Source: Dehalogenimonas etheniformans (lineage in GTDB: Bacteria > Chloroflexota > Dehalococcoidia > Dehalococcoidales > Dehalococcoidaceae). Taken from it: 64,000 nucleotides of DNA. The stretch lies in the NCBI RefSeq assembly GCF_014672715.2, contig NZ_CP058566.2, forward strand, positions 1,302,001 to 1,366,000. The letters are read 5' to 3'. A program made the translations under genes and the position numbers. Numbering within the stretch: position 1 is the first letter of the stretch; every line of letters starts with the position of its first letter. Below, piece by piece: positions 1 through 64,000 of this stretch. The notes under the pieces are model-generated. The model was given only the letters and a program-made list of their open reading frames with translations, ran no database searches and had not been told where the DNA came from.

Positions 1-1003
1 GATCGCCGCCGATATCCCCCAGCTCACCCACCTCTCGAAGGAACGCGCCGGACTGGAAGAAATAGTCGGCCTGTACCGTAAATACCAGCGGACCGAGAAG
101 GCGTACGAAGATACTCAGCACCTCCTGGAAACCGAAAAAGATGAGGAAATGCTGGAACTGGCACGGGAGGAGCACAAAAGCCTAAAGGAGCAGAGAGAAG
201 CGCTGTACGAGGAGCTCAAGATCGCCCTTCTGCCAAAAGACCCGAACGCCGAGCGCAATATCATCATGGAGATCCGGGCGGGCACCGGCGGAGACGAAGC
301 TAAATTATTTGCCGCCGATCTGTTCCATATGTACACCCGATACGCTGAATCCAAGGGCTGGAAGGTTGATGTCATCGACCTGACCGAGTCCTCTGCCGGA
401 GTTTTCAAGGAAGTTATTTTCGAGGTTGACGGCGAGGACGTTTACTCCCGCCTCAAGTTCGAGAGCGGCGTGCATCGCGTACAGCGTGTGCCGACGACTG
501 AAGCCGCCGGTCGCATCCATACTTCCACTGCGACCGTGGCCGTATTGCCTGTTGCCGAGGAAGTGGACATTTCCATCAACCCTGATGAGATACGGACTGA
601 CATCTTCCATTCCGGTGGCGCCGGCGGTCAAAACGTAAACAAAGTTGCCACTGCGGTACGCCTGACCCACCTCCCCACCGGGCTTGTGGTCATCTGCCAG
701 GACGAGCGTTCCCAGCTCAGAAACCGCCAGAAGGCAATGGACGTGCTGCGGGCGCGACTGCTTGCCATCGAGCAGGAAAAGAAAGACGCCGAGATGATCG
801 ATACCCGACGGTCGCAGGTTGGAACTGCCGAACGTTCGGAGAAGATCCGGACTTATAACTTCCCCCAGGACCGCCTCACCGACCACCGGATCGGCCTGTC
901 GGAGCATAACCTTCCCAAGATCATGGACGGCGACCTCGATGACATCATCGATGCCCTGGCTACCGACGAACAAGCGCGCCTCCTTCAATCCGCCGGTATC
1001 TAA
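1..1003 (+). CDS. prfA: Peptide chain release factor 1 (5' end missing)
   Basis: Class I release factor that reads UAA/UAG in the ribosomal A site and triggers peptidyl-tRNA hydrolysis. The reading frame is open from base 2 onwards, so the N-terminus lies outside the window; a Met at 149 is internal. Visible are the GGQ catalytic loop (in [10 protein letters not shown], about bases 610-640), the codon-recognition tripeptide in the RF1 position (here P-T-T, in [14 protein letters not shown]) and the RF1-type C-terminus with RTYNFPQDR. It is followed 86 bases later by prmC, whose product methylates the GGQ glutamine, a classic pairing. Identity is secure; only the true start is unknown. Confidence 0.97.
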
Positions 1004-1089
1004 AACCGGCAGTCGTTGCGAACGCCGACAATTCGGGGCGAAGCAATCTCAATGTCAGCCCCGAACCTGTTGTTTTTTTTGAGGTGATA

Positions 1090-1911
1090 ATGCCGACCAT
1101 CGGAAGTGCTCTGGATAGGGCTTCCGCCCGCTTGAATGGTCACTCGGCCCGATCCGACACCGAAGTCTTGCTTCGCCATGTTACCGGCTTGTCCCGGACA
1201 GAATTACTTCTCAAACTCGACCGTGAACTGGATCAGGAATCGTCAACAACCTATTATCAGCTCATCGACCGCTTTGAAGCCGGAGAGCCCCTGCAATACT
1301 TGACCGGTCATATGGAGTTTTACGGATTAGATTTTTATGTCAACCGATCGGTTCTCATCCCCCGCCCCGAAACTGAGATCATGGTCGAAAAAGCCATAGA
1401 GATCGGTAAAAGATATCCCACCCCCATTATCGCCGACGTCGGCTCCGGTTCCGGCGCCGTCGCCGTCACCCTGGCCAAGCACTTGCCACAATCCAGGGTA
1501 ATCGCCCTTGATGTCTCGACTGCCGCCCTTGAAATCGCCCGGCGTAATGCCGCGCGTCCCGAGTGCACCAATATCGAGTTCATCAAGAGCGACCTCCTCG
1601 GAGCTGTCCCCGATAGGCACTTCGATATCATCTGCGCCAACTTGCCCTACGTCCCATCCGCGGAATCACAAAGCAACCGCTTCGAGCCTCAGCTTGCTCT
1701 GGACGGTGGACCGGACGGGCTGAATGCCATCCACCGCCTGATCCGGCAAATGTCATCCAGGGAAGATAAACCTGAGTGGCTTTTGCTGGAGTTCGGTACC
1801 GGCCAGGCCCCGGCGGTCAAATCCATCCTCGATAAGACCTTTCCCGGAAGCCAAACTGAGATCCTCCGCGATTTCATCCCTCTTGATCGCATCTCGGTGA
1901 CCAAACTGTAG
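1090..1911 (+). CDS. prmC: Release factor glutamine N5-methyltransferase
   Basis: SAM-dependent methyltransferase that modifies the GGQ glutamine of release factors. It shows the N-terminal helical domain, then a Rossmann methyltransferase fold with the SAM-binding motif VADVGSGSGAVAVTLA. The substrate-binding NPPY motif reads N-L-P-Y here (about residues 184-187). I chose ATG 1090 rather than the in-frame GTG at 1084, because GAGG at 1081-1084 is then a correctly spaced ribosome site, whereas the GTG would lie inside it. Directly downstream of prfA and presumably co-transcribed. A hairpin repeat follows the stop. Confidence 0.95.
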   Translation: MPTIGSALDRASARLNGHSARSDTEVLLRHVTGLSRTELLLKLDRELDQESSTTYYQLIDRFEAGEPLQYLTGHMEFYGLDFYVNRSVLIPRPETEIMVEKAIEIGKRYPTPIIADVGSGSGAVAVTLAKHLPQSRVIALDVSTAALEIARRNAARPECTNIEFIKSDLLGAVPDRHFDIICANLPYVPSAESQSNRFEPQLALDGGPDGLNAIHRLIRQMSSREDKPEWLLLEFGTGQAPAVKSILDKTFPGSQTEILRDFIPLDRISVTKL

Positions 1912-1914
1912 AAA

Positions 1915-1949
1915 TCCGTTCGTGGTGAGCTTGTCGAACCATGAACGGA
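1915..1949. repeat. REP-like hairpin repeat after prmC
   Basis: Twelve-base arms TCCGTTCGTGGT and ACCATGAACGGA pair with one G-U, around a loop containing GAGCTTGTCGA. A related element with arms CCCCGTTC/GAACGGGG lies at 36835-36872. This sort of CGTTC..TTGTCGA..GAACG palindrome is a dispersed intergenic repeat; here it may also protect the prmC 3' end. Confidence 0.6.
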
Positions 1950-2038
1950 ATCCCCAATGATTTGACCCCCACTCTGTTCTGATGCTAAATTAGGCCCGCC
2001 GTTGAGCAATCGTTCAATAATTACCGAGGAGTGGCACC

Positions 2039-2824
2039 TTGGATATCATTGTTCTCATAAAACAGATCCCAGACCCCGAAATTCCCCCAGCCAGCTTTAA
2101 GATCGATGCCCCATCCAACAAGATGGCCCCGCCCGCCGGCGTCGCCCCTGTCATAGATCCCTATTCCGAGCACGCCCTCGAAGCGGCGCTCAAGCTCAAG
2201 GATGCGAATCCTGGCAGCACCATTAAGGTTTTGAGCCTCGGTACCAATTTGAACAAAGAACTTCTGAAAAAAGCCCTGGCGCTCGGCGCCGATGAACTTA
2301 TCCTGATCGATGATCCTTCCTACGCCGACCTCGATGCATCGGGAACGGCTGTCGTTCTAGAGTCAGCAGTTAAAAAGATCGGAAGATTCGATGTCGTCCT
2401 CGCCGGCCGCGCCGCAGCGGACTGGGATGCCGGGCAGACCGGCTTGCTGCTAGCAGGAAGTTTGAAGACCCAGACCGTGTCTCACGCGAGGAAAGTGGAA
2501 CTTTCTGGCGGAAAACTTCGCGTCGAACGCGTTGTTTCCGATGGTTATGAGGTCGTCGAATCAACGATTCCGGCGGTTATCACTGTTTCCTCGGAGATCG
2601 GCAAGCTTCGATTGCCCAACATCAAGGGCGTGCTGGCGGCCAAAAAGAAGGAACCGGTTTACTTGAAAGCCGCTGATCTCGGCGCCGCCCCCGAGCGAAG
2701 GGTAAAGTTGGTCAAGCTCTACCAGCCTCAGCGAGAAGCCCGGTGCGAAATGATCTCCGGCGTCACCCCCGAGGAGCAGGGCGTCAATCTGGCGCTTAAA
2801 CTCCGCGAATTGAAACTGATATAA
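2039..2824 (+). CDS. etfB: Electron transfer flavoprotein, beta subunit
   Basis: Small subunit of the ETF heterodimer that binds AMP/FAD and shuttles electrons between flavin dehydrogenases and the respiratory chain or ferredoxin. Family features are the N-terminal DIIVLIKQIPDPE strand and the later AGRAAADWDAGQTG and KLRLPNIKGVLAAKKK segments. The length of 261 residues is normal. It starts at a TTG (2039) after the ribosome site GAGGAG. etfA follows 56 bases later, so the two form an operon. No acyl-CoA dehydrogenase or ETF:quinone oxidoreductase gene is adjacent, so the electron donor cannot be read from context. Confidence 0.95.
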   Translation: MDIIVLIKQIPDPEIPPASFKIDAPSNKMAPPAGVAPVIDPYSEHALEAALKLKDANPGSTIKVLSLGTNLNKELLKKALALGADELILIDDPSYADLDASGTAVVLESAVKKIGRFDVVLAGRAAADWDAGQTGLLLAGSLKTQTVSHARKVELSGGKLRVERVVSDGYEVVESTIPAVITVSSEIGKLRLPNIKGVLAAKKKEPVYLKAADLGAAPERRVKLVKLYQPQREARCEMISGVTPEEQGVNLALKLRELKLI

Positions 2825-2880
2825 AACAATCCGTCCTTCCTCCCCCTTGTGAGAGAGGAACAAGAAAATGAGGGTAACCT

Positions 2881-3837
2881 ATGAATATATTGATCATCGC
2901 CGAGGTAAATGATGGCGTGCTTTCTCCTGCCTCCGCCGAACTTTTTACCGCCGCCAGGGCAATCTCGGCCGATGCAGATATTAATGCCGTCGCCCTTGGC
3001 AGCGGAATCGGATCATCTGTTGCCATACTATCTAGTCTAAGTGTATCCAGGGTCTTCACCGCCGAAGCTCAGAATTTGACTTCGGCCCTGGCTGCCTCTT
3101 TCATCCAAAAGGCAGTCGCCGAATCCGGACCGGGAGTGATCTTAATGACAGAGAACGATCTGGGCGCCGATCTCGCGCCACAGCTCGCGGTCAGGCTGAA
3201 TACGGCTGCCGTCACCGGGATAGTCGCCGTTCGGGTCGAGAATGACCAAGCCGTCTTCACCCGCCCGGTCTATGGCGGTAATGCCCTGGCTGATTTCACT
3301 ATCGAGTCCGAACCCCAAATAGTTTCCATTCGTCCCAAGGCATTTGCCCCGGCTGCGGAGGTTGGGAACCATACCGCCGAGGTCTTCGAACTCGCCGCAG
3401 AGCCTCCGGCCGGCGTCCGGGTACTGGAGCGCGTCGCCGTTCAGCAGCAGGGTCCTAAGATCGAGGAAGCCAAGATAGTAGTTGGTGGCGGGCGTGGACT
3501 GGGCGGGCCGGAAGGTTTCGCCCAGCTCAAGCAATTGGCCGACCTTATCGGAGGAGTTGTCGGCGCTTCCCGTCCTCCATGCGACCAGGGTTGGTGGCCG
3601 GAGTCAGGCCAGATTGGCATCACCGGCAAAATCATTTCACCAGACTTGTACATCGCCGTCGGCATCTCCGGTTCCAGCCAGCACGTCTCGGGAGTTTCCG
3701 GCAGCAAGACAATAGTAGCGATCAACAAAGACACCGAAGCCAATATCTTCAAAGTGGCCACTTATGGTGTTACCGGCGATTGGAAAAAAGTGATTCCGTC
3801 TTTTACCGCCAAAATCAAAGAACTGACAGGCCGTTGA
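2881..3837 (+). CDS. etfA: Electron transfer flavoprotein, alpha subunit
   Basis: FAD-binding large subunit of ETF. The N-terminal domain (about residues 1-190) is followed by the conserved C-terminal FAD domain, with GGRGLGGPEGF, then GASRPPCDQGWWP, then GQIGITGKIISPDLYIAVGISGSSQH and IVAINKDTEANIF. The length of 318 residues fits the family. The ATG at 2881 follows GAGGGTAACCT, a usable ribosome site. Paired with etfB just upstream. No clear terminator hairpin is visible in the T-rich stretch after the stop. Confidence 0.95.
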   Translation: MNILIIAEVNDGVLSPASAELFTAARAISADADINAVALGSGIGSSVAILSSLSVSRVFTAEAQNLTSALAASFIQKAVAESGPGVILMTENDLGADLAPQLAVRLNTAAVTGIVAVRVENDQAVFTRPVYGGNALADFTIESEPQIVSIRPKAFAPAAEVGNHTAEVFELAAEPPAGVRVLERVAVQQQGPKIEEAKIVVGGGRGLGGPEGFAQLKQLADLIGGVVGASRPPCDQGWWPESGQIGITGKIISPDLYIAVGISGSSQHVSGVSGSKTIVAINKDTEANIFKVATYGVTGDWKKVIPSFTAKIKELTGR

Positions 3838-3899
3838 TTCTGGACAACCAGTAAGTATTATTCCCTTTTAATCCTTTTTAATTAATTTTTGTTAGCTAG

Positions 3900-3929
3900 T
3901 TGACCGGTACTAGTACCTTGTGTTAAGAT
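3900..3929 (+). promoter_or_regulatory. Promoter of tupABC with palindrome in the spacer
   Basis: TTGACC at 3900-3905 and TAAGAT at 3924-3929 (18-base spacer, with TG one base before the -10) form a good sigma-70 type promoter. The spacer carries a perfect 12-base palindrome, GGTACTAGTACC (3906-3917), which could bind a repressor. Transcripts would start just before the riboswitch. Confidence 0.6.
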
Positions 3930-3948
3930 TGCCGCAAGTAAATATCTA

Positions 3949-4068
3949 TCTCCGAGTCTTTTAACCTAAATCCCCAGGGGTCATGGTCAAGAGACCGGCG
4001 GGCGGGTCACCGCCCCAAGGGTAGCGTTGGAAACGGCGCCGCCTCCCGCGATTTGGAAAGGAGAGAAA
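3949..4068 (+). promoter_or_regulatory. Moco/Tuco-type (molybdenum/tungsten cofactor) riboswitch
   Basis: The segment carries sequence blocks I recognise from the Moco RNA motif: CTCCGAGTCTTTTAACC near the start, then GGGTCACCGCCCCAAGGGTAG, GGAAACGGCGCCGCCTCCCGCG, and finally TTGGAAAGGAGAG. It sits between a promoter and an intrinsic terminator, directly ahead of a tungstate/molybdate transporter operon. Such RNAs sense molybdopterin cofactor or its tungsten form. Whether this is the Mo or the W variant cannot be decided by eye. Confidence 0.8.
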
Positions 4069-4096
4069 GCTATGACCGGGTTCTCGGTTGGCCGTG

Positions 4097-4130
4097 CACC
4101 TCCTTAAACAAGAGGTGTTTTCTTTTTTGG
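4097..4130 (+). terminator. Intrinsic terminator downstream of the riboswitch
   Basis: CACCTC (4097-4102) pairs with GAGGTG (4112-4117) around a nine-base loop and is followed by TTTTCTTTTTT. It lies between the aptamer and the tupA start, the expected expression platform for a transcriptional-attenuation riboswitch. Confidence 0.75.
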
Positions 4131-4159
4131 AAGATAAAGTAATATTTAAGGTGAGAATT

Positions 4160-5086
4160 TTGAAAAATAGAAAACGGTTGCCAATTGTTGGAGTCCTGCT
4201 TTCGGCGCTTTTGATAGCCGCCTCTATTGCAGGATGTTCCAACACCCCCGGTACCACAACCACCCCTCCCGCCACCACCGACCAAGGCGTCGGCGTTCTA
4301 AAACCGGAGACCCACCTCAAGGTAGCTACCACCAGCTCACTGTACGATACCGGCCTTTGGGCGTTGCTGGAACCCATGTTTGAAAAGCAGAACAACTGCC
4401 AGGTGGACATCCTCTACGCTAACACCGGGCTGGCGATGACCTACGGGCAGCGCGGCGACGTGGACGTGATCGCTGTCCACGACAAAACCAAGGAGTTGCA
4501 GTTCATCACCGATGGCTACGGCACCCAGCGTTACGTTTTCGCCTACAACTACTTCGTGATCGTCGGACCGGCTAACGACCCGCTCGGCTTGAAAGGTTTG
4601 TCTCCTGAAGAAGCCTTCAAAAAACTTGCCGCGTCCAAAACTACCCCCTTTGTCTCCCGCGGTGATACATCCGGGACCTACTCCAAGGAACTCGCCATCT
4701 GGAAGGCGGCAGGCCTGGATTATCAGACGGTCCGCAACTCCGGCTCGTGGTATGTGGAAGCAGGGCAGGGAATGGGTCCCACCCTGGCAATAGCCGGGCA
4801 AAAGCAGGCTTACACCCTTTCCGATATTGGCACTTTCCTGGCCTATAAAGCTCAGACCGGACTTGTATCCCTGGTTGATACCGGATCGATCTTGCTCAAC
4901 GTTTATTCTGTAATTCCGATCAACCCCGCCAAAGTCAACATCAACAACTCCCAGGCTGAATTGGCTTCAAAATTCGCTCAATGGATGGTCTCCCCAGACA
5001 TCCAGAAGATCATCGGCGAATACGGAGTCAAAGACTACAGCCGTTCGCTGTTCACTCCTTGCGCCGGTAACGAACCAACGGCTTAG
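4160..5086 (+). CDS. tupA: Tungstate/molybdate ABC transporter, substrate-binding lipoprotein
   Basis: Extracytoplasmic oxyanion receptor for the TupBC permease. After a hydrophobic signal (residues 7-22) comes the lipobox SIAG-C, with lipidated Cys26. Family motifs are TTSSLYDTGL near the mature N-terminus and RGDVDVIAVH, followed by YNYFVIVGPANDPL and the anion-site segment SRGDTSGTYSKE. The frame is open from 4088, but that start would lie inside the terminator hairpin. TTG 4160 has an AAGGTGAG ribosome site and gives a compact signal peptide. First gene of tupABC, controlled by the riboswitch. Tungstate rather than molybdate is inferred from the TTS.YDTGL motif. Confidence 0.9.
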   Translation: MKNRKRLPIVGVLLSALLIAASIAGCSNTPGTTTTPPATTDQGVGVLKPETHLKVATTSSLYDTGLWALLEPMFEKQNNCQVDILYANTGLAMTYGQRGDVDVIAVHDKTKELQFITDGYGTQRYVFAYNYFVIVGPANDPLGLKGLSPEEAFKKLAASKTTPFVSRGDTSGTYSKELAIWKAAGLDYQTVRNSGSWYVEAGQGMGPTLAIAGQKQAYTLSDIGTFLAYKAQTGLVSLVDTGSILLNVYSVIPINPAKVNINNSQAELASKFAQWMVSPDIQKIIGEYGVKDYSRSLFTPCAGNEPTA

Positions 5087-5095
5087 TAAGGATTC

Positions 5096-5809
5096 ATGGA
5101 AATCTGGCAAGGACTGCAACGGGCCATCGAGCTGATCTTTTCGCTCGATCCCGAGGTACTCGAGATCACGCGGCGGTCGCTGACCATCTCAGCGACCGCC
5201 AGCGTTATTGCCGCTTTTGTATCTTTACCCCTCGGATCGGTAATTTTCCACAATACCTTTCCGGGCAAAGGTTTCCTGATCAGCGTCATCAACACCTTGT
5301 TCAGTTTACCCACGGTGCTGGTCGGCTTGTTTGTTTTCCTTCTATTTTCCCGCGCCGGACCTCTCGGGCAATTTGGCATTCTTTTCACCCCGACGGTCAT
5401 GGTAATAGGCCAAATCCTGCTTGTCACCCCACTCATGCTGGGATTGGTGATTTCTGCCCTTTCAGGAGTTGACCGCCAGGCTAAAGAAACCGCTGTTGCA
5501 TTGGGTGCCAACCGGTGGCAGATGGGCACGCTCATCATCAAGGAGGCCCGGTATGCCATCTTCACTGCCTTCATCCTGGGGTTCGGCCGGGCTATTTCTG
5601 AGGTCGGCCTGGCGCTCATGGTGGGCGGCAACATCCGCGGCTTCACGCGGGTCCTGACCACCACCATTTCATTGGAAACCAGTAAGGGAGACATTGAATT
5701 ATCAATGGCGCTTGGCATTATCCTGCTCGCGATTGCACTGGTGATCAATCTGGCACTCTCCTGGCTGCAACAACGCAGTTCGTTGATCAGATCCAGGATG
5801 GTTGAATAG
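5096..5809 (+). CDS. tupB: Tungstate/molybdate ABC transporter, permease
   Basis: Inner-membrane permease of the tup transporter, 237 residues with about five to six hydrophobic segments. The cytoplasmic coupling loop is recognisable as KETAVALGANRWQMGTLIIKEAR (about residues 130-153), the EAA motif that docks onto the ATPase. The ATG lies nine bases after the tupA stop, preceded by AAGGA. It is followed at once by tupC (one base between stop and start), so the three genes are one transcription unit. Confidence 0.92.
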   Translation: MEIWQGLQRAIELIFSLDPEVLEITRRSLTISATASVIAAFVSLPLGSVIFHNTFPGKGFLISVINTLFSLPTVLVGLFVFLLFSRAGPLGQFGILFTPTVMVIGQILLVTPLMLGLVISALSGVDRQAKETAVALGANRWQMGTLIIKEARYAIFTAFILGFGRAISEVGLALMVGGNIRGFTRVLTTTISLETSKGDIELSMALGIILLAIALVINLALSWLQQRSSLIRSRMVE

Positions 5810-5810
5810 C

Positions 5811-6887
5811 ATGCCTGTATTAGAAGCCAACGGGCTCATCAAGCGTTACGGGCAGACAGATATTATCAAGGGCATCTCCTTATCAGTGGAAGCAGGTGAG
5901 ACCATAGCCTTCATCGGACCCAGCGGTGCCGGAAAAAGCACCCTGTTGCGGCTCCTCGACCTGCTCGAACTTCCTTCAGGCGGTACCATTGCCCTGCAAG
6001 GGACTCGGGTGGGTAGGAAAAATTCGGAGCGCCTGGAATTCCGCCGGCGGATGTCCTTTGTCCATCAGAAACCCCTCGTTTTTTCGTCCAGTGTTTTCGA
6101 CAACGTCGCTCAGCCGCTGAAATGGAGAGGCTTCAAAAAAGAGGATCTGCACGAGCGGGTCGGAAAAGCGCTTGCTTTAGTCGGGATGGAACACTACTCT
6201 AGCCGGGCGGCCAAAACTCTCTCCGGAGGTGAGACACAGCGCATCGCCATCGCCCGATCCCTGGTAACTGACCCTGAAATCTTGTTTCTGGACGAACCGA
6301 CCGCTAATCTCGATCCCCCGTCAACCGCCCGGGTCGAGGAACTCATCACTAAGATAATTAAAACCCAGAATTTGACTGTGGTCATGGCTACCCACGACTT
6401 GGCCCAGGGGCAGCGTCTTGCCGGCCGGATCGGGGTGCTAATGAACGGGGAATTGATGCAGCTGGCAAAAAGCGACGAGATCTTCCTTGCTCCCGCCTGT
6501 CGTGCCGTGGCTGAGTTCATCGGGATCGAAAATATATTTTCGGGAACCGTTATCGGAAATCTTGAAGGAATGGTCAATGTGGATGTATCGGGGCAGGTCT
6601 TCCAGACATTGGGAGATTTTGCCATCGGGGATAAGGTAAACCTTTTTGTTCGTCCGGAAGATGTAACCGTCAGCCTCGCCGCTGGATCGACCAGCGCCCG
6701 CAACTGCCTGCGTGGGACGATCTCCCGGTTATCGCTGATCAATCCCCTGGTCCGCCTGGAGATCGATTGCGGTTTCAAGCTCATGGCAGTTATCACCCGC
6801 GCCTCATCAGAGGAAATGGGTTTGTCGCTTGGCTCGAATGTTTACGCCTGTCTCAAAGCCACGGCCATTCATGCCGTCAGAGCTTGA
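5811..6887 (+). CDS. tupC: Tungstate/molybdate ABC transporter, ATP-binding protein
   Basis: ATPase subunit driving uptake. It has Walker A GPSGAGKST, the signature LSGGETQRIAIARSL, Walker B ILFLDEPTANLD and the switch histidine in MATHDLAQGQ. The region from about residue 240 to the end resembles a TOBE-type oxyanion-sensing domain (FVRPEDVTVS, LINPLVRLEIDCG), as in molybdate ATPases. I prefer ATG 5811, directly after the tupB stop, over the overlapping TTG at 5802. Last gene of the operon, followed by a strong terminator. Confidence 0.92.
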   Translation: MPVLEANGLIKRYGQTDIIKGISLSVEAGETIAFIGPSGAGKSTLLRLLDLLELPSGGTIALQGTRVGRKNSERLEFRRRMSFVHQKPLVFSSSVFDNVAQPLKWRGFKKEDLHERVGKALALVGMEHYSSRAAKTLSGGETQRIAIARSLVTDPEILFLDEPTANLDPPSTARVEELITKIIKTQNLTVVMATHDLAQGQRLAGRIGVLMNGELMQLAKSDEIFLAPACRAVAEFIGIENIFSGTVIGNLEGMVNVDVSGQVFQTLGDFAIGDKVNLFVRPEDVTVSLAAGSTSARNCLRGTISRLSLINPLVRLEIDCGFKLMAVITRASSEEMGLSLGSNVYACLKATAIHAVRA

Positions 6888-6916
6888 AGTCGGGTTCGAT
6901 GGGATAGCGTAAAAAT

Positions 6917-6942
6917 GAGAGAGGGGCTTTCGCCCCTCTCTC
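6917..6942. terminator. Bidirectional terminator between tupC and the EF-G paralogue
   Basis: Eleven perfect base pairs, GAGAGAGGGGC / GCCCCTCTCTC, around the loop TTTC. On the minus strand the hairpin is followed by ATTTTTA, so it terminates the convergent EF-G-like gene as well as the tup operon. Confidence 0.85.
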
Positions 6943-7011
6943 GGTTTCACCTTGAAATTTTGAAAATTCGGATTTGTTTCGTATTTCAATATTCGGATTT
7001 CGTTTTTGGGG

Positions 7012-9081
7012 TTAATGGGCTGCCTGCGCCGCAGCGACTTCCGCCGCTCGTTCCGCCACCAGCTTCTGCGTCAAATGTGACGGCACTTGCTGGTAGTGGT
7101 CGAATTTCATGGTGAAATGCCCCCTGCCGTGGGTCAGGCTCTTCAGGTCAATCGCGTAGCGCTGGACTTCGGCCAGCGGCGCCATGGCGTCGATAAGCGT
7201 CTTCTCGCCCTCGGGATTCAGCCCCTGGACCTGGGCGCGTTTCGTGTTGAGATCACCGATGATGTCGCCGACGACGTTCGACGGCACCGTGATGCGCATC
7301 GTTACCATCGGTTCTAGCAGTACCGGTCCCGAGGCCTCCATACCCTTTTTGAGGGCGCCAGCGCCGGCAATTTTGAAACAGATTTCGGATGAGTCAACGG
7401 GGTGGAAACTACCGTCGCATAAAGTGGCTCTGAGGTCGACAATCGGGAAGCCCAGCGACCCGCCCTCCTGGACCGCTTCCTTGATCCCTTTTTCCACTGC
7501 GGGAATATAGTTGCGCGGTACCGCGCCGCCGACCACTTTGTCGACGAATTCAACGCCGGAACCGACGGGCAAAGCCTCTACCTCGAGCACTACGTGGCCG
7601 AACTGACCGTGGCCACCGGTCTGCTTCTTGTGGCGGTATTCGGCGCGCGCCGAACCGGTGATCGTCTCTTTATAGGGTACTCTAGGCGGCTTGAGTTCGA
7701 CGGCGACGCCGTACTTGCGCGCCATTTTCTCCGCCGTGACATCGAGTTGCGTATCGCCCAGGCCGACCAGGATCGTCTCCGAGGTGTCGGAATCTCGGTG
7801 GCTCTGGATCGTCGGGTCTTCCTCAAGGATCTTGGCGATAGCCTGCCCCAGTTTGTCGACGTCCGCCTTGGACTTGGGGTGCGCGGCTACCGAGTATGTC
7901 GGGGTCGGGAAAGCGGTGGGAGCAATGACCACCGGGGAATCCGGCATAGCCAGCGTGTCGTTGGTGAAAGTGATGGCGCATTTGGCCACGGCGCCTAAAT
8001 CTCCCGCTCCCAGCTGGGTCGCCGGTTCCTGGTTTTTGCCGCGCATGACATACAACTGGCCGATCCGTTCATCGGCTTTTCTGGTGGCGTTCCAAACGTG
8101 CGAGTTGCTCGTCATAGTGCCGCGGAACACGCGGAAGAAGGTCAGCTTGCCCACATACGGGTCGGCGGTGGTCTTGAAAACGAGCGCCGCCAAAGGACCG
8201 GATTCCGAGGATTTTAATGTTCCGCCGTCAACCAGGGCGACTTCGCGGTTTTCGGGCGACGGCAGGAAGTTGACGATGAAATCGAGCAGTTGGTCGATGC
8301 CGGTATTGGTGAGCGAAGACGCTGCAAGAATTGGCACGATTTCGCCGGCGGCAACGGCTTTTTTAAGTCCGTCGACCACTTCGTCCGGGGTAAGTTCCTG
8401 GCCGTTTAAGAATTCTTCTATCAGAGTGTCATCCTGTTCGGCGATAGCCTCTACCAGTTTACCCCGGTAATCGGCAGCGCCGGCTTCCATACCCGAAGGA
8501 ATGGGGCCTTCAGTGGCGGGATGAGCCCCGGTGTAAGCTTTCATATTTATCAGATCGACGATACCCTTGAAATCCTTAAATGAGCCTATCGGGATGTTTA
8601 CCGGTAGGCATTTGTGACCGAATTTGGTCTGGATGGCAGCCACGATGTTATCGAAATTGACGTTTTCGCGGTCCATTTTGTTGATGAGGAAGCAGCGGGG
8701 CAACTTGGCTCCCTCGGCCAAATCCCAGGCGGCCTCGGTGCCGACTTCGACGCCGGAGGATGCCGCCACCGGAATGATCACCGACTCTGCGACCTTAATC
8801 GCCGCTTTGGCTTCACCGCCGAAGTCGGCATAACCCGGCGCGTCCAGCAGGTTGATCTTGGTTTTTTGCCATATAAAAGGCAGAAGCGAAAGACTTATAC
8901 TTATCTTTCGCTTCACTCCCTCAGGATCGAAATCGGACGCTGTTGTCCCGTCATCGACTTTCCCCATTCGGCTGATTGCCCCGGCGCTATAGAGCGCTGC
9001 TTCGGCCAGGGTGGTTTTTCCGGCGCCGCTGTGAGACAGCAGCGCCACATTTCGGATGCCGGCTATGCCATAGTTCTCCAT
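7012..9081 (-). CDS. Elongation factor G-like translational GTPase (FusA2 type)
   Basis: Five-domain EF-G-like GTPase of 689 residues. The P-loop reads SHSGAGKTT (residues 16-24) instead of the AHIDAGKTT of canonical EF-G; G3 is DAPGYADF and G4 is NKMD. Domain IV retains GGHGQFGHVVLEVEAL, and the C-terminus has the domain V segments AGALKKGMEASGPVLLEPM and GDIIGDLNTKRAQVQGL. This pattern fits the second EF-G paralogue found in many bacteria, whose role is not settled. It is not next to rpsL/rpsG/tuf, where a primary fusA normally lies. A terminator shared with tupC closes the transcript. Confidence 0.85.
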   Translation of the reverse strand: MENYGIAGIRNVALLSHSGAGKTTLAEAALYSAGAISRMGKVDDGTTASDFDPEGVKRKISISLSLLPFIWQKTKINLLDAPGYADFGGEAKAAIKVAESVIIPVAASSGVEVGTEAAWDLAEGAKLPRCFLINKMDRENVNFDNIVAAIQTKFGHKCLPVNIPIGSFKDFKGIVDLINMKAYTGAHPATEGPIPSGMEAGAADYRGKLVEAIAEQDDTLIEEFLNGQELTPDEVVDGLKKAVAAGEIVPILAASSLTNTGIDQLLDFIVNFLPSPENREVALVDGGTLKSSESGPLAALVFKTTADPYVGKLTFFRVFRGTMTSNSHVWNATRKADERIGQLYVMRGKNQEPATQLGAGDLGAVAKCAITFTNDTLAMPDSPVVIAPTAFPTPTYSVAAHPKSKADVDKLGQAIAKILEEDPTIQSHRDSDTSETILVGLGDTQLDVTAEKMARKYGVAVELKPPRVPYKETITGSARAEYRHKKQTGGHGQFGHVVLEVEALPVGSGVEFVDKVVGGAVPRNYIPAVEKGIKEAVQEGGSLGFPIVDLRATLCDGSFHPVDSSEICFKIAGAGALKKGMEASGPVLLEPMVTMRITVPSNVVGDIIGDLNTKRAQVQGLNPEGEKTLIDAMAPLAEVQRYAIDLKSLTHGRGHFTMKFDHYQQVPSHLTQKLVAERAAEVAAAQAAH

Positions 9082-9194
9082 GCAACACCTGCCCTGTATT
9101 TAATCATTAGCGGCTATTATAACCACGCACTGACGTTAGGGCAAATTACCGGGTACCCGTCTGAACGTCAGACGGCCTGAAAGACAGCCTGGTT

Positions 9195-9746
9195 TTAGTT
9201 GAACAGCCCCAGGAGCAGCGGCGTGATGAAGGCTTCGACCAGCGCCGCGGGTATGAGCAGGATTATCGCCAGCCCAAGCCATAACAGGCATTTTCTGAGC
9301 ACCAGACCGGCTTCAGACCTTCGCTGGGGGGCGAAAAGGGCGTTTAGCACGTTGAAGCCGAAACATATCGCCGCCGCCTGAGCCAGCAGGTAGGCGGGAA
9401 TTTCGATGATACCGTGGGGCAGTATTCCGGCAGCGAGAAACGCCGGGGAATGGTCCTGGAGGGTGAGCCTGGCGACGACGGTTATCAGGGCGCCGTTCGT
9501 GAGGAGTGAAACAACAGGCAGAATAAGGAAAATTGGACTGAAGATAAAGCTGGCACCGACCGCCAGCGTATTATTCAAAAGTAGCAAAATAAATAGACCG
9601 AGCCCCTGGGCGGAGGCGGCGCTGCCGGCAATGTCCTTGAAAGTCTGCTCGATCGAATCGGCAGCGCTGTCTGGTAGCAACAGGCCGATGACCAACCCGA
9701 CGCAGAAGATCGCGGCGGCAATAAGTACCCAACGCTTAAAATTCAT
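9195..9746 (-). CDS. SpoIIM/DUF95-family integral membrane protein
   Basis: A 183-residue protein with about five hydrophobic segments (residues 7-24, 48-85, 98-125 and 150-180). It carries the family signature LPHGIIEIPAYLLAQAAA. The family is named after Bacillus stage II sporulation protein M, but it is widespread in non-sporulating bacteria, where its role is unclear. There is no sign of sporulation genes here. It lies downstream of a small single-span membrane protein on the same strand. Confidence 0.8.
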   Translation of the reverse strand: MNFKRWVLIAAAIFCVGLVIGLLLPDSAADSIEQTFKDIAGSAASAQGLGLFILLLLNNTLAVGASFIFSPIFLILPVVSLLTNGALITVVARLTLQDHSPAFLAAGILPHGIIEIPAYLLAQAAAICFGFNVLNALFAPQRRSEAGLVLRKCLLWLGLAIILLIPAALVEAFITPLLLGLFN

Positions 9747-9820
9747 GCGTAATCACTTGGGAAGACACACGGTTCGTTGGTCGGATCGTTCAGGAATAAG
9801 ATTAATTTTTGTACCGGAGA

Positions 9821-10132
9821 CTACCGCAAAACCAGGGCGGCAGCCACCAGGACGACGACGACCAGGCTGCCGATAACGGCGAAACGCCTCAACTCGGCAC
9901 CGAGGTTGCTGACCCGGGAAATGCCCCGGCCCTCGCTCGGAGAAGCGGCAGGCTGGGTGGCACCCGATGGACGCGCCGCTGTTGCTGATTTTATCGCAAC
10001 AATCGGGTGCATATCGCTGGTAGGGGTTAATTCAGCTTCGATCTCAGCTTCGGTTTGAACCGGTTGGACGACAACCTGCCGCCGGGCGCTCTTCTTTTTT
10101 TTGCCGGGTCTATAAGAATATTTATCGGGCAT
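9821..10132 (-). CDS. Hypothetical basic protein with C-terminal membrane anchor
   Basis: I do not recognise a family. The 103-residue protein starts with a Lys/Arg-rich stretch (YRPGKKKKSARR), continues with a low-complexity Ala/Pro/Ser region, and ends in a single membrane helix (about residues 84-102, VIGSLVVVVLVAAALVL). The topology suggests a tail-anchored cytoplasmic protein. It lies between xerD and the SpoIIM-like gene on the same strand and may share their transcript. Confidence 0.6.
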   Translation of the reverse strand: MPDKYSYRPGKKKKSARRQVVVQPVQTEAEIEAELTPTSDMHPIVAIKSATAARPSGATQPAASPSEGRGISRVSNLGAELRRFAVIGSLVVVVLVAAALVLR

Positions 10133-10209
10133 CTTTCAATCCTGTTCTGATTTTCGCGTGTAGGATTTGGATTAATTTTATCGTGAAACTGTTCTTCAGA
10201 TTTCGGATT

Positions 10210-11121
10210 CTACTTCTTGGCTCTGGGATGCGCGCTGTCGTAAGCCCGTCGGATGTGGTCCGAGGTCAGATGAGTGTAGATTTGTGTCGTCGAAATATTG
10301 GCGTGACCCAGCAGTTCCTGGACTGACCTTAGGTCGGCGCCGCCGTTAAGCATGTGGGTTGCAAAGCTGTGGCGCAAGGTGTGGGGCGTTACCTCGTCGG
10401 CTAAGCCCGCCGCTTTGGCGTACTCCTTGAGTATCTGCCACAAGCCCTGCCGTGTCAGGCGCTCGCCCCGGCGGTTAAGGAATAACGCCTTTTCTGAATC
10501 GTCGCGCTGCAACCGGTGGCGCACTTCATTGATATATTCGCCGGTCGCCCTTGCCGCCTGGGGATAGATCGGCACTATTCGTTCTTTCTGACCTTTGCCG
10601 AAACACCGCACCTGGCCTTCGTCGCAATCGACGTCTTCGACATTAAGGTTGATCAGTTCAGACACGCGCATACCGCTGGCGTAGAGGAGTTCCAGCATCG
10701 CCCGGTCTCGCTTAGCCTCGGGTGCTGATAGCTTGACCGGCTGTTCGAGTAGCAGTTTTACCTGGCCCACGGAAATCGCTCCGGGGAGGGGTTTTCCTAC
10801 CTTGGGCGATTCGATGTTGTCCGTCGGGTTCTGGCGGACTCTCTTTTCCTCGATCATGAAGCCGAAGAAACTCTTGGCCGCCGCCAATTTCCTTACGACG
10901 GTGGTGACGGCGTATTTCCTATCCTTGAGATCCAACAGGTAGGACAACATGTCTTGCCGGTTGAAATTGTCCCACAGGTTCTGGGCGCCGCGGTGGGAGA
11001 AACAGTGGCCCGCAAAGTCGGCAAGCTGGCAGAGGTCATTATGGTAGGCTTCTTTGGTGTTCCCGGAAAAGCCCTTTTCGACCATCAGGTAGTTCAGAAA
11101 ATTCTCGATGTCAGTTTTCAA
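10210..11121 (-). CDS. xerD: Site-specific tyrosine recombinase, XerC/XerD type
   Basis: Recombinase of the family that resolves chromosome dimers at dif. N-terminal SAM-like core-binding domain (residues 1-90), then the catalytic domain with all signature residues: Arg in ASGMRVSEL, HxxR in HTLRHSFATHML, and the His and nucleophile Tyr in LGHANISTTQIYTH. The length (303 residues) is that of XerC/D. I chose the TTG at 11121 over the upstream TTG at 11136, because GAGGTG lies five bases before it. There is no adjacent integrated element, so a housekeeping role is more likely than a phage integrase. Confidence 0.9.
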   Translation of the reverse strand: MKTDIENFLNYLMVEKGFSGNTKEAYHNDLCQLADFAGHCFSHRGAQNLWDNFNRQDMLSYLLDLKDRKYAVTTVVRKLAAAKSFFGFMIEEKRVRQNPTDNIESPKVGKPLPGAISVGQVKLLLEQPVKLSAPEAKRDRAMLELLYASGMRVSELINLNVEDVDCDEGQVRCFGKGQKERIVPIYPQAARATGEYINEVRHRLQRDDSEKALFLNRRGERLTRQGLWQILKEYAKAAGLADEVTPHTLRHSFATHMLNGGADLRSVQELLGHANISTTQIYTHLTSDHIRRAYDSAHPRAKK

Positions 11122-11214
11122 CCCGGCACCTCGCAACCGCGATTATTGTTATGTATTCTAACATAACTAGAGAAATGGTCAAAGGGTTCACCAGGTAGCT
11201 TTTTGAATAAAAAT

Positions 11215-11232
11215 AACCGTCTTTCGACGGTT
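11215..11232 (-). terminator. Terminator of purF
   Basis: Seven-pair stem AACCGTC/GACGGTT with loop TTTC. Read on the minus strand it is followed by ATTTTTATT. It lies about 60 bases after the purF stop. Confidence 0.7.
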
Positions 11233-11293
11233 TCACCTGTTTTGAGATTTGAATTTATTTAGTGCTTGGATGTTTAGGAGGAATTTCCGTCAG

Positions 11294-12775
11294 CTAAAGG
11301 CTTACCGCCGGTATTTCCTCCGAATCCAGTACTCGGTGAATATCTTTCAAGTTGCCCGTCATACCTTCTAGCGCCAGCTTGTCCATCTCGAGCTGAACCG
11401 GCACCGGGTATTCGCCGGTAAAGCACGCCAGGCAGAATTTGTTCTTGGGTGCACCCACGGCGCGGATCAGGCCGTCGACCGAAAGGTAACCCAGTGAATC
11501 GGCGCCGATGTAATCTTTGATCTGAGGTATGTTCATGCGTGCGGCGATGAGTTCCCGGCGAGTGGCCATGTCCACGCCGAAGAAGCAGGGGTGCCGGATC
11601 GGCGGGGCGCAAACACGCATGTGGACCTCTTTGGCCCCTGCCCGCTTCAGCAGCTTGATGACCTGCGGTGTTGTCGTGCCGCGGACGATGGAATCATCTA
11701 CCAGGACCACCCGTTTGCCGGAAAGGACTGACTGCAGCGGGTTGAACTTCAGTTTGACCCCCAGGTCGCGGATGCGCTGGGTTGGCTCGATGAAGGTGCG
11801 TCCCATATAACGGTTCTTGATCAAGCCCTCGGCAGGCGGGATGCCGCTTGCCAAAGCATAGCCGGCACCCGCGGCGGTAGCTGAATCGGGGACGCCTACA
11901 ACAATATCGGCATCGACGGGATGTTCTTTGGCCAGTTCGGCGCCCATAGCCTGCCGGGCTGAATAAAGCAGCCGGTCGTTCATGATGCTGTCAGGGCGCG
12001 CAAAATAGATATATTCGAAAATGCATAGAGCCCGCTTGCCGGAGTCTTCCTTGTAACTTTCGATGCCGTTAGGATCGATGCGGATGATTTCCCCCGGTTC
12101 GACCTCTCGGACTAGTTCGGCCCCGATGTGTCCCAGGGCGCAGGTCTCGGAGGCGATGACCGAACCTCCGGTGCTTAGAGCACCCAGACACAACGGCCGG
12201 ACGCCCAGCGGGTCCCTGAAGGCATAGAGCGTTTCCTTGGTCAGCATGGTGATTGAATAGGCGCCCTGCAGCCGTCCCATGGCGTAGCGGATGCGCTCTA
12301 TCATGTCGATATATGGCGCAGAGATGATGAGATTGGCGATAACCTCGGAATCGGTGCTGGATTTGAAGATGTAGCCGAGTTCGTCGAGTTCGCGCCTGAG
12401 TTCGGCGGCGTTAGTAATATTGCCGTTGTGCGCCAGGGCGATCTGGAATTCGCCCTCTCCGGCGATGATCGGCTGGGCATTGCAGGAAATGCTGGAACCG
12501 GAAGTCGAATACCTGTTGTGGCCGATAGCCATGTGGCCGGTGAGCTGGTTCAGGACCGGTTCGGAAAAGACCTGGGACACCAGCCCCATGCGGGCATAAT
12601 TGCGAATGGTGTAGCCGTCAGCCGTGGCGATGCCTGAAGATTCCTGGCCGCGGTGCTGTAATGCAAAGAGAGCGAAGAATGAAATTCGGGAGACTTCTTC
12701 ACCGGGGGCGTATATACCGAAAACGCCGCATTCTTCGCGCGGCGACTCCGTCAGTGGGGTTATTAGCCCTGTCAC
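11294..12775 (-). CDS. purF: Amidophosphoribosyltransferase
   Basis: First committed step of purine synthesis: PRPP plus glutamine gives phosphoribosylamine. A 15-residue propeptide precedes the N-terminal nucleophile Cys16 (EECGVFG). The glutaminase domain is followed by a type I phosphoribosyltransferase domain with the PRPP loop VVLVDDSIVRGTT. Cysteines in RALCIFEY, RVCAPPIRHPC and KFCLACF match the Fe-S ligand pattern of the Bacillus-type enzyme. It starts with GTG at 12775 and stands alone here, without other pur genes next to it. Confidence 0.96.
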   Translation of the reverse strand: MTGLITPLTESPREECGVFGIYAPGEEVSRISFFALFALQHRGQESSGIATADGYTIRNYARMGLVSQVFSEPVLNQLTGHMAIGHNRYSTSGSSISCNAQPIIAGEGEFQIALAHNGNITNAAELRRELDELGYIFKSSTDSEVIANLIISAPYIDMIERIRYAMGRLQGAYSITMLTKETLYAFRDPLGVRPLCLGALSTGGSVIASETCALGHIGAELVREVEPGEIIRIDPNGIESYKEDSGKRALCIFEYIYFARPDSIMNDRLLYSARQAMGAELAKEHPVDADIVVGVPDSATAAGAGYALASGIPPAEGLIKNRYMGRTFIEPTQRIRDLGVKLKFNPLQSVLSGKRVVLVDDSIVRGTTTPQVIKLLKRAGAKEVHMRVCAPPIRHPCFFGVDMATRRELIAARMNIPQIKDYIGADSLGYLSVDGLIRAVGAPKNKFCLACFTGEYPVPVQLEMDKLALEGMTGNLKDIHRVLDSEEIPAVSL

Positions 12776-13005
12776 TTGATTAATTATACTCGGAGGGGCC
12801 TATCCGGTCAATCTCAACATCCCGATTATGTCTTTCTGAGCGTAGCGAAGAATCTCAATGTCACGTCATAACAATCGTCCCCAAATTGTCTTTACGAGCC
12901 TTACCGATCGTCCTTCATCTTTGTAAGTTTATTATTCTCTGCAACTGAAAGGTGACGCTTGAGAGCTATTTAAAAAAATATTCCGCCAAAAACGACACCA
13001 AACGC

Positions 13006-13037
13006 TTGACACCGTTTAGGAACCCCTGTGCTATAAT
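13006..13037 (+). promoter_or_regulatory. Promoter-like element with no obvious gene
   Basis: TTGACA (13006-13011) and an extended -10, TGCTATAAT (TATAAT at 13032-13037). The 20-base spacing is longer than ideal, so the extended -10 may carry the activity. A GC stem with T-run about 150 bases further on could end a short non-coding transcript. Confidence 0.4.
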
Positions 13038-13185
13038 ATCCGGCGTGAATATTAGCACATGTGTAAGCCAGAGCCAAGATCGAAAGGGGAAACCCAAGAC
13101 AAGCGCCAGTAACCGCCACCTGGTTGAGACTGTGCTGTGTCCGGTTTATACGCGTGACGAACGATGTCTTACCAGGTCTGCGGGG

Positions 13186-13277
13186 GAATTGTTTTACAGG
13201 TCCCGCTTTTGTTTTATTTGATTTTGAACGTATTGTTTTGGATAAAAAATGTTTTTTCGCCGAAAAATTCAAATACA
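13186..13277 (+). repeat. Composite repeat, copy 1 (core)
   Basis: Nearly identical to the reverse complement of 22337-22428. The shared core runs from GAATTGTTT through TTTGATTTTGAACGTATTG to CGCCGAAAA.TTCAAATAC. Further shared blocks follow in the same order: a GTAGGGGTGACCCACGGGGTC block (13343-13370) and an AACGCAAAATCCG..TATCAAAA block (13555-13598). Confidence 0.7.
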
Positions 13278-13759
13278 AATCAAACTGCCTAAGGCAGTTT
13301 GCCCTACGCGCGGGCGAAGGCAATGGGGCGGACGTTCACCCGTAGGGGTGACCCACGGGGTCGCCCGCCATGTCTCGCAACCCGCAATACGATACCTGGA
13401 ACGCAAAGCGCGCGACGCAAATTGGGTCGCCTGCCGTGTCCATTACCCAGGCGATTGTTCTTTCAACTGTCCCTGTCGAAACAATTGGTGGAAGCGTGAT
13501 TTTTACGATGCAGAAAGGGAATTGTTTCAACAGCCCGCTAGTCGTTTGGGCCGAAAATAAACGCAAAATCCGAGTCGTATCCGGAAATATTTATCAAAAG
13601 TGAAAATTCAATAAAACAATTCCACCCTCCCCAGGATGGGGATGCTGATCTAGTTATGGAGCTTGAGCTTTTGGAGCCCGTTTGGGATCTGGAATTTGGT
13701 TTGTATTTGCCATAAATCCGTACGTTCCTCTATAATACAACCCTTGTGGAGAAAGCGGC

Positions 13760-14185
13760 GTGCTGAGTTTTAATGTTGCCCAACTCGAAAAGGGGCCGAT
13801 CGGCTCCACTCGTGATTACCAGATCGATGACCCTCTCACCGTGGATGGACAGGGTATCAACGTTAAGGGTTCGGTCAAATTCACCCGGACCAATCGCTCG
13901 GTGCTTGTTGGGGCTAATTTGAAGACCGCCCTGCCTCTGGAGTGCTGCCGTTGTCTCAACGAATACGAGTGCCCCCTTGAGGTCCATTTCGAGGAAGAGT
14001 TTTTCCCCACACTCGATGTGGTCAGCGGCTTGCCGTTGGACGTTGAAGATGCCGAGGAAAGCTTTATTATTGATGAGCATCACGTGTTGGACCTCACCGA
14101 GGCCATCCGCCAATACGTCATTTTGGCCCAACCGATGAAGCCCCTTTGCCGGGTCGATTGCCCGGGTATCCAAACAAAAGAGTAA
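13760..14185 (+). CDS. yceD: YceD/DUF177 family protein
   Basis: Conserved small protein almost always encoded directly upstream of rpmF and linked to 23S rRNA or ribosome assembly. It contains the family's paired cysteines, CCRCLNEYECPLEVHFEEEFFP, and the acidic C-terminal part ending CRVDCPGI. A GTG start follows GGAGAAAG. First gene of the yceD-rpmF-fabD-fabG-nusB-acpP run, 32 bases ahead of rpmF. Confidence 0.88.
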   Translation: MLSFNVAQLEKGPIGSTRDYQIDDPLTVDGQGINVKGSVKFTRTNRSVLVGANLKTALPLECCRCLNEYECPLEVHFEEEFFPTLDVVSGLPLDVEDAEESFIIDEHHVLDLTEAIRQYVILAQPMKPLCRVDCPGIQTKE

Positions 14186-14217
14186 AATAGACAGTAAGTA
14201 TAGACGGAGAACCAGAA

Positions 14218-14643
14218 ATGCCTTTACCCAAACGGAAAACTACCAAAGCGCGCCAGGGCGATCGCCGCAGTCACCTTCACTTGGTGGCCCAGGAACTGAT
14301 CGAGTGCCCGCAGTGTCACCAGCCTAAACTGCCCCACGTCGCTTGCCCTTCCTGCGGTACCTATGATGGGCGCGCTGTGCTGGACGTTGAAACCAAGGTA
14401 AAAAAGAAAGCCGAGAAGGCCGCCAAAGCCGAAAAAACGGCCAAGGGCGAAACCGCCAAGACCGAAGTAAAAGCCGTTAAACCCGAGAAGGTCAAGAAGG
14501 AAAAACCGGCTAAGGCGGAAAAGCCTGAAAAAGAGAAGAAAGCTAAAACTGAAATAGCCGAGAAATCCACTAAGGCGGAAAAAGCCGCCGAGGCCGCCGA
14601 AAAACCGGCTAAAGTGAAGAAGGAAAAGAAGAAAGAGGCTTAG
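14218..14643 (+). CDS. rpmF: Ribosomal protein L32 with long Lys/Ala/Glu-rich tail
   Basis: Residues 1-60 are a normal zinc-ribbon L32: MPLPKRKTTKARQGDRRSH, then CPQC and CPSC, the four zinc ligands. Ordinary L32 ends near residue 60. Here about 80 further residues follow, built almost only of Lys, Ala, Glu, Thr, Pro and Val in KAEK/KPEK-like units, resembling histone H1-type tails. No stop or frameshift separates the two parts. The tail is therefore part of the predicted protein and may bind RNA or DNA. Located between yceD and fabD. Confidence 0.92.
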   Translation: MPLPKRKTTKARQGDRRSHLHLVAQELIECPQCHQPKLPHVACPSCGTYDGRAVLDVETKVKKKAEKAAKAEKTAKGETAKTEVKAVKPEKVKKEKPAKAEKPEKEKKAKTEIAEKSTKAEKAAEAAEKPAKVKKEKKKEA

Positions 14644-14700
14644 CTCTAAGGAGCCATACCTCCGGCCGTTCCATCGGCCGCAAACGGACGAGGGGGAAAA

Positions 14701-15633
14701 GTGGATAAACCCAGGCTGGCTTTCGTCTTCCCCGGCCAGGGCGCCCAGGCGCCCGGCATGGGTCAGGATGTCTACGAAGAATATGATGCGGCTAAAGCGG
14801 TGTTCAAAGCCGCCGATGAGCGCCTCGGCTTTTCCATTTCCGAACTTTGTTTCGAAGGCCCGGAAGATAAACTCAAAGAGACCGCCATCGCCCAGCCTGC
14901 CATTGTCACCACCAGCTTGGCCTATTTGGCTGCCCTTCGCGATATGGAAGTGTTGCCCGAGCCGGAATTTGTCGCCGGCCACTCGCTGGGCGAATATACC
15001 GCTCTTGCCGCCGCCGGCGTCCTTGATGTCGCCGATACCGTTCAACTGGCAGCCCTCAGGGGCCGGATGATGCATCTGGCAGCCATTCAGTCGCCCGGTT
15101 CGATGGCTGCGGTTCTCGGCATGGACGAAGCCACATTGAAACAAGTCGCAAGCGAAGCCGGTGTTTACATAGCCAATTACAACTCACCCGGCCAGGTCGT
15201 TATTTCGGGTGATAAAGACAAGATGGCGGCTGCCAGCGACGCGCTCATTGCCAAAGGCGCTAAGGTAGTCCCGCTCGCCGTGTCCGGCGCTTTCCATACT
15301 CCTCTGATGGTCCCGGCTGCCGATGGATTAGCCAAGGTCATTGAACGCCTGCAATTTAAAGACGCCGCGATTCCGATTATCGCTAATACCACCGGTGAAC
15401 CGATCACCTCTGCCGACGACATCAAGGCCGAACTGTTAAAACAGTTGACCACCAGCGTCTACTGGCAAAAATCGATTGAATTCATGATTCAAGCGGGAAT
15501 AACCACCTTCATCGAGATAGGCCCGGGTAAAGTTCTTTCGGGTCTTATCCGGCGTATCAACCGCGACGTAAAAACAATCAACATTTCCGAAGCCCAATCG
15601 ATAAAAAATCTGCAGGCTACCACTTGGACCTGA
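14701..15633 (+). CDS. fabD: Malonyl-CoA:ACP transacylase
   Basis: Loads malonyl units onto acyl carrier protein for fatty-acid synthesis. It has the N-terminal FVFPGQGAQAPGMG, the nucleophile motif GHSLGEYTALAAAG, the catalytic His in SGAFHTPLM and the C-terminal FIEIGPGKVLSGLIRR. A GTG start four bases after GAGGGGG gives the normal 310 residues. Its 3' end overlaps fabG by ten bases, indicating translational coupling. Confidence 0.96.
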   Translation: MDKPRLAFVFPGQGAQAPGMGQDVYEEYDAAKAVFKAADERLGFSISELCFEGPEDKLKETAIAQPAIVTTSLAYLAALRDMEVLPEPEFVAGHSLGEYTALAAAGVLDVADTVQLAALRGRMMHLAAIQSPGSMAAVLGMDEATLKQVASEAGVYIANYNSPGQVVISGDKDKMAAASDALIAKGAKVVPLAVSGAFHTPLMVPAADGLAKVIERLQFKDAAIPIIANTTGEPITSADDIKAELLKQLTTSVYWQKSIEFMIQAGITTFIEIGPGKVLSGLIRRINRDVKTINISEAQSIKNLQATTWT

Positions 15634-16373
15634 AAAGGCTCGAAGGCAAGGTTGCTGTAATCACCGGAGCGGGGCGGGGCATCGGTGCCGCCATTGCCCG
15701 GCGCTTCGCGGATGAAGGAGCCTCGGTCGTCCTTAACAGTCTCTCGGATAGCGCCATGAAGGTTGCAGAAGAGATCAACAGCGCTGGCGGCAAGGCTGTT
15801 TTCGTACAAGGGGATGTTTCCAAGCCTGGCGATGTGAATAAAGTCATCGACGGCGCGGCCGCCAATTTTGGACGTCTGGATATCCTGGTCAACAATGCCG
15901 GCATCACCCGGGACAACCTCCTGATGCGCATGAGCGAAGACGACTGGGACGCGGTGATGGATACCAATCTGAAGAGCGTCTACTTATGTACCAGGGCGGT
16001 AATACGCCCCATGCTTAAAAGCAAGAGCGGTGGAAGAATTATAAACCTATCGAGCGTCATCGGTCTTTCGGGCAACGCCGGACAGGCCAACTATGCCGCT
16101 TCAAAGGCTGGCATTATAGGTTTCACCAAATCTCTTGCCAAAGAACTGGCTTCGCGACTGATAACTGTCAATGCCATCGCGCCCGGATTCATCGTGACCG
16201 ATATGACCTCGGTTATGAGCCAGGAAGCCAAAGACGCTTTAATCAAGCGAATCCCGTTGGGTACGCTGGGATCTGCTGAAGATGTGGCGTCTGCGGCCGC
16301 CTTTCTGGCTTCGGACGAGGCAATGTATATTACCGGGCAAACCCTGACCGTAGACGGCGGTATGACCCTCTAG
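15624..16373 (+). CDS. fabG: 3-oxoacyl-ACP reductase
   Basis: NADPH-dependent ketoreductase of fatty-acid elongation and a short-chain dehydrogenase. The cofactor loop is TGAGRGIGAAIAR, followed by NNAG, catalytic Ser in NLSSVIG, and Tyr/Lys in ANYAASKAG. The C-terminal TVDGGMTL is typical of FabG. The TTG start at 15624 lies within the end of fabD. The operon position between fabD and acpP supports FabG rather than another SDR. Confidence 0.95.
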   Translation: MDLKRLEGKVAVITGAGRGIGAAIARRFADEGASVVLNSLSDSAMKVAEEINSAGGKAVFVQGDVSKPGDVNKVIDGAAANFGRLDILVNNAGITRDNLLMRMSEDDWDAVMDTNLKSVYLCTRAVIRPMLKSKSGGRIINLSSVIGLSGNAGQANYAASKAGIIGFTKSLAKELASRLITVNAIAPGFIVTDMTSVMSQEAKDALIKRIPLGTLGSAEDVASAAAFLASDEAMYITGQTLTVDGGMTL

Positions 16374-16382
16374 CCACCCAAT

Positions 16383-16793
16383 ATGACCAAACGACACGAG
16401 GCTCGTACACTGGCACTTAAGGTTCTATTCGAATCCGATGTCGCCCATCATGATCCGTCTGTCGTGCTCGAACGTCAACTGGCTTCGAGTGAGCTTGAAG
16501 CGGAGAACCAGGTTTTCACCCGAACCCTTGTTGAGGGTACCGAAGCTAATAAATTAGAGGCGGACGGCATCATCGGTCGGTTGGCGCCATCATACCCCGT
16601 TGCGCAGCTCGCCCCAATCGACAGGAACATCCTGCGGCTTGCAATCTACGAGCTTTTACACGATAATACTGTCCCAGTCCGGGTAGCCATAAATGAAGCG
16701 GTGGAACTGGCAAAGGACTTTGGCTCAGACAGTTCCGCCAAGTTTATTAACGGCGTGTTGAGTTCAGTGGCGACACTGGTTCAACGCCATTAA
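16383..16793 (+). CDS. nusB: Transcription antitermination factor NusB
   Basis: RNA-binding helical protein that acts with S10 in rRNA antitermination. Conserved features: N-terminal [16 protein letters not shown], the central [17 protein letters not shown], then [30 protein letters not shown]. The length of 136 residues is typical. It lies nine bases after fabG and 14 bases before acpP, so a transcription factor is embedded in a lipid operon. Confidence 0.95.
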
Positions 16794-16807
16794 ATCAGGA
16801 GGTTTGT

Positions 16808-17068
16808 GTGGCCACAGTTTTCGAACGGGTTAAAAAGATCGCTGTTGAGCAGCTGAGCGTTGAGGACAAGGACGTCACCCTGGAATCCAAGTTCACCGAC
16901 GATCTCGGCGCCGATTCCCTGGATCTCGTCGAGCTCATCATGGCTCTTGAAGAAGAATTCTCTACACCTGAAGCCAAGATCGAGATCCCGGACGAGGAAG
17001 CCGAGAAGCTGTTGACCGTCAAGGACGTCGTTGAATACGTCAAGGCAAAAGGCATAAAGGACGCCTAG
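16808..17068 (+). CDS. acpP: Acyl carrier protein
   Basis: Carries growing acyl chains on 4'-phosphopantetheine. The attachment motif [18 protein letters not shown] is intact. It is an acidic 86-residue four-helix protein of usual size. A GTG start lies behind a strong AGGAGG. Last gene of the operon. The terminator stem overlaps the stop codon. Confidence 0.96.
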
Positions 17069-17079
17069 TCCTTTTTTTT
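17056..17079 (+). terminator. Terminator overlapping the acpP stop codon
   Basis: AAAGGAC (17056-17062) pairs with GTCCTTT (17068-17074), followed by TTTTT. Most of the TAG stop (17066-17068) lies in the five-base loop, so the 5' arm is coding sequence. Confidence 0.7.
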
Positions 17080-17151
17080 AAACCCTTTTCGCTGGTCGGC
17101 CGTTCATTCAAAGTTGAGGGCTAACGCAGAATCCCTGCGTAGGCGAGGCTT

Positions 17152-17472
17152 TTACCGTTCGGGAGCCATTCCTCGTCCGCGTAAACCACCAAGTTTGCCG
17201 CGCCCGTTGAACGTATATTGGAAACGGCTATTCTTGGCTGACGATGTGCCGCTGGCGTATACGAATATCTCGCCGCGCGCCCCATCCTCAAACTCCATGA
17301 TGAATTCGCCCAGCGTTTTGAGTTCCTTACTGGTGGAAAAATCGCCCCACCATTTCCCGGGCGTAAAACGCGTGCCCCTGGTCATCATCATTTGATAGCG
17401 GGCGTCCGCCACCGGCTTATCAATGTCCTTAGCGAATAGCTTTGCGACGCCGCCTTTGTAGCTTACTGTCAT
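17152..17472 (-). CDS. Hypothetical protein downstream of proB
   Basis: I do not recognise a family. The 106-residue protein is soluble, with no signal peptide. It has a possible beta-rich core (FIMEFEDGARGEIFVYASG) and a Gly/Arg-rich C-terminus (FNGRGKLGGLRGRGM). Its ATG abuts the proB stop codon directly, a position that supports a real, co-translated gene. It ends about 80 bases from the convergent acpP. Confidence 0.55.
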   Translation of the reverse strand: MTVSYKGGVAKLFAKDIDKPVADARYQMMMTRGTRFTPGKWWGDFSTSKELKTLGEFIMEFEDGARGEIFVYASGTSSAKNSRFQYTFNGRGKLGGLRGRGMAPER

Positions 17473-18591
17473 TCAACAGACCGCTAAATTGTTCCGGTGG
17501 ATGACCTCATCCCCGAAGTTGTGCCCCAATATCGAGGCAATAGCATCGGTGTGAGCGCCTTTTATGCGGCCAACGTCCATGGAATCGTAATTGGTGATGC
17601 CATAGCCGATTTGCCTGCCGTCCTCGTCAAGCAGGCGAACAATGTCGCCGCGCTTGAATGCGCCGTCGACCGATTTCACCCCGGCCGGCAGCAGGCTGGA
17701 GCATTTAGCCACCGCCCTAGCCGCCCCGGTGTCGATAACGATCTTGCCCCGGGCGGATAACCCCGACACAAGCCACCGGTGCCTCGCGTCTGGACGCGCA
17801 TGGGGCAGAAAATGGGTCCCCAAGCTTTCGCCGATCGACACCCGCTGGATAACATCCTGTGCGTGTCCGGAAGTGATAACCACTCGGACTCCCGACGCTG
17901 TGGCTAACTTGGCAGCCTCAATCTTAGTGATCATACCGCCGGTACCCACGTTGCTGCCCGCGCCACCGGCCAAAGCCTCAACCTCGTCAGTAACCCGTTC
18001 GACCACCGGAATCAGTGTGGCGTTAGGATCGTCTTTCGGGTTGGCGGTATATAGACCGTCGATATCAGAGAGAATGAGCAGCAGATCGGCGTCAATGAGA
18101 TTGGCCACCATTGCCGAGAGGTTGTCATTGTCGCCGAACTTGGCTTCCTGGATCTCATCCACAGCTACCACATCGTTCTCGTTGACGATGGTGATGACGC
18201 CAAGTTCGATCAGGGCTAAAAGGGTATTTCGAGTGTTAAGATATCCCGAGCGGTCGTTCAGGTCTGCTTTGGTTAAGAGCGCCTGGGCTACGGTCAGGTT
18301 GTATTTGGCAAACAGGCCGTCGTAGACGTTCATCAGTCGGCTCTGCCCTACTGACGCCAGCACCTGCTTGAAAGGGATGTCTTTGCGCTTCTTGTAAAGC
18401 CCGAGCTTCTCCTTGCCTGCGGCGATGGCTCCCGAACTGACAACAACGATCTCCCCACCCTGTTTCGCCAGGTTTGCCATCTGGGCGATAAGTCCGGACA
18501 TCACGTCCCGGTCAAGTTTCCCCGACCCGCCGGTGAGGAGATTGGTGCCCAGCTTGACCACTATCCGTTTGTAGCAAAGTTCACATGTCAT
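17473..18591 (-). CDS. proB: Glutamate 5-kinase
   Basis: Phosphorylates glutamate as the first step of proline synthesis. The amino-acid kinase domain shows [29 protein letters not shown] and [16 protein letters not shown]. It is followed by a C-terminal PUA domain (about residues 275-372, with [28 protein letters not shown]). The frame extends to 18654, but ATG 18591 gives the family's normal N-terminus and 372 residues. No proA lies beside it. Divergent from mfd. Confidence 0.93.
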
Positions 18592-18662
18592 ATGAATGGC
18601 TCGCATTATAGCAACGGGTCGACTCGTGGACAACAACCCATACCCGGTGTACAATTCGGAAC

Positions 18663-18687
18663 AGGGCTAGAATGTGTATCTAGCCCT
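18663..18687 (+). promoter_or_regulatory. Hairpin in the mfd leader
   Basis: An eight-pair stem, AGGGCTAG/CTAGCCCT, around a nine-base loop, followed by TGTTGCGTTT. It lies between the proB start and the mfd ribosome site and could act as a weak attenuator of mfd. Confidence 0.4.
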
Positions 18688-18708
18688 TGTTGCGTTTGGA
18701 GAAACAAG

Positions 18709-21700
18709 TTGACTGACGTTCGCGGGCTCTTCCCCCTCCTGTTGGATGAACCTCAATATAAAGACTGGCTGTCGGCGGTTAAAAAAGCCGCTCCAACCGC
18801 CTCCCGGCTGTCAGTCATCGAGGCGGCGCGGCCATACCTGATCGCCAGCCTGTTTCAAGCGACCAGCCGCCCAATCCTGGTGGTCACCTCCCAGGCTGAA
18901 AAGGCGCGGGATTTAACTGAGCAACTGGCCCTGTGGCTCGGTGACTCCGAGGTCCAGCTGTTCCCTCAGCAGGAACTCCTGCCCTATCAGCGGGCCGCGG
19001 TGGACCGCGCCAACGAATTGGACAGCATCACCGTGCTTTCAAACCTGGCTGGTCTGCCCCACAAACAACCCTTCGTCACCGTGGTCTCAGCAGACGCCCT
19101 GGCCAGAACGCTGCCGAGTCCCGAGATATTTAAGGACGGCTGGCTGCACCTCACGCCCGGTTCCGAGTACCCGCCTCTTGAGCTGATCGCGGCTCTCGAC
19201 AAGCTCGGCTACAGGGCAGAACACCTCGTGGAAGTGCCGGGCTCATACTCCCGCCGCGGCGGCATACTGGACATTTTCCCCTCCACGGAGAACTCCCCGG
19301 TCCGGCTGGAATACTTCGGCGACACCGTCGAGAGCATCCGCATGTTCGACACGGGTACGCAGCGTTCGTCGAAGAGGCTCGACTCCGTCACCATCGGCCC
19401 GGCGACACTTCTCCTGAACCTGGACCAGATGCCGGCCGTGAATCTCGCGGGCACCTCCGAGGAAATGCGACCGGTTCTGGCCGAGGAACTGGAACAACTG
19501 AAACGAGGCAGCCGGCCGGAAACTGCCTCGTTCTGGGCGCCCTATCTCAACCGTTCGACGCTCGTGGACTACATCAGCGATAACACGATCATCATCGTCG
19601 ATGAGCCGGACTCGGTCGAACAGGCAGCCCAGTTCTTCCACGACGAGGCGGAATGCCTGCGCGCCGAAAAGACCGCCGCCGAAGAACTGCCGCGTGATTA
19701 CCCTCAACCTTATGTCGAGTGGACAACGCTCAAAAAGAAGACTTCCCGGTTCCAAAACGTCGAACTCGCCTCCTGGGGCACTGGCGCCGGAGGCGTCGTC
19801 GAACTGGCAATAGCGCCATCGCCGAGCTATGCGGGACGACTGCCGGCCTTTTTCAAAAAAGCGACCGAACTGATCGGCCAGGGCAAGCGGCTGGTGGTCA
19901 TCAGCTATCAATCCGATCGTTTGGAGGAACTCTTCGCTGAGGAACACGTCAGGTTCTCCTCTGCCGAGAACCTGGACAAACCCCCGGCCAGGGGAGCCAT
20001 CACCCTGATGTACGGCCTGCTGGCGCACGGCTGGATCCTCTCCGGCGAGACCTACCTCTTCACCGACAACGAACTCTTCGGCTTCGTCAAGGAGCGCCGT
20101 CGCCCGAACCGGCGCGGCGGTGGCGCCAAACGGCTGTTGCTGCCGGAACTCGAACCGGGCGATTATGTCGTCCATATCGACCACGGCGTCGCCCGCTTCG
20201 CCGGTACCGTCACCATGGAAGTGTCCGGGGCCAAACGCGAGTACCTCCAACTGGAGTATGCCGGCGAGGACAAGCTGTATGTGCCCACCGACCAGGTCGA
20301 CCGCGTCTCCCGATACATCGGAGGCGAGGGCGAGGCGCCGACGCTGAACCGCCTCGGCACCCAGGAATGGGCGCGCTCGAAGGAACGTGCTAAGGAAGCC
20401 GCCCAGGAGGTGGCCGCCGAGCTTATCGAACTTTACGCCGCCCGGCAGATCGTGCCCGGCTACGCCTACTCCCGGGACACCCTGTGGCAGCAGGAACTCG
20501 AGGGGTCGTTCCCCTATGTCGAGACGCCTGACCAGGCCAGCGCTCTGTCCGACGTCAAGGACGACATGGAGAAGCCTCGCCCCATGGATCGCCTCATCCT
20601 CGGCGACGTCGGTTACGGCAAGACCGAGGTCGCGCTGCGCGCCGCCTTCAAGGCAGTCATGGACGGCAAGCAGGTCGCCGTGCTGGTGCCCACCACCGTT
20701 CTGGCCCAACAGCACTATTCGACGTTCAGGGCGCGGCTGGCGGCCTTCCCGTTGAAGATCGAGGTGATCTCCCGCTTCCGCACCGATAAGGAACAAAACG
20801 CCATCCTCAAAGCTCTCGAAAAAGGCGAAATCGACATCATCATCGGCACCCACCGGCTGCTGCAGCCGGACGTTAGGTTCAAGAAGCTGGGCATGCTCAT
20901 CATAGACGAGGAGCAGCGGTTTGGCGTCATGCACAAGGAGTTCCTGAAACGGATGCGCCAGGAAGTCGACGTGCTAACCCTGTCGGCGACGCCTATCCCC
21001 CGTACCCTGCACCTTTCGCTCGTCGGCGTGCGGGACATGAGCGTAATCGAGACGCCGCCCAACGAGCGCCTCCCCATCAAGACGTTCGTCGCCGGGTATG
21101 ATGACCACCTGGTGCGCGAGGCCATCCTGCGGGAGAAGGAGAGGAACGGCCAGGTCTTCTTCGTCCACAACCGCGTCCAGAGCATCTATTTTATCGCCGA
21201 AAGGCTTAAAAAACTCATCCCCGAAGCTTCTCTCATCATCGGCCACGGCCAGATGCCGGAGGGTGAACTCGAGGCGGCAATGGCCCAATTCGCCGCGGGC
21301 GAAGTCGACGTCCTGGTGTGTACCACCATCATCGAGAGCGGCCTCGACGTGCCCAACGCCAACACCCTCATCGTCAACCATGCGGACAAGTTCGGCCTGA
21401 CCCAGCTGTACCAGCTCAGGGGCAGAGTCGGCCGCGGCGCCAACCTGGCCTATGCCTACTTCCTGTACGAGAAGGGCAAGCGCCTCACCGGCGACGCCGA
21501 AAAGCGGCTGAGAACAATCTTCGAGGCATCGGAACTGGGGGCGGGCTACGGCATCGCCATGAAAGACCTCGAGATCAGGGGCGCGGGAAGCCTCCTCGGC
21601 ACCCGGCAGAGCGGCCATATCTCGGCGATCGGCTTTAATTTGTACACCCAGATGCTGAGTGAGGCCGTCGAAGAACAAAAGGCGAGGCGGTCGGGCAAAG

Positions 21701-22149
21701 AGGTCGAGCTGCTCAAGTCGTCGAAGATTCCGCCGCCGACCATCGACCTGCCGCTGACCGCTTTCATCCCGGAGAGCTACATCCCCGAGGAGTCGATCAG
21801 GCTGGGATTGTATCAACGCCTGGCCGCCATCAAGGATGAGAAGGAACTGGGCGATTTCGAGCGCGAGCTTGTCGACCGGTTCGGACCGACGCCCGTCGAA
21901 GCGCAGAACCTGTCGTACATCATCAGGATGAGGCTGATGGGGCTTAAAGCCGGGATCAAGGCTATCGGCATGGAGAGCGGGCTTATCGCCATCACCTTCC
22001 TGCCGGGCATTGTGCCGGACATCAAGAAGATCTCACCGCTCAAGGACGGCCTCCGGGCGTCGACGAACAAGGTGTGGGTGGATTATCTCCGCCTGGGCAG
22101 CCGTTGGCGGGACCTCCTGGAAGAGACAGTGTGGAGATTGGGGAAATAG
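18709..22149 (+). CDS. mfd: Transcription-repair coupling factor
   Basis: SF2 translocase that removes stalled RNA polymerase and recruits UvrA. Domains in order: the UvrB-like N-terminus, the RNA-polymerase interaction domain starting at GDYVVHIDHGVARF (about residue 483), the translocase with Walker A GDVGYGKTE (about 632) and DEEQ box (about 733), then GRVGRGANLAYAYFLY, and the C-terminal TRCF domain. I use TTG 18709 with GGAG seven bases upstream. The open frame starts at 18592, but that extension overlaps the proB leader. GC content is visibly higher than in neighbouring DNA. Confidence 0.95.
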   Translation: MTDVRGLFPLLLDEPQYKDWLSAVKKAAPTASRLSVIEAARPYLIASLFQATSRPILVVTSQAEKARDLTEQLALWLGDSEVQLFPQQELLPYQRAAVDRANELDSITVLSNLAGLPHKQPFVTVVSADALARTLPSPEIFKDGWLHLTPGSEYPPLELIAALDKLGYRAEHLVEVPGSYSRRGGILDIFPSTENSPVRLEYFGDTVESIRMFDTGTQRSSKRLDSVTIGPATLLLNLDQMPAVNLAGTSEEMRPVLAEELEQLKRGSRPETASFWAPYLNRSTLVDYISDNTIIIVDEPDSVEQAAQFFHDEAECLRAEKTAAEELPRDYPQPYVEWTTLKKKTSRFQNVELASWGTGAGGVVELAIAPSPSYAGRLPAFFKKATELIGQGKRLVVISYQSDRLEELFAEEHVRFSSAENLDKPPARGAITLMYGLLAHGWILSGETYLFTDNELFGFVKERRRPNRRGGGAKRLLLPELEPGDYVVHIDHGVARFAGTVTMEVSGAKREYLQLEYAGEDKLYVPTDQVDRVSRYIGGEGEAPTLNRLGTQEWARSKERAKEAAQEVAAELIELYAARQIVPGYAYSRDTLWQQELEGSFPYVETPDQASALSDVKDDMEKPRPMDRLILGDVGYGKTEVALRAAFKAVMDGKQVAVLVPTTVLAQQHYSTFRARLAAFPLKIEVISRFRTDKEQNAILKALEKGEIDIIIGTHRLLQPDVRFKKLGMLIIDEEQRFGVMHKEFLKRMRQEVDVLTLSATPIPRTLHLSLVGVRDMSVIETPPNERLPIKTFVAGYDDHLVREAILREKERNGQVFFVHNRVQSIYFIAERLKKLIPEASLIIGHGQMPEGELEAAMAQFAAGEVDVLVCTTIIESGLDVPNANTLIVNHADKFGLTQLYQLRGRVGRGANLAYAYFLYEKGKRLTGDAEKRLRTIFEASELGAGYGIAMKDLEIRGAGSLLGTRQSGHISAIGFNLYTQMLSEAVEEQKARRSGKEVELLKSSKIPPPTIDLPLTAFIPESYIPEESIRLGLYQRLAAIKDEKELGDFERELVDRFGPTPVEAQNLSYIIRMRLMGLKAGIKAIGMESGLIAITFLPGIVPDIKKISPLKDGLRASTNKVWVDYLRLGSRWRDLLEETVWRLGK

Positions 22150-22163
22150 ACCCCCACAGGCAG

Positions 22164-22428
22164 GGCGGGCAATCCCGTGGGTCGCTCCTACGAATTTTTG
22201 TTTTGCGCATTTTATCAATATCCAAGGAAACGAACCGGATTTTACGTTCATTTTCTTCGAAAAAGATTTCAAGCCTTTGAAACAATTGGGTCGTTCTGCG
22301 GGCGATCCAATAGGTAACCCCTACAGAGGGCTCGAATTGTATTTGAATTTTCGGCGAAAACAACATTTTTATCCAAAACAATACGTTCAAAATCAAATAA
22401 AACAAAAGCCGGACCTATGAAACAATTC
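22164..22428 (-). repeat. Composite repeat, copy 2 (inverted)
   Basis: The reverse complement carries the same blocks in the same order as 13186-13600: core (22428-22337), a GTAGGGGTTACC..GATCGCCCGC block (22324-22298), a GAACGTAAAATCCG..GATAAAA block (22256-22212) and a CGACCCACGGGATTGCCCGCC block (22192-22164). It occupies nearly the whole gap between mfd and the next gene. Confidence 0.7.
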
Positions 22429-22438
22429 ATCGGCACGG

Positions 22439-22843
22439 TTAAACCAGGTGCCGGGTAATTTCGGCCAGGCGTTCCGGCGGTAAAACGATGTCCCGCTCGA
22501 CCAGATCCAGAGCGAAATCCAGCCTGTCCACGTCCCGATCGCTGGCGACGCCGAACCTGCGCTTCACCAGCTTCATGAAACGCCGAACCGCATTGCCGTA
22601 CATCGCTTCATCGTCTGGAAAACGGCAGGCGATCTCCTTCGCCTGCCAGATAGCGAGAAATATCTCCCGGTCGGCGCGGCCGAGATCGGTGTTCTCCTTG
22701 AGGTAGGCCATGTTGGCCTCGTGGCTCTTGCGGGAATAGAGCCCATGCCTACGAGCGTTGGTATTCCCTTTCGGCGCGCCGCGGCGGCGCTTGGGTGAAT
22801 TGGGTTGTTCTAATGCTTGTACACTTGTTCTATTTTCAGTCAT
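22439..22843 (-). CDS. Phage terminase small-subunit-like protein
   Basis: A 134-residue protein whose N-terminal part holds RRRGAPKGNTNARRHGLYS. The GAPKGNxNAxxHGxYS motif is common in small proteins annotated as terminase small subunits or phage/ICE-associated proteins. The rest is helical and charged (RRFMKLVKRRFG, LDFALDLVERDI). No large terminase, portal or integrase is nearby. It may be a stray cargo gene marking the edge of the accessory island. The match is to a short motif only. Confidence 0.5.
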   Translation of the reverse strand: MTENRTSVQALEQPNSPKRRRGAPKGNTNARRHGLYSRKSHEANMAYLKENTDLGRADREIFLAIWQAKEIACRFPDDEAMYGNAVRRFMKLVKRRFGVASDRDVDRLDFALDLVERDIVLPPERLAEITRHLV

Positions 22844-22937
22844 GCGGGTATTATAGCACAGTAGTTCCCAATGGGTGTCAAGCGTCTCGTGACGTTTTTG
22901 GTGGATTATTTTGTTATGTTAAGCGGTGGTGGGAAAG

Positions 22938-24233
22938 CTAGATTTCATCTTGCTCACTTGGTAATTGCAAATGTTCAATGTTGTCTAATTCTGGTAACGA
23001 ATCCTGGGCAATACCTTGTATTTGTCCAACTATACTGGACATGCCAACCGCTACTCGTTCGAGTTGCATTTCACGTTTCTTCCATGTTCGGTACATAGCG
23101 TTCTTCTCTCGGTCCAAATCAAGTTTCATCTGCTCGAAACCTTCGAATACAGATCTTAGGTTCTGCAAGAATTGGGGAGTGCCTAAATAGGAATAAATAA
23201 GGTCAGCTTTCCGAGCTCTGCCATCATTTTGAGCTTTCAAACTATTCAGTTGAATCAGCATCACCCTCAGGGTTTCGGCGACTGGCCTAACAATCTTGTC
23301 AGAAATAACCCAAACGCCATCGATTATCTTAAAGCCATCACAATCTTTCGGCATTATAGTGCTTACGATTACCGCTACATCCCCATTTGAGGCCAAACAA
23401 TCGTCTTTAACTTTCTGTAGCCATTTATCGGACCAATTTTGAGACCGCTTAGCCTCCCATATGATTGTGCCACACGGGATTCCGGATTGAGAACAAACTT
23501 GTTGCGAGATGTCGGCGCCCCTTACTCCTTTGGCAATTTCTTTGATTAAATCGCTCGGAAATGATTGCCTCAGAAGCGACTCAATTTCCAATTCCAAAAC
23601 CTCACCTTGTAATTGCTGTGAACCCTGCTCCAGTTTCCTAGTGAGTTCCGTATTTGCTTGCGCTGCATCCTCAATTTTCTTCTTGTAGTCAGCCTCTTTT
23701 AGGCGAAACCTCTCAGACTCGATATCGCAAACCCTTTTTTCAATATCCTTTTTGGCGGCTTCTAATTTACGCTCTTGATCGATTTCAAAATTTCGTTTAT
23801 CTTCTTCAAGTTGCTTTTTTTCTTTTCGAAGAGCGCTTTCTTGTTCCCGGAAGTTTTTTATCGAATCCTCTTGTTTCTTAAGCTCTTCTTGTAACTCTTT
23901 ACGTTCTTCGTCAAATTCCTTTGTGGCTCTTTCCTCTGCCTCGATTTTGAGTTTTTTGATCTTTTTTTCAAAATTCTTAAGGGCTAGGTCTTTCTCTTCG
24001 ATCTCGGAACTCAACTCAGAAACTTGTGCTTTAAACAGTTTTTCCGCCTCTTTTGAAGCTTCTTTGGCGAGTTCTTCTCGCATCCCTTTGGATCGTTCTT
24101 CTAATATTTTTTGATACTCTTTCTCATGTAAATCAATTGAATGCCGGCTTATCCCATCCTTGATCTGAAATGTACCCCCACATTTAGGACATAAAATGGT
24201 TTCTTCAGAACTTAACATGATGTTAGAGGACAT
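22938..24233 (-). CDS. DUF2130 protein: zinc-finger-like N-terminus, coiled coil, nuclease-like domain
   Basis: A 431-residue protein. The N-terminus has CPKCGGTFQIKDGISRHSIDLH, a plausible C2H2 zinc finger. Residues about 35-215 are a long Glu/Lys-rich coiled coil. The C-terminal DUF2130 domain follows (LEIESLLRQSFP, GVRGADISQQV, GTIIWEAKRSQNW). Asp241, Glu260 and Lys262 form a PD-(D/E)xK-like set, suggesting DNA cleavage or binding. ATG 24233 is chosen over the upstream frame because GGGAGGT lies seven bases before it. Low GC. Divergent from the OLD-like gene, with 213 bases between. Confidence 0.8.
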   Translation of the reverse strand: MSSNIMLSSEETILCPKCGGTFQIKDGISRHSIDLHEKEYQKILEERSKGMREELAKEASKEAEKLFKAQVSELSSEIEEKDLALKNFEKKIKKLKIEAEERATKEFDEERKELQEELKKQEDSIKNFREQESALRKEKKQLEEDKRNFEIDQERKLEAAKKDIEKRVCDIESERFRLKEADYKKKIEDAAQANTELTRKLEQGSQQLQGEVLELEIESLLRQSFPSDLIKEIAKGVRGADISQQVCSQSGIPCGTIIWEAKRSQNWSDKWLQKVKDDCLASNGDVAVIVSTIMPKDCDGFKIIDGVWVISDKIVRPVAETLRVMLIQLNSLKAQNDGRARKADLIYSYLGTPQFLQNLRSVFEGFEQMKLDLDREKNAMYRTWKKREMQLERVAVGMSSIVGQIQGIAQDSLPELDNIEHLQLPSEQDEI

Positions 24234-24446
24234 TACACTACCTCCCGATAAACGGTCATTTATTTCATGTACTTTAATCTCACAATGAATCCAAGTCAAT
24301 ACTATGCGCATATCAACAAATGTTAAACGAAATATGAATTTGGGTACTCCTGAATGTTTTAATATACTTCGCAAATATTATTGTGAATCAGAGTACAATA
24401 TCAGATAAAAGACCGATCATTCAGTTGCGGAGGCTTTTTTAAACTT
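24234..24446. promoter_or_regulatory. Divergent promoter region of the accessory island
   Basis: An AT-rich 213-base gap between the divergent DUF2130 and OLD-like genes, which must hold both promoters. I see no single convincing -35/-10 pair. GGAGG lies 13 bases before the OLD-like ATG, farther than usual. Confidence 0.4.
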
Positions 24447-26120
24447 ATGGGTATTTGGAAAACACTTAAAATCGAAAACTATCGTTCGGTGGGCTCGCAA
24501 ATTGCTCTATCCTATCCCGAGGGTTTTCCATTGATAGTAGCTGGAGAAAATAACGCTGGTAAATCCAATATCGCCCGAGCTTTGGAGCTAATGTTAGGAG
24601 AGGCTTGGCCAACGACTGAACCCGAAGATCACGACTTTCATAATCGAGATAAAGAATTACCTATCTCGATTGGTGTTGATGTTGAAGGTGTTATTAACAC
24701 GACCGCGGGCGGGCGTTCAAACGAAGTTGCGGGGTTTACCTGGAATTACCCTCCATTAGATAGTAGTGGAAAAACTTTCCGAATGTTATTCAGAAATGGT
24801 GCAGATAATGTATATGTTAGCTCGGAGACCCGAGAACAATGCACCTGTATCCTTATAGATGCGGATCGTCGTCTTTCATACCAATTGAGTTATGCTTCGA
24901 AGTACACTTTTCTTTCAAAATTAATGAGAAAATTTCACCAATCCCTCACAGAAGACCCTGAACGTGTTCGAAGGCTTAAAGAGAAGTTTGAGGAAACCAA
25001 AAGCACATTTCAGGAAGTTGCGCCTTTTATGGCATTTACCGAAGAATTGAGACGTCAGGTGACGGAATTTTCAGGGAATTTCGAGTATGGTTTACAAATA
25101 GATTTTTCGGCGTATGACCCATCCAATTTTTTCCACGCGCTCCGAGTTCAACCTCAACAAGGGGACGAGACATTGTCCTTTGATGAACTTGGAACTGGAC
25201 AGGAACAAGTTCTTGCATTGAGTTTTGCTTATGCATATGCAAGTGCGTTTCACGGCGGGGGCGGTTTAACACTAATTATTGAAGAACCCGAGGCACACCT
25301 ACATCCACTTGCGCAGAAGTGGGTCGCGCTAAAGATCTATGAACTTGCAAGGCAAGGGGTTCAGATTGTAGTAACGACCCATAGCCCGCTTTTCTTGAAT
25401 GTATTGAATCTGAATGGCATTGCCCTTTTGCGCAAACACGACGGTGCCACCCAAGTAACTCAATTAACTTCTCATGACTTATCAACTTACTGTAATGAAC
25501 ACGGAGCTTCGCGAGCAACCCCGGAGAATATCCTCGCTTTTTATGCCGCAGGCGCAACTGATGAGATTATGGCAGGGTTATTCTCGAGGAAAATCGTCCT
25601 CGTGGAGGGGCCTTCGGAAGCACGAGCTCTACCTATCTATTTTAAAAAACTTGGTCTCGAATGCTCTAAGGAGGGAATAGCTATCATCCCAGTACATGGC
25701 GTTGGTAATATTGCTCGATGGTGGCGATTCTTCACTGCCTTCGGGATTCCTACATACGTCATCTTTGACAACGATGCTGACGATGACTTGGAACATGTGA
25801 AAAGAAGTGATATTTTAGATACTCTTTCGGTTACAAACCTGGAAATTCGCACTCGACTACTCAATGCTCGAACGTTAATTTGTGGAGCCCGGTTGGCGGT
25901 GTTTGGCGGGAATTTTGAACAATGTCTACGCACCCTCTTTGGTGAGCAATACATCGACATGGAAAGGCAGGGGAGCCTAATTTATGGGCTTTCTCCAACT
26001 AGAGCAAAACCGTTAGTAGCTCGGTATGTTGCCGAAAATATTTCATACGAACGCGAAGACCTCAGATGGAATGACCTAGTACAACTCAAAGAGAGAATCG
26101 TTGCTTTGGGTACGGCTTGA
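24447..26120 (+). CDS. OLD-family ATPase with C-terminal TOPRIM nuclease domain
   Basis: A 557-residue protein of the OLD (overcoming lysogenization defect) type. The ABC-like ATPase domain starts with LKIENYRSVG and has Walker A GENNAGKSN (residues 33-41), an ABC-like signature near FDELGTGQEQVLALSF (about 245-260), Walker B LTLIIEEPEAHLHP (about 272) and the switch TTHSPLFLN. The TOPRIM domain begins at KIVLVEGPSEA (about 381) with the acidic DNDADDD (about 440). OLD proteins act as nucleases in phage defence, alone or as GajA with a GajB helicase. No helicase lies here; the neighbours are two nuclease-like proteins. Confidence 0.85.
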   Translation: MGIWKTLKIENYRSVGSQIALSYPEGFPLIVAGENNAGKSNIARALELMLGEAWPTTEPEDHDFHNRDKELPISIGVDVEGVINTTAGGRSNEVAGFTWNYPPLDSSGKTFRMLFRNGADNVYVSSETREQCTCILIDADRRLSYQLSYASKYTFLSKLMRKFHQSLTEDPERVRRLKEKFEETKSTFQEVAPFMAFTEELRRQVTEFSGNFEYGLQIDFSAYDPSNFFHALRVQPQQGDETLSFDELGTGQEQVLALSFAYAYASAFHGGGGLTLIIEEPEAHLHPLAQKWVALKIYELARQGVQIVVTTHSPLFLNVLNLNGIALLRKHDGATQVTQLTSHDLSTYCNEHGASRATPENILAFYAAGATDEIMAGLFSRKIVLVEGPSEARALPIYFKKLGLECSKEGIAIIPVHGVGNIARWWRFFTAFGIPTYVIFDNDADDDLEHVKRSDILDTLSVTNLEIRTRLLNARTLICGARLAVFGGNFEQCLRTLFGEQYIDMERQGSLIYGLSPTRAKPLVARYVAENISYEREDLRWNDLVQLKERIVALGTA

Positions 26121-26265
26121 TCAGGGAATGCAATTATATTGCATTTTAACATAATACGTATGGGCAAAGTCTGACAGTCGTGTCCTCTGGGCCGAAAGCG
26201 GATTAGCCTGAATGGGCCCCGTGCAATCTTAGATCATCCCGAAGTCTCTTCCGTGAATATGATAA

Positions 26266-26325
26266 TTTATAATGTGCCTTGACTTTTATAAACGTTAACC
26301 CTATATTGTTTATAACATTATAAAC
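26266..26325 (+). promoter_or_regulatory. Promoter with overlapping palindromic operator and half-sites
   Basis: -35 TTGACT (26279-26284), 17-base spacer, -10 TATATT (26302-26307). Touching the -10 is the inverted repeat GTTTATAA-CA-TTATAAAC (26308-26325). Further half-sites are TTATAAAC within the spacer (26286-26293) and TTTATAA upstream (26266-26272). The layout is that of an autorepressed promoter. The natural candidate repressor is the HTH protein encoded directly downstream. Confidence 0.7.
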
Positions 26326-26339
26326 AGGAGAACGAAGTT

Positions 26340-28376
26340 ATGGGGCTTGCAGGGCTTTCTGAAGTAGCCGAAATGGCGAATGTTACCAAGCAGGTAGTAA
26401 TAAATTGGCGCACAAGGTTTGAAGACTTTCCGTCTCCAGTAGTCGAACTCGCTGCTGGTCCAGTTTGGCTGCGAGAAGACATAAATGATTGGTTAAAAAA
26501 CCGGAAGGAGAATTTGGCTAAACCTACTAATGACCAAATAGATCGTCTCAAAGGATCCGGAGATATTTTAGGGGTGATATATCTCTTGAGCCTAGCCACA
26601 GATAGCGCAGGCTTTAAAGACTGGCTCGTGAAGCAGTTAGGCATTGAAGTTAATCCTCACGTCTTTAACGGTTATATGTTTGCTTTAAGCACACTGATTA
26701 GACTACTTCATATGGCTCTTGATTTAGATTTTAGCCTAGACTTAACCGAGGACTTCACTTTTAGCCGAGCCAGGTTTTACGGCGCCCCTATTGCTGAAGT
26801 TCCTAATAGCTGTGAAAAAGCGATTCTCCTCCGGAATGTCAATCAAGCAGCTCGCAAACTCCTCAACACAAAGTCGTGGGCTCAAATAGAGCAGCAAGCC
26901 AAAGAGTTCGACAAAATGGTCACTGTACCATTCCAGCGAATTTCAACGGTAACTACATTGCGTTTGCCAAAGGTCACACCTGACTATGAAACAGCAGTAA
27001 ATTTCATCGGTCAATGGCATATGCACCTGTTTCTACATGATACGCGACGAGGGTATCCTCACGGCTATCTGCAACCAATGCTGAATGAGAGGCTCGAGAA
27101 AGAAAGGTTGGATGAGGCATTCGACGGATACAAACTCACCGTTCAATATCTATGGTTTAGGCTCTTGGGTAACGAATTTCATCGATCGATTGCAGCTAAT
27201 ATTCATAAAGCTACAAACTGGCGGGAGTTTGACCAATACTACCGTCCAATTCAACATGAACTAATTGACCCAAAAGAGAAAGTCACACATCTGTTTGGAG
27301 GATTTAACACACTAATCGGGGCAAACAATGGAGCCAAACAAAAAATATCTGAACTCCTCCAACCACAGGCAAAAGAACAACCGTTACCGTTGGGAAAGGA
27401 TCTTCAGCGCAGATTTCTATGGTATGACATTGAGCTCATTGATGCATCATCCACCGTATTCAATGGCGTGATGGCATTTATTTCGATACTCAACGGCTTA
27501 GTTGTTTTGCGCACGAGATCTAACAATCCTGAGCATATTTTAGTTATGCGTGTTAAACACCCCGCGGGGGGGACGATTAACGGCAGGCCAAAATTCGACT
27601 ACAGTTATGGGATATTGATAGAAGGCTATGGCAACCTTGGCATCAGCGACTATTCAGGCTGGCTGCTGTTTTTTGATTGTTGTGGTGATTACTCTGGTTT
27701 CGCTGGCAGTCAACACGCAATGGCTGAGCAAGAAATCCAGTTACATCTGAAACAAAAATCTATCGAGATGCACGAAGTCACCGTTGAGAAAGATAAATTC
27801 ATTAAGTCTATGCAAGGTAAGTTACTCTCAACTACTAAGGATGTCATGCATGAAGCTGTGCAAACAAAGTCGGACCTACTCTTAGAAGGCAACAGATTGG
27901 GCGCTGCTCGTGGCGTTTTGCTTGAACTTCTTGGAATGCGACACTATTACAAAAATCATTCTGGAACATTACGAATTGAATGGTCGTTTGAGAGAATTGG
28001 TCAGGAGATAGACCTTTTAATTGGGAGCGCTGATCAATTAACCTTCGTGGAATGCAAGAAGCCAGGAATAAGTAATCCGATTAGCCAGGTGAATAAACTA
28101 AAGGATAAGGTGAAAACTCTTCTTTCTTCAGAGGAATTTATAAAAGAATGGCAGGTCACTTCTGGTGTTAGAAGCGCGCTAGCATTTGCTGTGTGGGACC
28201 GTCCTGCCCTCAATGTCTTCAATACACTTAAGAAAACCGGGGTTGATGTCCTAATCCTATCTTCAGAAGCAGAGAAAGCTGGGATAGGTCAAAAGGCGCG
28301 AGAACATCTAAAATTGGCCCTCGATGCAGACAAATCCAAACCGAAGTTGATACGCGACGAGTTTTTTAAACTATGA
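26340..28376 (+). CDS. HTH protein with C-terminal PD-(D/E)xK nuclease-like domain
   Basis: A 678-residue protein that I cannot assign to a named family. Residues 1-55 look like an AlpA/MerR-type helix-turn-helix (GLSEVAEMANVTKQVVINWRTRF..WLREDINDWL). The large middle region (about 60-530) is helical and unrecognised. Near the C-terminus IGQEIDLLIGSADQLTFVECKKPG gives Asp558, Glu571 and Lys573, a PD-(D/E)xK pattern as in restriction-type nucleases. AGGAG precedes the ATG by six bases. The operator in front suggests autoregulation. Same strand as the OLD-like gene and equally AT-rich. A combined sensor/repressor and nuclease is an inference. Confidence 0.75.
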   Translation: MGLAGLSEVAEMANVTKQVVINWRTRFEDFPSPVVELAAGPVWLREDINDWLKNRKENLAKPTNDQIDRLKGSGDILGVIYLLSLATDSAGFKDWLVKQLGIEVNPHVFNGYMFALSTLIRLLHMALDLDFSLDLTEDFTFSRARFYGAPIAEVPNSCEKAILLRNVNQAARKLLNTKSWAQIEQQAKEFDKMVTVPFQRISTVTTLRLPKVTPDYETAVNFIGQWHMHLFLHDTRRGYPHGYLQPMLNERLEKERLDEAFDGYKLTVQYLWFRLLGNEFHRSIAANIHKATNWREFDQYYRPIQHELIDPKEKVTHLFGGFNTLIGANNGAKQKISELLQPQAKEQPLPLGKDLQRRFLWYDIELIDASSTVFNGVMAFISILNGLVVLRTRSNNPEHILVMRVKHPAGGTINGRPKFDYSYGILIEGYGNLGISDYSGWLLFFDCCGDYSGFAGSQHAMAEQEIQLHLKQKSIEMHEVTVEKDKFIKSMQGKLLSTTKDVMHEAVQTKSDLLLEGNRLGAARGVLLELLGMRHYYKNHSGTLRIEWSFERIGQEIDLLIGSADQLTFVECKKPGISNPISQVNKLKDKVKTLLSSEEFIKEWQVTSGVRSALAFAVWDRPALNVFNTLKKTGVDVLILSSEAEKAGIGQKAREHLKLALDADKSKPKLIRDEFFKL

Positions 28377-28390
28377 TCATGCCGTCTGAC

Positions 28391-28552
28391 CTATTTTCCT
28401 GGAGGAGTGGCGACACAGCAAGCAGAGAAAACGGGTGACATCCGCATGAACTTGATACCATTAACTTCCTGCTCAGGACCGGTCGGATCGAACCCGAGTT
28501 TCCGATAAACCGGTACGGCGTCCGGACACGAGTTTACAAGCTGGATCAGCCA
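28391..28552 (-). pseudogene. C-terminal remnant of a GNAT acetyltransferase
   Basis: The minus-strand frame reads WLIQLVNSCPDAVPVYRKLG followed by FDPTGPEQEVNGIKF, the typical C-terminal end of a GNAT acetyltransferase (PVYRKLGF..TGPE), before a TAG at 28391. The acetyl-CoA-binding core is missing, and the frame runs into the 3' end of the PfpI-like gene. It is best explained as a decayed fragment. Confidence 0.45.
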
Positions 28553-29181
28553 TTGCCAGACGGCAAAGTTTGCATCAGGGCAAAGAAATGTTCAGGCTTA
28601 CCGGTACTGAAATATTGATACCAAGATTCCAGTGTGTTTGATTGAAAAACACCTAAATGCTCAATAATTTGTTTCGCCCACAACAAAGCCCCGGTGGAAC
28701 CGGCAGTAATAAGGTGGTTATCCGCTACAGATGGCTGGTCAATATAAAAACTTTGCCCTTTATAGCCTGGAGAAACCATTTCAAGAAATCCCGGCCCGTT
28801 ACTAGTATGCGGACGCTTATCCAATAGCCCAAAGTGAGCAAGCGCAGCTGTAGCTCCGCAGATGGCACACACCATAGCGCCTGAAGAGAGAAATTCGCTT
28901 GCTTTCTCGATAATCGCGCCATGCTTCGGGTCGTTCCATGTATTGGCGCCCGGTAACAGCAACGCGGTGGTTCCTCTCACTACAACATCGTCAATCAAGC
29001 AATCGGGCATGATGGTCATCCCGCCCATTGTTTTGATCGGCTCTTTGGAATAACTAACCGTTTTGAGCGATACGGGGTACGCGCCCTTTTTGAAAAATCG
29101 GCCGGAATTCAACTCCGAAGTAACGTACCCCAGTTCCCAATCGGCCAAAGTATCAAGAACGTAAACATAGACTGTAGACAT
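28546..29181 (-). CDS. DJ-1/PfpI-family protein
   Basis: A 211-residue class I glutamine-amidotransferase-like protein. The likely nucleophile Cys lies in MVCAICGATAALAHFGLL, the nucleophile-elbow position, after ALLLPGANTWND. Members range from glyoxalases and chaperones to proteases and regulators, and the substrate cannot be inferred. An ATG start follows GGAGGAAAT. It stands alone between repeat-rich stretches. Confidence 0.8.
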   Translation of the reverse strand: MSTVYVYVLDTLADWELGYVTSELNSGRFFKKGAYPVSLKTVSYSKEPIKTMGGMTIMPDCLIDDVVVRGTTALLLPGANTWNDPKHGAIIEKASEFLSSGAMVCAICGATAALAHFGLLDKRPHTSNGPGFLEMVSPGYKGQSFYIDQPSVADNHLITAGSTGALLWAKQIIEHLGVFQSNTLESWYQYFSTGKPEHFFALMQTLPSGNG

Positions 29182-29219
29182 AGATTTCCTCCATTTTCAT
29201 TGTGTGTCTAATTCGCCTT

Positions 29220-29414
29220 CTATTTACCCTGGTATTGTACTCGGACAGGGCAATAACGCACAGCTTCGGCCAGCCGCTCATAACGAGTATATTCGGCGGC
29301 GATGCTGATGTCATCGAAAAGCCCATAGCCTGACATATGATGAACATCGTTTTTGTTCATTTCAGTTGCGTATTGCCAGTTCGAAGTCTGGCAGAGTTTT
29401 CTAGGATTTTCCAT
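29220..29414 (-). CDS. Doubtful small ORF upstream of the PfpI-like gene
   Basis: A 64-residue open frame, hydrophilic, with no recognisable domain (HHMSGYGLFDDISIAAEYTR). No good ribosome site precedes its ATG. It lies in line with the PfpI-like gene and could be a fragment of a lost gene. Confidence 0.25.
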   Translation of the reverse strand: MENPRKLCQTSNWQYATEMNKNDVHHMSGYGLFDDISIAAEYTRYERLAEAVRYCPVRVQYQGK

Positions 29415-29524
29415 GTGACCAGTTTAGTTGAGCAGCGGAAATAATGATTCGGCCATTGGTATGGACTTTCACTAGACATTCGGGGAGTTTTTAACGACGC
29501 CTTCGAGAACGTCGTAAATTTTCA

Positions 29525-29600
29525 TCGGTGTACTATTTGGGGACGATTGCCACGGACTGCCATTCAAGGCAGTCCTCGCAAAGACAGATTGGGGAGAGGG
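29525..29600 (+). repeat. Dispersed hairpin repeat (GGACTGCC family), copy A
   Basis: The unit begins TCGGTGTACTATTTGGGGAC and contains the hairpin GGACTGCC (29554-29561) / GGCAGTCC (29568-29575), followed by TCGCAAAGACAGATTGGGGAG. Related copies lie at 30020-30090, 31308-31380 and, diverged, 34774-34845. Confidence 0.7.
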
Positions 29601-29690
29601 ATGGAGATAAAAACCGAAACCATTTTTTGAATCTGCTTGGTTTTTGTTATTCTGATCAAAGAACCGCTGAAATAAATACGGAGAATTGCT

Positions 29691-29936
29691 TTGAAAGCCG
29701 AGGATTCTGTCAGCTCAGCCCAGTTAAATCAGAATGAAGCGATCAAAGACTGCCTGTGCCGTATGTGCCCTTCGTATATCGAGTGTGAAGAGCCGGTAGG
29801 GTTCTGCGTTTCACCCAAGCCCAGCAAATGCATCGATGCCGAAGCAGGTTGCCTGTGTCTTGGCTGCCCGTGGTGGGTACGGAATTCTTTACGTCATGTA
29901 TACTTCTGCACCCGGGGAGCTGAAGCTACGCAATGA
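29691..29936 (+). CDS. Cysteine-rich DUF2769-like protein
   Basis: An 81-residue protein with at least nine cysteines: CLCRMCPSY, FCVSPKPSKC, AGCLCLGCPWW and YFCTRGAE. The paired C-x-C-xx-C(P) motifs, the central KPSKCI and the closing YFC-RG match DUF2769-type proteins of anaerobes. The cysteine pattern suggests metal or Fe-S binding. A TTG start lies seven bases after GGAG. It sits just after a dispersed repeat and has no operon partners. Confidence 0.65.
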   Translation: MKAEDSVSSAQLNQNEAIKDCLCRMCPSYIECEEPVGFCVSPKPSKCIDAEAGCLCLGCPWWVRNSLRHVYFCTRGAEATQ

Positions 29937-30314
29937 CCATGGATTCCGGACTTCGACGGAATGAAAAACAGGGCAAAGAACGACAGGGAGGACGAGGCGT
30001 GCCTCGCCCTACATTTGGATCGGTGTACTGTTCGGGGACAATTGCCACGGATTGTCAGGCAATCCTCGCAAAGACAGTTTTGGGGGAGAGATTGTTGTTA
30101 AGGTAAGATTACGATTTCTTCGTCCTCGGTGAATGGCTCGCAACGACGAAGGTGGTGGGTTACGCGATGCTTCACCCACCCTACGGACCGATTGGGACTC
30201 CAACGACGAGGCGGGCACGGCAACACGTCGCCACTATAGCATTCATTTCCCCTTGCTCAGATTTTTTCGAGGGTAAGCAACGATGGATTTGAGGGGGTAA
30301 GGGTGTTCAAGACC
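29937..30314. repeat. Gene-free repeat cluster (copy B and a GGTGGGT hairpin)
   Basis: No gene is visible. The stretch holds GACGAGGCGTGCCTCGCCCTAC, GGACTGCC-family copy B (30020-30090), a GGTGGGT..ACCCACC hairpin unit ending in CCCTACGGA (30151-30188), and a GACGAGGCGGGCACGGCA fragment (about 30206). The same modules recur at 31270-31480 and 35590-35757. Confidence 0.6.
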
Positions 30315-31154
30315 CTAAACCGTGTCAGGAGTGAGCGGTTCGGGTTGCCTGCCGTCGATGTCAGTAAAACCATATTCCCTTGCGATAGCTGCGGCGACGC
30401 TAACTTTCCCTGAATGTTTCATGATGTCCGGGTCCGATGCCAATGCGGCGACGGCACGGCCAATGAACTGGGGAGACTCGCTATTGGAAAGATCAAGGAA
30501 CTCTGCTGCTCTCATCACGCTTTCCGTCCTCACCAGACCCGGATAAAGTGAAATTACAGCAACATTATATGGCCGGAGTTCCTGCGCCATATAGACGGTT
30601 AGTTTATCCGTGGCAGCTTTAGCGACACCATAGGGGACGTTGCCGATCAATTTTTGCGCAGACCAAAAAGAGATGTTAATTATAAGACCTCTCTTTCGCC
30701 GAACCATGTCCCGCGCGGCGAGAACGCCCGCCACATAATGGGCCCGAACACCAGCCTGAAACATCTTGTCCCAGCGCGACAGCGGTTGTTCCCAGAAAGG
30801 AAGGCTCCATGTGAATTTTCCGTTTTCCGCCATTCCTTCGTAGCCGCCCCAAACATTGTTCACAAGAATGTCGAGGTGTTCTTGTTCAGCGAATATTCTA
30901 TCGAAAACACGTCGGACCTGAGAGTCATCCCGATGGTCGCACGGCACGGCGATTACCTTGCCGCCTAATTTCCCGGCCTCTCGCGCGGTGTCCAGCACCG
31001 TGCCGGGAAGTCCTTCCGGCCCTTCTCCGGGTTCAGTAGTCCTACCGGTTACGTAGACTGTAGTGTTAGCCTCGGCGAGTCCCAGGGTAATCCCCTTTCC
31101 TACACCTCTGCTGGCTCCGGTTACCAGGGCGATTTTGTCTGTAAGATCAAACAT
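30315..31154 (-). CDS. Short-chain dehydrogenase/reductase
   Basis: A classical SDR oxidoreductase of 279 residues. It has the NAD(P) loop VTGASRGVGKG, NNVWGGYEG in place of the usual NNAG, catalytic Ser in INISFWSAQ and Tyr/Lys in YGVAKAATDKL. The Trp-rich segment TWSLPFWEQPLSRWDKMFQAGVR is a lineage-specific substrate loop. ATG 31154 is chosen over an upstream frame because GGAGAAAGAGAG precedes it. The substrate is unknown, and the gene is alone on both sides. Confidence 0.85.
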   Translation of the reverse strand: MFDLTDKIALVTGASRGVGKGITLGLAEANTTVYVTGRTTEPGEGPEGLPGTVLDTAREAGKLGGKVIAVPCDHRDDSQVRRVFDRIFAEQEHLDILVNNVWGGYEGMAENGKFTWSLPFWEQPLSRWDKMFQAGVRAHYVAGVLAARDMVRRKRGLIINISFWSAQKLIGNVPYGVAKAATDKLTVYMAQELRPYNVAVISLYPGLVRTESVMRAAEFLDLSNSESPQFIGRAVAALASDPDIMKHSGKVSVAAAIAREYGFTDIDGRQPEPLTPDTV

Positions 31155-31573
31155 ATATATCTCTCTTTCTCCATTTGATACAGAATAAATCATGATATAC
31201 GAAGTCACCAACTTGCCGGCCAGTTTTATCCTACCCGAGAAGCTAGACTATTGTAGTGTGGTTTTCAGTATACAGCGGGTGCGACACGCCGTGCCCCTAC
31301 ATTTTGATCGGTGTACTATTCGGGGACGATTGCTACGGACTGCCATTCAAGGCAGTCCTCGCAAAGACAGATTGGGGAGGGAATTTGCTTAGGGCAGATC
31401 GATATTGCTTCATCCCGACTGGTCGTGACTCGCAACGAAGTAGGTGGTGGGTTACGCTATGCTTCACCCACCCTACGGACTCCTCTTCCACAAGGGGCGA
31501 GGAAAGCACGCGGATCCCTTCGACAGACTCCCCGACGCCTCGAGGCATTGGTGGCAAACCCTATTACCTCGAT
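31155..31573. repeat. Gene-free repeat cluster (copy C and a GGTGGGT hairpin)
   Basis: It contains GACACGCCGTGCCCCTAC (31283-31300), GGACTGCC-family copy C (31308-31380), a GGTGGGT..ACCCACC hairpin unit (31443-31480), and an AAGGGGCGAGGAAAGCACGC segment whose counterpart is near 35605. No gene is seen. Confidence 0.6.
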
Positions 31574-34045
31574 TTACCAGGCAGGGGTTTTGTTCCCATC
31601 ATTGGCAATCCAGTATGGGAACCATCCCAAAGTTACCAATTGTACGTTGATGTCGGTCTTTTTTGGTGAAATCGGCACATGGACCAAAGATTCAGTCAGT
31701 GGATCAAATTTTGCCGCAAGCCCCGCCATGTCTGAGTTAAATTCGGCCTGAAGCTGGTTAATCCGCTGTTGGACGCTTTCGACCGTATCATTAGCCCGAT
31801 CGACATCTTTACCCTCTTTCATCGAACGGCTTACGCCAGTGAAGGTCGACTTGGCACGACTCATCGAACCCAGCTTTTTACTCCCCAGGAAACCTCCCAG
31901 AAGGGTAGAACCGAACGATAAGACGGTTTGCATTTGCTGCTGCCGCTGCTGGTCTTTTTCACGTTGGACAGTTGCCTGTGCTAACCGCAAGCGCTCCTGG
32001 AGAGTCGTAAACTTCGGGGCATATTTCTTGCGCAGTTCATCGCTGGCGGCATCGCGGCGTTCCCTGGCAAGTTGCTGGAGCCTCACCCTGAAGTCCCGTT
32101 CAGACTCGTCAAGCTTTGAAAACTCATTAAACACCGAGCTTTTCATCAGTTCGACTTTTTGGTTCTGGTAAAGCCAGGCGGCGAACTCCCGTTTCCAGAA
32201 ACCAAAACTGTCGGCTCTGGCGGCTATGGGAGGTAATTCGGCGAACGTGGCATTGGACTCCGGCACAGATTTGAGATTGCCAACTGCCAGCCTTGTCTCC
32301 CGGGACTGGTTCCAGTCAACGGCGTCCGCCGAATCAGACACCGGGGTACTGATAAATACGTTTCTAATAAAATTGACGCCCGTTTTGAGGTCGGCAAACC
32401 GGACATCGGCAGCACCAAGAATTTCAGGGATGTATTTCAGTTGGGATGAACCCGATTGAACCTGACGGACAGGAACGAAATATTGCTGGACTTTGGGGGG
32501 CAGGACGGGGGGTTGACATCGCGCACTCTGGGCGACATTGGTGGAGGTGGGCGAGGCTTTGGCGGCAAAATCGTGGATCGGAGAATTATCAGGTTTTTCA
32601 ACCGGTTTCAAAGCCTTGATCGGGTCCATGATCAACTTGATCTGATTTCGGGTTAACGGACCCCGGAGATAAGACATTGCCCACCGCGTCTCGAAGATCG
32701 TCGGCTTGTCGTCGTGAACGTTGTTCATAAGAAAGACCCGGTTGGACAAACCGGCCAGGATTTGTTCCATCTTGCTACGGTCCCAGGTCACACCAGCCGT
32801 GGTGGCCGCCCCTTCCAGACCTTCCAGTACGCGCATCTTGTCTCTTTCAGTCTGCAGCCTGCCGATAAACCAGGTGCCCGTGTTGGCCAAACCCTTGTAA
32901 TCAAGGTCAACCGGATTCTGCGTGGCAAGGACGACACCAACGCCAAAGGCACGAGCCTGTTTGAGCAGGGTAAGCAAAGGGGTTTTAGAGGGAGGATTAG
33001 CCACCGGGGGGAAGAAGCCGAAAATCTCGTCCATATAAATAATGGACCTGAGACTGGAGGTCCCCGACTGCCCACGCATCCAGCCGAGAACCTGGTTCAA
33101 AAGCAGGGAGACAAAAAACATGCGCTCAGCATCATTAAGGTGAGCGATCGAAAAAATCGCCACCCTGGGTTTGCCTTCGGGCGTGTACATGATCGAACCG
33201 ATATCCAGAGGCACCCCCTCGAGCCAGTTTTCAAAACCCGGGGCTGCCAGTAGATTGTTCAAAGCCAGAGCTAATTCAAACCTTTCCTTGGCTGGATAAA
33301 ACGATTCCAGGTCGATCACGCCAATAGTCTTCATTGGGGGTGATTGGATCTGCTGGATCAGGCTGGCGATGGTAACGTCCTGTCCCTGCTGCCACGACCG
33401 GCTGAGCAGGTTAGAGATCAGGATGTGCTCACGGCTGCGGATCGGATCCGCTTCAATGCCGATAATGCCGAGGAGGCTGCTGGTGGTAATGCCGACGCGT
33501 TCACGGAAAGCTTCAGCGTCATCGATGGTAGACTGGGGCGGGGCGGCAAACGACTTCAGTATTGAGACCGGTATCCCTGCCTGACTCCCGGGGGTATAAA
33601 TAACAAAGTCTGCGGTTTGCCGAAGCCTCTTGATGCGGTCTCCGGATTGGCCCCAGGACGCCAATCCGTTGGTCCACATCTGGGACTGCTGGCCGGCGTA
33701 TTCTTCCGGCGTCATACCCTTCTTGCGCGCATCTTCCTCGTTGACCCACGGCCGAAAATCGGCCTTGCTCAAGCCAGGGAAGGTGAGCATCAGGTTTGTT
33801 AAATCACCTTTGGGATCAATTGCGATAGTCGGCACGCCGTCCATCGCCGCCTCTTCGATCAGAGAGATACAAAGACCGGTCTTGCCGCTGCCGGTCATGC
33901 CCACACAAACGGCGTGAGTGACAAGATCTTTGGAGTCGTATAGGAATAATCCATCTCCCGGTTTACCGCTGGTTATTTGATATGGTCTGCCGAGATAAAA
34001 TACACCGAGTTTTTCGTAATCTTCCATTTTAATCTTTTGCTCCAT
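31574..34045 (-). CDS. HerA/VirB4-like ATPase (DUF853 type)
   Basis: A predicted cytoplasmic motor ATPase of about 823 residues. Walker A is VGMTGSGKTGLC, preceded by the domain THAVC. Later come TIAIDPKGDLTNL, Walker B-like SIIYMDEIFGFFPP and the sensor segment VVLATQNPVDLDYKGLANTGTWFIGRL, all typical of HerA-like ATPases that process or translocate DNA. The C-terminal third is a Gln/Arg-rich coiled coil with a Gly-rich LGSTLLGGFLGSKKLG. ATG 34045 is the likely start, and ATG 34027 is also possible. No nurA or mre11 partner is adjacent. Its 3' end abuts repeat DNA. Confidence 0.8.
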   Translation of the reverse strand: MEQKIKMEDYEKLGVFYLGRPYQITSGKPGDGLFLYDSKDLVTHAVCVGMTGSGKTGLCISLIEEAAMDGVPTIAIDPKGDLTNLMLTFPGLSKADFRPWVNEEDARKKGMTPEEYAGQQSQMWTNGLASWGQSGDRIKRLRQTADFVIYTPGSQAGIPVSILKSFAAPPQSTIDDAEAFRERVGITTSSLLGIIGIEADPIRSREHILISNLLSRSWQQGQDVTIASLIQQIQSPPMKTIGVIDLESFYPAKERFELALALNNLLAAPGFENWLEGVPLDIGSIMYTPEGKPRVAIFSIAHLNDAERMFFVSLLLNQVLGWMRGQSGTSSLRSIIYMDEIFGFFPPVANPPSKTPLLTLLKQARAFGVGVVLATQNPVDLDYKGLANTGTWFIGRLQTERDKMRVLEGLEGAATTAGVTWDRSKMEQILAGLSNRVFLMNNVHDDKPTIFETRWAMSYLRGPLTRNQIKLIMDPIKALKPVEKPDNSPIHDFAAKASPTSTNVAQSARCQPPVLPPKVQQYFVPVRQVQSGSSQLKYIPEILGAADVRFADLKTGVNFIRNVFISTPVSDSADAVDWNQSRETRLAVGNLKSVPESNATFAELPPIAARADSFGFWKREFAAWLYQNQKVELMKSSVFNEFSKLDESERDFRVRLQQLARERRDAASDELRKKYAPKFTTLQERLRLAQATVQREKDQQRQQQMQTVLSFGSTLLGGFLGSKKLGSMSRAKSTFTGVSRSMKEGKDVDRANDTVESVQQRINQLQAEFNSDMAGLAAKFDPLTESLVHVPISPKKTDINVQLVTLGWFPYWIANDGNKTPAW

Positions 34046-34261
34046 GGACGAATCAGATGTTTCGACCGGGCGACGAGCTTTGATAAAAGGCGGTCCCAAC
34101 CATATCAAAACATACCGCTTTGAATCGATTAAACTTTGAATTCAAAGCAGGTCTAGTTTGACGTGGCAATCTCTTGTAATCCCCCCGTTTGTCACAAGGC
34201 CCGTGGAGTGGCTAATAGGGGGAATTGCATCTATCGAATGACTTTATGTTAACCGAGACTT

Positions 34262-34459
34262 TTACTTAGTCTTGCTGCCAGGCTTGAACGCAGTAACACA
34301 AGCATCACTGCAAAATTGATAATCAGCACCCTGGATGTTCTTCTTGATGTTGCCACCTGGCTTCATCATCTTTCCACAGGTATCGCAGGTCATGTCGACC
34401 TTGTCGACGACTTTTTTGCCTAGCAACTTGCCCTTGTCAGCCATGTCTTTGAGAGCCAT
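34262..34459 (-). CDS. Small YHS/TRASH-like zinc-finger protein
   Basis: A 65-residue protein with CDTCGKMMKPGGNI and YQFCSDACVTAF, two Cys pairs arranged as in YHS/TRASH metal-binding domains, after a Lys-rich N-terminus. ATG 34459 lies behind a perfect AGGAGGT; the longer frame has no such site. A role in metal sensing or trafficking is possible but not shown. Confidence 0.65.
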   Translation of the reverse strand: MALKDMADKGKLLGKKVVDKVDMTCDTCGKMMKPGGNIKKNIQGADYQFCSDACVTAFKPGSKTK

Positions 34460-34952
34460 AGGATTACCTCCTTTTTGTATTTTCACAATTATCTATCCTC
34501 CAATATCAAAATACATCGTCGTAAAGGATTAAGCCCCATTGTCATTTAGGCCTAATACCGAGTGCGTCAGATTAGGCAATCTAACTAATATATCGTGAAG
34601 GTAGAGTAACCCGAGGCTAAATTCAAGAAAGTTTTAAAACCCTGAGAAAGGGCTGATCTTACCTTCCTTTTTTAGGCTTTCTCCTCTCAACCTCACTGCC
34701 CTGCCAGGAATGTACCTGGTAGGTTAATGACTGGAACCTACGTGAACACTGTAGGGCAGGGCAAGTGTTATGCTGAGGACGATTGCCATCTTTAGATCTT
34801 GCTCAGGACAGAGCTAATGCCATTGCGGCAGTCCTCGCAACGTCATGTTTTGAATCCGACGGATTTTTGTTATGCTGGTTGATATATCCAACTTAATCTG
34901 AAAGATAACCACGAAGGCAAGGATACAATATTGCGGGGAGTTAAAAACTGAG
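34460..34952. other. Gene-free interval with nested inverted repeats
   Basis: No gene is seen. Notable is TGCCCTGCC (34697-34705) pairing with GGCAGGGCA (34755-34763), enclosing two small hairpins (CAGG..CCTG and TAGGTT/AACCTA at 34720-34740). A diverged GGACTGCC-family repeat follows (34774-34845). A TTTTGAATC..GATTTTTGTTAT stretch then resembles 29626-29652. Confidence 0.5.
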
Positions 34953-35498
34953 ATGAAACCTATCGGTCCTTTAATGTGGGAACACCGCCTGATAGAACGC
35001 ATGATCGCTCTGCTGTCATCAGAGTTGGACGCTTTCACCCAAACAAACGTCTTTCATCTTGATTTCCTGCGCCAGGCGATTGATTTTCTTCGGACATACG
35101 CAGACAAAACGCATCACGGTAAAGAAGAGAAAATCTTTTTTCGAGAACTGTTTAATAAACCTTTATCGCCAGAACACCGTAGGATCCTGAACGAACTGAT
35201 AGACGAACACGAGACCGCCCGGAAATTAGTGGCTTCGCTGGATCAAGCTGTGCGTGAAGCTGAGCCCCAAAAGCAAGCGAACGCGCAAACCATATCCGAA
35301 CTGGTTCGGGGGATCGTCGATTTCTACCCGTGTCATATCAAGAAAGAAGATCAGGTAATTTTTTATCCGGCCCAGGACTACCTCACTAAAGATGAACAAG
35401 ACAACATGCTGGCCGAATTTTGGGAGTTCGACAGGAGACTTATCCACGAAAAATATCAGGAAATTGTATCCGGGATGGAATCAAGGTTAAAAGCCTGA
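34953..35498 (+). CDS. Hemerythrin-domain protein
   Basis: A 181-residue protein with one HHE cation-binding domain. Histidines and acidic residues lie in PLMWEHRLIERM, KTHHGKEEKIFF, LIDEHETARKL and CHIKKEDQVIFYPA, the spacing of a di-iron hemerythrin four-helix bundle. It probably binds O2 or NO, or stores iron; in a strict anaerobe an oxygen-sensing or scavenging role is plausible. The ATG is preceded by GGGGAG at a long distance. No operon partners. Confidence 0.85.
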   Translation: MKPIGPLMWEHRLIERMIALLSSELDAFTQTNVFHLDFLRQAIDFLRTYADKTHHGKEEKIFFRELFNKPLSPEHRRILNELIDEHETARKLVASLDQAVREAEPQKQANAQTISELVRGIVDFYPCHIKKEDQVIFYPAQDYLTKDEQDNMLAEFWEFDRRLIHEKYQEIVSGMESRLKA

Positions 35499-35589
35499 TT
35501 CTTTTAATTCCTCAGACGTGCCGCGTTTCCGGCTAACCACGAACCCCTTCTTTGAAAGACCAGCAACGGCTGAAAAATCCCCTCTTCTT

Positions 35590-35757
35590 AATTTCCTCTC
35601 CCAAAAGGGGCGTGGAAAGAACGCAGACCTCAAAAGGCTACCCGATTGGCATCGGGACACGGCAGGGAGAAGGGGATTTGGGGTAATGGGTTTCACCCAC
35701 CCTACGGACCGATTGGGACTCGCAACGACGAGGCGGGCACGGCACGCCGTGCCCCTA
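35590..35757. repeat. Dispersed repeat modules
   Basis: It contains AAAAGGGGCGTGGAAAGAACGC, a partial GGTGGGT-type unit (TTTCACCCACCCTACGGACC at about 35691-35710), and GACGAGGCGGGCACGGCACG ending in CCGTGCCCCTAC (35728-35757). It parallels 30151-30225 and 31270-31510. Confidence 0.55.
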
Positions 35758-36630
35758 CAGAGAACCGGGAAAGCGTTTCGGCCAGACGCGGTTGAGCACA
35801 ACCCATTGGTCGGAGTCTCTGCGGATGTGCTTTTCCATCACCCTGACGACTTTTGCCACGTTCTCCGCGAGCGCCTGGTTGTTGCCGTTGGGCGCCAGGT
35901 CGACGGCAGGTTCAAAGGTTATCTCGTATCCGGCGGCGGCGCGGCGGGGGAAGACGGGCACCAGGGCGGCGCCGGTTTTCATGGCAAACCTGACAGCGAT
36001 CGACGGCATGGTGGTCTCTTCCCCGAAAAAGTCGAGGCTGACGCCGTTCTTATCGATATCACGGTCGCTGGCGAAAAGCAGCGCCTCCCCACGGTGGAGG
36101 CATTTGAACAGCCTGGCCAGGGTATTCGGCTGGGGTGCCAGGAAGGTGATGCCGTGGCTCTGGCGCAATTTGGTCACGTGTTTCAGGAGTTGCGGGGGGT
36201 TGATAGGCTCGACAAGCGCCGTAGACTTGATAGACTGAAGGGTAAGCCATTGGATGGCCATGTCGTAGCCGCTCATGTGCGCCGTTACCATCACCACCCC
36301 TTTGCCTCTGGCGAGCGCCGCGTCGAGGTTTTCCTTTCCGTTGACGCTGTACAGGCTTTCAAGGTGGCGGCGGTTCAGGCGGGGGAGCTTGACCAGGTCG
36401 AAATAATTGCGGGCGGTGTTGCGCAGAACGCCGCGGACCAGGCGTTTCAAAGCCCGGTTATCGTTCTCGATGCCGGAGGCGCGGCGCTGGTTATCGGCGA
36501 TGGTTTCACGAAGGCCGGGAGCCGCGAGATAGAGGATATTGGCCATAAAACCAGCCACGAGATAGCCGGCTTTCCGCGGGAGAAACGAAAGGCTGAAACC
36601 GGCTATCTTAAAGGCGTAATATTGCCACAC
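35755..36630 (-). CDS. Lysophospholipid acyltransferase (LpxL/HtrB-like)
   Basis: Membrane-associated acyltransferase of 291 residues. The catalytic H(x4)D motif is in VTAHMSGYDMAIQW (about residues 116-122). Further conserved parts are FASDRDIDKNGVSLDFFGEETTMPSIAVRFAMKTGAALVPVF and the closing WVVLNRVWPKRF. The family includes lipid A and phosphatidylinositol-mannoside acyltransferases. Dehalococcoidia lack an outer membrane, so a phospholipid or glycolipid substrate is more likely. A GTG start lies behind GAGAGG. Confidence 0.82.
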   Translation of the reverse strand: MWQYYAFKIAGFSLSFLPRKAGYLVAGFMANILYLAAPGLRETIADNQRRASGIENDNRALKRLVRGVLRNTARNYFDLVKLPRLNRRHLESLYSVNGKENLDAALARGKGVVMVTAHMSGYDMAIQWLTLQSIKSTALVEPINPPQLLKHVTKLRQSHGITFLAPQPNTLARLFKCLHRGEALLFASDRDIDKNGVSLDFFGEETTMPSIAVRFAMKTGAALVPVFPRRAAAGYEITFEPAVDLAPNGNNQALAENVAKVVRVMEKHIRRDSDQWVVLNRVWPKRFPGSL

Positions 36631-36998
36631 ATCAATCCTCTCCCCTGGTTCATGTGCTATTTTTCACGGCGATCTCGCCCAAAAAAGCTGTAATGGCTGG
36701 TTATTATAGCGTTTTCGGCGGGGGAAGGGGTAAGCCATCAAAACGCTCCACCGCCACCCTCAAAAAACCAACCTGAGATTGCTTCGTCGTTGCACTCCTC
36801 GTAACGACGAATAGGGAGCTTTTGGGGTTGTGAACCCCGTTCATCCATTCGACAGGCTCAGGACGAACGGGGGAAGTAGATTCCGGCTTTCGCCGGAATG
36901 ACATTCGGGCAAGGACTCGCAACGATGAGGCGGGCGGGTTAAAAACCCGCCCCCTGCAGAAATTCGAAGCGCCGGATTCCGGGCGAGGAGGGATATCG
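36631..36998. repeat. Gene-free interval with REP-like palindromes
   Basis: Three palindromes: CCCCGTTC/GAACGGGG (36835-36872), ATTCCGG-CTTTCG-CCGGAAT (about 36880-36899), and GGCGGGTT-AAA-AACCCGCC (36933-36951). They resemble dispersed repeats. The last lies just 3' of the GAPDH gene and could help end its transcript. No gene. Confidence 0.55.
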
Positions 36999-38141
36999 CT
37001 AGAACGGCTCTTCCGCCCCTTTGTAGCCTTCGTCCCGGTATTCTTCCCGTTCTTCGGCTAGCGCGTGACCGACGTGAGTCGGCCGGGCGGGTTCGGGAAT
37101 GGTCTTAGGCAGGAAATTCTTGAGGACTCCGAGGGACTTGTCGGTCATGGCGATCGACACGGCGCCGTCCGTCTCCAAGCCGCACATTGCGCGGATGGCG
37201 TCGATGTTTTCGGGGATGGTGATGGCCTCGTTGTGAACCTGGAAGACGAGATAAAGCTCCCGCTCGTCCGCCGCCAGGGCGTCTTCCCAGACGGCCACTT
37301 CCCACATGTCGTTGCGGGGACGTCCCAAATCTCTCATCAGCTCGATGACCGAATTAAGGGCTACCAGCCCGTCCGAGGAACGGACGAAGGAGATGCGCGG
37401 CTCCTCCCACAACGCCTGCCGCAGTTCCGCGAGACTGACCGGCCGGTTGGTCTCCACCATGGAGTAATGGATGTGAGAAAGGTTGTACGGTCCGGCGCCG
37501 GCCATGGTGGTGATGTCCAGGCCGGGTATGACGGTGCAGGCATCGGGGCCCTGGTGGGAGGGGACCTTGGTTTCAGGGATGACGGTGTTGATCATGCCGT
37601 CGCGGTGGCTTTCCCAGGGGTCGGTGCCGCGCCTCAAGAGTACCGCCCGGCTGCGCTTGATCCAGCCGCGTTTATTCAGGGCGTTATTGACCCGGCACAG
37701 GGCCGTGGTGTTGCACGATACGACCCGGACAAAGTCCTTATTTATAGCCTGATCGTAGTTGACCTGGGCGACAAAGGATACGCCGGTGAGTTCGTGCTTC
37801 TCGGCGCCCTGGAAAATGGCTTTGACGTGGTGTTTTTCATACACCGGCTTGTTCTCGGCACCGATGCCCTTGGGGGTGCAATCGATGATGATGTCGCTCC
37901 GCTTCAACAGGTCTTCGAGGGAACCTTCAGTGGGGATATGAGCTTCGGTCATCATCTGGCGGCGGTCGGGCTTGACGGCGAATATGGGGTAACCCCTTTC
38001 GGCGGCGATGCGGACACGATAGTCGGCGTTGACCGCGGTGACGCCGCTGACTTCCATGTCGGATTGGAGAGAGACGGCATCGGCGACACGCTTGCCGATG
38101 ACGCCGTAACCGTTGATGCCGACGCGGACCTTACCGTTCAT
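36999..38141 (-). CDS. gap: Glyceraldehyde-3-phosphate dehydrogenase, archaeal type II
   Basis: A 380-residue NAD(P)-dependent GAPDH of the archaeal (class II) kind rather than the usual bacterial 335-residue enzyme. N-terminal Rossmann motif VRVGINGYGVIGKRVADAV; catalytic Cys in VRVVSCNTTALCRV. The LLRRGTDPWESHRDG, TVIPGLDITTMAGAGPYNLSHIH and IPENIDAIRAM segments are class II features. ATG 38141 with GGAGG six bases upstream replaces the longer open frame. No pgk is adjacent. It probably serves gluconeogenesis in an organism that grows on acetate. Confidence 0.92.
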   Translation of the reverse strand: MNGKVRVGINGYGVIGKRVADAVSLQSDMEVSGVTAVNADYRVRIAAERGYPIFAVKPDRRQMMTEAHIPTEGSLEDLLKRSDIIIDCTPKGIGAENKPVYEKHHVKAIFQGAEKHELTGVSFVAQVNYDQAINKDFVRVVSCNTTALCRVNNALNKRGWIKRSRAVLLRRGTDPWESHRDGMINTVIPETKVPSHQGPDACTVIPGLDITTMAGAGPYNLSHIHYSMVETNRPVSLAELRQALWEEPRISFVRSSDGLVALNSVIELMRDLGRPRNDMWEVAVWEDALAADERELYLVFQVHNEAITIPENIDAIRAMCGLETDGAVSIAMTDKSLGVLKNFLPKTIPEPARPTHVGHALAEEREEYRDEGYKGAEEPF

Positions 38142-38313
38142 AATGGCCTCCAGAAGTTGAATCGGGGTGACAGGGCACAGTCTAGCATAAGAAGAGTTGT
38201 GAAAATAAGGCGCCACTCCTCACAATTTGGAAATTTCGAAGGGTATCCTGTTCCCGTCAATGGCAAGACAAACAGGAATCTATTTCGCCGCGGCCCGCAA
38301 AGGCAGCCAGGGA

Positions 38314-38610
38314 TTAAGACAAGGCTTGAACGGCGACCTCGTACATTTCAACATCGGGGTTGGTCGCGCTGATATTTTTCGCGGCCGCCGCCCTAAGCTT
38401 GTTTGCCTCTTCAGAGCTCAATTGCATGTCCTTTTCTGTTGCCCACATTGTGATGCCGAGATGCCGACCGATCTTGCGATCAACCAGCAGAAGCCCGCCT
38501 TTGAAGCCGGACAGGTTCCGAGCGTGGGGAAGCATGCGGTCGCGAAAATCTTTAATCCCTTCTTCGACCTTGTCAGAGGCGCTTGTCATGACGGTGACTC
38601 TCGCAAACAT
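38314..38610 (-). CDS. Antibiotic-biosynthesis-monooxygenase-like (ABM fold) protein
   Basis: A 98-residue protein resembling single-domain dimeric alpha-beta barrel (ABM-like) proteins: N-terminal strand MFARVTVMTS, then FRDRMLPHARNLSGFKGGLLLVDRKIGRHLGITMWAT. Such proteins include heme-degrading and quinol monooxygenases and many of unknown role; no specific residues settle the function here. An ATG start lies behind GGAGGG. Isolated gene. Confidence 0.65.
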   Translation of the reverse strand: MFARVTVMTSASDKVEEGIKDFRDRMLPHARNLSGFKGGLLLVDRKIGRHLGITMWATEKDMQLSSEEANKLRAAAAKNISATNPDVEMYEVAVQALS

Positions 38611-38765
38611 AGATCCCTCCTCTGCTGATATTAAATATTCCTTTGAACTATCAACTGAAAATTGTCAGGTCAATCTATCTTAGTTGGATTCTCCAGCCAA
38701 TTATTCGCTCCCCCCGGAGTTAACGCAATACGTAGAAATACCTATTTCGTTTGGGAACGGAAAAT

Positions 38766-38797
38766 GAATGAGGCGGGTCTTGCGACCCGCCTCATTC
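38766..38797 (-). terminator. Terminator of the MMPL transporter gene
   Basis: Fourteen perfect pairs, GAATGAGGCGGGTC/GACCCGCCTCATTC, with loop TTGC. Read on the minus strand it ends in ATTTTCC. Confidence 0.8.
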
Positions 38798-38821
38798 GAA
38801 CAATAAGGGAGGAGGAGAAAT

Positions 38822-41134
38822 CTAGTACTTGCGGTCGATGATCTCTGTTTCATCGACGGTGACCGGGACCGGAGCGGGAACCAGGCCGCGGGGCAGGCGG
38901 GGGGCGGGAGCGACCTTGACCGCTTCGGGCGCCTCATCGGTCTCACCCAGGGAGACATTGGGCAGCCAGTTGAGCCACCTGGGAAGATACCAGTTGGCCT
39001 TGCCGAGCATGGTCATGGTGGCTGGGACCAAAACACAGCGGACCAGGGTGGCGTCCACCAGGACGGCGACAGCCAGGCCGAAGCCCATCTGCTGGAACAT
39101 CGCCATATCGCCCAGGGCAAATCCGCCGAAGACCGCGACCATGATCAGGGCAGCGCCGGTGATGAGCTTGCCGGTGGAACTGAGACCGAAGGCCACGGCT
39201 TCGGAGGTGTTGCCGGTCTTCAGGTAGCGCTCGCGGATGCGGGAGAGCAGGAACACCTGATAGTCCATGGACAAGCCGAACAGGAGAGAGAATAGCATCA
39301 GGGGAAGCCAGGTCTCTATCACATCCACCTGGATGAATCCGAAGATGGAAGCGCCGATACCCTTCTGGAAGACCAGGACGAGCAGGCCGTACGCAGCGCC
39401 GACTGAGAGCAAGTTCATCAGGATGGCGGTGGCGGGGATGACTACCGAGCGGAAAGCGACCATCAGGATGATGAAAGCCAGCGCCAGCACGAAGGCAAAG
39501 ATGACCGGTGTATAAGAATCGGTGGTGGCGTTGAAGTCCAGGGTGCCGGCGGTGCCGCCGGTTACAAAAGCCCTGGCTGAGATGTCACCGAAAGCAGCGG
39601 GGATGTAGTCAGCACGGAGAGCCCTGACGGCATCCATGGAATTCAATGAGGCCGGGTCGCCGACCAGATTGGCGTAGATGATGGCCAGGTTCTTGTCAGC
39701 ATAGGAGACGACGTTGGTCGAGCTGAAATTGGAATCGGTTCCAATCCTGGCGACCAATTTATTGATGGCATCCTGAGTGGCGGCGGCATTGATATCGCCG
39801 TCAACCACGATCTTGGCTGGGTCGTCCATACCGATGTGGAAATCATTGACCAGGACCATGAAACCTTCCTTAGCGCGTAGGTCATCAGGCAGGCCGGAGA
39901 TGCCGGAGAAGCCGGACTGCTTGTCGAAGTAAGGAGTCAGGGCGGCGATCATAATGCCGGCAACGATAACCACGCTGACCAGGGGTTTGTGAGTAACTAC
40001 CTTGACCATGCCGGCCCAGAAACCGCTGATCTTGTGCTCAACCGCTTCCCTCTTTTCGGCGCGGGCGGTGAAGGGCATGCGGATCTTGTTGACCCGGTCG
40101 CCGAGGAGAGAGATGATGGCGGGAAGTATCGTCATGGAGGCCAGGACGGCGGCGACGACAACCATGATCGAACCGAGACCCATGGACTGGAAGATGGACA
40201 AGGGGAAGATCAGGAGGCCAACCAGGGCGAGGACTACGGTCATGCCCGAGAAGAAGATGGCCTTATTGGCGGTGCGAGAAGTCACGGCGATTGCCTCAAC
40301 CTTGGACAGACCTTTTTTGCGCTCCTCGCGGTAGCGGGAGACGATAAAAAGAGAGTAGTCGATGCCTACCGCCAAGCCCATCATGGTGACCATGTTGGTG
40401 ATGAAGAAGGACAGGCCCATGAAATGGCTGGTCAGGCCGATGAGACCCAGCGCTGCGACGATGGCGACGACGCCGAGGGCGACGGGTAAGAGGGCGGCGA
40501 CCAGAGCGCCGAAGACGATAGCCAGGACAACCAGGGCGACCATGATGCCGATGCTCTCACCTTTGGTCATGGTGTCCTCAGCCAAAGCCATGGTATCAGC
40601 GTTGAAAGAGGCGCTACCGGTGTAATAGACCTTGAATTGGGAGTTGTCCGCGGCCAGTTTATCGCCGACGGCGTAAACCTGATCGACGAAATTCTCGGCC
40701 TTGTCGACCATCACCAGCGGGATCATGGTGGTGTGGCGGTCGGCGGAGACCAGGGAAGAGTCAAAAGTCATGTAGTAGTTGATGCCGCCAACGACGACTT
40801 TGTCGCCCAAGGCCATGATGTCCGCGTAAAGGCTTTCAATGGCGGCGCGATATTCAGGGGAGTCGATTGTCAAGGTGTCCGACTTGATGATGATGGTCTC
40901 ATCTTCAGTCCGGGGGGTAGTGGCATCGGTCGGGTTGGACAGGCGATCTTTGATCAAGGTGTCAGCCTGCCGGGATTCGGGATTGTCGGTCATCGTGATC
41001 TCGTTGACCAGAGCGTTTCCGGTGACCATGAAACCAACCGCCGCGACCAGACCAACGACCCACATGCCGATGGTGACCCATGGGCGGCGGGCCGAGGCTC
41101 GGGCTAGACTTGAGATACCGTTTACCAGATTCAT
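38822..41134 (-). CDS. MMPL-family RND transporter
   Basis: A 770-residue membrane protein with two repeats, each of one helix, a large extracytoplasmic loop and five helices. Proton-relay-type motifs appear twice, in GLAVGIDYSLFIVSRYREERKKG and LFGLSMDYQVFLLSRIRERYLKTG. The family exports lipids, pigments or drugs. An ATG start lies behind GGGAGG. No tetR-type regulator or membrane-fusion gene is adjacent, so the substrate is unknown. A perfect terminator closes the gene. Confidence 0.92.
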   Translation of the reverse strand: MNLVNGISSLARASARRPWVTIGMWVVGLVAAVGFMVTGNALVNEITMTDNPESRQADTLIKDRLSNPTDATTPRTEDETIIIKSDTLTIDSPEYRAAIESLYADIMALGDKVVVGGINYYMTFDSSLVSADRHTTMIPLVMVDKAENFVDQVYAVGDKLAADNSQFKVYYTGSASFNADTMALAEDTMTKGESIGIMVALVVLAIVFGALVAALLPVALGVVAIVAALGLIGLTSHFMGLSFFITNMVTMMGLAVGIDYSLFIVSRYREERKKGLSKVEAIAVTSRTANKAIFFSGMTVVLALVGLLIFPLSIFQSMGLGSIMVVVAAVLASMTILPAIISLLGDRVNKIRMPFTARAEKREAVEHKISGFWAGMVKVVTHKPLVSVVIVAGIMIAALTPYFDKQSGFSGISGLPDDLRAKEGFMVLVNDFHIGMDDPAKIVVDGDINAAATQDAINKLVARIGTDSNFSSTNVVSYADKNLAIIYANLVGDPASLNSMDAVRALRADYIPAAFGDISARAFVTGGTAGTLDFNATTDSYTPVIFAFVLALAFIILMVAFRSVVIPATAILMNLLSVGAAYGLLVLVFQKGIGASIFGFIQVDVIETWLPLMLFSLLFGLSMDYQVFLLSRIRERYLKTGNTSEAVAFGLSSTGKLITGAALIMVAVFGGFALGDMAMFQQMGFGLAVAVLVDATLVRCVLVPATMTMLGKANWYLPRWLNWLPNVSLGETDEAPEAVKVAPAPRLPRGLVPAPVPVTVDETEIIDRKY

Positions 41135-41300
41135 TAAATTCCTCCCTTTTTTGTTCGGCTATATCTTAAAATGGTAACAGTTCACCCATAACTGCCGTAA
41201 GAATGGATTTTCACTGGAGGGGGTGCGGGTTTTTAAACTGGCCGGATGGGCAGGTTGGACTCTATCTCAAAAAGCCTCCCTGCCCATCCTGTCTGACGGG

Positions 41301-41747
41301 CTATTCAGCGAAAACGCGGACTTTACCTTCGCCGCCGTCGATATCGACTTCAAGTTCGGACAGGGCTTCTATCAGGTCATCGATATCCTCATCCTTGATG
41401 TTCTTGATGTTGAGGTTAATACCACGGCAGCGAAGTTCTTCCTCTACCTTATCTCCTGCTTCACGCGGTATCAAGGAGGTGAATTTCATACCTGCACGGA
41501 TGAGACTGACAGGCACACGCACGTTGACCTTCTCAGGGGTTTCACCGTGATGGCTGTGCGGATTATCGATGAGCACTCTGAGGTATTTTATCTTGCGCCC
41601 GACCCTGTTTAGGATCTGATCGATAGGTTTTTCATCGGAAAACGAGCTGCCTCCACGATCGACCGCCGAGAGCAGTTTAGTCGCCTCATCAACGGTAATT
41701 TTCTTGGCATCGAGCATTTCGAGAATTTTCTTCCGATTATCAGACAT
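41301..41747 (-). CDS. SHOCT-like/YvlB-type protein
   Basis: A 148-residue protein. The N-terminus (NRKKILEMLDAKKITVDEATKLLSAV) is a short helical SHOCT-like motif seen in YvlB/LiaX-type envelope-stress proteins. The rest has two similar acidic helices (EEELRCRGINLNIKNI, DDLIEALSELEVDI). ATG 41747 follows AAGGAG. Last gene of a four-gene run led by a DUF2089 regulator. The C-terminus of that regulator carries a related motif (DVLGMLERGEINAEEAVRRL), so the two may interact. Confidence 0.7.
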   Translation of the reverse strand: MSDNRKKILEMLDAKKITVDEATKLLSAVDRGGSSFSDEKPIDQILNRVGRKIKYLRVLIDNPHSHHGETPEKVNVRVPVSLIRAGMKFTSLIPREAGDKVEEELRCRGINLNIKNIKDEDIDDLIEALSELEVDIDGGEGKVRVFAE

Positions 41748-41757
41748 ATATTTCTCC

Positions 41758-42036
41758 TTAAATAAAATCAAACAACATTTTTCGTTCGCCGGTCTGGATA
41801 TCCATCTTCAAGCCGCGCATGGCAAAGAGCAAGCGCCAGATGTACGGTCCAGCCATGAGAAGCGGACGAGCCCGGCCGGCAGGCACCAGGAAAATGGCTG
41901 CTATAAGAATGAATGGAAGCGCGATCAGCATCAGCACCAGCAAAATCGGATACACCAAAAACCAGGGAAGCCAAAGACCTATGAAACCTTCACCCGACGG
42001 CAACCTGAGATGCAGTAAAAGAGGCGGCCAGTTCAT
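41758..42036 (-). CDS. Small two-helix membrane protein in the DUF2089 operon
   Basis: A 92-residue protein with a long hydrophobic stretch (about residues 20-52, WLPWFLVYPILLVLMLIALP and onward) and a basic C-terminal part (WRLLFAMRGLKMDIQTG). No family recognised. ATG 42036 is six bases from AGGAGG; the TTG two codons upstream is too close. It ends ten bases before the SHOCT-like gene and starts 13 bases after the 39-aa ORF. Confidence 0.65.
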   Translation of the reverse strand: MNWPPLLLHLRLPSGEGFIGLWLPWFLVYPILLVLMLIALPFILIAAIFLVPAGRARPLLMAGPYIWRLLFAMRGLKMDIQTGERKMLFDFI

Positions 42037-42048
42037 TTTCAACCTCCT

Positions 42049-42168
42049 TTAGGCGAACAATCCTTCTAACCAGTGCCAGATCTCCGAGATGTGGGTCAGA
42101 ACAAAGACCAGTAAAATCACTGAGACCACAAAAAGCAGGAAACCAAAGCAACCGCAGCCGCCTCTCAT
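42049..42168 (-). CDS. 39-residue single-span membrane protein
   Basis: A short ORF whose ATG overlaps the stop of the DUF2089 gene (ATGA). AGGAGG lies five bases upstream. It encodes MRGGCGCFGF, then a hydrophobic helix (FLLFVVSVILLVFVLTH), and ends EIWHWLEGLFA. The strong ribosome site, the coupling and the tight gene order argue for a real protein. No homologue recognised. Confidence 0.65.
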   Translation of the reverse strand: MRGGCGCFGFLLFVVSVILLVFVLTHISEIWHWLEGLFA

Positions 42169-42536
42169 GACAACCTCCTAACAGCCTCTTCGGCGTTGAT
42201 TTCGCCACGTTCAAGCATACCCAGGACGTCTTCCTTATCCACTTCAGGCTCAGGCGCCGGTGTAAACTCCACCATTTTGAGTTTGCCGGCAAGCTTGTCC
42301 AGCCGGTTCTTTACAGTTGGGTAGCTTATGCCGAACATCCGCTCCATATCTTTCAGGGAGCCATGGGCGCTGACGAAAGCCATGACGAAGACCTGGTCGT
42401 CAGCTTCAAGCTGAGCCAGGCGAGGCAAAGCGAATTCGCCTTCGATGGCGATGCCGGAATCAGCCAGTCTCACCTTCTCCACAACGATGGAGCTACCGCC
42501 GGTGAGTCTTGTGAGTTCCGTCCATTCTCTGATCAT
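42165..42536 (-). CDS. DUF2089-family transcriptional regulator
   Basis: A 123-residue protein. The core FALPRLAQLEADDQVFVMAFVSAHGSLKDMERMFGISYPTVKNRLDKL is the DUF2089 helix-turn-helix. The N-terminal zinc ribbon found in some members is absent. The C-terminus carries a SHOCT-like motif (KEDVLGMLERGEINAEEAVRRL). First gene of an operon with two small membrane proteins and a SHOCT-like protein, a layout suggesting an envelope-stress module. Confidence 0.78.
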   Translation of the reverse strand: MIREWTELTRLTGGSSIVVEKVRLADSGIAIEGEFALPRLAQLEADDQVFVMAFVSAHGSLKDMERMFGISYPTVKNRLDKLAGKLKMVEFTPAPEPEVDKEDVLGMLERGEINAEEAVRRLS

Positions 42537-42686
42537 TTTTAACTCCAGTTTTTGCCGACTTTAACTTTATGAACTTATTATAGCCCATTTTTTGATATTG
42601 TCAATAGTATTTTAAATTATTCTTATTATCTAGTCTATTTTTATTGATTTTATTGAAGTCATACAGGCTGCCGCTGGATAAACAGA

Positions 42687-42716
42687 AAAGGCTTCGACAC
42701 AAGTCGAAGCCTTTTT
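42687..42716. terminator. Terminator between the cbiX-like gene and the DUF2089 operon
   Basis: Thirteen perfect pairs, AAAAGGCTTCGAC/GTCGAAGCCTTTT, with loop ACAA and T-runs on both strands. It ends the cbiX-like transcript. Confidence 0.85.
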
Positions 42717-42733
42717 TCCTACTTAATAAGAAT

Positions 42734-43240
42734 CTAGATAAACCGGCTGATATGCTGCTTGAGGAAAGCGGCAATCTCAGCCCTGTCATAAGGCCAGGCA
42801 TATACTGTTTTTATCTTAGGGTGATCTTCCTGAAAGATCCTGATGGTGGCGGGGATCTCTGCTTCGGCATGCTCGCCGCCCCTGGTCATCATCGGAGTAG
42901 CAACAACAATTTCCTCCGCGCCTTCATCTGCTGCAATCTCTAAAGCGGTCGCGACATCCGGAGCGCAAAACTCGTTGTAGCCTACAACCACTTTGAACCC
43001 GGTGGCTTGCGAGAGCTCGGCAGCCAAAGCCTCTGATGCCGTATAGAACGGGTCATTAGCGGCGGTGCGAGGCCAATTCTTGATCTTTTCTTCCAACTCG
43101 GCGTACCTGGGGTTAACTGCAGTACCATGACCGCCCTCACGCTTCATCCTGCCATAAATAACGAAGAATTCGGACAGTTCCTGGCGGGGGAAATCGGTGG
43201 GAGGGGCGCCATGCATCACAAGAACGATCAATGTTTTCAT
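42734..43240 (-). CDS. cbiX: CbiX/sirohydrochlorin-chelatase-like protein
   Basis: A 168-residue single-domain class II chelatase-like protein. MHGAPP near the N-terminus and VVATPMMTRGGEHAEAEIP later place metal-binding His residues as in CbiX (HG.. and ..GGEH). CbiX inserts cobalt into sirohydrochlorin in anaerobic B12 synthesis. Organohalide respirers need corrinoids, but many only salvage them, so another metallochelatase or CbiX-like role is possible. No other cbi gene is nearby. Confidence 0.75.
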   Translation of the reverse strand: MKTLIVLVMHGAPPTDFPRQELSEFFVIYGRMKREGGHGTAVNPRYAELEEKIKNWPRTAANDPFYTASEALAAELSQATGFKVVVGYNEFCAPDVATALEIAADEGAEEIVVATPMMTRGGEHAEAEIPATIRIFQEDHPKIKTVYAWPYDRAEIAAFLKQHISRFI

Positions 43241-43388
43241 GAGTTACATCTTAACACAAAATTGTTTTACCTCAACCGGGCTAATTTAAGTGTCTTTGGC
43301 AACCACAATTACGTAAGTGTACTCATTTCAAGTCGTTCTTAATTTAGTTTATACTAGGTTCTATGAGATTTTTACAGATTTTTACGTC

Positions 43389-44015
43389 GTGAATGACGAC
43401 CTGCTTACGATAGGCGAAGCCGCCGAAATCCTGGGAGTCAGCGAACCGGCGTTACGCACCTGGACCGATGAAGGCCAGATAAAAGCTTTCGTGACCCCGG
43501 GGGGTCACCGGCGCTACCTAAGGTCCGAACTTAAAAAATTCATCGGCCTCAATCAGAAACGCCTGGGTATCAAGAGCCTGACCGAAAAACTCGAAGGTAC
43601 GGCCGCGGTGCATCGAGAGATCGGCGCTGGTCCGTGGCGAACGCACCTGGATGAAGCCGATCAACACCGGTTCGCAGCTCTAGGCAGGCAACTTCTGGCA
43701 TTATTGACTCAGTGCCTGACCAAGCCTTCCAAACCGGAGGACACCTTCTCCGCAGCCAGGGAAATCGGAAGGAGCTACGGCGAATTGACCGGGGAACTCA
43801 ATATGCCCCTGGTGGCGTCAGTCAGCGCTTTCATCCGGCACAGGCAGCCGATGCTGACCGCCACGTTCGATATGATGAAACGAGGCGAGATCACCGACCG
43901 GCAGATGGCGGAGGCGATGCCGCTCATCGACCGAGCCATCGATGAGGCTCTTATCTCCCTGGTTCAAGCCCGCGAAGAACAGTCCGCAAACATTGATGAG
44001 GAAACCCACAATTGA
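43389..44015 (+). CDS. MerR-like HTH transcriptional regulator
   Basis: A 208-residue protein. The N-terminal LTIGEAAEILGVSEPALRTWTDEGQIKAFVTPGGHRRYLRSELKKFIG is a MerR/excisionase-type winged HTH. The C-terminal half (about 95-195, EIGRSYGELTGELNMPLVASVSAFIRHRQPML and onward) is an all-helical domain resembling RsbR/histidine-kinase N-terminal sensory modules. GTG 43389 is the best start. The stop overlaps the start of the radical SAM gene, so it is the first gene of a four-gene operon and probably its regulator. Confidence 0.75.
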   Translation: MNDDLLTIGEAAEILGVSEPALRTWTDEGQIKAFVTPGGHRRYLRSELKKFIGLNQKRLGIKSLTEKLEGTAAVHREIGAGPWRTHLDEADQHRFAALGRQLLALLTQCLTKPSKPEDTFSAAREIGRSYGELTGELNMPLVASVSAFIRHRQPMLTATFDMMKRGEITDRQMAEAMPLIDRAIDEALISLVQAREEQSANIDEETHN

Positions 44016-45115
44016 ACATCGAAACCGCATCCGGACCCCAGCTGGTTGCCTGGGAAATCACCCGAAGCTGCAATTTATCATGTGCCCACTGCCGGGCATC
44101 GGCACAGAGCGGCGGATATGAAGGCGAACTGTCGACCGAAGAGTGTTTCAAGATGGTCGATCAGATCGCTGAAGTTGGGAGCCCGATCCTGATCCTTACC
44201 GGTGGCGAGCCGCTTCTCCGCGAGGATGTCTTCGATATCGGCAAGTACGCGATCGGAAAAGGTCTGCGGGTGGTGATGGGGACCAACGGCACAATGGTCA
44301 CAGGGGCAATTGCTCAAAAGATGAAATCCGTGCCTTTATCCCGCATCAGCATCAGCCTGGATTATCCGACTCCAGACCTTCAGGATGAATTCCGTGGAGC
44401 AAGGGGGGCTTTCCAGTCGGCTATCGCCGGCATCAGAAATGCCCAAGAAGCAGGGATCGAAGTCCAGATCAATATGACGGTGACCAGAAAAAACGCCGAA
44501 TATCTGCCTGAACTCGTCGATCTAGCCCTTGACCTCGGCGTGGCTGCGTTCCATCCGTTTATGCTGGTGCCTACGGGCCGAGGTAAAGGCCTGGCTCAAG
44601 AGGAACTATCGCCCGAAGATTATGAAGCCACTCTCAAGTGGATCTACCAGAAACAAAAAGAGCTTGGCGATCGGTTTAATTTCAAACCGACCGATGCCCC
44701 ACATTATTACAGGATCGTCAAGCAGTGCGGCGGAAGCGTCAGTTTCGGGCACGGGCACCGGCCAAACCAGGGGCAACCGTCACCCCATCACGGGATGAAC
44801 GCCCACACCCGCGGCTGCCTGGCGGGTACCGGTTTCTGCTTCATCTCCCACACAGGGAAGGTCCAAGGCTGCGGTTACCTGGATATCGAGGCCGGCGACA
44901 TCAAAAAGAATACCTTCTCTGAAGTCTGGAATGAGTCTCCCCTTTTTCGTGAGATTAGGGATCTTTCTAAACTTAAAGGCAAATGCGGACGCTGCGAGTT
45001 TAAAACGGTCTGCGGCGGATGCCGGGCGCGCGCCTACGAGACCAGCGGCGATTACCTGGCCGCTGAACCTTATTGCGTTTATAGGCCGACGGGAAACGTC
45101 GCGGTTACCGTATAA
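44012..45115 (+). CDS. Radical SAM/SPASM protein, AhbC/NirJ-like
   Basis: A 367-residue radical SAM enzyme. The cluster motif is C20-NLS-C24-AH-C27, followed by LTGGEPLLRED. The C-terminal SPASM region has GCLAGTGFCFISHTGKVQGCGYL and GKCGRCEFKTVCGGCRARAYE, as in heme-pathway enzymes AhbC/AhbD/NirJ. Between the barrel and SPASM is a His/Gly-rich segment (about residues 245-262, FGHGHRPNQGQPSPHHG). The TTG start overlaps the regulator stop. No ahbA/B or sirohaem genes are near, so a substrate other than tetrapyrrole is possible. Confidence 0.78.
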   Translation: MNIETASGPQLVAWEITRSCNLSCAHCRASAQSGGYEGELSTEECFKMVDQIAEVGSPILILTGGEPLLREDVFDIGKYAIGKGLRVVMGTNGTMVTGAIAQKMKSVPLSRISISLDYPTPDLQDEFRGARGAFQSAIAGIRNAQEAGIEVQINMTVTRKNAEYLPELVDLALDLGVAAFHPFMLVPTGRGKGLAQEELSPEDYEATLKWIYQKQKELGDRFNFKPTDAPHYYRIVKQCGGSVSFGHGHRPNQGQPSPHHGMNAHTRGCLAGTGFCFISHTGKVQGCGYLDIEAGDIKKNTFSEVWNESPLFREIRDLSKLKGKCGRCEFKTVCGGCRARAYETSGDYLAAEPYCVYRPTGNVAVTV

Positions 45116-45144
45116 ATCAAGCGGAAGAGAAACCGAAGGTAACT

Positions 45145-47244
45145 ATGACGTCCGTAGAAAAGTCAAAGCCAATGACGGAGCCCAGACAAGGCGGGCTTTC
45201 CCGTTATCACTACATGCCAAAGCCGGTAAAGGTAATATTTCTTCTGGCGCCGGTCATTGCCTCGACACTGTTCGTCATCCACTGGTTTTCCATACCTATT
45301 TTCGGCCATATCCTTGCCGGCACGATCTATTCGTATCTCCTCTACGCCATCCTCGGATTCAACATCTTCATCGGCCTTGGCGCCACCAAGAAACAGAATA
45401 GGCAAGCTCCACCGTGGTACGACTATATTCTGGGCGTGACACTGGTTGGCATAATCATTTTCTTCATGTTCAACATCAACGACATCACCTACCACAATTG
45501 GGATTCGCCACCGAATAACTGGGTTTTCGCCTCTGCAGTTACCATAAGTTTGCTGGTCATCGAAGCCGGGAGAAGAGTCGGCGGGTGGGGACTCGCGGCT
45601 CTCCTGGTTTTCTCGATCATCTACCCATTGTTTTCCTCAAGCCATTTCCTGGCGACCCATTTCGGCGGCGTTTTCTATGGTGCTTCTTTCCCATTCAAAG
45701 AGATCGTGAGTTCGTTCGCTTTCGGCGCCAACGGGATGCTCGGCATTCCGGCACAGATGCTGGGTGAACTTATCCTCGGTTTCTTCCTGTTCGCCGGCTT
45801 GATAATGGGAATGGGCGGCGGCAGTTTCTTCATGAACCTGGCTACCTCGTTAATGGGCAAAGTACGAGGCGGTCAAGCCAAGGTGGCAGTACTGGCCAGC
45901 GGCTTTTTCGGCAGCATCACCGGCAGCGCTATGGCTAACATTGCCGGTACGGGTTCCTTCACCATCCCAGCGATGAAAAAATCCGGGTTCGAAGCGGAGG
46001 ACGCGGCGGCGATCGAGGCCTGTGCCTCCTCCGGCAGCGATTCTATGCCGCCGGTGCTGGGAGGACTGATCTTTTTCATGGTTGCAATATTCGGCGTCGA
46101 CTACGCCGATGTTGTTATCGCCGCCTTCCTTCCTTCAGTCCTGTTCTACCTCGGGCTGCTGGTACAGGTCGATGGATATGCCGCACGGAATAATCTGAAG
46201 GGATCGAATGGTGAAGACCTGCCTAAATGGTGGCGCGTCATCCGGGACGGTTGGGTATACATAGCAGGTTTAGGGGTCCTGGCTTTCGGTCTGGTGTACA
46301 TGAGATGGGGAGCGATAACCCCGGTGTACGCCACAGGCGTGGTCATTGCACTTCAGCTTTTCCAATGGGCTGTACGCAGAATCTCACCAAAAAAACAGGG
46401 TCAAAGCCCGATAAAAACCAATTTCGGAGGCGCCTGGAAAAGTGTAGAAACCGGGTTGGTACAAACCGCCGGCCTGGTAAACTACGTTGTTGCGATATTC
46501 ATCGGGATGGGTCTTATCCTTGTCGGTCTCCTCAAGACCGGGGTAGCTGCCGGGCTGGCGGCATGGATCATCAGCCTAGGCGGCGATAATTTGTATCTTA
46601 TCCTATTCATCTGCCTTGGTTTCTGTGTTGTTATGGGCACTTTCGGACTGGAACGGACGGCTTACATCTTTCTGGCGATTATTGCGGTGCCGGCGATCAT
46701 GACCCTGAGCAAAACTGCCCCGGAATTTCAGGCGGCGGGAGGCCTTTCCATCATCGGCCTCAACCTGTTCATTATTTCCTATTCCAACCTTGGAGGCATC
46801 ACACCACCAGTGGCATTAAATGCATTTGTCGCCGCCAATATCGCTGGCGCCAACCCGATGAAGACTGCCTGGATAGCCTGCCGCATGGGCGCGGTGCTGG
46901 CCTTCATCCCGTTTTTCTACGTATTACAACCGTCGCTTCTGATCATTTACACTCCGTGGTGGCAGACGCTCATCCATTTTGCCCAGGCCTTCATCGGCGT
47001 CTGGCTGTTGTCTTCAGGGCTGGCGGGATACCTGGTGGGCGCCGGAGAACTCAAAAGGGTTGCAAGATTGCTTCTTATCCTCGGCGGCTTCTCCCTGGCC
47101 TTCCCTCAGCCGGCAGTGTTCGGCGCGGGAGTAATCATCAGTCTAGCGACTATCTCCATCACGGTTTTATCCAACCGCGCTAAAAGTGTTCAAATCCCAA
47201 AAGTTAGTATCCCCCAAGCAAGTCTGGCGGAGGATGAGAGATGA
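45145..47244 (+). CDS. TRAP transporter, fused 4TM/12TM permease (TAXI type)
   Basis: A 699-residue inner-membrane permease with the small (DctQ-like) and large (DctM-like) subunits fused, as is usual for TAXI-TRAP systems. Conserved parts are GGGSFFMNLATSLMGKVRGGQAKVAVLASGFFGSITGSAMANIAGTGSFTIP and SGSDSMPPVLGGLIFFMVAIFG, together with the C-terminal SYSNLGGITPPVALNAFVAANIAGANPMKTA. It lies 29 bases after the radical SAM gene and overlaps the receptor gene by four bases. Confidence 0.92.
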   Translation: MTSVEKSKPMTEPRQGGLSRYHYMPKPVKVIFLLAPVIASTLFVIHWFSIPIFGHILAGTIYSYLLYAILGFNIFIGLGATKKQNRQAPPWYDYILGVTLVGIIIFFMFNINDITYHNWDSPPNNWVFASAVTISLLVIEAGRRVGGWGLAALLVFSIIYPLFSSSHFLATHFGGVFYGASFPFKEIVSSFAFGANGMLGIPAQMLGELILGFFLFAGLIMGMGGGSFFMNLATSLMGKVRGGQAKVAVLASGFFGSITGSAMANIAGTGSFTIPAMKKSGFEAEDAAAIEACASSGSDSMPPVLGGLIFFMVAIFGVDYADVVIAAFLPSVLFYLGLLVQVDGYAARNNLKGSNGEDLPKWWRVIRDGWVYIAGLGVLAFGLVYMRWGAITPVYATGVVIALQLFQWAVRRISPKKQGQSPIKTNFGGAWKSVETGLVQTAGLVNYVVAIFIGMGLILVGLLKTGVAAGLAAWIISLGGDNLYLILFICLGFCVVMGTFGLERTAYIFLAIIAVPAIMTLSKTAPEFQAAGGLSIIGLNLFIISYSNLGGITPPVALNAFVAANIAGANPMKTAWIACRMGAVLAFIPFFYVLQPSLLIIYTPWWQTLIHFAQAFIGVWLLSSGLAGYLVGAGELKRVARLLLILGGFSLAFPQPAVFGAGVIISLATISITVLSNRAKSVQIPKVSIPQASLAEDER

Positions 47245-48842
47245 ATCCAATCTTACGTAAATTGTTTGGCGGTGCCGCGGTTTTATTGTCGGCGGTGCTG
47301 TTATCGGGCTGTGGAGGGAACTCGATTTACAACTCGACGTCCCCTGCCGGGACCGCTTTTACTTGGCCTGACGCCCTGCTCTTTGCCGCTACCGGCGACT
47401 CCGGACAAGCAAAGATGGTCTCCTGGGCTTCGGCAATGCAAAGCGGGCTGAACGGGCCCTTGATCAGGGTAGTCACCGAGGCTGCCTGGACGAATACTTA
47501 TAAGGATATGAAAGCCGGCAAGATGGTGTTGTCACAGTGCGACAAGGTTACACTTGCTGACGACATCGAAGCTAAAAACGAGTACGCCATGCCCGACGGC
47601 GGCCCATGGATGGCTGGAATGGTGTGGATAGACTCACTTGCTTCCACCGGGTTCATGGTCCGTGGCAATTCCAACATGTACAAACCTGAAGACATCAAAC
47701 CCGGAACCAGGATTGCTATCTGGAACAATCAATCCGCTACAATGTCGCCTTTCCTTTCACTGTTTGCCTGGGCCGGAATTGACCAGAAAGACATTGTCTG
47801 GGTGAACACGGGCGATTACAATGCCTGCCCGAGGGCGGTGGTCGAAGGCCGCGCTGATATAGCTATGGCCGCCCCGGTGACTCCGGCGGTAATGGAGGCT
47901 TCGGCGGCTCCGTCCGGGATACGATACCTGTCGATGAAACCAGCCGACAACCCCAAGGGAGCCGCGGCATTCCTGGCCATAAGCCCGATGTATGATTTCA
48001 GCCCGATCACCGCCGGACCGGCGAGCGCCATCGGCACCTGGGCGATTTCCAGCTATAAGTACCTTGCAGCAGACACCAGCACCGATGCAGAACTGATCTA
48101 CCGCCTGGTCAAATGGCTCGACGAGAACTACTCATCTTACAAAGACAGCTACGCTTCAAACACCAATATGACTTTCCAGGATGTTTTCAGCGCCCTCCAG
48201 ACCACCTTCATGCCGGTGCATCCCGGCCTGATCAAATACCTCAAAGAAAAAGGCGTCTGGAACGCGGACTACGAAAAACGCAACCAGACGAATATCACTC
48301 TCTTCCAAAAATATGTTACCAGCTACCAGGACGCGATGAAACAGGCCACCTCCAAAGGAATCGACATCAAAGCCTCGAACAGCGTATGGATCGAATTTTG
48401 GGAGAACTACAAAAAGACCAACGCCATCCCATTGCTCCGCATGCACGTCAGTTTGACCCAGGACGCCGCAATAACGCTGCCAGGAGGATACATCGCCCCC
48501 CCGACCACCACGACTCCATCCCCAACGACAACTGCCCCTCCCCCGACGATAACCGCGTCGGCAATCCCTATCAGTGTCGACATTTCTGACGCTCACCCGG
48601 GTGACGATGTGACGGTTACTATCAAAACCACCCCCGGCGCCGAAGTCACCATCCTGTTTACCATGCCCAACGGTACGAACAGCACTTTCCCGACGGATAA
48701 CAAGAAGACTGCCGGTGCCGACGGGCGGATCACCTGGACGTGGAACATCAATTCCCATGTACCATCCGGGGAAGCGACTTTCACCTTCACCGCCGTTCTG
48801 AACGGCCAGACATCAACGCTTGCGGTCAAAAAGGTAATCTAG
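47241..48842 (+). CDS. TAXI-family TRAP solute receptor with C-terminal Ig-like domain
   Basis: Lipoprotein receptor of the adjacent permease. Signal peptide with lipobox LLSG-C24. The TAXI binding domain covers about residues 45-410 (SGLNGPLIRVVTEAAWTNTYKDMKAGKMVLSQCDK). A Thr/Pro linker (about 413-436) then leads to an extra domain of about 95 residues ending SGEATFTFTAVLNGQTSTLAVKKV, which looks like an Ig-like/invasin-type beta sandwich. TAXI receptors are usually about 330 residues, so both the linker and the extra domain are unusual. Coupled to the permease by ATGA. Confidence 0.85.
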   Translation: MNPILRKLFGGAAVLLSAVLLSGCGGNSIYNSTSPAGTAFTWPDALLFAATGDSGQAKMVSWASAMQSGLNGPLIRVVTEAAWTNTYKDMKAGKMVLSQCDKVTLADDIEAKNEYAMPDGGPWMAGMVWIDSLASTGFMVRGNSNMYKPEDIKPGTRIAIWNNQSATMSPFLSLFAWAGIDQKDIVWVNTGDYNACPRAVVEGRADIAMAAPVTPAVMEASAAPSGIRYLSMKPADNPKGAAAFLAISPMYDFSPITAGPASAIGTWAISSYKYLAADTSTDAELIYRLVKWLDENYSSYKDSYASNTNMTFQDVFSALQTTFMPVHPGLIKYLKEKGVWNADYEKRNQTNITLFQKYVTSYQDAMKQATSKGIDIKASNSVWIEFWENYKKTNAIPLLRMHVSLTQDAAITLPGGYIAPPTTTTPSPTTTAPPPTITASAIPISVDISDAHPGDDVTVTIKTTPGAEVTILFTMPNGTNSTFPTDNKKTAGADGRITWTWNINSHVPSGEATFTFTAVLNGQTSTLAVKKVI

Positions 48843-48853
48843 TTACTGCATTT

Positions 48854-48885
48854 CGAGGAGCGTCGTTTCACGCGATGTCTCCTCG
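48854..48885. terminator. Hairpin between convergent TAXI receptor and GSDH-like genes
   Basis: CGAGGAG (48854-48860) pairs with CTCCTCG (48879-48885), with a partial inner stem CGTCG..CGATG. It lies between convergent stops, but T-runs are weak. Confidence 0.45.
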
Positions 48886-48900
48886 TAATTTGGTCCGTGG

Positions 48901-50151
48901 TTAAGGAACGATCTTAAAGACCTTACCGGTTTTGCCGCTAGGACCGGCGTTATCAGATGCCAGGACATAGACTTCTCCATTTGCGTCCTGCCCAAATGAT
49001 CGAAGCAACGTGCCCAGCCTCCCGTCCCGGCCATTCTTGATCATAAGTTCCCCAAAAGGCCACGCGGCTTCGCCTCCAGCGGGGCGTCGGGCGGCGAACA
49101 CCTTACCCGTCGGATTATCGCCATTATCGCTGTAGTCACCGAAGATGTAAGTTCCGTCAAGCCCTGGAATCGATTTTCCCCGGTATACATAACCGCCGAT
49201 AACCGATGAACCGAGGCCGCCGGAAGAGGCATTCTGATATTCGATCATGGGTTGGATCAGGGGTCGCCCCTGATCATTAACTTTCGGTGGCGTTGAAGTG
49301 ATCAACTTCCATGGGTCGCCGGGATCGAAACCGTGGGTGCCCTCCATCAAATTCCAGCCGTAATTGCCTCCTTTGACGATGATGTCGACCTCCTCCCACT
49401 GGTGTTGACCGGCATCACCGGCAAAAAGTTCACGGCTGCCTCCCATGTCGAAGGAAATATGAAAAGGATTACGGAGACCCCAGGCAAAGATCTCCGGCCG
49501 GCCTCCGCCATTGGCGAAGGGATTGTCTTTGGGGATGCTATAAGGTTTTCCACCATCGACGTCGATCCTTAAAATTTTCCCGAGAAGAGTATCGGTGTTT
49601 TGGGCATTGCCTCCCGGCACGTGGCCGCGACCGACGTCGTTAGCTCCGCCGCCGTCCCCCAGCGGGATATATAAAAACCCGTCAGGCCCGAAAGTGATCT
49701 GCCCGCCGTTGTGGTTGAATTCCGGTTCATCGACCTCAAGGATGATATTTTCGGAATCGACATCAGCCATATCGAAACCCGCTGTAGTAACATTGAACTC
49801 TGAGATGTGACTGGTATGGTCCCAACCGGCCGGAGCTCCCACGCGGAGAGGGGCGGAGTAATAAACAAAGAACCTCCCGTTTTCGGCAAACCGGGGATGC
49901 AAAGCCAGCCCCAACAATCCCCGTTCATCATAACCGGCATTAAGGCGAATCATCCTCGGTTTTAAATCCAATAAAACCGCCGGGTCACGATTCGGTTGAA
50001 CAATTGAAATCCTTCCGGTTTGATCCGCAACGAGAAACCTCCCACGGCCATCAGGGAGTTCAACCAAAGCTATGGGTGAGGTAAAACCGGAAGAAAGCAG
50101 TTCAAGCGATATCTCGGTGGTTTGTGCTTGAGTATCGGCTTTTGAATTCAT
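48901..50151 (-). CDS. PQQ-type glucose/sorbosone dehydrogenase-like beta-propeller
   Basis: A 416-residue six-bladed propeller of the GSDH family. Typical segments: GFTSPIALVELPDGRGRFLVADQTGRI, ERGLLGLALHPRFAENGRFFVYYSAP, FNHNGGQITFGPDGFLYIPLGDGGG, and AWGLRNPFHISFD followed by AGDAGQHQWEEVDII. These supply the PQQ/Ca contacts in true dehydrogenases. No Sec or Tat signal is visible, which is odd for this normally exported family. Convergent with the TAXI receptor gene. Confidence 0.85.
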   Translation of the reverse strand: MNSKADTQAQTTEISLELLSSGFTSPIALVELPDGRGRFLVADQTGRISIVQPNRDPAVLLDLKPRMIRLNAGYDERGLLGLALHPRFAENGRFFVYYSAPLRVGAPAGWDHTSHISEFNVTTAGFDMADVDSENIILEVDEPEFNHNGGQITFGPDGFLYIPLGDGGGANDVGRGHVPGGNAQNTDTLLGKILRIDVDGGKPYSIPKDNPFANGGGRPEIFAWGLRNPFHISFDMGGSRELFAGDAGQHQWEEVDIIVKGGNYGWNLMEGTHGFDPGDPWKLITSTPPKVNDQGRPLIQPMIEYQNASSGGLGSSVIGGYVYRGKSIPGLDGTYIFGDYSDNGDNPTGKVFAARRPAGGEAAWPFGELMIKNGRDGRLGTLLRSFGQDANGEVYVLASDNAGPSGKTGKVFKIVP

Positions 50152-50301
50152 CGGAGTGCCCTCCGTTCAGAGAAAAATTCATCCAATTCAACCTATACTG
50201 GTTTTTCGTATTATGCAATCCGTATGAGTACCTAATTTCACCAATCCGGGTCACTGCGGATTTTCCAAACTATCATTTCAAAGCTATAATTATTCGTTTC
50301 A

Positions 50302-52281
50302 ATGCTCACCCTAAATAACATTTCAAAGTCTTTCGGCGCCCGGAACCTTTTCAGCGGCGTGACATTCCATATAGGCGCACGCGACAGGACGGCTCTTTTA
50401 GGACCCAACGGGACTGGAAAGACTACCCTGTTTTCCTTGATCGCGGATGAAAACCCACCTGATGGAGGAACGATCACCCGACCCAAAGACATCACCATCG
50501 GGTACCTGAAGCAGGAAATCGACAATCAATCAGCAAAACCGCTGCTCGAAGAGGTGGCGGCCTCAGCGATACACACGGCGAAACTCGAACATCGAATAAG
50601 GGTATTACAGGAAGAGATAGCCGAAAACTCAGATGAAGAGGAACTGGAACCCCTGCTGAAAGAACTTGGCGAATTACAGCACCGCTTTGAAACAAGCGGC
50701 GGCTACGACGTAGAGCACGAGGCGAGGATGATCCTGACAGGATTGGGGTTTAAGGAGAGCGATTTCTTCAGACCGATGTCCGCGTTTTCCGGAGGCTGGA
50801 TAATGAGGGCGGAACTAGGCAAAATCCTGCTCCAGAATCCGGACCTGCTGCTCCTGGACGAACCTACAAACCATCTTGACCTTGAAACACAGTTGTGGTT
50901 CGAGAACTATCTCGCCAACTACCAGGGCGCGGCCCTGTTGACCTCCCACGACCGTGCCTTTCTGAACCGGGTGGTTCGACGGGTAGTTTCGCTCGAAAAC
51001 GAAAGAGCAAAGGTCTATGCGGGAAACCACGACGCTTTTGTCCTGGCACGGCAAAGAGAAATCGAAGGATTGGAAGCGGCAGCCGGCCGCCAGGCGGTCA
51101 AGATCGAAAAAGAGACCAGATTCATCGAACGTTTTCGATACAAGAACACCAAAGCAAAGCAAGTGCAGTCTCGAATCAAAGCATTGGATAAACTCCAGCG
51201 GGTCGAAGTGCCCAGACTGGTAAAAAAGATAAAATTCAGCTTCCCCGATCCACCACACTCAGGTGAAGAGGTAATTACCCTAAAGCATTTGGGCAAAGCC
51301 TATGGAGACAATGTCGTCTATAAGGATCTGAACCTTTCTCTCCGGCGCGGCGACAGGGTCGCTTTGATCGGTCCAAACGGCGCCGGTAAAAGCACCCTGC
51401 TAAAAATCCTGGCGGGCGTTCTGTCATTTGAAAAAGGCGAACGGCATCTTGGGTACAACGTCGTTTCAGCCTACTATGCCCAGCACCAGCTCGATCTGCT
51501 GGACAGCAACAATACCGTTATTCAAGAATTGAACTTGGTAGCACCCTTGGAAACGGAACAGCGGCTGAGGTCGATCCTCGGGGGTTTTTTATTCACCGGA
51601 GACGACGTCCAGAAAAAGGTCGGAGTGCTTTCCGGCGGTGAAAAAGCTCGGTTGGCTATTGCCAAGATGCTGACCCAACCGGCTAACCTTTTACTGATGG
51701 ACGAACCGACGAATCACCTGGATATCGCATCACGGGAAGTCCTGGCCGACGCCCTCGAAAGCTACAAGGGCACTCTGTGTTTCATTACCCATGACCGCAC
51801 TCTGATCAGCCAAACGGCCAATAAAATTATCGACATCAGAAACGGACAGGTCTCGGTCTATCCGGGCACTTACTACGAATATCTATATCACATGGAATCG
51901 GCCTCATCCATTTCAACGACAGGTTCACCGCAATCTGAAAAACACGTAATTTCTACAGAGCCAGCAGTCGATCCGCGGCGCCGGAGAGCGGCAGCCGGAG
52001 AAATCAGGAACGAATTCAACCGAAAACTCACTCCACTCAAAAACCGGATTACCCAGATCGAAGAAGAACTAGAACAGGACGAATCCGAACTAGCGGGAAT
52101 TGAACTAGAGTTTGCTAAACCCGAGGCTTATGGAGACTCCCAGGCAGTTGTTGCCAGAATCGAACGGCACAAGACGCTTAAAGCGAACATGCAAGAACGA
52201 ACCAGCGAGTGGGAAAACTTGATACGCGAAGAGGAAGAACTGCACACCAGTCTCAATAACGCGCTGGCCGCCCTAGATTAG
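50302..52281 (+). CDS. ABC-F family ATPase
   Basis: A soluble twin-ATPase protein of 659 residues, of the kind that acts on ribosomes. NBD1 has Walker A LGPNGTGKTT and FSGGWIMRAELGKILLQNPDLLLLDEPTNHLD. NBD2 has IGPNGAGKST and LSGGEKARLAIAKMLTQPANLLLMDEPTNHLD. The linker between them is the basic Uup/Ettr-type arm (KETRFIERFRYKNTKAKQVQSRIKALDKL). The C-terminus is a coiled coil (about 560-655). No transmembrane domain. Translation factor or antibiotic-protection roles cannot be told apart here. Confidence 0.92.
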   Translation: MLTLNNISKSFGARNLFSGVTFHIGARDRTALLGPNGTGKTTLFSLIADENPPDGGTITRPKDITIGYLKQEIDNQSAKPLLEEVAASAIHTAKLEHRIRVLQEEIAENSDEEELEPLLKELGELQHRFETSGGYDVEHEARMILTGLGFKESDFFRPMSAFSGGWIMRAELGKILLQNPDLLLLDEPTNHLDLETQLWFENYLANYQGAALLTSHDRAFLNRVVRRVVSLENERAKVYAGNHDAFVLARQREIEGLEAAAGRQAVKIEKETRFIERFRYKNTKAKQVQSRIKALDKLQRVEVPRLVKKIKFSFPDPPHSGEEVITLKHLGKAYGDNVVYKDLNLSLRRGDRVALIGPNGAGKSTLLKILAGVLSFEKGERHLGYNVVSAYYAQHQLDLLDSNNTVIQELNLVAPLETEQRLRSILGGFLFTGDDVQKKVGVLSGGEKARLAIAKMLTQPANLLLMDEPTNHLDIASREVLADALESYKGTLCFITHDRTLISQTANKIIDIRNGQVSVYPGTYYEYLYHMESASSISTTGSPQSEKHVISTEPAVDPRRRRAAAGEIRNEFNRKLTPLKNRITQIEEELEQDESELAGIELEFAKPEAYGDSQAVVARIERHKTLKANMQERTSEWENLIREEEELHTSLNNALAALD

Positions 52282-52323
52282 GCCTTGAGCTGACCATTTT
52301 TGTATTAGTGATAAAATAACAGT

Positions 52324-53205
52324 ATGAAAATTGGATTGTTCGATACGATCGATCCGGTCCCTGAACTGAAGAACCCGCATGTTATTGTGACCATCCCGCC
52401 ATGGCTAAATGCCGGCGAATCCGCCAGGTTAGCCGTCGAGTACCTCGAAAAACTAACCGACGCTCAGCCCCTGGCCAAGCTATCGTCTCCAGGGGAATTT
52501 TTCGATTTTACCCGCTACCGTCCGACGGTCTCATTGGTTGACGGCGGATCTCGTCTGGATATCCCAAATGCCACCGCCCGTTTCGGGAAAACTGACTCAA
52601 ACGACTTTATCTTGCTCCGGGCGCCCGAACCGCATACCAGATCGGAATCGTACATCGAATCCATCCTGGAATTCTTCAAGCATTTCAAAGTGAAACGCTA
52701 TTGCCTTTTAGGCTCAATGTACGAGATGCTGCCCCATACCCGGCCACCATTCGTTACCGGTTCAGCCAGCAGCCAGTGGCTGCAAAACAGCATCGAGGTC
52801 GCGGGGGTCGTCCCGAGCAACTATGAAGGTCCCACCTCGATAATGAGCCTTGTGGCTCAAGAGGCCAAGAAGCTGGGGATAGAAACCTTAAGCCTGGTCG
52901 TCCATCTGCCCATTTACCTCCCACTCCCTGTCGACCACCGTGGCGAGGTACCGCTGCTTGAAATCTGTGAATCTCTATATGGTATCCCTGTTCCCGTAGT
53001 CGACGTTGAAAAAGCCAAAGAGGAAAATGACCAGGTTAATTCGATGGCTGAGGCTTTCCTTAAAGAGCACCCGCAGCTTAGATTTATGCTTACCCAACTG
53101 GAAAACAATTACGATGCGCGGATTAAAAACCGGGAACAGGTCCGTTTATCACCGGAGATAGAAAAGTTTCTTCAGGATATGAGCCGCGGTTTCGAAGCCA
53201 GTTAA
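52324..53205 (+). CDS. PAC2-family protein
   Basis: A 293-residue protein of the PAC2 (proteasome assembly chaperone 2-like) family, common in archaea, actinobacteria and Dehalococcoidia. Recognisable blocks are HVIVTIPPWLNAGESARLAVEYL, DFTRYRP, YCLLGSMYEMLPHTRPPFVTGSAS and YEGPTSIMSLVAQEAKKLGIETLSLVVHLPIYLP. Its function is unknown in bacteria. The ATG lies 42 bases after the ABC-F gene and the peptidase follows 46 bases later, so the three may be co-transcribed. Confidence 0.85.
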   Translation: MKIGLFDTIDPVPELKNPHVIVTIPPWLNAGESARLAVEYLEKLTDAQPLAKLSSPGEFFDFTRYRPTVSLVDGGSRLDIPNATARFGKTDSNDFILLRAPEPHTRSESYIESILEFFKHFKVKRYCLLGSMYEMLPHTRPPFVTGSASSQWLQNSIEVAGVVPSNYEGPTSIMSLVAQEAKKLGIETLSLVVHLPIYLPLPVDHRGEVPLLEICESLYGIPVPVVDVEKAKEENDQVNSMAEAFLKEHPQLRFMLTQLENNYDARIKNREQVRLSPEIEKFLQDMSRGFEAS

Positions 53206-53251
53206 TTGCAGTCTAAACCTAAAATTAAACACCAATGAAAGAGACCCCCAC

Positions 53252-54406
53252 ATGGATTATGTAAAGATGCTGGCTGAACTAGTAGCTATCGATACAACAG
53301 TGCCGCCGGGTAATAACTACCGCAAAGCACTTGAATACCTTGTCCCGCATTTCGAAGACACCGGATTCAACACCGAATTGGTTGATATTCCACCCGAATT
53401 CTGCGAGGGCCGCCCCGGCAGATTAGCATTGATCGGGCACCGGAGACTGCCGGGCAAACCCCGCTTGATTTTTTACGGTCATGTCGACGTCGTACCCGCG
53501 CAAGGATGGCCCGCTTTCGAACCGCGTGTCGAAGAGGGAAAAATGTTCGGACGCGGCAGCGCCGATATGAAGGGCGGCATCATCGGTTTGCTGATCGGCT
53601 TCGAGAAGATCAAAAACTCTCAATTCAAATACGATGTCTCCGTGATGATAACAACCGATGAAGAACTCAGTCAGTCGGGGCAGATCCGCTTTCTCAGGCG
53701 GTACCTTGAACCAGTGAAGGATTCCATCGTCTGGTCTCTTGATTCCAACACCGGGGGAGTCGCCGTCGCGGGGCTTGGCGCGCTGCAAATGGAAATAAAG
53801 ATCGCGGGGAAATCGGTCCACTCCGGGCTTTCCCACCTCGGGGTTAACGCGATAGAACAAGCCGTGAGAGTTATGAACTCTTTGCTGGAGCTTAAATCCA
53901 AAGTAACTTCTAAGAAATCGGCCGTACCGGCACACCCGGACACCGGGCTTAAGTTCATGGAGCCGCGGTTGAACATCAATATGGTACATGGCGGGCTCAA
54001 AGCCAACATCGTGCCCGATGAATGCACGATAACTATTGACCGCCGCCTGATTCCTGAAGAAAGCCTCGAGGAGGCGGACAAGGAAATCCGAGACCTACTT
54101 AACCAGTTCAAGGACATCCGCTGGGAAATTTCTTATGGTCTGCGGGTGCCCACCGTCCCGCCTGCCAGCGGTCCGGCAGTAGAGCGGCTCGAAAAGCTGA
54201 TCAAGGAAGTCATGGGAACGACAGGGCAATTCGGCGAAATGGGTTCCGGCGATATGGGCATCATCGTCCACGATGAGTGGAAAGGTCAAGATTTCGGTCT
54301 CGGCGTGATCCGTACCGAGTGTAACATCCATGGAAAGGACGAATTCGTGTATTTGAAGGATGTAGAAGACCTGGGAGAAATAGTAGCCCGATATCTTAGC
54401 GAATAA
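53252..54406 (+). CDS. M20-family peptidase (ArgE/DapE/CPG2 type)
   Basis: A di-zinc deacylase/peptidase of 384 residues. Metal ligands and catalytic residues are visible: His and Asp in YGHVDVVPA, Asp in GRGSADMKGGIIG, and Glu pair in TTDEELSQSG. The dimerisation domain follows (about 180-290, KSVHSGLSHLGVNAIEQAVRVM). The substrate could be acetylornithine, succinyl-DAP or a dipeptide; no arg or dap genes are near. A 12-bp hairpin follows the stop. Confidence 0.9.
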   Translation: MDYVKMLAELVAIDTTVPPGNNYRKALEYLVPHFEDTGFNTELVDIPPEFCEGRPGRLALIGHRRLPGKPRLIFYGHVDVVPAQGWPAFEPRVEEGKMFGRGSADMKGGIIGLLIGFEKIKNSQFKYDVSVMITTDEELSQSGQIRFLRRYLEPVKDSIVWSLDSNTGGVAVAGLGALQMEIKIAGKSVHSGLSHLGVNAIEQAVRVMNSLLELKSKVTSKKSAVPAHPDTGLKFMEPRLNINMVHGGLKANIVPDECTITIDRRLIPEESLEEADKEIRDLLNQFKDIRWEISYGLRVPTVPPASGPAVERLEKLIKEVMGTTGQFGEMGSGDMGIIVHDEWKGQDFGLGVIRTECNIHGKDEFVYLKDVEDLGEIVARYLSE

Positions 54407-54438
54407 AAATCGGGAAGAGGAATGATTCTTCCCGATTT
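54407..54438. terminator. Terminator between the M20 peptidase and rdhA
   Basis: Twelve pairs, AAATCGGGAAGA/TCTTCCCGATTT, around an eight-base loop between the convergent genes. On the minus strand TTTATTC follows. Confidence 0.7.
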
Positions 54439-54532
54439 GAAGGCGATTAAGGTATGGTTAAACCAGTTTTGACAAACAGGTTACAAGTGATTTAATCCCT
54501 CTTATTTCGATATAGGCGAATTTTACCTTAGG

Positions 54533-56062
54533 TCAATAGCCTCCATTGTGGGAGCCAGCCACTGTGTCATAACCATAAGCTGGATAATCCTGCGCCCACC
54601 AACTATCTACTTTATTGGTTGAAGCTCCGTACCCAAAGGTCTTGGCACCCTGATAGAACAAACCATTGAAAATATCAGTCGTACCTACAATGCCTTTTAC
54701 AACCTGGTGCACCATGGCACCGGTATTCACGTTAAAGGTACAAGTAGACATGCACATTCCGCATTGGGCAGGCAGCCCGCTATAAGCATTGTAATAGTTA
54801 CAAGCCGGCGAATCGCTCCAAAATACCTTTTTACCCCTTCCGGCACATTTGTTTGGGGCGCTCGTCCGAGGCGGGATGCCTTGTTCATGTTCGAATGCTT
54901 TTTGTGGGGGATCCCAAGATGGTTCCTTATCGTAAGTAATAACTTGGGGTGGGCAGAAATCGGCGCATTTATGGCAAGAATGACAAAAGCGATTTAATCC
55001 TGCATCGATAGGATGGGTTGGCTCAAGTGGTAGATCAGTCATGAACTCGTAGTAACCATCTATTGGACCTCGCTCTGGGCTAATAGCAACACAATGGTTG
55101 CGCGCAAGTTCAGCGGTTCCACCGAGTACCGCCGACGCTTGGGCTGCCAACAGAGGGTATGGTCCCAAACCCAGACATTGAAAACCTAACGCTTTAATGA
55201 ACGCTTGAGCCGAATTCTCTACGTCGCCACGCAGGCGATACCGACTGATGTTCGCAGCGTCAAGAACCGCAGAAGGGTTGCATCGCCAAGCATCGCGCGA
55301 CATTGGGATCGTGAAACCTACGACAAACATTTTGGGGTTATTTGGAACAACGAACTTCTCGGGAGTCACATAACCTTGGTCAACATTCTCAATTTCGATT
55401 TTGCGAGACACTGTGATTGGCGGAGGCCATTGATCGATATATGTTGCATTAAATGTCGCACCACCCCTATCCCATGAACATAACAACTTCTTTTCATTTT
55501 CGGAAAACTCGCTAACGGCGATTGCCGCAGCACCATAGAAATTCATCGCCGCTCTAAGCATTCTCAAATTGTTTTCCGGGGAATCATTCCACCGTGGCAA
55601 GCCATAAAAATCCGGCCCGGTTACCGTAGGACCCGTCCAACTGCCTGTAGCCCAGACAGCTGCACCGAGGCGAAGGGCGTTGTCCCGGAGATTGAATCCC
55701 TTTTGGCCCTGAGTTACCGCGTCTTTTCGGCATTTACCTTGCATAATCCCCACGCCGCTAGTAGCTAATACATTTTTGATTTGGTCAGCCCCGTAATACT
55801 GAGCCATAGCATGGGTAACATGGGCTGTCTCTCGAGCGTCGTACCTGGTGGTTTGTGACCAATCAATCTCTATTGTGGGGTTCCCCAATTCGCGCTCTTT
55901 AACATACCAAGGTCTTTTCCAACCATTTGAGTTCGAAACGATTGCTTCATCAATATCATGGAAAACCGGGGTTATCGCAGCTGCACCTCCTGTTCCAACT
56001 GCAGTAAGTCCTACATACTTCATGAAATCCCGACGGCTTAATGTTGAATGGAATATGGACAT
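54533..56062 (-). CDS. rdhA: Reductive dehalogenase catalytic subunit (RdhA), first copy
   Basis: Corrinoid and Fe-S enzyme that removes halogens from organohalides at the outside of the membrane. Tat signal SRRDFMKYVGLTAVG (residues 9-23). Two cluster motifs: CHSCHKCADFCPP (about 358-370) and CGMCMSTC (about 433-440) with an extra upstream Cys. The length (509 residues) is normal for RdhA. No classical B12-binding motif is expected in this family. No rdhB anchor gene lies on either side. Upstream are two B12-binding radical SAM genes. A short leader ORF with direct repeats precedes the ATG (GGAGC ribosome site). The substrate cannot be predicted. Confidence 0.93.
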   Translation of the reverse strand: MSIFHSTLSRRDFMKYVGLTAVGTGGAAAITPVFHDIDEAIVSNSNGWKRPWYVKERELGNPTIEIDWSQTTRYDARETAHVTHAMAQYYGADQIKNVLATSGVGIMQGKCRKDAVTQGQKGFNLRDNALRLGAAVWATGSWTGPTVTGPDFYGLPRWNDSPENNLRMLRAAMNFYGAAAIAVSEFSENEKKLLCSWDRGGATFNATYIDQWPPPITVSRKIEIENVDQGYVTPEKFVVPNNPKMFVVGFTIPMSRDAWRCNPSAVLDAANISRYRLRGDVENSAQAFIKALGFQCLGLGPYPLLAAQASAVLGGTAELARNHCVAISPERGPIDGYYEFMTDLPLEPTHPIDAGLNRFCHSCHKCADFCPPQVITYDKEPSWDPPQKAFEHEQGIPPRTSAPNKCAGRGKKVFWSDSPACNYYNAYSGLPAQCGMCMSTCTFNVNTGAMVHQVVKGIVGTTDIFNGLFYQGAKTFGYGASTNKVDSWWAQDYPAYGYDTVAGSHNGGY

Positions 56063-56075
56063 TCAATTTGCTCCT

Positions 56076-56159
56076 TTATGATTTTTCTCGGCTCCCTCTG
56101 GTCTCTCCCGAATACCCTCCGGTCTCTCCCGAATGCCAGTACATTGGTTACTTCCTCCT
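56076..56159 (-). promoter_or_regulatory. rdhA leader with short ORF and tandem 21-mers
   Basis: AGGAGG (56154-56159) lies nine bases before an ATG at 56144 that opens a 22-codon ORF ending at 56076, 13 bases before the rdhA start. Two adjacent 21-mers with one mismatch (56094-56114 and 56115-56135) each contain ATTCGGGAGAGACC on the minus strand. The leader of the other rdhA has related repeats. It could be a leader peptide or operator. Confidence 0.55.
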
Positions 56160-56231
56160 ATATTCACCCAATAGTGGAATACGAACTAGCCACCTCCACA
56201 GAGCACTGGGTATGGTATTTACTTCCTGGGT

Positions 56232-57716
56232 CTAGGTAGAACATCTCGGCTTCAGGGACGCGGGCTCAGGCGATACAGACTTGCCGTTGAACACGCTGGC
56301 ATATTGTTCTCTGCGGATTTTCTGCAGCTTATTCATATGCAAGTGGTATTTCAGGAGTTCCTTCATCTCCCGGTAGAGTTTGGCTGGATTGGTGAAAGCC
56401 AGCAGGAAATAGGCCGGATTATGCCGCACTGTAAACATGAACCGAACTTTGGCGTAGGTATGGTTGAAATGGGCGACATACTCGTCGATCATCTCCTGGG
56501 GCACCTGGCTCAAATTGACCTTGTGGCCGTGAGAAACGATGAATTCCGGCCACTCTTCCAAGCTCTGGGGTGCCTTGATAAGATTGTTGTTGACACAGTA
56601 GTCATAGAGCACGCTGCCAGGGATGGGGATGAAGCGAGATAGGAGATAAGCCGGGTTATCCAGCCGGTCGAGCATGGATCTTGTCGATTTCATATCCTCC
56701 ACTGTCTCCGTCGGGAAGCCATAGATAAGATAAATGACGATCCTGATCTTGTGCTTGGTCAGGAGCCAGAAGGTCTTCTCCATCTGCTCAAGAGAGATAC
56801 CCTTCTGGATGAAGTCCAGCATCCTCTGGGAGCCGGTCTCGGGTCCAAGACCCATGGCGACACAGCCGGCTTTTTTCATCAGGATAATGTCGGCTTCAGA
56901 TAGGTCGGCACGTGACTCGCAGGCCCACTTCACCTTGTTCTTGCGTTCGATGAGGATCTTGCACACCTGGCGAAGACGCTTTCTGTTGAAGGCGAAATTG
57001 TCTTCGTTGAAGCGGACAAACTTGGCATTGTAAAGTTTCTGCACTCTCTCAAGCTGCTCGACGACCCTTTCTGCTGAAAGCTCTGAAGCATATCCCCGGT
57101 CGAAGGCACTGTGGTAACAGTAAGCACATTTGTAAGCACACCCTCTTGAAGTTGAAAGGCCGATCTCCGAATACCTCTCCATCTTGACCAGATGCCAGGC
57201 AGGATCAGGGAGTTCATCGAGGTTCTTGATGAAAGGCCTTCTCTCATTGATAACCGGCTTGCCGTCCACCTTATAGCCAAGACCTTTTATCTCGGAGAGG
57301 GCAGGAGTCCCAGTCTCGAGATGTGTAACCAAGTCGAGCATGGTGTACTCGCCGGCGCCCATGACGACGAAATCAACATATGGCTCTATAACACACTGGG
57401 CGGGGAGGACGGTGGGTTGTAGATTTCCCCAGGCGATCTTAACATCGGGCAGTAATGCCTTGAACTGCTTCGACTGGAGGATGGAGCCTTCGAGGTAAGG
57501 CCCGGCGATCACCGAAAAGCCGATGAGGGCAGGTTTCCACTCCACAAAATCCTCAGGCTTCCTCTCATCGACGAATCCGTCGTAGATCTGCACCTCATGG
57601 CCTGCCCGCTCGAGTGTGGCGGCGATGTACAGGAGGCCATTAGCCAGGGTACAGCGAGCCTTGTTGTAATAAGCCTGATAGGTCGGCGAGGCGGCGTTAA
57701 CCAGTAAGACTTTCAT
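56232..57716 (-). CDS. B12-binding radical SAM protein (downstream copy)
   Basis: A 494-residue protein. The N-terminal cobalamin-binding domain (about 1-150, MKVLLVNAASPTYQAYYNKA, GLLYIAATLERAGHEVQIYDGF) lacks the classical DxHxxG signature. The radical SAM core follows, with CAYKCAYC (about residues 191-198) and FNEDNFAFNRKRL. A C-terminal helical part (PIPGSVLYDYCVNNNLI) completes it. Such class B enzymes methylate or rearrange unactivated carbons. ATG 57716 is five bases from AGGAGG, which overlaps the end of the upstream paralogue. The role beside rdhA is unknown. Confidence 0.88.
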   Translation of the reverse strand: MKVLLVNAASPTYQAYYNKARCTLANGLLYIAATLERAGHEVQIYDGFVDERKPEDFVEWKPALIGFSVIAGPYLEGSILQSKQFKALLPDVKIAWGNLQPTVLPAQCVIEPYVDFVVMGAGEYTMLDLVTHLETGTPALSEIKGLGYKVDGKPVINERRPFIKNLDELPDPAWHLVKMERYSEIGLSTSRGCAYKCAYCYHSAFDRGYASELSAERVVEQLERVQKLYNAKFVRFNEDNFAFNRKRLRQVCKILIERKNKVKWACESRADLSEADIILMKKAGCVAMGLGPETGSQRMLDFIQKGISLEQMEKTFWLLTKHKIRIVIYLIYGFPTETVEDMKSTRSMLDRLDNPAYLLSRFIPIPGSVLYDYCVNNNLIKAPQSLEEWPEFIVSHGHKVNLSQVPQEMIDEYVAHFNHTYAKVRFMFTVRHNPAYFLLAFTNPAKLYREMKELLKYHLHMNKLQKIRREQYASVFNGKSVSPEPASLKPRCST

Positions 57717-57718
57717 CA

Positions 57719-59191
57719 TTACCTCCTTGTCGTTGCAGCGACGGGAACAAGCGTCTGCTCTTTGGTTTCACCGGAGAGCTTCTTTTTAACCACCTTGTAG
57801 AAGCCGTTGACCTGGGTGTGGTACTTGACAAGCTCCCAGAGTTCCCTGGAAAACTTCTTTGGATCAGTGAAGGCGGTGAGGAAGTAGGACGGGTTGTGCT
57901 TCAGAGTAAAGCGGAAACGCTGGACAGCGTAGGTCGCTCTCCAGTGAGCGGCGGCCTCGCTCAACATCTCCTCCGGTACTTCAGAGATGTTGATCTGGTT
58001 GCTGAATCTCATGAGGTATTCCGGCCAGCCTTCCAGTTTCTCGGGAAGGGTGACCAGACCGTGCTTGACACAGTAATCGAAGAGGACGCTGCCGGGGAAG
58101 GGGACGAAACGGTTGTACATATAGTAGGGATCATCGAGGTCCTTCAGCATTCTTTGAGTAGCCTGAAAATCAGTTACGGTCTCGGTGGGGAAACCGTACA
58201 TGATGTAGACAGAGGTACGAATCCCGGCTTTAACCAAGCTCCAGAAAGTCTTCTCCATTTCAGGCACGGTGATATCTTTCTGAATGAAGTCCAGCATCCG
58301 CTGGGATCCTGTCTCAAGGCCAAGACCGACGGCGACACAGCCAGCTTTCTTCATCAAGGCGATATCGGTGTCGGATAGATCAGCCCTTGAATCACAACTC
58401 CAGTTGATTTTGAGTTTCTCCTCGATGAGGAGTCTGCAGAGCTCGCGTAGTCTCTTCCGATTAAATGTGAAGTTATCTTCGTTGAAGCGGATGTACTTCG
58501 CTCCGTACTTCTCTTTGAGGTGCTTTATCTGGGAGATGATCCGCTCAGCACCGAGGAAGCCGACGTATCCCTGGTTGTAGGTCTTGTTGTAGCAGAAGGC
58601 GCAGTGGTGAGCGCAGCCACGGGATGTGTTTAAGCCAATAACGGAATACTTCTTGACGTCCACCAGGTGCCAGGCCGGGTCCGGCATGGATTCCAGGTCT
58701 TTGATGAACTCGCGGCGTTCGTTGACGATAACATTGCCATCGCGCCTGAAGGCAAGACCTTTGATAGAGTCGAGAGAAGGGGAACCGATTCTCAAGTGCT
58801 CAAGAAGTTCTAGCAGAGTAAACTCACCCGCGCCGATAACAACGAAATCAACGGAATCTTCAGCCAGTGTCTGCTCCACCATGATAGAAGGGTGGACATT
58901 GCCCCAGGCGATCGTGGCTTCCGGCAGAAGCGATTTGAATTCCCTGGACTGGGCTACCGAGCCCTCGAGGTTGGGCCCGGTGATGACCGAAAAACCGATC
59001 AGGTCGGGGTTGAAGGCGACAAAATCCTTCGGCTCCCGCTCGTCGACGAAACCGTCGTAGATCCGGACCTCATGGCCAGCCCTCTCTAAGGCAGAGGCAA
59101 TATACAGCAGGCCGTTGGGCAGGTTGGTGTATGCCTGCGAGTAATACTGCCGATAAGCCGGGGTAGCCGAGGTGACGAGCAGGACTTTCAT
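57719..59191 (-). CDS. B12-binding radical SAM protein (upstream copy)
   Basis: A close paralogue of the next gene, 490 residues with the same architecture: MKVLLVTSATPAYRQYYSQA, GLLYIASALERAGHEVRIYDGFVDEREP, then the cluster motif CAHHCAFC (about 191-198) and RFNEDNFTFNRKRL. It clearly arose by tandem duplication. ATG 59191 follows GGAGG by eight bases; the longer frame to 59272 runs through a hairpin and is unlikely. Transcribed after rdhA. The two genes are translationally coupled (stop overlaps the ribosome site/start region). Confidence 0.88.
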   Translation of the reverse strand: MKVLLVTSATPAYRQYYSQAYTNLPNGLLYIASALERAGHEVRIYDGFVDEREPKDFVAFNPDLIGFSVITGPNLEGSVAQSREFKSLLPEATIAWGNVHPSIMVEQTLAEDSVDFVVIGAGEFTLLELLEHLRIGSPSLDSIKGLAFRRDGNVIVNERREFIKDLESMPDPAWHLVDVKKYSVIGLNTSRGCAHHCAFCYNKTYNQGYVGFLGAERIISQIKHLKEKYGAKYIRFNEDNFTFNRKRLRELCRLLIEEKLKINWSCDSRADLSDTDIALMKKAGCVAVGLGLETGSQRMLDFIQKDITVPEMEKTFWSLVKAGIRTSVYIMYGFPTETVTDFQATQRMLKDLDDPYYMYNRFVPFPGSVLFDYCVKHGLVTLPEKLEGWPEYLMRFSNQINISEVPEEMLSEAAAHWRATYAVQRFRFTLKHNPSYFLTAFTDPKKFSRELWELVKYHTQVNGFYKVVKKKLSGETKEQTLVPVAATTRR

Positions 59192-59238
59192 TCTATTTAC
59201 CTCCATCAGGTTTGGGCCGCGCTGTCCGGATGTTACTT

Positions 59239-59270
59239 GTTGGTTCCGGGAGGATTCTCCCGGAACCAAC
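59239..59270 (-). other. Very stable hairpin between rdhA and the radical SAM pair
   Basis: Fourteen perfect pairs, GTTGGTTCCGGGAG/CTCCCGGAACCAAC, with a four-base loop and no T-tail on either strand. It lies between the rdhA stop and the next ribosome site. It looks more like an mRNA processing or stability element than a full terminator. Confidence 0.65.
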
Positions 59271-59284
59271 AAACCAAAGCCAGA

Positions 59285-60853
59285 TTATAGGAATGGAGGA
59301 CTCTTCCATTTGCTATAACCACCATCATGGGCAGGGATGGTTGAATCCTGACCAAGGACCGGCAGATCGTACTCGAAGAAATGGTCGATCTTATCAGGAG
59401 CAGTCCGAGGCCAAGCGCCATAACCAAAGAGATCACCGAGCTTATAGGCTTGACCATTCAGAGCGCTAAAATTGGAGATGACACTGCGGATGACCTGATG
59501 AATCTGGGAGCCGCGATTGGTAGTAAAGGTACATTCCGCCCAGCACACCAGGCAACGGCCAGTCTCAAGACCGAACTGGCGGCACAACGGGCTGTCCTGA
59601 ATGAAGGCTTTTGTCCCATCGACGGACCACCGTGCAGTCTTGCCTGCATAACCCGGTTGTGACGCAGGATCACGACTACCGGCAGTGGCTGCATCACGTT
59701 CGAAGGTGGGTTCTTTAGCCTGGGAAATAGCGCCAGGCGGACAGTGATCAGCGCACTTGTGACAGCTGTGGCAAAAACGGAAAAGACCAGCATCGATTGG
59801 CTTACTGGAGGCCATGGGAAGATTGGTGGCAGGGGTATAAAGCCGGCCGGGAGCACCCTTTTCCGGTGTTAAGGTATAAAGCTGCTGGCGGGAAGCTTCA
59901 CCAAGTCCTGATAGGACAGCGACCGCCCCCTCTGATCCAATATAAGTTGTATCATTACCGATAACGCCTATCATCCAATAGCCGAGATACCTCAGGAAAC
60001 TATAGGTAGACGCATGGCAGTTAGCTACGTTGTTAAACGTGTTGGCGTTGGCTAAACTGCCACAGGGCGTAGGCGCCAGCCGCCACAACTCGTTAGCGCC
60101 ACCCATGGTCATGCTCCATTCGAAAACATCCTGGTTTGATGGGATCACGAGTTTGGTGGTAGTCGAATATGGCTGATCCACGGCTTCGAACACTATCGGT
60201 CGGGCAGCTGTGGCAGGCGGAGGCCAGGCATCGATATACTGGTCACCATTAGCCTTATCGCTATTGGCAAAGACAACGTGGTCCTTATCTTCCTGGGACA
60301 TCTCTACCGGATACATCAATTCGCCGCCGTACATGCGGATGGCAGTCCGTAGCAACAGAGTGCCTTCCTCTGGTGTACCGGTCCACTTCGGCTCGCCGCG
60401 CTCCGCCGGTGATTTTGATGGGGCAGGAACGGTTGTTTCAGCCCAAGTTGGGGCCGTTGCTGCGGCGACCCGCTTATAGGCGTTATTCAGAGCCTGAAAT
60501 CGTGTGTCCCAGCCAGGCTTACCGGCGGCGATCTGGGCTTTTTCGTAAGCCGCACCAGTGGTCGCACTGGCCAGCACGCGGTCTTTACCCAGGTAGTAGG
60601 CACGCATGTAAGATGATTGCCCCTGGAGAGTGGAATCGTGCCGGTGCATCAGGCTGTAATCGATATCGATGGTCGGTTTATCGACCTCTTTGACCCACCA
60701 TGGCCGTCCCGAATGGGCGGCACCATCTGATATGAGTTCGTCCAGATCGTGAAAAACGGGCCTAACCAGGGATGTGACGCCTACACCGGCGCCACCCAAG
60801 CCGAGGGCTTTCATGAACTGCCTGCGGCTCACAGTACTGTGAAACATAGACAT
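59285..60853 (-). CDS. rdhA: Reductive dehalogenase catalytic subunit (RdhA), second copy
   Basis: A 522-residue RdhA. Tat signal SRRQFMKALGLGGAGVG; both copies begin MS(I/M)FHST.SRR. Cluster motifs: CHSCHKCADHCPP (about 359-371) and CLVCWAEC (about 431-438) with an upstream Cys in PLCRQFG. Conserved Trp-rich RPWWVKEVDKPTIDID follows the signal. No rdhB is found. It lies between an activase-like radical SAM gene and two B12-binding radical SAM genes, all on the minus strand. The leader has a short ORF and paired repeats as in the other copy. ATG behind AAAGGAG. Confidence 0.93.
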   Translation of the reverse strand: MSMFHSTVSRRQFMKALGLGGAGVGVTSLVRPVFHDLDELISDGAAHSGRPWWVKEVDKPTIDIDYSLMHRHDSTLQGQSSYMRAYYLGKDRVLASATTGAAYEKAQIAAGKPGWDTRFQALNNAYKRVAAATAPTWAETTVPAPSKSPAERGEPKWTGTPEEGTLLLRTAIRMYGGELMYPVEMSQEDKDHVVFANSDKANGDQYIDAWPPPATAARPIVFEAVDQPYSTTTKLVIPSNQDVFEWSMTMGGANELWRLAPTPCGSLANANTFNNVANCHASTYSFLRYLGYWMIGVIGNDTTYIGSEGAVAVLSGLGEASRQQLYTLTPEKGAPGRLYTPATNLPMASSKPIDAGLFRFCHSCHKCADHCPPGAISQAKEPTFERDAATAGSRDPASQPGYAGKTARWSVDGTKAFIQDSPLCRQFGLETGRCLVCWAECTFTTNRGSQIHQVIRSVISNFSALNGQAYKLGDLFGYGAWPRTAPDKIDHFFEYDLPVLGQDSTIPAHDGGYSKWKSPPFL

Positions 60854-60872
60854 TCTGTTTTTCTCCTTTCAA

Positions 60873-60944
60873 TTAATAAACCGTGTTGTCTTTCCCACCG
60901 TCATCCGGTCTTTCCCGGAAGCCAACCGTCATTTTTATCCTCCC
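60873..60944 (-). promoter_or_regulatory. rdhA leader with short ORF and GGGAAAGAC repeats
   Basis: GGGAGG (60939-60944) lies six bases before an ATG at 60932 opening a 19-codon ORF that ends at 60873, 19 bases before the rdhA ATG. GGGAAAGAC occurs twice on the minus strand (60916-60908 and 60896-60888), 20 bases apart. The GGC-TTCCGGGAAAGACCGGA stretch resembles the other rdhA leader, but in another reading frame. Confidence 0.55.
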
Positions 60945-60959
60945 GATTTCTCTCAAACG

Positions 60960-61772
60960 CTAAACCAGCACTGGTATCCTGGCACTCTTGATACTAGGCT
61001 GTTCGGCAAAATCCAATTCAGCTTCAGTGGGGAAAATGCTCCTAACGCTGAATTCCCTAGGGGCGTCACGCAGGAAATGAACATTGTTGAGGTGCTTGCG
61101 AGCGGCCAACGCAGCCTTTTCAACGTCTTCGACGGTCGCCCTGGGCCAGGGGTTATCGGCGACCCTTGAATAGGCATCGAGGTGATAAAGCATCCCTGAA
61201 TCAATTGAGGCGATGAACCTGGCTAACTTTTCGATCTCTTCCGAGTCTATGTAGCCCGGGATGACTACAGTTTCTGCCAGCATAGGCACTCCGGAATCGT
61301 AGATTCGCTTAAAGTTCTTGAGGATCAATTGGTTAGAATGCCCGGTATAGTCAATATGGAGATCTTCATCGAAAGCCTTCAATCCAAAGGCCACTCTGTC
61401 GACATGAGCCAGATCCGGCATGTTTAGCCCATTGGTGAGGAGGATATTCGTCGTTGAAAGCCTGCGGTGCAGTGTTTCGGCGATCAACGGCATCGCCGGA
61501 TCGAGGGAGGCTTCCTGGCCTTCAAAGAGGACCGACCTGGCTTCAAGGTCGACCAAGGTATCGATAACCCCGTCGAAATCAATGAACCGGTTGGGCATCG
61601 AGGCTTCACCGTCCGGTTCCGCCAGATAGAGATCCATGTTGCGGTCAAGCATGGAATCGAAGGGAATCTTGCGAAGGATGCAGCCCCGGCAGGCGATGTT
61701 GCAGCCGCGGAAATGAAGGTAAGCCTGCTTAATCGAGTCGGCAAAGGCGATATTATAAACCATGGTTAGCAT
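60960..61772 (-). CDS. Radical SAM protein, activase-like
   Basis: A 270-residue radical SAM protein with the cluster motif at its N-terminus, C24-NIA-C28-RG-C31, in the position typical of pyruvate-formate-lyase-activating and organic radical activating enzymes. Later blocks: TTNILLTNGLNMPDL, DLHIDYTGHSN, and PMLAETVVIPGYIDSEEIEKLARF. There is no glycyl-radical enzyme in the window. ATG 61772 is chosen for its GAGG at five bases; a TTG one codon upstream and ATG 61763 are alternatives. First enzyme of the rdh locus, behind a large inverted-repeat leader. Confidence 0.82.
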   Translation of the reverse strand: MLTMVYNIAFADSIKQAYLHFRGCNIACRGCILRKIPFDSMLDRNMDLYLAEPDGEASMPNRFIDFDGVIDTLVDLEARSVLFEGQEASLDPAMPLIAETLHRRLSTTNILLTNGLNMPDLAHVDRVAFGLKAFDEDLHIDYTGHSNQLILKNFKRIYDSGVPMLAETVVIPGYIDSEEIEKLARFIASIDSGMLYHLDAYSRVADNPWPRATVEDVEKAALAARKHLNNVHFLRDAPREFSVRSIFPTEAELDFAEQPSIKSARIPVLV

Positions 61773-61795
61773 CAATTCCTCACCTGTTGTTTATT

Positions 61796-61921
61796 CGGCA
61801 AGCCTTGCGGTGAAACCCGATTACACCCGGGGAGGCCCACGGGAGGGGTTTCACAGCGTTTTATACCGGATCGGTCGCAACAATCCGGACACCCCGGTTT
61901 CCCCCACCGCAAGGCTTGCCG
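61796..61921 (-). promoter_or_regulatory. Large inverted-repeat leader with alternative pairings
   Basis: A perfect 17-base inverted repeat, CGGCAAGCCTTGCGGTG (61796-61812) / (61905-61921), can be extended past a bulge by GAAACC/GGTTTC. The GTGAAACC segment (61810-61817) can instead pair with GGTTTCAC (61847-61854). A CCGGAT/ATCCGG hairpin lies inside. It sits between the 27-aa ORF and the radical SAM start. It could be a regulatory RNA or a MITE-like insertion. It does not match riboswitches I know. Confidence 0.55.
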
Positions 61922-61963
61922 TGATAATGACGGAAATTCCAAGATACAAACTCCAAATTCCAA

Positions 61964-62047
61964 CTAGCTTCGCTCTGCCCGCAGACGATCCGCGCCAATT
62001 AAAGAAATCGCCACCATGAAAATGAAGATCCCAAGCTCGATAATCAT
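61964..62047 (-). CDS. 27-residue membrane peptide coupled to the receiver gene
   Basis: A short ORF whose ATG overlaps the stop of the receiver protein (ATGA). GGGAGG lies seven bases upstream. The peptide is a single hydrophobic helix (MIIELGIFIFMVAISLIGA) followed by a basic tail (DRLRAERS). Coupling and the ribosome site support translation. It is far too short to be a normal RdhB anchor. Confidence 0.55.
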   Translation of the reverse strand: MIIELGIFIFMVAISLIGADRLRAERS

Positions 62048-62391
62048 TGTCTCGCCTCCCAAAGGGTTGCTTTCACCCGTTCCTGTAGTTCGATCTTATC
62101 CAGTGGTTTGTACAGGTAGTCGTCAGCTCCGGCATCCAGGGCTCCAATCAGCCGCTCCGCACTGCCGTTGTGATCTGCGAGGAGAATGACCGGAACGCCG
62201 GGCCGGGTTTTGAGGCCGCTTAAAATCTCATCCGATGCATTGTGCTCAAGGTCGACAATGACCAATCCGGCGGAATCAATACCGCCTTGTCCAGGCCAAG
62301 TGCTGACTTTAACGCCTGATATGCTCCTTTCGAGGGTCCTTTTAATGTCCATGAAGACGTCACGATTGTCTTCGGCAACGAGTATGTCCAT
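62044..62391 (-). CDS. Stand-alone response-regulator receiver protein
   Basis: A 115-residue CheY-like receiver without an output domain. Acidic pocket in ILVAEDNRDVF, probable phospho-acceptor Asp in GLVIVDLEHN, and Lys in YKPLDKIEL. ATG 62391 follows GAGGGGAAA; the longer frame adds a sequence unlike a receiver. It lies between an OmpR-type regulator and the rdh-linked radical SAM gene. No kinase is in view. Confidence 0.85.
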   Translation of the reverse strand: MDILVAEDNRDVFMDIKRTLERSISGVKVSTWPGQGGIDSAGLVIVDLEHNASDEILSGLKTRPGVPVILLADHNGSAERLIGALDAGADDYLYKPLDKIELQERVKATLWEARQ

Positions 62392-62544
62392 TTTCCCCTC
62401 GCGTTCCCTGATTGATACCAGTCTAAATGAACACACCCACGCACCCGGCAACAGCTTGCAACAGTAAAAAAACTGTAAGAAGCATAATTGGCACTAACAA
62501 ACACGTAAAAAAACCAAGTGACACGAAAGGTAACAATCTTCATA

Positions 62545-62576
62545 AAACAAGGCTCTCCTTTCGGAGAGCCTTGTTT
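62545..62576 (-). terminator. Terminator after the OmpR-type regulator
   Basis: Fourteen pairs, AAACAAGGCTCTCC/GGAGAGCCTTGTTT, with the loop bases TTTC (plus strand). It lies just after the regulator stop and is followed on the minus strand by TTATG. It separates the regulator from the receiver gene. Confidence 0.8.
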
Positions 62577-62594
62577 GGCTAACGTTTGTTCCGG

Positions 62595-63275
62595 TTACGA
62601 CGGAGAAATCAAGCGGAAACCGATTCCTCTCTCGTTAACCAGCATGGGCGACCGGGCATCAGCCTCCAGCTTGGCTCTCAAGCGGTCAACATATACCCTA
62701 ATGGCTTTGCTTGAGCCGGGGTAGTCCTCACCCCACAGCTCACGTGCGATGCTGCGATAAGAGGTGACCTGGCCGCAGTTGCGCATCAGGTGCTGGAGGA
62801 TGATATTTTCTGCCCGGGTCAAAGGCACTTCCCGCCCCATGAAATATGCCCGATGGATAAAGGCATCCAAACGCAACAAACCACTGACCAGTGATTGACT
62901 TTCAGCTCGCCCACGTACCCGCCGCAGAAGGGCTTTGGTCCGGGCGATGAATTCGATCTGCTTGATCGGCTTGGTCAGGCATTCATCGGCGCCGATGTCC
63001 AGGCAGCGGACAAGATCGACTTCGTTCAAATCGTTTTTGACGGCGACGATGGGCACCATTGAGAAAAGTACCAGTCTTTTCAGGAAATCGAAACCGCTCA
63101 TATCGGGCAGTTTGAGATCAGTGACCACAAGATCAAAACGTTCCCGTTCCGCCAGGTCCAATCCTTCTTCGCCTGAAGAACATGGAACTACACTCACATC
63201 AGGCCACGGGATTTTGAGAGTTGAACCGATGATTTCGGTACATTCTGGATCACCGTCGATAACGAGTACTTGCAT
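62595..63275 (-). CDS. OmpR/PhoB-family response regulator
   Basis: A 226-residue two-domain regulator. Receiver (1-115): VLVIDGDPECTE, phospho-acceptor in DLVVTDLKLPDMSG and Lys in LTKPIKQIEF. The DNA-binding winged helix (about 125-226) contains LTRAENIILQHLMRNCGQVTSYRSIARELWGEDY and IRVYVDRLRAKLEADARSP. ATG 63275 follows AAGGGGAC. The usual partner kinase is absent. It is the most obvious candidate controller of the rdh genes downstream, by position only. Confidence 0.92.
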   Translation of the reverse strand: MQVLVIDGDPECTEIIGSTLKIPWPDVSVVPCSSGEEGLDLAERERFDLVVTDLKLPDMSGFDFLKRLVLFSMVPIVAVKNDLNEVDLVRCLDIGADECLTKPIKQIEFIARTKALLRRVRGRAESQSLVSGLLRLDAFIHRAYFMGREVPLTRAENIILQHLMRNCGQVTSYRSIARELWGEDYPGSSKAIRVYVDRLRAKLEADARSPMLVNERGIGFRLISPS

Positions 63276-63452
63276 CTGTCCCCTTTGCTGATCAAGAATC
63301 CGATCTAGCAATTTGATTTTAGGTCTTGTGCAGGTGAGGACAAATACGTATTGCTACCTATTTTTGACTGAAACGGTACTAATTCTCTCAATTACATCAT
63401 TTGCAATATTAATACCGATAACATTGAGGGCCACGGAAAGGCTTATTAAGAG

Positions 63453-63713
63453 TTAACCACCCATACGGCGGTAGTACAAATAAAGGGCGATAGCGATAGC
63501 CAGAATGATAAAGGAAACGATGTTGGCGGAAATAATAACGACATCTCCCAAATGGATGCCGTAAATGCCCCATATGGTTACTCCAATCAAGAACTGGCCC
63601 AGAGTCATGAGGCTGATATCCTTGACGCACCTGGTACGCCGCATCTTGATGATCTGTGGAACAAAACCAAAGGTCGTCAAGAGGGCCGCAATGGCGCCCA
63701 CCACATACCACAT
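63453..63713 (-). CDS. SemiSWEET-type sugar transporter (MtN3/PQ-loop)
   Basis: An 86-residue protein with three membrane helices. The PQ motif is in ALLTTFGFVPQIIKMRRTRCVKDISLMTLGQFLIGVTIWGIYGI. SemiSWEETs work as homodimers to move small sugars. An ATG start follows GGAGAAGCG. It ends about 180 bases upstream of the OmpR-type regulator on the same strand, without an obvious link to it. Confidence 0.88.
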   Translation of the reverse strand: MWYVVGAIAALLTTFGFVPQIIKMRRTRCVKDISLMTLGQFLIGVTIWGIYGIHLGDVVIISANIVSFIILAIAIALYLYYRRMGG

Positions 63714-63805
63714 TCGAACGCTTCTCCTTTGTTTCTCATGGGGTCTTTGTCTTTATGTAACGTGGCATTATACAATAATTTAATTTACTTACTAACGGAG
63801 GAACC

Positions 63806-64000
63806 TTGGCAAAGTTGGCGCTGGATCTCCATGACATCTACAATCGCGGCGCGGCGATCGAATCTGAACTCAACCGGGTGATCTCCGAGGCGGTGGCAAA
63901 AAAAGTTTCAATAGTCGAGATAATCCCAGGAAAGGGCTCCGGCCAGTTGAAAAAACACGTTCTCAGGTTCCTGGCCCAACCAGAGATAAAGAAGCTGTAC
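63806..64000 (+). CDS. Smr-domain protein (3' end missing)
   Basis: The first 65 residues of a Smr (small MutS-related) domain protein: KLALDLHDIYNRGAAIESEL gives the LDLH motif, and EIIPGKGSGQLKKHVLRFL gives the conserved GxG-type segment. Smr domains are nucleases or RNA-binding modules. A TTG start follows GGAGG. Because the Smr motif begins at the start codon, this is a free-standing Smr protein, not MutS2. The gene runs off the window. Confidence 0.85.
   Translation, partial: MAKLALDLHDIYNRGAAIESELNRVISEAVAKKVSIVEIIPGKGSGQLKKHVLRFLAQPEIKKLY

Follow-up and report, generated by a model that had tools for sequence, protein, structure and literature searches.

Here, we describe an exchangeable segment in the genome of Dehalogenimonas etheniformans (2.07 Mb, single contig) that carries three long genes for nuclease-like proteins: a DUF2130 protein, an OLD-type ABC ATPase with a TOPRIM domain, and a 678-residue HTH protein, hereafter gene 3. 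We consider it moderately likely that these are three separately acting, probably defensive genes that share a small hotspot of cargo swapping found in two sister species. All positions refer to the window, the whole stretch of 64,000 nucleotides that was analysed (NZ_CP058566.2, positions 1,302,001 to 1,366,000), and the features are collected in Table 1. The original prediction for this DNA had placed the three open reading frames correctly, and all are intact; its description of an acquired, defence-type cluster of three nuclease-like proteins is supported by what follows, while its joining of the three into one system is not.

Table 1. Features of the exchangeable segment and its left border (window coordinates)
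Feature	Position	Strand	Basis or remark
Dispersed intergenic repeat copy	22866..22925	-	End is the left island breakpoint; common to sister genome G256 up to 22925
Exchangeable cargo (island)	22926..28460		42.8% G+C; G256 has different cargo at the same place
DUF2130 protein, 431 aa from ATG	22938..24233	-	Pfam DUF2130 6e-56
OLD-type ABC ATPase + TOPRIM, 557 aa, Class-1-like	24447..26120	+	Pfam, residues, structure match
Promoter-like site of gene 3, TTGACT-17-TATATT	26279..26307	+	Consensus match only
Perfect palindrome GTTTATAACATTATAAAC, candidate operator	26308..26325		Directly behind the gene-3 -10
Gene 3, 678 aa	26340..28376	+	ORF intact; HTH match, motif conservation

The segment was delimited by DNA comparison with G256, the closest relative within the genus (Mfd 86% identical). 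Similarity between the two genomes takes in the last part of mfd, then a small gene of GAPKGN type and a copy of a dispersed repeat, ends at 22925 and restarts at 28461, ahead of a DJ-1/PfpI gene; both breakpoints are sharp and the island lies between them. At the same place G256 carries two zinc-ribbon proteins, a NUDIX protein, a 2H phosphoesterase and a DUF3644 protein (L027:5342-9718). This other cargo is in part defence-like (NUDIX, 2H phosphoesterase, DUF3644), and DUF3644 overlaps a HEPN family reported from restriction-modification (R-M) operons (PMC3710099). Common flanks around different cargo indicate a cargo-swapping hotspot, that is, a locus whose cargo is exchangeable within one species pair; the DNA downstream of mfd differs in the six remaining genomes of the genus. 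In the sister genome the flanking DJ-1/PfpI gene is interrupted by stop codons (L026; L027:9799-10350).

Base composition sets the cargo apart from its surroundings, as had been predicted. G+C is 0.41 for the DUF2130 gene, 0.45 for OLD and 0.44 for gene 3 versus 0.62 for mfd next door, and the corresponding GC3 values are 0.40, 0.39 and 0.42 versus 0.80. The G256 cargo is likewise AT-rich with low GC3. The nearby repeat, also correctly recognized in the original prediction, belongs to a set of about 25 copies scattered through this genome, with 21 counterparts in G256. Its unit measures roughly 110 bp, with a further copy at 12986-13012; several copies carry TTGACA-17/18-TATAAT on one strand, followed after 6-8 nt by a start codon in an arrangement of the leaderless type, but a GAPKGN-type ORF is present in only 3 of the 30 repeat loci examined. 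The gene that had been likened to a terminase small subunit does adjoin the cluster, but the label is weak, with matches over short stretches (NCBIfam 0.0017, PHROG 3.7e-4), and the gene is a flank common to G256, outside the insertion.

The DUF2130 ORF (22938-24374, minus strand, ATG at 24233) encodes a protein that scores 189.9 bits against a curated Pfam cut-off of 26.7. An N-terminal CPxCGG zinc-ribbon-like stretch is followed by a coiled coil and a C-terminal PD-(D/E)xK-like core, in which D241, E260 and K262 are the residues picked out originally; the D, E (or D) and K are retained in nine DUF2130 proteins. The protein would probably act as a PD-(D/E)xK nuclease with zinc ribbon and coiled coil. 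PADLOC matches to LmuB and JetC fall within this coiled coil and were discarded as artefactual, a search for a solved relative found none, and no functional paper on DUF2130/PF09903/COG4487 was found by title or abstract. Across the seven other genomes of the genus the Pfam model detects one diverged copy, in G106; this copy escaped the protein search of the genus, and statements on DUF2130 absence are therefore based on the Pfam search.

The OLD protein matches AAA_15 (1e-28) and OLD-like_TOPRIM (5e-21) in Pfam. Its key residues are K39 of Walker A, E279/E280, H312 and, in the TOPRIM domain, E387/E391/D441/D443/E491. Conservation extends over Walker A, EEPEAHLHP, the H-loop and the TOPRIM residues, so that the ATPase and TOPRIM sites are intact, and it accords with the mapping of metal-binding residues in TsOLD (PMC7049728). 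A structure model built with 31 sequences (pLDDT 85) found TsOLD as its best structure match (Foldseek E 1.3e-28). Superposition with TsOLD (6p74) gave a VIA Z of 25.0 with an rmsd of 5.8 over 467 residues, compared with a Z of 18.9 and an rmsd of 5.5 over 471 residues for GajA (8x5i). Both fold, with TsOLD nearer than GajA, and architecture, an N-terminal ABC ATPase fused to a C-terminal TOPRIM domain with acidic metal-binding residues, are those of Class 1 OLD proteins. No OLD homologue was detectable in the seven other genomes of the genus. A Pfam scan of seven neighbouring proteins revealed neither a UvrD/PcrA/Rep-like helicase partner nor retron genes, and positions 22000-30500 gave no Rfam match. 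The original statement that the locus is not Gabija, PARIS or a retron is supported: the neighbours include no helicase and no RT, the TOPRIM domain is fused to the ATPase, and there is no Rfam match.

Relatives of this protein led to an association with R-M genes. Of the 41 close OLD relatives, 14 have a same-strand R-M gene no more than 350 bp away, and of 43 distant OLDs none has, a count that treats loci without correction for kinship and that is circular, having used seeds from close loci; all adjacent genes were rescanned with Pfam. In the rescan R-M families were the leading neighbours of the close set; in the distant set the lead fell to phage genes and, as in Gabija, to UvrD helicase, and one restriction endonuclease and one methylase occurred. 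The neighbours include type I, IIG, III and other R-M types. OLD and R-M genes overlap by 8 bases in L067 and by 4 in L069 and L076, are separated by 7 in L066 and L078 and by 22-25 in Bacillota type III loci, and also abut or overlap on a Bacillus badius plasmid and a Mesorhizobium plasmid. Class-1-like OLD genes that adjoin or overlap R-M genes of different types were recorded at L066, L067, L068, L069, L076, L078, L089 and L097.

In a tree of OLD proteins the row nearest to the window OLD is L068, which has an R-M neighbour (support 85/86). The five nearest rows are all R-M-labelled and the enclosing clade is mixed. The R-M label requires 11 changes on the tree, at least 9 of them forced by well-supported branches, and R-M coupling has therefore been gained or lost repeatedly. 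The window OLD is an orphan of this R-M-linked branch, with no R-M gene beside it among the neighbours from 22439 to 31211 (Pfam). Many of its relatives likewise have no R-M gene, and the orphan state is not unusual.

Gene 3 consists of an excisionase/AlpA-like HTH (about residues 3-60), an undescribed middle part and a C-terminal PD-(D/E)xK-like core (E529, D558, E571, K573), the last three being residues that had been named correctly at the outset. E529 and D558 are aligned in all three gene-3 relatives; the ExK is exact in two, and in the third, from G531, an ESK stands one column off. No Pfam family exceeds its cut-off (Glyco_transf_20, at E 0.09, falls below it and was rejected), and Pfam, NCBIfam, PADLOC and PDB contain no specific match. 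A profile of the C-terminus, searched against the PDB, reached Card1, a DUF1887 protein and UPF0102, all of PD-(D/E)xK families, with E of 0.4-1. Comparison of the same region with Card1-type sequences by hhalign gave a score of 26.3, where 30 column-shuffled controls reached at most 18.8, at a probability of 11%. A single-sequence model of the C-terminus (pLDDT 36) was unusable. Judged from motif conservation, gene 3 likely has a PD-(D/E)xK fold.

Gene 3 belongs to a very rare, undescribed family. Two full-length relatives were found, one on the Haloarcula plasmid pHMA133 (WP_011222360.1, a hypothetical protein; L002:7971-9815; 22% identity by tblastn) and one in G531, a member of the same class; both are without the HTH. 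No homologue was detectable in the seven other genomes of the genus, and no relative appeared in 301 genomes of the phylum, in the protein scan of genome contigs or in gene-3-based scans of viral contigs. The 393 genomes of the class yielded one distant relative, that of G531, and one HTH-only match. In G469, also of this class, a gene-3-type HTH heads a ParA-like ATPase (L016:5285-6316). Such a fusion marks the HTH as a mobile module.

The arrangement of the three genes, read from sequence, suggests three transcription units, one for DUF2130 on the minus strand, a divergent one for OLD, and a third for gene 3 with its own promoter. The start codons of DUF2130 and OLD are 213 bp apart, and the two could share regulation; OLD and gene 3 stand in tandem on the same strand, separated by 219 bp. 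The palindrome directly behind the promoter-like site of gene 3 has no second copy in the genome even when one mismatch is allowed, and 0.01 occurrences are expected in the window with up to two. The original prediction had cast the HTH protein as a repressor; self-repression of gene 3 through this palindrome is possible given its position, and as a shared operator the palindrome was not found before DUF2130 or OLD, nor elsewhere in the genome.

Could the three genes nonetheless form an obligate defence system, with OLD as the sensor, the DUF2130 and HTH proteins as effectors, and the HTH protein also as repressor of the locus? The trio fills the whole exchangeable segment with little else and its low G+C is common to all, so the genes may have come in jointly; catalytic residues are kept in all three proteins. 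Against this, the palindrome stands before only one of the genes, and co-occurrence fails in every set of loci. The fetched flanks of 99 OLD loci, obtained from OLD-protein scans of genome and viral collections, contain no DUF2130 or gene-3 relative, with up to 10 kb covered a side; for most metagenomic loci one flank or both fell short of 10 kb. No OLD or gene-3 relative occurs at nine DUF2130 loci (three plasmid/phage records and six genomes of the phylum), and neither full-length gene-3 relative has OLD or DUF2130 nearby, although with only two such relatives this last observation is weak evidence. The original prediction had itself named independent occurrence elsewhere as what would speak against a single system, and relatives of each gene do occur without the other two, as far as this is testable. 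We therefore regard an obligate three-gene system as very improbable. A lineage-specific defence system that combines an orphaned OLD nuclease of R-M type with a DUF2130 nuclease and with an HTH nuclease that represses itself and belongs to an undescribed family has, in our estimate, very little chance of being correct.

A narrower partnership would make OLD and gene 3 a two-gene unit, the OLD-type ATPase controlling the PD-(D/E)xK nuclease, with DUF2130 as a bystander. Their tandem, same-strand placement would fit such a unit, and there is precedent in WonAB, an OLD-related ATPase paired with a PD-(D/E)xK effector (PMC12137116), and in BREX loci, where OLD ATPases are reported to be paired with PD-(D/E)xK REases (PMC12839542). 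However, the window OLD retains a TOPRIM nuclease of its own, gene 3 has its own promoter-like site, and none of the 99 OLD loci has a gene-3 relative nearby, which makes the pairing quite unlikely. We also find it unlikely that the genes are leftovers of larger systems, such as an R-M locus minus its R-M genes, stranded in a mobile-gene hotspot with no present defence role. The OLD branch is R-M-linked elsewhere and unaccompanied here, and the interrupted DJ-1 gene of the sister genome indicates that decay occurs at this site; yet the three long ORFs are intact with their catalytic residues kept, and OLD relatives without R-M genes are common.

Under the reading that we favour, of three separately acting genes, the OLD protein would be an ATP-gated TOPRIM nuclease. 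Those of its relatives that lie beside R-M genes are probably back-up effectors that would fire when restriction is blocked or fails. In BREX and related systems, OLD-TOPRIM proteins have already been described in the role of back-up effectors (PMC12839542), and the principle is thus not new. The orphan OLD described here would work alone, like other Class 1 OLD proteins; isolated OLD proteins are able to restrict phages alone (YbjD, PMC13261556). The DUF2130 protein would form its own single-gene unit as a presumed nuclease, and gene 3 would probably be a DNA-binding PD-(D/E)xK nuclease that curbs its own expression through the promoter palindrome.

Together, two sister genomes display one cargo-swapping hotspot, a rare HTH-PD-(D/E)xK-like family undescribed in the curated libraries used is brought to notice, and a branch of Class-1-like OLD nucleases emerges as repeatedly R-M-coupled, though Class 1 is described as isolated genes.

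Compared with known nucleases, the gene-3 core E-[IL]-D...E-C-K aligns with those of Card1/Can2 (DUF1887) and UPF0102 proteins, but the homology is not significant, and gene 3 adds an HTH and the undescribed middle part. In layout, WonAB likewise has an OLD-type ATPase near a PD-(D/E)xK-like protein (PMC12137116); here, by contrast, no operon is evident and the ATPase retains its TOPRIM domain. PARIS has an AriA ATPase without TOPRIM and a separate AriB TOPRIM protein, whereas in the window OLD the two are fused. Retrons with an OLD effector differ in that the neighbours here include no RT family and the region has no Rfam match, a comparison that retron ncRNAs outside Rfam would escape.

Gabija GajA has the same ABC ATPase and TOPRIM fold (VIA Z about 18-19) but is structurally less similar than TsOLD, and no GajB-like helicase accompanies the window OLD, neither of whose neighbours has a helicase family (UvrD-like or other). 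Relatives of the window OLD overlap or abut R-M genes in the manner of the BREX/R-M-like OLD-TOPRIM auxiliary effectors (PMC12839542), whereas none adjoins the window OLD itself. The closest likeness is to Class 1 OLD proteins (Thermus scotoductus OLD, P2 Old, E. coli YbjD/OldB), which have the same ATPase and TOPRIM architecture with no helicase or reverse transcriptase partner; TsOLD is also the best sequence match, at 21-24% identity in structural alignments. Class 1 has been described as single genes away from other defence genes (PMC10568477), whereas the window OLD comes from a branch that is often R-M-coupled.

Follow-up and report, generated by a model that had tools for sequence, protein, structure and literature searches.

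Dehalogenimonas and Dehalococcoides remove chlorinated solvents and are mostly unable to make their own corrinoid, so that the fitting of scavenged cobamides to dozens of RdhA dehalogenases is a practical question. Class 1 cobalamin-dependent radical SAM enzymes (OxsB, TsrM and TokK, and also MgmA, BchE, HpnJ and BzaD) combine an N-terminal B12-binding Rossmann domain with a CxxxCxxC barrel and a helical C-terminal part, and use B12 as their own cofactor. Among these, BchE acts on a tetrapyrrole and HpnJ on a lipid, while MgmA, as well as Mmp10, modifies methyl-coenzyme M reductase. The radical SAM diol dehydratase AprD4 acts on an aminoglycoside precursor and, to our knowledge, does not need cobalamin. 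Cobamide remodelling is performed by CbiZ and CbiB and also by CbiR, whose discovery shows that gene neighbourhoods of this kind can lead to a remodelling enzyme (PMC7733943), and the remodelling pathways described in the available part of that paper contain no radical SAM step. In Dehalococcoides, rdhF–rdhI have been proposed for RdhA maturation, rdhF as corrinoid-synthesizing and rdhI as corrinoid-modifying, in the accessible sections of one report (PMC5574268), and rdhA genes lacking rdhB are frequent in Dehalogenimonas according to the accessible sections of two others (PMC4918011, PMC13390414). Searches of open-licence PubMed Central full texts revealed no account of the radical SAM families analysed here next to rdhA or cbiZ, and the word 'radical' is absent from the available main text of a 2026 Dehalogenimonas comparison.

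A five-gene run with two rdhA genes

The window, the whole 64-kb stretch of DNA analysed here, had initially been annotated as carrying an rdhA, two B12-binding radical SAM genes and another rdhA, with an activase-like gene upstream, and five intact open frames were indeed found in this arrangement on the minus strand. In transcription order, these are the activase-like radical SAM gene, hereafter ACT (60960..61775, 271 aa, PF04055 E 1.9e-15); an rdhA (59285..60853, 522 aa, PF13486 E 3e-32); the B12-binding radical SAM genes B12-rSAM1 (57719..59191, 490 aa from its ATG, PF02310 E 2.7e-18, PF04055 E 1.7e-23) and B12-rSAM2 (56232..57719, 495 aa, PF02310 E 3.5e-15, PF04055 E 2.6e-20); and a second rdhA as the last gene (54533..56062, 509 aa, PF13486 E 8e-39). 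The annotated coordinates held for all five frames except for the start of B12-rSAM1, whose open frame extends to a TTG at 59272; protein alignment and the ribosome-binding site GATGGAGGTAAATAG make the ATG at 59191, which follows that site, the very likely start. The genes are closely spaced, with ~106 bp between ACT and rdhA, ~93 bp between rdhA and the ATG of B12-rSAM1, a 1-bp overlap of the two B12-rSAM genes and 169 bp before the last rdhA, and no terminator-like site was detected on the minus strand within these gaps. Compared with the G002 orthologues, the genes of the run gave dN/dS values of 0.03–0.07 (B12-rSAM2, 0.030; B12-rSAM1, 0.038; rdhA 59285–60853, 0.056). Upstream on the same strand lie two possible regulators, a receiver-only response regulator (62044..62451, PF00072 E 2.5e-8), separated from ACT by a 268-bp gap, and an OmpR-type response regulator (62595..63311, PF00072 and PF00486).

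Both RdhA proteins combine a twin-arginine signal with two Fe-S motifs and exceed the TIGR02486 cut-off of 160.35 bits, with 212.2 bits for the 522-aa and 237.5 bits for the 509-aa protein. The reported absence of rdhB was confirmed using a profile built from 10 RdhB of related loci, which retrieves two RdhB-like ORFs outside its training set and gave no match at E<=10 across the full 64 kb translated in six frames. An rdhB-less window would suit radical SAM enzymes that make a lipid or peptide modification replacing the RdhB anchor, a lipid anchor being one of the substrates initially considered. This substitution is nevertheless very improbable, because related operons hold both rdhB and radical SAM genes, as in the rdhA-rdhB-ACT-ACT-B12rSAM run of three genomes (L017, L024 and L039); moreover, radical SAM genes are missing from the chains of most rdhB-less rdhA genes. 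In the window's own genome, to which the rdhA statistics refer (52 merged loci including two weak matches, with a remnant match at 601760 left out), the chains of 36 of 50 RdhA contain no radical SAM gene, indicating that the module is dispensable for some RdhA or acts in trans. The RdhA that are linked to radical SAM genes are dispersed across the RdhA tree and form no clade, so an RdhA subfamily effect was rejected; such a dispersed pattern is expected if the target is the cofactor and not one RdhA subfamily.

Two radical SAM families and their gene neighbourhoods

The CxxxCxxC motif and the Radical_SAM domain are present in ACT and in both B12-rSAM proteins. ACT matches only Radical_SAM in Pfam and has no B12-binding domain, and its confident structural model (pLDDT 95.2) found the pyruvate formate-lyase activating enzyme as best PDB match (Foldseek E 2.8e-14), consistent with the compact fold that it has in common with the glycyl-radical enzyme activases PflA and YjjW. 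Unlike these, ACT lies in a corrinoid gene context, scores far under all cut-offs of the activase models and has no PF01228 partner: glycyl-radical enzymes were found in 0 of 11 family genomes by a PF01228 search whose control was positive in 3 of 14 and whose scope did not extend to class III NrdD. ACT was therefore rejected as a glycyl-radical enzyme activase of the ordinary type.

Besides the window copy, 73 further ACT copies were found in the family genomes, and the total is 84 copies in 21 Dehalococcoidia genomes, 74 of them in the 11 family genomes and 10 in other Dehalococcoidia, the latter picked by sequence and not by context in a scan that scored at most 6 per genome at E<=1e-60. 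Of the 84 copies, 79 lie within 2.5 kb of rdhA, nrdJ or a gene for corrinoid uptake or salvage (by type, 47 copies are near corrinoid genes, 37 near rdhA and 26 near nrdJ), where an 800-bp segment placed at random in the genome of the window lies equally near to rdhA or cbiZ, the only gene types counted for this comparison, in 12.7% of cases. Outside the family, nine of the ten copies adjoin btuF/btuC, cobA, cbiZ, DUF71, nrdJ or rdhAB, and the tenth lies at a contig end. In the window's genome, 8 of 14 ACT copies are within 3 kb of rdhA (p 0.002, circular shifts), but at 300 bp the count drops to 3 of 14 (p 0.07). The nrdJ-linked copies might support B12 enzymes differently, for example by reductive activation. 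In a broader form, ACT, and perhaps B12-rSAM, would give electrons or an adenosyl group to the bound corrinoid and so reactivate RdhA and NrdJ with its skeleton unchanged, which would be in line with the compact radical SAM fold of ACT and with its neighbours nrdJ and rdhA, joined at several loci by cobA or cbiB. We consider this improbable, as cobA, the ordinary adenosyltransferase, is already present in four ACT runs (L130, L140, L148 and L153) and the tandem B12-rSAM genes would be left unexplained.

The two B12-rSAM proteins are 56% identical, and both exceed the Pfam cut-offs for the B12-binding and Radical_SAM domains. As in the class 1 enzymes, the B12-binding Rossmann domain (PF02310) stands ahead of the barrel, and the structural model aligned with OxsB at Z 29.3 and with MgmA at Z 28.7. 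The best fold match, tied with OxsB, was AprD4 (Z 30.0, rmsd 3.0, 401 residues), with 22% identity and sequence similarity in the radical SAM part only. The B12-rSAM proteins differ from the class 1 enzymes in falling under every listed NCBIfam equivalog cut-off and in being linked to rdhA, cbiZ and DUF71, and their corrinoid binding is putative; at the position of OxsB Asn186, in the loop that follows strand 3 and lies beneath the cobalt, 20 of 21 aligned sequences, read by eye, carry I, L, A or S and one carries G, which would be compatible with base-off binding. An identity as BchE, HpnJ, BzaD or an MgmA-like enzyme was rejected, the best score being 168.9 bits against the BchE cut-off of 481.35.

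The B12-rSAM clade is present in all eight Dehalogenimonas genomes searched, with 55 copies, and was not found in three Dehalococcoides genomes. ACT does occur in Dehalococcoides, adjoining rdhAB and cbiZ (L181). Its confinement to Dehalogenimonas holds for a class-wide scan that scored four candidates per genome at E<=1e-100, and in a scan of named genomes the relatives in other phyla were distant only, the best segments having 21–34% identity. The proximity to rdhA extends to related genomes as the initial annotation anticipated, since 28 of the 55 copies in the eight genomes lie within 3.5 kb of a same-strand rdhA. In the window's genome, 8 of 14 copies are within 3 kb of rdhA, compared with a mean of 1.85 in 5000 circular shifts, none of which reached 8. 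In one subclade cbiZ is always the next gene (14/14 tips, 8 genomes), which represents one or two ancestral arrangements retained in eight genomes and not 14 events, and in another DUF71 is nearby in 7/7 tips. Neither rdhA nor cbiZ or DUF71 is within reach of 12 of the 55 copies, which are mostly in clusters of ACT and B12-rSAM genes.

Supportively, 15 of 37 cbiZ copies have ACT or B12-rSAM no more than 300 bp away, where 2000 circular shifts averaged 0.44 and never exceeded 4, and at a distance of up to 5 kb the count is 27 of 37 (shift mean 1.66), G007 with its 40 contigs being left out of the circular-shift statistics; proximity of cbiZ to rdhA itself was not significant in the window's genome (2/5 within 3 kb, p 0.13). 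The runs RR-rdhA-ACT-cbiZ-cbiB (L010) and ACT-cbiZ-cbiB (L009 and L039) tie rdhA, ACT and the remodelling genes together. Overall, ACT and B12-rSAM recur beside cbiZ, cbiB, cobA, btuC/btuF, DUF71 and nrdJ, often distant from rdhA, these neighbourhood labels having been assigned by BLAST with a small set of query proteins from the window and from retrieved loci, and the BtuF family also containing other binding proteins. A role of DUF71 in B12 salvage has been predicted in the available text of an earlier study (PMC3541065). The neighbouring DUF71 proteins, encoded outside the window, carry the B12-type His replacing Dph6 Glu188 (by eye, YHT in 10 of 11 copies and YLT in L004), although the full published motif is not retained.

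Candidate roles in corrinoid tailoring

Taken together, the data show strong purifying selection on ACT and B12-rSAM, two families that have expanded in Dehalogenimonas and share a genomic context of corrinoid uptake, corrinoid salvage or B12-dependent enzymes. Most likely, both families act on the corrinoid during salvage and the rdhA-linked isozymes serve particular dehalogenases, the assignment of the substrate resting wholly on gene neighbourhood. We estimate a probability of roughly 55% that the window contains a corrinoid-tailoring module, as one of several copies that are dedicated to rdhA. In such a module, the scavenged corrinoid, at its ring, side chains or nucleotide loop, would be acted on after its uptake and before its insertion: CbiZ and CbiB would open the nucleotide-loop attachment and then rebuild it, DUF71 and a CbiE-like methylase would assist, and the radical SAM enzymes would perform a C-H-level change or a repair of the corrinoid. 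The copies in rdhA operons would supply a fitting cofactor at the time the dehalogenase of the operon is synthesized. A more specific proposal, which we put forward tentatively, is that the corrinoid itself is the substrate of these two unnamed families, which would constitute with CbiZ, CbiB and DUF71 a new branch of cobamide remodelling, duplicated into Dehalogenimonas rdhA operons to provide individual dehalogenases with a cofactor that is custom-made or repaired.

Corrinoid modification or repair had been among the roles initially envisaged, and the recurrent corrinoid gene context speaks strongly and independently for it; modification of RdhA itself had been another. In the latter case the radical SAM enzymes would modify the RdhA polypeptide, and ACT also NrdJ; one possibility is C-methylation close to the corrinoid or the Fe-S site, as performed by MgmA and Mmp10 on methyl-coenzyme M reductase. 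The linkage to rdhA in a putative operon, the closeness of the B12-rSAM fold to the protein methylase MgmA, the resemblance of ACT to an enzyme acting on a protein and the nrdJ genes adjoining ACT are all compatible with this. It appears somewhat unlikely, however, because relatives of both families lie beside cbiZ, cbiB, cobA and btu genes with no rdhA close and most RdhA have no module in their chain; the dispersal of the linked RdhA on the tree argues mildly in the same direction.

Alternatively, B12-rSAM and RdhA may both simply consume corrinoid, their genes gathering for joint supply and their substrates (lipid, tRNA or small molecule) being unrelated. The B12-rSAM proteins score best, far under cut-off, against BchE and HpnJ, and a cyclopropane-fatty-acid-synthase-like gene, judged by eye, lies near L026. 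Their own use of B12 could alone attract B12-rSAM genes to B12 genes, an objection that is weakened, though not removed, by ACT, which has no B12-binding domain yet shows the strongest corrinoid context. A housekeeping substrate would also hardly explain dedicated paralogues in separate rdhA operons, and we regard joint supply as an unlikely sole reason for the clustering.

Corrinoid tailoring, if correct in taking the corrinoid as substrate, would mean that heterologous production of active RdhA may require ACT and B12-rSAM genes and that the RdhA cofactor may differ from plain cobalamin. With their ties to cbiZ, cbiB, btu genes, DUF71, nrdJ and rdhA, the two families provide testable genes for the fitting of cobamides.

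Hairpins in the rdhA leaders

No Rfam element, including the cobalamin riboswitch, reached the gathering score in positions 52000–64000 of the window or in L002, L003, L008, L009 and L010, and the two rdhA leaders gave weak, chance-level Rfam matches only. Each of these leaders does contain, on the minus strand, a hairpin with a GARAGA loop, at 56115..56136 for rdhA 54533–56062 (cmsearch 27.9 bits) and at 60901..60922 for rdhA 59285–60853 (33.1 bits), both being members of the training set of the model, and the former leader carries a second copy of the motif with one mismatch (56097..56112, minus strand). The hairpin alignment comprises 32 of 33 sites, L014 being excluded for having no loop; its covariation count is biased, since the members were picked with the pairing rule, and a leader motif count was made independent of this rule. 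With the pairing rule, the motif matched 39 of 97 rdhA leaders and 19 of 307 other leaders, compared with 167 of 3000 stretches taken at random and, after reverse complementation, 1 of the 97 rdhA leaders. A hairpin common to many rdhA leaders would offer a handle on rdhA regulation.

The gene run and its counterparts

First in order on the minus strand, upstream of the run, are an OmpR-type response regulator gene and then a receiver-only response regulator gene (62044-63311), and no histidine kinase gene was evident beside them in positions 62044-64000. They are followed, all on the minus strand, by an activase-like radical SAM gene (ACT, 60960-61775; third in order), a reductive dehalogenase gene, rdhA (59285-60853), two B12-binding radical SAM genes (B12-rSAM 1, 57719-59191, and B12-rSAM 2, 56232-57719) and a final rdhA (54533-56062), confirming the gene order of the initial annotation. 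The gaps between genes are small and ribosome-binding sites precede the genes. Minus-strand terminator-like sites were absent from the gaps of the run, a scan of little weight because the promoter- and terminator-like sites of the tool were no commoner than in shuffled sequence. The initial annotation had also found no gene for the membrane anchor RdhB at the run, and none is encoded in the whole 64-kb window; parts of two publications already describe most Dehalogenimonas rdhA genes as lacking rdhB (PMC4918011, PMC13390414). In the genome of a close relative (G002, locus L023), ACT and rdhA are kept and followed by three B12-rSAM genes, and the final rdhA is absent. The dN/dS values of the four genes in common were 0.03-0.07, indicating, as judged from sequence divergence, that these genes are under purifying selection.

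The genome itself (2.07 Mb, one contig) carries ~52 rdhA loci, 14 close B12-rSAM copies and 14 ACT copies, those of the window included. Within 3 kb of rdhA lie 8/14 B12-rSAM copies (5000 circular shifts: mean 1.85, none reaching 8) and 8/14 ACT copies (p 0.002, circular shifts); at 300 bp the association was weaker (5/14, p 0.009, and 3/14, p 0.07, respectively). The B12-rSAM clade was present in 8/8 Dehalogenimonas genomes, with 55 copies in total, but in 0/3 Dehalococcoides genomes (E<=1e-40) and none of 385 other genomes sampled from the class (E<=1e-100; four candidates scored per genome). ACT was found in 11/11 family genomes (74 copies) and in 10 more Dehalococcoidia genomes (E<=1e-60).

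Corrinoid genes as neighbours of both families

The neighbours of every B12-rSAM and ACT copy were labelled and key ones checked with Pfam, which confirmed CbiZ (PF01955, E 8.7e-47 and 2.6e-41), CbiB (PF03186), a CbiE-like tetrapyrrole methylase and DUF71 (PF01902). In class members outside the family, the neighbours confirmed by Pfam were CobA (PF02572), FecCD/BtuC-type permeases, periplasmic binding proteins, DUF71 again, and the B12-dependent ribonucleotide reductase NrdJ (class II). The linkage of B12-rSAM to rdhA that the initial annotation proposed to survey recurred in other genomes: among same-strand genes no more than 3.5 kb away, 28 of the 55 copies had rdhA, 14 cbiZ, 7 DUF71 and 29 ACT, and 43/55 had rdhA, cbiZ or DUF71. 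The B12-rSAM tree splits by context, the 14/14 cbiZ-linked copies forming one clade, the 7/7 DUF71-linked copies a separate one, and the two genes of the window falling into a third that is ACT-linked and mostly rdhA-linked too. The cbiZ-linked clade, which occurs in all 8 genomes, is thus the most widely spread, and we infer that the rdhA-linked members are probably a later expansion. A paralogue kept in two genomes (L016:11950-13338 and L038:4913-6301) has lost 2 of 3 radical SAM cysteines at L016 and is possibly a catalytically dead partner.

Within 2.5 kb, 79 of the 84 ACT copies had at least one of three kinds of neighbour: rdhA in 37 copies, genes for corrinoid uptake or salvage in 47 and nrdJ in 26. 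The remaining five comprised three ACT-B12-rSAM clusters, one contig end and one copy next to another radical SAM gene. The gene directly following ACT is nrdJ at L141, L152, L156, L157, L160, L161, L177, L179 and L184, loci spanning several Dehalococcoidia families, and rdhAB precedes in two. In ten closed genomes, 15/37 cbiZ genes lay within 300 bp of ACT or B12-rSAM (2000 shifts: mean 0.44, maximum 4) and 27/37 within 5 kb (shift mean 1.66). The runs regulator-rdhA-ACT-cbiZ-cbiB (L010) and rdhA-rdhB-ACT-ACT-B12-rSAM (L017, L024, L039) tie rdhA, both radical SAM families and remodelling genes together. The initial annotation had offered a lipid anchor as one option, and radical SAM enzymes substituting for the missing RdhB is a weak explanation because rdhB and radical SAM genes occur together in the latter three loci. 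There, directly after rdhB, ACT is extended by ~130 aa at its N-terminus (L017:6789-8000, L024:6761-7975, L039:5083-6294), and the extension in L017 had no Pfam match.

Further radical SAM genes accompany these loci. A ~440-aa MoaA-like family (L001:10079-11404, L015:6632-7954, L016, L027, L035, L038, L173) is a recurrent neighbour of ACT, B12-rSAM and rdhA. A 720-aa protein with a PqqD-like C-terminal domain, typical for peptide-modifying enzymes, occurs at L002:1470-3635, L001:11648-13804, L040, L044 and L052, near rdhA in 4/5 loci, with a B12-binding domain just under the cut-off at L002. At L012:9528-10972, the frame after ACT reads as fused B12-rSAM and DUF71 pieces; this locus, adjoined by several rdhA genes, is a module in decay.

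Folds and the likely substrate

The ACT model (pLDDT 95.2) was nearest in fold to pyruvate formate-lyase activating enzyme; a role as a usual glycyl-radical activase was nonetheless ruled out because no protein with PF01228, the glycyl-radical enzyme domain, was found in the 11 family genomes. The B12-rSAM model (pLDDT 90.2) was nearest to AprD4 (Z 30.0) and OxsB (Z 29.3), which tied, and then MgmA (28.7). AprD4 is not known to use cobalamin, so the B12-binding domain label alone is no proof of a corrinoid. The position of OxsB Asn186, placed under the cobalt in part of one report (PMC13331322), holds I, L, A or S in 20/21 B12-rSAM sequences, which is compatible with base-off binding without proving that the domain holds a corrinoid.

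Since both families sit with cbiZ, cbiB, DUF71 and B12-dependent enzymes, the gene neighbourhood is most simply read as ACT and B12-rSAM acting on the corrinoid. They would make a change at a carbon of the ring, of a side chain or of the nucleotide loop; alternatively, they would repair damaged corrinoid. All support for this reading comes from gene neighbourhoods, and B12-dependent enzymes may cluster with B12 genes for reasons of supply. Against it also count the 36/50 RdhA of the genome without a radical SAM gene in their gene chain, and cbiZ, not significantly near rdhA there (2/5 within 3 kb). By analogy with MgmA, which acts on methyl-coenzyme M reductase, the radical SAM enzymes may instead mature the RdhA protein. 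For the corrinoid reading, published accounts describe CbiZ as cleaving cobamides at their aminopropanol amide and CbiB as converting the cobyric acid to cobinamide phosphate again (PMC7733943, PMC3541065). A function in B12 salvage has been predicted for B12-type DUF71 proteins, and five homologues of DUF71 occur in Dehalococcoides CBDB1 (PMC3541065). Maturation genes rdhF-I near Dehalococcoides rdhAB appear in sections of two papers (PMC5574268, PMC2764846), the former terming rdhF corrinoid-synthesizing and rdhI corrinoid-modifying; these genes may include ACT or CbiZ. No description of either radical SAM family next to rdhA or cbiZ was found in open-licence PubMed Central full texts.

A hairpin in rdhA leaders

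Both rdhA leaders of the run carry, on the minus strand, a 16-nt stem-loop with the loop GARAGA, at 60904-60919 (hairpin 60901-60922) for rdhA 59285-60853 and at 56118-56133 (hairpin 56115-56136) for rdhA 54533-56062, the latter with a second motif copy at 56097-56112. With <=2 mismatches in 130-nt leaders, the motif YGGGARAGACCRGA was found in 30/97 distinct rdhA leaders of the fetched loci, compared with 1/307 leaders of other labelled genes and 17/3000 random stretches. It is strand-specific, lies mostly 45-85 nt 5′ of the rdhA start codon, and occurs in Dehalogenimonas and also Dehalococcoides (L176, L181, L183). Both-side changes were seen at all five stem pairs, a covariation biased upward because members were picked by a pairing rule. 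The hairpin had no Rfam match. In a covariance-model search of 1.03 Mb of fetched DNA, a large part of which surrounds rdhA genes, the best 37 matches were all rdhA leaders, as assigned by eye and counting second motif copies and one rdhA-remnant leader, and 4 of the best 33 lay outside the training set. The hairpin is likely an rdhA leader element, and its presence suggests that each rdhA of the run is under its own leader control. At L001:9725-10012, a C-terminal rdhA remnant lies behind ACT and three B12-rSAM genes and its leader hairpin remains (L001:9736-9758); this locus is a decayed version of the arrangement in the window.
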